From contig JAFCZI010000035.1 of the NCBI GenBank assembly GCA_019314425.1, positions 1-11,923 of the forward strand: a DNA stretch of 11,923 bases, in the 5' to 3' direction. Shown here one piece after another: positions 1 through 11,923 of the stretch. The notes under the pieces are model-generated. The model saw nothing but the letters and a program-made list of their open reading frames with translations. It did no database searches and had not been told where the DNA came from. The stretch is from Deltaproteobacteria bacterium. GTDB taxonomy: Bacteria; Desulfobacterota; DSM-4660; Desulfatiglandales; Desulfatiglandaceae. A program made the position numbers and the translations under genes. Every line of letters starts with the position of its first letter. Within the stretch, counting starts at the first letter, position 1.

Positions 1-98
1 ATAGTGAGCTATGTGCCTGTTATCACAACGTAGAAAACGGGCAAAAGGGCAAGCAGGATGGGTAGATTATTTTTTGGAAGTTCCCTTAGGAGGAGACA

Positions 99-791
99 AT
101 GGCACGGTTAGCGCCAAACACGGAAGTTTATGAAAATAGGTTGACCGAATTCGCCCGTCTTCGTGCGATAGAAGACTGGGAACAGCATTCTGGATCGTTG
201 GCCTCTCAAGGGGGGCGCTACGCTTACGGTATCGGTCCCTTTGAAAAACTGACCCCAGAATTTGAGACGGCGGATGATGATTTTATCCGGACGAACACAT
301 CGGATACATCGCCAGACACGGATCGCGCTTATGATAACTCCTCTTCCCTAAACAATCAAACTTCAGCAAAAACTGAATCCAGTCCTTCACTTATTGAGGA
401 ATTCCCGCACTATTTCAGAAAAAAAACCGTTGAGGGTGAATTGCGGGGATATCTTCGCCTTGAAGAAGGCTGGGGAGGTATAAACAGTGTCGCTGTGCCC
501 GAGCTTGCTGTCGAAAACGCCGTCTCGTTCCTTGACCGTTTCCCCGATGACCTCAAGCAACCCACCCCAATGGTTGCGACAGACGGCGAGGTGGGCCTCT
601 ATTGGCGATATCAAAGTGGATATGTTGAATTGGAATTTTCAGGTGATGGCGTTATGTTTGGCTATGGCTGTGATCTCAATGGCAACGAGACATTCATCGA
701 TGACGTATCGTTAGATTCATCCGAAGAGATAGAAAAGGCCCTATCCACTGTATCCAAAATAGTGTCTAAGTTTCCCATAGACGATGACTAA
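99..791 (+). CDS. Hypothetical soluble protein, first of an overlapping pair
   Basis: A 230-residue protein that I cannot assign to a named family. The start is well supported by a purine-rich ribosome site, taggagga, at 87-94, five bases before the ATG. Residues 1 to about 50 form a charged N-terminal segment. Residues about 60-97 are rich in Ser, Thr, Asp and Asn and look like a disordered linker. From about residue 105 there is a compact domain with LRLEEGWGG, then a helix-like stretch (AVENAVSFLDRFP), a TDGEVGLYW strand and a YVELEFSGDG strand. This layout recalls a widespread uncharacterised domain with a 'WDG' motif followed by beta strands, but that is recalled resemblance, not a search. 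No signal peptide or membrane segment is visible. Its stop overlaps the next start by 8 bases, so the two products are probably made together. Function unknown. Confidence 0.8.
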   Translation: MARLAPNTEVYENRLTEFARLRAIEDWEQHSGSLASQGGRYAYGIGPFEKLTPEFETADDDFIRTNTSDTSPDTDRAYDNSSSLNNQTSAKTESSPSLIEEFPHYFRKKTVEGELRGYLRLEEGWGGINSVAVPELAVENAVSFLDRFPDDLKQPTPMVATDGEVGLYWRYQSGYVELEFSGDGVMFGYGCDLNGNETFIDDVSLDSSEEIEKALSTVSKIVSKFPIDDD

Positions 792-1284
792 GTCTGTTGA
801 TGATGAACAGGTATCTCAAAGCGAGTTTTCATGCGGTCCCGTAGAAGACCGTGAGGATGTTATTCGGATTATTGTCTATCCTCATCATGTGGAAAAAGGT
901 GAGACCGTTCTCCAGGCAGCCGCCTTTCAGCGTACCGAGTTGATAAACAGGGGCGCTTCCATTGAACGTAAGGCGCTTACCAATCCCAAAAAGCTCACCC
1001 ACAGTTCCCACAAACTTCTCACAAAGGAAGACCGATCCATAGCCGGATACGCACTGGTAGAGTGTTCATCTATTAGGGCTATCATTGATGAAATGGGAGA
1101 CCGGATTTTCTGCGTATTGGATACGGCCCTGGAATGCAATCCCGCCCACTGTGATATTTTTTTCGCCAAGAAACTTCCGAAGCCAAAGCAGATCAAATAC
1201 AGAAAAGACATGATAGACGCCTTCAATAAAAGGCTGATTTCCCATGGTTCATTATACGCAGTAGAAGAGATATTTGCGCCATAA
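784..1284 (+). CDS. Hypothetical protein, second of an overlapping pair
   Basis: A 166-residue protein of unrecognised family. Its ATG lies inside the last codons of the upstream gene (8-base overlap, different frame), which suggests translational coupling. The first 25 or so residues are acidic and polar. A central region carries YPHHVEKGE and QAAAFQRTELINRGASIERK, and a later segment VLDTALECNPAHCDIFFAKK has a Cys-Asn-Pro-Ala-His-Cys cluster that could bind a metal or be catalytic; this is a guess from residue type only. The C-terminal third is basic and helical. There is no membrane segment or signal peptide. It is followed by 124 noncoding bases before the methylase gene, so it may or may not belong to the same transcription unit. 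An accessory role in the adjacent methylase-helicase system is possible but unproven. Confidence 0.75.
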   Translation: MTKSVDDEQVSQSEFSCGPVEDREDVIRIIVYPHHVEKGETVLQAAAFQRTELINRGASIERKALTNPKKLTHSSHKLLTKEDRSIAGYALVECSSIRAIIDEMGDRIFCVLDTALECNPAHCDIFFAKKLPKPKQIKYRKDMIDAFNKRLISHGSLYAVEEIFAP

Positions 1285-1344
1285 ACCATTATCCTGACGA
1301 GATGACGGTCCTTTTACATCTGGACACCCCTTGTAGACCATTTT

Positions 1345-1376
1345 GTTGGGTTTCGCTCCGCTCTACCCAACCTACG
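1345..1376 (+). repeat. REP-like intergenic palindrome
   Basis: The arms gttgggt (1345-1351) and acccaac (1365-1371) are perfectly complementary around a 13-base loop, followed by ctacg. The reverse complement begins cgtaggttgggt, a core I recognise from dispersed intergenic palindromes common in many proteobacterial genomes. It sits alone between the hypothetical pair and the methylase gene and could also act as an mRNA 3' end structure. There is no T-run after it, so it is not a clear intrinsic terminator. Confidence 0.6.
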
Positions 1377-1408
1377 ATTATCTCTTGTTTGATTTTAGAG
1401 GTGAATAA

Positions 1409-4327
1409 ATGAACGATCGTGTTTTTATAGAAGAGCAGTTCCCGGTCTCCAAGATTTCAAAGGAGAGTTATAAGGAGCGGAAGGCCGGGGCCAGCCAGAC
1501 CCTGACCAGCCTTGGAAAATGGTGGGGCCGAAAGCCCCTGGTGCTGGTGCGGGCTGCTATTATCGGGATGTTGATGCCGGTGTCTGATGACCCGAAAAAA
1601 GATCGGGACATTTTCCTCAAAATCATGACAATGGATGATGAGGGCCTGTGGCACAGGAAATCAAAATCCATTCCGGCTAAGGCGTTGCAGGGGCATTTGA
1701 GTAAAGATGAGTGGGATAAGCTGACGATTGATGAAGCTGGAGAACCCGGGCGCTCCTGGTCAAAAGGCCTGAGCCCTGCTGAAAAAGAGGCTGTTGTTCG
1801 TAAAGTCTTTGGCCGCATGTCCTACGATGAAAAGCTCACCTATTGCGACCGTCCCGAACAGATTGAGGGACCGGATAAAAAGGCGTGGCAGGCAATCAAC
1901 GAACATCTTGGCACAGATGCCGCCAGTCTTCAGGAGATTGTGACTGAACTGGGAAAACGCCGTTTCGGTCATGTGCCCAGGGTGGGGGATGCCTTCTGCG
2001 GAGGCGGTTCCATCCCCTTTGAGGCGGCGCGGCTGGGCTGCGAGGCCTATGGCTCTGACCTTAATCCCGTGGCCGCCCTGCTCACCTGGGCCGCCATTCA
2101 TCTCATCGGTGGGGGTGAGGCGGTTCAAAAACAGGTGCAGGAGGCCCAGAAAACCGCTTTTGAGGCGGCTGACAAACAGATAAGCGAATGGGAAATTGAG
2201 CATAATGACAAAGGCTGGCGGGCCGATGCCTATCTCTACTGCGTGGCGGCCAAATGCCCGGCTTCCGGTTTGATGCTGCCCCTCGCGCCTTCCTGGATCA
2301 TCAGCGAAAAGTATAAGGTCTGCGCAGTATTGAAACGAAACGATGCCCGGCAGGGATATAATATCGAGATTGTCACAGGGGCCGATGAAGCGACCTTTGC
2401 CGAAGCGAAAAAGGGGACGGTCCAAAACGGGCGTATGGTCTGTCCGGAAACCGGTGAGACCTTTTCCATAGCGTCCATTCGCGGTGATCGGAGAGTGGAT
2501 GGGGCAACGATTTATGGGTTGCGGCTCTGGGAAAATGATGATCTGGTCCCCCGGCCGGATGATGTCTTTCAGGAGCGGCTTTACTGTGTCCGGTGGGTGG
2601 AAACCTATTGGGAAGAAAATCGCCAGGGGAAGCGGGTGGAAAAGGCCCGTCGTCATTACAGCACAGTGAAGGATGATGACCTGCGCCGGGAAGACAGGGT
2701 GCTGGCATTGTTGAAGGAACGGTTTGCGGAATGGCAGGAGAAGGGGTTTATTCCGAGCAGAGCAATTGAACGGGGTGGCGAAAAGACAGAGGAGCCAATC
2801 CGAACACGCGGCTGGACCCATTGGCATCATTTGTTTAATCCGCGGCAGTTGTTGGTGCATGGCACACTTGCCAATAGCTCTAATTTGGATTTTGTTTTTC
2901 CCTTACTCGATATCGGTAAACTTGCAAATTCAGATTCTCGGATGACGATTTGGTATTCAGCTGCAGGAAAAGAGAGTATTTCCCAAACATTTTCCAATCA
3001 AGCGCTTAACCCACTTCTTAACTATGCGACAAGAAGCCTTTCATATTCCCTACCAATCTGGACAGAATCAACACGCAGATTTGTTGAAAAATACATTTTC
3101 CCAAGAATAACCGAAATAGTCCCTGGTGATGCTCGTCATGTAATGGGAGATTTTGATTTCTGGCTCACCGACCCACCATACGCAGATGCCATCAACTACC
3201 ACGAACTAACGGGTTTTTTTCTAGTCTGGTATGAAAAACATCTGCTTAAAGCCTTCCCAGACTGGTACACCGATACCAAAAAGGCTCTGGCCATCAGAGG
3301 CTCCGGTGAGGATTTCAAGCGTGCCATGGTTGACTCCTATGCCAACCTAACCAAACACATGCCTGACAACGGCCTTCAACTCGTCATGTTCACCCACCAG
3401 GACGCCTCGGTCTGGGCGGATCTGGCCATGATCCTTTGGGCTGCGGGGCTAAAGGTCACCGCTGCGTGGACCATTGGAACAGAAACATCATCCGGTTTAA
3501 AAAAAGGCAACTACGTCCAAGGAACCGTCCTCCTCATCCTCCGAAAACGCACCACCAACGAAACCGCCTTTCTCGATGAACTCTACCCGGAAATCGAGGA
3601 TGAAGTCCGCAGTCAACTTGACCAGATGCTGGCCCTGGACGACAAAGAAGACCCCAATTTTGGAGATACTGACTACCAGTTGGCCGCCTATGCTGCGGCC
3701 CTCCGGGTGCTCACCAGTTACAGTGAAATCGAAGGACACGACATCCGTCACGAGCTCTTCCGGCAAAAGGAGGCCCATGAAACATCCGCCTTTGAGCAGG
3801 TCATCAACCGGGCCGTGGAAATCGCATCCGACCACCTGGTCCCCAAGGGGCTTGAGACCCGCTACTGGAAAGTTCTGTCCGCCCCGGAACGGCTTTATCT
3901 GAAAGGCCTTGAACTGGAAAAAAACATGGAAGGGCGATCCGGAGCCTATCAGGAGTTAGCCAAAGGATTTGGGGTGAGGGATTACACCGGGCTCTACTAC
4001 CAGGCCAAGGCCAATGCGGTCCGCTTTAAGACCGGTTCCGAGTTCAAGAAAACAGGTTTGGGAAACGGCGAGTTTGGCGCCACCCCCCTGCGCAATATCC
4101 TCTTTGCCATCCATGAGGTTGTGCGCACCGATAACGCCAGGCAGGGGTTGAACTGGCTGAGAGAGGAAGTCCCCACCTACTGGCAGCAGCGCAAACAAAT
4201 GGTTGCCGTGCTCAAATACCTTGCCGCCCTGGCCCACATCTCCCACATGCCGCATTGGGAAAAAGATGCCGACGCTGCTCAGCGGTTATCCGGAGCAGTA
4301 GAAAACGATCATGCTGGAACTCTATAA
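1409..4327 (+). CDS. DUF1156 adenine-specific DNA methyltransferase
   Basis: A 972-residue predicted DNA amino-methyltransferase, expected to methylate adenine with S-adenosylmethionine. The N-terminus has the DUF1156 hallmark, a Lys/Ser-rich lead followed by KWWGRKPL (about residues 38-45). The SAM-binding motif I is DAFCGGGS at 194-201, followed by GSDLNPVA, where the acidic residue should contact SAM. The catalytic motif IV is DPPY at 588-591. A middle section with C278, C283, C305 and C345 resembles the zinc-ribbon region of the family but keeps only part of the usual cysteine pairs. The C-terminal part (about 700-960) is helical and conserved in character but unassigned. The ATG follows agaggtg at 1397-1403. 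The helicase gene starts 12 bases after the stop, so the two form an operon. Residues about 491-571 are encoded by unusually AT-rich DNA. A defence or restriction-linked role is inferred from the helicase neighbour. Confidence 0.9.
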   Translation: MNDRVFIEEQFPVSKISKESYKERKAGASQTLTSLGKWWGRKPLVLVRAAIIGMLMPVSDDPKKDRDIFLKIMTMDDEGLWHRKSKSIPAKALQGHLSKDEWDKLTIDEAGEPGRSWSKGLSPAEKEAVVRKVFGRMSYDEKLTYCDRPEQIEGPDKKAWQAINEHLGTDAASLQEIVTELGKRRFGHVPRVGDAFCGGGSIPFEAARLGCEAYGSDLNPVAALLTWAAIHLIGGGEAVQKQVQEAQKTAFEAADKQISEWEIEHNDKGWRADAYLYCVAAKCPASGLMLPLAPSWIISEKYKVCAVLKRNDARQGYNIEIVTGADEATFAEAKKGTVQNGRMVCPETGETFSIASIRGDRRVDGATIYGLRLWENDDLVPRPDDVFQERLYCVRWVETYWEENRQGKRVEKARRHYSTVKDDDLRREDRVLALLKERFAEWQEKGFIPSRAIERGGEKTEEPIRTRGWTHWHHLFNPRQLLVHGTLANSSNLDFVFPLLDIGKLANSDSRMTIWYSAAGKESISQTFSNQALNPLLNYATRSLSYSLPIWTESTRRFVEKYIFPRITEIVPGDARHVMGDFDFWLTDPPYADAINYHELTGFFLVWYEKHLLKAFPDWYTDTKKALAIRGSGEDFKRAMVDSYANLTKHMPDNGLQLVMFTHQDASVWADLAMILWAAGLKVTAAWTIGTETSSGLKKGNYVQGTVLLILRKRTTNETAFLDELYPEIEDEVRSQLDQMLALDDKEDPNFGDTDYQLAAYAAALRVLTSYSEIEGHDIRHELFRQKEAHETSAFEQVINRAVEIASDHLVPKGLETRYWKVLSAPERLYLKGLELEKNMEGRSGAYQELAKGFGVRDYTGLYYQAKANAVRFKTGSEFKKTGLGNGEFGATPLRNILFAIHEVVRTDNARQGLNWLREEVPTYWQQRKQMVAVLKYLAALAHISHMPHWEKDADAAQRLSGAVENDHAGTL

Positions 4328-4339
4328 TCGGATAATGGA

Positions 4340-7054
4340 ATGATCAGAAGATTTTCCTCCAGACGGCAGAAACTAGATGCTTCCTTCATCAATGAACGGC
4401 TGAAAGACGCCGTATCTTATGACCGGATTGCCGGGTACTTTCGGTCATCCCTTCTTGAGGTAGCCGGTGAACAATTGGCCGGCTTGGATGGAAAGATCCG
4501 GGTTGTCTGTAATTCCGATATCGAAGAAGGTGATGCGCTGACGGCAAAGGCGGCCCAGCAGGCTTTACGCAAGTCATGGTGCGCCGGAGAGCCTGAAAAA
4601 CTCCCGGAAAAGGCAAAAGACCGTTTTGGACGTCTCTACGATCTGCTGGCATCCGGGAAAATGGCGGTCAAGGTATTGCCGGACCCGGCATTTGGGCTCG
4701 TTCACGGCAAGGCCGGGATTATTCGATACAAGGATGGTCAAAAAACATGCTTCATGGGCAGCGCCAATGAAAGCCTTGCAGCATGGAAGCTCAATTATGA
4801 ACTGGTGTGGGAAGATAATTCCGATGAGGCCATTCAATGGGTTCAGGAAGAGTTTGACGCGCTGTGGTTTCACCCGACGGCCATCCCTCTGAGTGATTTC
4901 GTTGTCGCTGATATTAAAAGGCTGGCAAACCGCCGGGAAGTTTCCATAACAGACTGGAAGGACAACCCTGAAAGTGATCCGGCTTCAGGGGTTGTTGAAA
5001 CACCGGTATATCGCAAAGAGTACGGCCTGTGGACGCATCAGAAATATTTTGTCAAACTGGCCTATGATGCCCATTTACAGGGGGGCGCCCGTTTTGTTCT
5101 GGCTGACCAGGTGGGATTGGGCAAAACTATTCAGCTCGCCTTGAGCGCCATGCTGATGGCGCTTCATGGAGAAAAACCGTGCCTGATCATCGTTCCGAAA
5201 CAACTCACCTCACAATGGCAAGGCGAACTCCGGGATCTTCTGGCGATGCCCTCAGCCGTCTGGACAGGGAAGGAATGGATTGATGAGCAGGGGATTATCC
5301 ATCCGGCACACGGACCGGAATCAATCAAGAAATGCCCCCGGAGAGTGGGGATTGTCTCTCAGGGTCTAATCACCTCAAGATCTGAAATTGCCGAACACCT
5401 CAAATCAATGACATTTGAATGCGTCATCGTCGATGAATCGCACAGGGCACGACGGCGCAAAGTCAGTAATCAGAGCATCTATGAAAACGCTGATCCCAAC
5501 AATTTAATGCGGTTTCTCTGGGAGATCAGCTCCCGAACCAAAAGTCTTCTGTTGGCAACCGCAACCCCGGTTCAGCTTCATCCCATCGAGGCCTGGGACC
5601 TTCTGCGTATACTGGCGATAGGCAATGGTAAGGTCTTAGGGACAGAATGGAGCGAATGGAATAAACCGGATAGAGCCATCCCGGTCGTTATGGGCGAGCA
5701 GGAAATTCCAAGCGAACTGGGTGGCGCCTGGCGGTGGATCAGAAACCCATTGCCCCCGGCATCTGAAGGCCTTACTTTCAGAAACCTGCGGAAAACACTT
5801 GGGCTAAAAGACGATGATTGTATTTCCAGCGGCGACAGCCTGGAAAAGCTACGCCCTGCCGAAATCACTCGGCTCAGGAGCGTTATCCCCGGGTTCGGAA
5901 GGGAACACAATCCCTTCCTTCGGCATATTGTCAGAAGAACCCGTAACTACCTTGAACAGACAATTGATCCCGCAACTGGGGAACCATACCTCAAACCGGT
6001 CAAAGTGACACTCTTCGGCGAAGGCCCGGAAGACGCCATCCCTCTACCTCTCTATCTCAATGATGCCTACCAGGCGGCGGAGTCGTTTTGCAGCTTGTTG
6101 AGCCAGAGAGCTAAGGGAGCAGGATTCTTGAAAACCCTGCTGTTAAGAAGGATCGGGAGCACCATATATGCGGGACGACAGACAACCGAAAAGATGCTGT
6201 CCGAGTGGGGGAACGAAAGCCGGATTGTGAATGCCGCCCTCTTTGAAGAAGATGATGACGTCCCGGTTGATTATGGGACCCCCGGCAGCAGCATGAAGGA
6301 CCTTACCGCTGTGGAAAGGGATGAACTTAACCGCTGCCTCAAGGCCCTTGAAGCCAATCAGGACCGTGATCCAAAATATCAAAAGGTGTTGGACTATTTG
6401 ATTTCCAAAGGCTGGCTGAACTTGGGCTGTATCGTTTTTTCCCAGTATTTTGATTCCATCTGGTGGTTGGCCCAACAGCTTTCCAACGAACTTAAAGATG
6501 AAGCCATCAGCGTCTATGCCGGCGGCGCAAACTCAGGGATAATGCTGAATGGAGAATTCAAGAAAACGTCACGTGATGAAATAAAACAAAAAATAGGCCG
6601 GGGCGAGCTCCGCTTACTTCTTGGGACGGACGCAGCGAGCGAAGGATTGAATTTACAGCGCCTCGGGACCCTCATTAACCTTGACCTCCCTTGGAATCCA
6701 ACACGGTTGGAACAGCGGAAGGGACGTATTCAACGGATCGGCCAGATGCGCGACGAAATATATGTTTGTAACATGCGTTATCAGGGGTCTGTTGAAGACC
6801 GTGTCCATGATTTGCTGTCCAGCCGTATGGAAGACATCTTCGGGTTGTTTGGGCAGATCCCGGATGTTTTGGAAGATGTCTGGATCGACGTTGCGAACGG
6901 TGAGATCAAAGAAGCAAAAAAACTCATAGCGTCCGTCCACCCCAAACACCCGTTTGATGAAAAATACAACCGGGTTGCGGAGTTTGACTGGGATACCTGC
7001 GCCATTGTGTTGAATGCGGAGGAAACAAAGAGCATACTGCTTGAGAAATGGTAA
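4340..7054 (+). CDS. SNF2-type helicase with N-terminal PLD-like domain
   Basis: A 904-residue protein with two parts. Residues about 1-170 look like a single phospholipase-D-type nuclease half-site: H122-G-K124, then GSANES at 140-145. Residues from about 230 are a superfamily 2 helicase of the SNF2/HepA group: Walker A in DQVGLGKT (K262), motif Ia-like LIIVPKQLTSQW, DESH at 365-368, TAT at 407-409, a long insertion (about 420-660), then GTDAASEGLN (762-771) and the arginine-finger motif GRIQRIGQ (795-802). All core ATPase motifs are present, so an active double-stranded DNA translocase is likely. The PLD domain may cut DNA, but one HxK site normally needs a dimer. There is no strong ribosome site before the ATG, only gga directly adjacent, so translation probably depends on the methylase gene 12 bases upstream. 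Fits anti-phage clusters of PLD-helicase with DUF1156 methylase. Confidence 0.9.
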   Translation: MIRRFSSRRQKLDASFINERLKDAVSYDRIAGYFRSSLLEVAGEQLAGLDGKIRVVCNSDIEEGDALTAKAAQQALRKSWCAGEPEKLPEKAKDRFGRLYDLLASGKMAVKVLPDPAFGLVHGKAGIIRYKDGQKTCFMGSANESLAAWKLNYELVWEDNSDEAIQWVQEEFDALWFHPTAIPLSDFVVADIKRLANRREVSITDWKDNPESDPASGVVETPVYRKEYGLWTHQKYFVKLAYDAHLQGGARFVLADQVGLGKTIQLALSAMLMALHGEKPCLIIVPKQLTSQWQGELRDLLAMPSAVWTGKEWIDEQGIIHPAHGPESIKKCPRRVGIVSQGLITSRSEIAEHLKSMTFECVIVDESHRARRRKVSNQSIYENADPNNLMRFLWEISSRTKSLLLATATPVQLHPIEAWDLLRILAIGNGKVLGTEWSEWNKPDRAIPVVMGEQEIPSELGGAWRWIRNPLPPASEGLTFRNLRKTLGLKDDDCISSGDSLEKLRPAEITRLRSVIPGFGREHNPFLRHIVRRTRNYLEQTIDPATGEPYLKPVKVTLFGEGPEDAIPLPLYLNDAYQAAESFCSLLSQRAKGAGFLKTLLLRRIGSTIYAGRQTTEKMLSEWGNESRIVNAALFEEDDDVPVDYGTPGSSMKDLTAVERDELNRCLKALEANQDRDPKYQKVLDYLISKGWLNLGCIVFSQYFDSIWWLAQQLSNELKDEAISVYAGGANSGIMLNGEFKKTSRDEIKQKIGRGELRLLLGTDAASEGLNLQRLGTLINLDLPWNPTRLEQRKGRIQRIGQMRDEIYVCNMRYQGSVEDRVHDLLSSRMEDIFGLFGQIPDVLEDVWIDVANGEIKEAKKLIASVHPKHPFDEKYNRVAEFDWDTCAIVLNAEETKSILLEKW

Positions 7055-7272
7055 AAAGAGATGGGTGAGTTTCGAAAGCCCAGGTAAACCTATTCGATCA
7101 CACCCCCCCCTGAGAGCCAAGTAAAATGAGGGGCCGTTATTATTCAAATATCTCCGATTTCCAGTGGGTAATCCTTAGGTTGTGTGGTATGGAGATACAA
7201 AGACAATTGCAACTGGCCCCCCTTGCTTGATGCCACGGTGGTCTACCGTTCTTTTGTTATCAAATCGATCAT

Positions 7273-7278
7273 AAGGAG
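7273..7278 (+). promoter_or_regulatory. Ribosome binding site deciding a TTG start
   Basis: The sequence aaggag lies six bases before TTG at 7285-7287. No in-frame ATG gives the complete conserved N-terminus of the downstream family, so this site supports the TTG. Confidence 0.7.
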
Positions 7279-7284
7279 CTTCAT

Positions 7285-7752
7285 TTGCTGCACATATTTA
7301 TCGATGCCGATGCGTGCCCGGTAAAGCCGGAAGTGTACCGCGTCGCAAGCCGATTTGGCCTTGATGTCACATTGGTGGCCAACGCCCGGATGCGAATTCC
7401 GAATGAACCTTGGATTGCGCTCGAAGTTGTAGCGAACGGATTGGACGCGGCGGATGATTGGATTGTGGAACATGTGCAACCTCACGACATCGTGGTCACC
7501 GCCGACATTCCCCTTGCTAGCCGCTGCCTGAAAAAAGACGCACGCGTAATCGGCACAACCGGGAAGCCGTTCACAGAAGACAACATCGGTCAGTCAGTCG
7601 CGATCCGGGACCTGTTGTCAGAACTTCGGGAAGTAGGAGAAGTGACCGGTGGGCCTCCGCCCTTAAAGAAGCGCGACCGATCACGTTTTCTTCAACAGCT
7701 CGACGAAGTCATTCAGTCAATCCGTCGTCAGAACCCCTCCAATTCCGTCTAA
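7285..7752 (+). CDS. UPF0178 family protein (YaiI/YqxD, DUF188)
   Basis: A 155-residue member of the YaiI/YqxD family, close to the usual length (about 150). The family is uncharacterised but has a PIN-like nuclease fold with conserved acidic residues. Those visible here are D7 and D9 in IDADACPVK at the extreme N-terminus, D57/D58, and D74 in TADIPLA. The family-typical GKPFTEDNIGQSVAIRDLL and TGGPPPL segments are also present. The start is TTG, chosen because the IDADACPVK motif must sit within the first ten residues and because aaggag lies at the right distance. The gene is isolated: 230 bases separate it from the helicase and 313 from the next gene, so it is probably transcribed alone and unrelated to either neighbour. 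A metal-dependent RNase activity is possible from the fold but not shown. Confidence 0.93.
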   Translation: MLHIFIDADACPVKPEVYRVASRFGLDVTLVANARMRIPNEPWIALEVVANGLDAADDWIVEHVQPHDIVVTADIPLASRCLKKDARVIGTTGKPFTEDNIGQSVAIRDLLSELREVGEVTGGPPPLKKRDRSRFLQQLDEVIQSIRRQNPSNSV

Positions 7753-7929
7753 AAACCCGCGCTCATCGATGGGTAATTTTGTAACATTTGGGGCATTCTT
7801 ACCCAAAGCTATCATTGTCTTTCTTTATCAATCACTTGTGGCAAAGCATTCCCATTTTATGCGACAGAATGTCCCAAACTCACCCCCATCGACCCGAATC
7901 CTCACATCCATAGCAACCTATTGATTTCT

Positions 7930-7966
7930 AAAACAAACACGAAACGCATCCAAAACAGGCACGAAA
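7930..7966 (+). repeat. Imperfect direct repeat, 22-base period
   Basis: Two 15-base copies, aaaacaaacacgaaa (7930-7944) and aaaacaggcacgaaa (7952-7966), match at 13 of 15 positions. They start 22 bases apart, about two helical turns, which would place a bound protein dimer on one DNA face. They lie about 100-135 bases before the start of the receiver-like gene. A regulator-binding role is inference. Confidence 0.4.
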
Positions 7967-8005
7967 TTTGCTGTACCAGGAGATTCAAAAGCGGAATTGC
8001 TTTCG

Positions 8006-8026
8006 GGAATCCTGATATGGGGTTCC
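8006..8026 (+). promoter_or_regulatory. Small leader hairpin before the receiver-like gene
   Basis: The arms ggaatcc (8006-8012) and gggttcc (8020-8026) form seven pairs including one G-T, around a 7-base loop, ending 39 bases before the ATG. It would lie in the 5' untranslated region of the operon. No T-run follows, so it is not a terminator. It could affect mRNA stability or be chance. Confidence 0.3.
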
Positions 8027-8065
8027 GTAAGCCGCATCCAACGGGAACACAACCGACACAGGGAT

Positions 8066-8440
8066 ATGGACGCAAACAAAACGATCCTCATCGCGGAACA
8101 GGCCGGGAACACCCCCAAAGCACTGGAGATTTTTGCTGCGGAGCAGGGATTTGAACTGCTGAAAGCCGACAATTTGAAGGATGTATTGCTGACCCTGCAG
8201 GAAAACAGAATTGATGCATTGGTGCTGGATGCGGCCCTGCTGGCAGAGGACTGCGGGTTCATCTCGGTCATAAAGGGGATGGGAAAAGACCTTCCCATCA
8301 TCGTTTGTGCGGAAAAAAACACCCCTGAACTGGAGAGCGAAATTCGTAAATACCAGATTTTCTATTACCATATCAAATCATTTGGAATTGAAGATCTCGT
8401 GATGGCCATCGTCAACGCTGTTAACGGGTTATCTCATTAA
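8066..8440 (+). CDS. Degenerate response-regulator receiver-domain protein
   Basis: A 124-residue stand-alone receiver (CheY-like) domain with no output domain. The beta1 strand KTILIAEQ should end in an acidic pair but has A10-E11. The phospho-acceptor position is kept as D55 in ALVLDAALL. The conserved Thr/Ser after beta4 is C81 in IIVCAE, and the conserved lysine is K104 in HIKSFG, without the usual following proline. Phosphorylation is therefore possible but the switch is altered. I chose ATG 8066, just before the first beta strand; a TTG at 7997 would add 23 residues of non-domain sequence. The stop lies 16 bases before the MetF-like ATG, so the genes are co-transcribed. Its place in a metabolic operon suggests it binds or tunes the redox complex rather than transcription; this is inference. 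Confidence 0.75.
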   Translation: MDANKTILIAEQAGNTPKALEIFAAEQGFELLKADNLKDVLLTLQENRIDALVLDAALLAEDCGFISVIKGMGKDLPIIVCAEKNTPELESEIRKYQIFYYHIKSFGIEDLVMAIVNAVNGLSH

Positions 8441-8443
8441 CTT

Positions 8444-8448
8444 GGAGG
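8444..8448 (+). promoter_or_regulatory. Ribosome binding site fixing the MetF-like start
   Basis: The sequence ggagg lies eight bases before ATG 8457. The alternative in-frame TTG at 8442 overlaps this site and has no such sequence before it. Confidence 0.8.
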
Positions 8449-8456
8449 CTCGAACC

Positions 8457-9332
8457 ATGCCGTTAAAGGAAAAAATTGTTGCTGGAAAATTTATTGTTCT
8501 GGGAGAATTCGAACCACCCAAGGGTGCTGTTTTCGATTCTTTTGTCAAGGAGGCCAACCTTGTCAGGGGTCGAATGGATGCTTTGGTGGTCCCGGAAATG
8601 GCCAACGCGGTTCTGAAGGCCAGTTCACTCGGGGGCTGCGCCTGTCTGGAAAGGGAGGGGATTGAGTCCGTGCTTCAAGTCTGTTGCAGAGACCGCAATC
8701 GTCTGGCCCTTCAAGCGGACATCCTGTCGGCAGCCGCCCTGGGCGTCAAAAACATCATGGCAGTCAGCGGCGTGGAGACCCGTTTCGGGGACCACCCCCA
8801 GACAAGGACCGTGAATGATCTGGATTTAATAGAACTGATTGAAACCCTGCAAGTCCTGAATCAGGGAAAAGACCTGGCCGGGGTTGAACTCAACGGGACG
8901 CCTTCCTTTTCCATTGGATCCGCCATTGACGCCGGCGCCACGGGGAATCTGCTGGATATCGAAATGGAACATCTTGAAAAAATGATAGCCTGCGGCGTGG
9001 ATTACGTCATCACCAATCCGATTTTTGACCTGAGACGTTTTGAACAGTTTATCAAGCGGGTGGATACGTCTAAAATTGCTGTGCTGCCCACCGTTCTCCT
9101 GCTGAAATCCGCCGGTATGGCCCATTATATTGATCGCAATATGAGGGGGATTTCCATCCCGCAAGATATGATCCGGCGCATCCAAAAAGCACCGGATAAA
9201 GTTCAGGAATGCGTTCGAATCGCGGCCGAAACCTTAAAACAGGTTAAGGCAATGAAAATGGCCGGCGTTTTGATTTCAACCGTCGGTTGGGAAAGCAAGC
9301 TCCCTTTAATCCTGAATGAGGCACAGATTTAA
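8457..9332 (+). CDS. MetF-like flavoprotein (methylenetetrahydrofolate reductase family)
   Basis: A 291-residue TIM-barrel flavoprotein of the methylenetetrahydrofolate reductase family. Family landmarks: EFEPPKG at 17-23, whose E17 matches the catalytic Glu28 of E. coli MetF; CCRDRNR at 76-82; FGDHP at 110-114; and VLPTVLLLKSAGMA followed by GISIPQDMIRRI near the C-terminus. Two key positions differ. The E. coli Asp120 position (normally TGD) is V106 in AVSGVETRFGD, and the E. coli Gln183 position is N187 in ITNPIFD. Folate binding or chemistry may therefore be altered. In acetogens MetF can form complexes with MetV, Hdr proteins and MvhD, and here an HdrA-like gene begins 23 bases downstream, so a comparable complex is likely. 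No MetV gene is in the window. I am sure of the family, less sure that it reduces methylenetetrahydrofolate. Confidence 0.88.
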   Translation: MPLKEKIVAGKFIVLGEFEPPKGAVFDSFVKEANLVRGRMDALVVPEMANAVLKASSLGGCACLEREGIESVLQVCCRDRNRLALQADILSAAALGVKNIMAVSGVETRFGDHPQTRTVNDLDLIELIETLQVLNQGKDLAGVELNGTPSFSIGSAIDAGATGNLLDIEMEHLEKMIACGVDYVITNPIFDLRRFEQFIKRVDTSKIAVLPTVLLLKSAGMAHYIDRNMRGISIPQDMIRRIQKAPDKVQECVRIAAETLKQVKAMKMAGVLISTVGWESKLPLILNEAQI

Positions 9333-9355
9333 ACATCGGAAAGGAATCCTAAATC

Positions 9356-11923
9356 ATGTCCAATAACCAGTCTCAACAGAAGTCAGGATCGGTAATGGTT
9401 GTCGGCGGCGGTATCGCCGGCATGCAGTCGGCCCTGGACCTGGCCAATTCAGGTTACCATGTTCAGCTTATTGAAGGGTCTTCAGCCATTGGGGGAATCA
9501 TGTCCGAACTGGACAAGACGTTTCCCACCAATGACTGCGCCATGTGAATTATCTCGCCCAAACTGGTCGAGGTCGGCCGGCATCTCAACATTGATTTAAT
9601 TACCTCCGCCGAGATAAAAAAGGTGGAAGGAACTGCGGGAAATTTCAACGTCACGGTTCAAAAAAAGCCACGTTTTATTGATACCACCAAGTGCACTGCC
9701 TGCGGGGACTGCACCGATGTGTGCCCCGTCGTACTTCCCAACGAGTATGATCAGGGAATGAGTCAGAAACGCGCCACATTCAAGAAATACGCTCAAGCCA
9801 TCCCCAGCGCCTTTGCCATTATGAAAGCGGACAAAGCACCGTGCCACGATGCCTGTCCCGCCGGATTGAATGTTCAAGGCTATGTCCAGATGGTGGGCCA
9901 GGGAAAATATGAGCAAGCCCTTCAAATCATCATGAAGGAGCTACCCCTGCCAGGCGTCCTGGGCCGCATCTGCCCGCACGCCTGCGAAGAGGCCTGTCGA
10001 AGATGCGAAGTGGACAACCCCGTGGCCATCCGCAACCTGAAACGGCTGGCGGCGGATAAGTTTGATCCCAGGGAAATCCAAATCGATTGTCTCCCTTCAC
10101 GACCAGAAAAGGTGGCCATCATCGGTTCGGGTCCGGCGGGTCTTTCCGCCGCTTATCATCTGGCGCGAAAAGGCATTTCCTGCACCATTTTCGAAGCACT
10201 TTCCAAACCCGGTGGCATGCTCCGCGTGGGCATTCCGGACCATCGGCTGCCCCAGGACATTCTGGACCAGGAGATTGAAATCATCACCCGTCTGGGCCAG
10301 GAAATCAAAACCGACACCCGCCTGGGCGTGGATTTCACCGTAGACAGTCTGTTTGAAGAGGGTTACAAGTCCGTCTATCTGGCCATTGGCGCCCACAAAG
10401 GGATTGGTCTGCAGATTCCGGGAGAAGAGGCCAAAGGCGTTCGACAGGGGGTGGATTTTCTGCGGGAAGTAAACCTTGACGGAACAACCCCGGTCGGCAG
10501 GCAGGTGGCCATCATCGGTGGCGGAAATGTCGCCATTGACGTATCGCGTGCGGCGATTCGACTGGGTGCCGAAGCGGTCCATATCCTGTATCGCAGAACC
10601 CGTGCCGAAATGCCCGCCTGGGAGGAAGAAATTGACGCGGCGGAAGCCGAAGGGGTCCAGATCGCCTACCTGGCAGCCCCCGAAGAAGTGCTGGTCCGGG
10701 AAGGCCGGGTGGTGGGCCTGCGTTGTTTGCGAATGGAACTGGGCGAACCGGATGCATCGGGTCGAAGGCGCCCTGTCCCCATTCCGGGCAGTGCGTATGA
10801 TCTGGAAATTGACCAACTCATCCCGGCCATCGGTCAGAAACCGGACCTTTCCGCGCTGGAACACATCAAGGACTTGGATTTTTCATCGCGGGGTACGGCT
10901 GAAACAGATGACCTGACTTTTGCCACAGGGCGGGAAGGGGTATTTGCCGGTGGTGACCTTCAGACCGGCCCGGCCCAGGCCATTATGGCCATTGCAGCGG
11001 GACGGGAAGCGGCCTGCTCCATTGAGCGCTTTCTGGACGGTGAGGACATGGCCGAAGGACGAAAGCCCCTGGTCACGGATACGCCTGATTACCGCCCCAT
11101 TCCCGAAAATATGCCCCTGGAACTCAGAAAACCCATGCCCGAGCTCCCCGTATCGGATCGGGCCGGGAATTTCAGGGAGGTGGAACTGGGCTATCAGGAA
11201 CCGGAAGGTCAACAGGAAGCGCAGCGATGCCTGAACTGCGGGTACTGCTGCGAATGCTTCCAGTGTGTGGATGCCTGCAAGGCTGACGCGGTAACCCTCA
11301 TCACCCACGCGGAACAATCCGAAACCCTTGAGCTCACGACGGGAGCCATTATTCTGGCGCCGGGATTCCAGCCTTTTGACCCATCCGGATTGGAAACCTA
11401 TCATTATACGGAATATCCCAATGTGATCACTTCCATGGAGTTTGAGAGGATCCTCTCAGCTTCGGGTCCCACCATGGGGCACCTGGTCCGGGTTTCAGAT
11501 CATGCGGAACCTAAGAAAATCGCCTGGATTCAGTGCGTGGGATCCCGGGATGTCCATAACTGCGACCATGTTTACTGTTCCTCGGTGTGCTGTATGTACG
11601 CCATCAAGGAAGCGGTCATCGCCAAGGAACACGCAGGGGATGACCTGGATTGCGCCATTTTCTACATGGACATGCGAACCCATGGGAAAGACTTTGAAAT
11701 TTACTACAACAATGCCAGGGACAAACACGGGGTCCGCTTCATAAGATCCCGGATACACACCATTGATCCCAAACTTGACGATGATGCCCTGATTCTGAAA
11801 TACGCGACCGAAACCGGCGAATTCATCGAGGAAGAATTTGATCTGGTGGTACTCTCCGTGGGCATGGAAATATCGCCCCAGGTGGTCGAACTGGCTGAAA
11901 ACATCGGACTGGATCTGAACGAA
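9356..11923 (+). CDS. hdrA: Selenocysteine HdrA fused with GltD-like module (3' incomplete)
   Basis: An HdrA-like electron-transfer flavoprotein, 856 codons visible and open at the window edge. Domains in order: FAD site GGGIAG (G17, G19, G22); [12 protein letters not shown] then TGA codon 64 then IISPKLVE; a 4Fe-4S motif C113, C116, C119, C123; a GltD/NfnB-type module with cysteines C163, C167, C206, C210, C214 and C217, a second FAD motif GSGPAG (257-262) and an NAD(P) motif GGGNVA (388-393) followed by [14 protein letters not shown]; a dense cysteine set C625 to C641; then the HdrA region with C727, C741, C745 and C746, the last three in [14 protein letters not shown]. The frame has no stop but the TGA, and homology continues across it, so the TGA is read as selenocysteine. 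The ribosome site aagga is at 9341-9345. Probably takes electrons from NAD(P)H and splits them between iron-sulfur carriers and the MetF-like partner. Insertion of a GltD module inside HdrA is unusual. Confidence 0.9.
9545..9547 (+). other. In-frame TGA read as selenocysteine (codon 64)
   Basis: The TGA lies within [20 protein letters not shown]. In cysteine-type HdrA proteins this position is Cys (NDCAMC), and Cys-to-Sec replacement is the usual pattern for selenoproteins. The frame is open on both sides and protein similarity is uninterrupted, which argues against a nonsense mutation or frameshift. Confidence 0.88.
9569..9586 (+). promoter_or_regulatory. Candidate bacterial SECIS stem-loop
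   Basis: The arms gaggt (9569-9573) and atctc (9582-9586) form five pairs, one of them G-T, around the 8-base loop cggccggc. The loop begins 26 bases after the TGA and has G at its second position, which fits the general bacterial SECIS pattern (a hairpin shortly 3' of UGA inside the coding region, G near the loop start). The stem is short and an overlapping weaker hairpin starts at ctcg 9553-9556, so the exact fold is uncertain. Confidence 0.5.

Follow-up and report, generated by a model that had tools for sequence, protein, structure and literature searches.

Selenocysteine (Sec)-containing members of the GltD-split type of HdrA protein were reported in 2009 for HdrL of Desulfobacterium autotrophicum HRM2 (PMC2702500), and a ‘hdrA_N-unknown-hdrA_C’ arrangement had been noted already in 2006 (PMC1794560). 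The 2006 report also lists a Sec HdrA together with FrhD for Moorella thermoacetica, which may or may not be the MetVF-linked HdrA of that organism. A cluster described from marine Chloroflexi includes hdrBC (PMC5736913), and residues E356 and K409 of HdrA have been linked to bifurcation. These systems are described here, and compared below, as far as the accessible text of each source goes. Our literature search, which had most subscription journals outside its reach, found no description of a Sec-HdrL-MvhD-MetVF operon in Desulfobacterota. Here we analysed a stretch of 11,923 nucleotides (henceforth referred to as ‘the window’), which is the entire contig C358 of a draft metagenome-type assembly (475 contigs, 2.81 Mb in total, completeness 80%), and in which the following features bear on such an operon:

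8066..8440, + strand: response-regulator-like gene (scanned as 7997-8440; PF00072 at 30.1 bits, just below the cut-off of 30.2)
8457..9332, + strand: second MetF-like gene of the MTHFR family (PF02219 at 81 bits, scanned from TTG 8442; the likelier start is ATG 8457, with GGAGG ahead of it)
9340..9345, + strand: likely ribosome-binding site AAAGGA of hdrL, with a 10-nt spacer to ATG 9356
9356..11923, + strand: hdrL-type gene, a probable Sec-containing HdrA-GltD-HdrA fusion, cut at the window end and extending to 1483 codons on contig C337
9356..9826, + strand: HdrA part 1, residues 1-157, with the FAD Rossmann start, the C61-A-M-U64 motif and the first half of the inserted ferredoxin domain (146-290 of 5odc)
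9545..9547, + strand: in-frame TGA, codon 64, very probably read as Sec, corresponding to Cys197 of M. thermolithotrophicus HdrA
9563..9580, + strand: bacterial SECIS-like hairpin over codons 70-75, 15 nt after the TGA, with a 7-bp stem and the loop AGGU
9827..11239, + strand: inserted GltD-like NAD(P)H module, residues ~158-628 (Fer4_20, Pyr_redox_2)
11240..11923, + strand: HdrA part 2, residues 629-856, with the equivalents of E356 and K409 (5odc match)

The frame that begins at ATG 9356 runs for 63 codons before it meets the TGA, and it then stays open for 792 codons up to the window end. The original prediction had claimed as much, and the gene even reaches further: contig C337 has an exact 114-nt overlap with the 3′ end of the window, hdrL continues there, and the joined gene contains 1483 codons with a single in-frame TGA and a TAA stop. 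Both before and after the TGA, the read-through protein matched an HdrA of known structure (5odc), with residues 13-157 and 629-852 aligning to one continuous stretch of it (146-290 and 291-510, respectively). In the alignment of the joined translation the TGA falls on the second cysteine of the D-C194-S-I-C197 (C194-x-x-C197) motif of M. thermolithotrophicus HdrA, thereby bearing out its predicted position at a conserved HdrA cysteine. Residue 64 may be a cluster ligand or may form a C-x-x-U redox pair with Cys61; our literature search found no named ligand for the HdrA residue aligned to codon 64.

Since the 5odc match is split between residues 290 and 291, the insertion lies inside the HdrA ferredoxin domain, and the inserted stretch (residues ~158-628) is a GltD-like NAD(P)H module. 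The part encoded on C337 adds a second HdrA-like module and, at the end, two 4Fe-4S motifs. The equivalents of E356 and K409 (M. thermolithotrophicus HdrA numbering) are both kept in the first HdrA module; the second module has Asp at the E356 position and Lys at the K409 position. Hence, the earlier assignment to the HdrA family stands as regards the matches on both sides of the TGA, but not as regards a plain HdrA: because of the GltD-like insertion the protein is a fusion, of the HdrL or ‘type III’ HdrA-GltD kind, encoded in a MetVF operon. We consider it almost certain that the gene is of the HdrL type, that is, an HdrA with its ferredoxin domain split by a GltD-like module and followed by a second HdrA-like module. 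Judging by its fold families, the GltD module may oxidise NAD(P)H.

Across C358 and C337 the gene order is metF-like, hdrL, mvhD, metV and metF, where the start codon of mvhD lies directly 3′ of the hdrL stop and the downstream genes were identified by Pfam profiles (mvhD PF02662, metV PF12225 and metF PF02219). The second MetF-like gene upstream of hdrL recurs in 21 of the 41 MetVF-linked loci; on that side several of the contigs are cut. In a close relative (L077, 14437-15486) an open reading frame downstream of metF looks, by eye, like a fusion between an RnfB-type ferredoxin protein and something GltD-like. Among 81 loci (our own and 80 from named genomes) mvhD follows hdrL in 66, and in none of the remaining 15, many of which come from contig ends, was mvhD within reach. 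When only the 59 loci whose sequence extends 3.2 kb or more beyond hdrL were counted, mvhD was present in 57 and the complete set of mvhD, metV and metF in 32.

The mvhD gene itself contains an in-frame TGA at codon 16 (CCQF-U-GY; contig C337, L039, 2343-2341, minus strand). In 72 distinct relatives this codon is TGA (45), TGC (19) or TGT (8) and nothing else, and in the 66 loci in which mvhD follows hdrL it is TGA in 42, TGC in 17 and TGT in 7. When mvhD was examined for the hairpin, the TGA and Cys genes gave similar proportions (25/45 versus 14/27 at -5), and the putative second Sec is accordingly proposed on grounds of homology. Linkage could be assessed in 65 loci, of which 41 were MetVF-linked with a TGA mvhD, 23 were unlinked with a Cys mvhD and one (L132) was unlinked with a TGA mvhD; L127 was assigned by hand to the ‘not MetVF’ loci, its metV adjoining a second mvhD ~4 kb further on. 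Thus, the presence of Sec-type MvhD agrees with that of adjoining MetVF genes in 64 of the 65 loci, which amounts to four independent contrasts when counted on supported branches only (sign test p 0.125, not significant alone). The two kinds of MvhD are roughly 54-94% and 39-55% identical to the MvhD encoded next to our hdrL; they are therefore fairly different proteins, and the pattern reflects a subtype and not a simple codon switch.

The closest named proteins to that of the window, from loci in named genomes, are those of MASpbin.1 (89%) and Delta proteobacterium NaphS2 (88%), and the three form one supported group in an 81-protein tree. From this kinship we infer that the host is a sulfate-reducing, acetyl-CoA-oxidising bacterium; CODH/ACS was found in the same draft genome (PF03598, 226.6 bits). 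The window also carries, at 1409-7054 (+), a DUF1156 methylase (NF042963, 1369 bits) and, after it, a PLD-helicase (NF042964, 1271 bits); the two families are curated as anti-phage-associated.

The explanation that we favour overall, and hold to be probable, is a Sec-HdrL made with the help of a bSECIS hairpin and coupled via MvhD to MetVF in electron bifurcation or confurcation. Under this scheme the UGA at codon 64 would be decoded as Sec; the GltD module of HdrL would take electron pairs from, or give them to, NAD(P)H; and the electrons would travel through [4Fe-4S] clusters and reach the FAD in the first HdrA module, which keeps the bifurcation-type E and K residues. That module would split electrons between, or merge them from, MvhD-MetVF and a low-potential carrier such as ferredoxin, with MvhD as the link from HdrL to MetVF and with MetVF interconverting methylene-THF and methyl-THF. 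HdrL would most likely use flavin-based bifurcation or confurcation to couple NAD(P)H with ferredoxin and methylene-/methyl-THF. For a sulfate reducer that oxidises acetyl-CoA, the reverse reaction, in which methyl-THF and reduced ferredoxin would yield NAD(P)H by confurcation, would be the more useful one, although we propose this oxidative direction only tentatively. Methyl-THF oxidation is a thermodynamically awkward step of the reversed Wood-Ljungdahl pathway, and the operon, if it works as proposed, would explain how uncultured sulfate reducers withdraw electrons from methyl-THF. It is imaginable, though we think it rather unlikely, that HdrL-MvhD-MetVF of Desulfobacterota forms a class of its own among the methylene-THF reductases, one that lacks HdrBC and would have two Sec residues (one in the electron-splitting module of HdrL and one in the MvhD link), run mainly in the oxidative Wood-Ljungdahl direction with electrons passing from methyl-THF and reduced ferredoxin to NAD(P)+, and use a Sec-MvhD specific to MetVF.

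The alternative that survives best accepts the Sec-HdrL and takes the operon as mere neighbourhood, with HdrL-MvhD serving DsrC, formate dehydrogenase or a similar partner. MetVF is not the sole partner of HdrL-type proteins, because HdrL is not beside MetVF in 18-24 of the mvhD-bearing loci (24 of the 65 assessed); published HdrL loci adjoin dsrABC or fdh (PMC2702500, PMC12142623), and in S. ovata MetVF was pulled down with Hdr proteins, yet without copurification in the account available (PMC9430772). In favour of MetVF, hdrL, mvhD and metV (with or without metF) stand together in the other 41 loci, the Sec type of MvhD follows this linkage as described above, and the GltD-split HdrA of Moorella is encoded with MetVF and MvhD (PMC9430772). 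Overall, we regard MetVF as the likely partner of HdrL in this operon, and a different partner as unlikely.

We turn to the TGA itself. Matches at E 1e-15 in 110 loci (L047-L156), some of which probably share a genome, gave 121 homologous frames, and the aligned codon in these is TGA in 108, TGC in seven and TGT in six, with no others. The 80 loci from named genomes were fetched by peptide words that do not contain the Sec site, and the others via the first 240 residues, which matched (E 1e-25) in 60 of 61 genomes (our own and 60 relatives). Within the draft genome itself, the aligned codon is TGA in four other HdrA paralogues as well. Since the codon is only ever TGA, TGC or TGT and since these paralogues share the TGA, a chance TGA is ruled out. 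Both TGA and Cys forms occur in NaphS2 (L078, L111), D. widdelii (L135, L136) and TRIP AH-1 (L082, L141). The state of HdrL (Sec or Cys) requires four changes on a quick tree of the 81 proteins, which was made from a single alignment with all columns including codon 64 and whose midpoint root leaves the deepest change undirected. There was no supported association between Sec in HdrL and MetVF linkage (Sec in 37 of 41 linked versus 19 of 24 unlinked loci).

The hairpin that follows the TGA was compared with a bSECIS model (PMC13188914, as far as available) that has a loop of 3-9 nt, a stem of 4-16 bp, a G among the first two loop bases and 16-37 nt from UGA to loop. After removal of identical or cut sequences, 104, 101 and 103 sequences were kept for the analyses of hairpin energy, stem pairs and synonymous codons, respectively; the counts refer to related sequences and not to independent events. 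The hairpin of the window gene fits the model, and a fitting hairpin at -5 kcal/mol or lower was present in 91/91 TGA genes versus 1/13 Cys genes. Compared with shuffles of synonymous codons, the TGA genes had a mean of -9.25 versus -3.15 (mean z -2.44; p < 0.1 in 81/91) and the Cys genes a mean of -3.48 versus -2.73 (mean z -0.38; p < 0.1 in 1/13). All seven pairs of the window's stem are kept in 85 of 88 TGA genes versus none of 13 Cys genes, and 80 of these 88 TGA genes have AGGT as the loop. At codons 70-75 a single synonym is used in 97-100% of 90 TGA genes, whereas at the degenerate neighbouring codons (65-69 and 76-79) the commonest synonym accounts for 31-89%. The genome's four other TGA paralogues include three with the identical 18-mer; C311:6558 is the one that lacks it.

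On its own the window hairpin did not differ significantly from dinucleotide shuffles (z -0.37 to -1.02), the minimum for its 81-nt context is another fold, and a scan of the window against Rfam at gathering thresholds matched no family. Compensatory covariation was not found in the stem, which is nearly invariant, so what speaks here is conservation at synonymous sites. On this comparative evidence the hairpin is a bSECIS-type element under synonymous-site selection, and the sharp synonymous-site contrast between Sec and Cys forms of one family offers a clean natural experiment on how the bacterial SECIS functions.

These data also bear on the possibility that the TGA is a real stop in a decayed gene, so that translation would yield a 63-aa peptide or would begin anew inside the gene, for example at GTG 9623. 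Mechanical ORF finding does yield exactly these two pieces, the program-made list containing the 63-aa fragment and the late GTG start. However, translation from 9623 would leave out the FAD-binding start as well as the C-x-x-U motif although conservation extends to both sides of the TGA, the joined frame has no other stop over its whole length, and third positions downstream of the TGA are strongly constrained in TGA genes only. We therefore consider a real stop highly improbable; instead, annotation that relies on stop codons easily splits central energy-metabolism proteins of sulfate reducers, as here.

A sequencing or assembly error, by which the codon would truly be TGC or TGT and the protein an ordinary Cys protein, is less probable still. 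The fragmented and incomplete draft assembly and the TGC or TGT codons of 13 of the 121 relatives would fit such an error, but the remaining 108 frames include TGA in the isolate genome of NaphS2 (L078) and in the complete chromosomes of D. magnum (L084) and D. alkanivorans (L089), and the TGA recurs in the four paralogues and is followed by the SECIS-type hairpin in the window gene.

The selenocysteine machinery, which the original prediction expected in the host and whose absence would have spoken against it, is all present in the draft genome: tRNA-Sec scored 70.7 bits (cut-off 47) and was called as tRNA-SeC by ARAGORN, and selA (611 bits), selB (390 bits) and selD (387 bits) were over their cut-offs. 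The selD gene (contig C465:1190-2116; L017) has one in-frame TGA and is likely to encode a selenoprotein itself. In a sample of the phylum, tRNA-Sec was over the cut-off in 110 of 118 genomes, a count restricted to scores over the cut-off since specificity below it is weak (14/14 controls gave a signal); thus, the Sec trait is not rare in the phylum. A genome-wide reassignment of TGA to another amino acid (a Trp or Gly code) might be read from the TAA stops of 7/7 other window genes checked, the window alone showing no TGA stop, but it is hardly credible given that metV on C337 ends at a TGA overlapping the metF ATG, likewise in relatives L079 and L082, so that TGA is still a stop in this genome, that tRNA-Sec and selA/B/D are present and that the residue is Cys in relatives without TGA. 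Overall, homology, the identity of the codon in relatives, the SECIS hairpin with its synonymous-site constraint and the full Sec machinery agree with the predicted Sec at codon 64, and on these sequence-based grounds recoding of the UGA as Sec is well supported and very probable.

With regard to the described systems, HdrL1 and HdrL3 of D. autotrophicum HRM2 resemble the window's protein in being heterodisulfide reductase/glutamate synthase fusions that contain Sec and are followed by mvhD (some mvhD also with Sec); however, the D. autotrophicum hdrL loci adjoin dsr or fdh genes, whereas hdrL of the window precedes mvhD-metV-metF (PMC2702500). The HdrA of the MetVF-HdrBCA-MvhD complex of Moorella thermoacetica is of nearly the same length (1487 versus 1483 residues) and shares the GltD-interrupted first module, the second TrxR-like module and the adjoining mvhD and metVF genes (PMC9430772). 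The Moorella cluster includes hdrBC, whereas a search with the HdrB profile PF02754 found no hdrBC on C358 or C337 (PMC9430772 for Moorella). The draft genome (~80% complete) has 11 PF02754 matches, two pairs of which adjoin other HdrA paralogues (C311:780-1427 and C316:4983-5684). HdrB-type CCG domains lie directly upstream of another Sec-type HdrL paralogue on contig C311 (L040, 780-4091 and on). The operon would thus seem to work like a Moorella-type complex, yet without all its features, hdrB and hdrC having been found on neither contig.

Thermacetogenium phaeum likewise has hdrA and an F420-hydrogenase-type subunit beside metFV, with hdrBC elsewhere; it differs in being a thermophilic acetogen, and the available account reports no Sec for its hdrA (PMC6895022). 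The type III HdrA of methane-metabolising archaea shares with that of the window the GltD within the ferredoxin domain and E356 and K409 in the first module, but comprises only nine archaeal sequences in that account, whereas ours is bacterial and has a second HdrA module and Sec (PMC12054007). The Sec-HdrA proteins of methanogens and deltaproteobacteria belong, like ours, to the selenoprotein HdrA family with a bacterial SECIS within the gene, although their classic operon is given as hdrA-frhD-frhG-frhA, without metVF (PMC1794560, PMC2933860). Sec-HdrL as a protein type is therefore already known, and the notable points at this locus are that the gene belongs to a folate-reductase operon and that its hairpin is strictly conserved.
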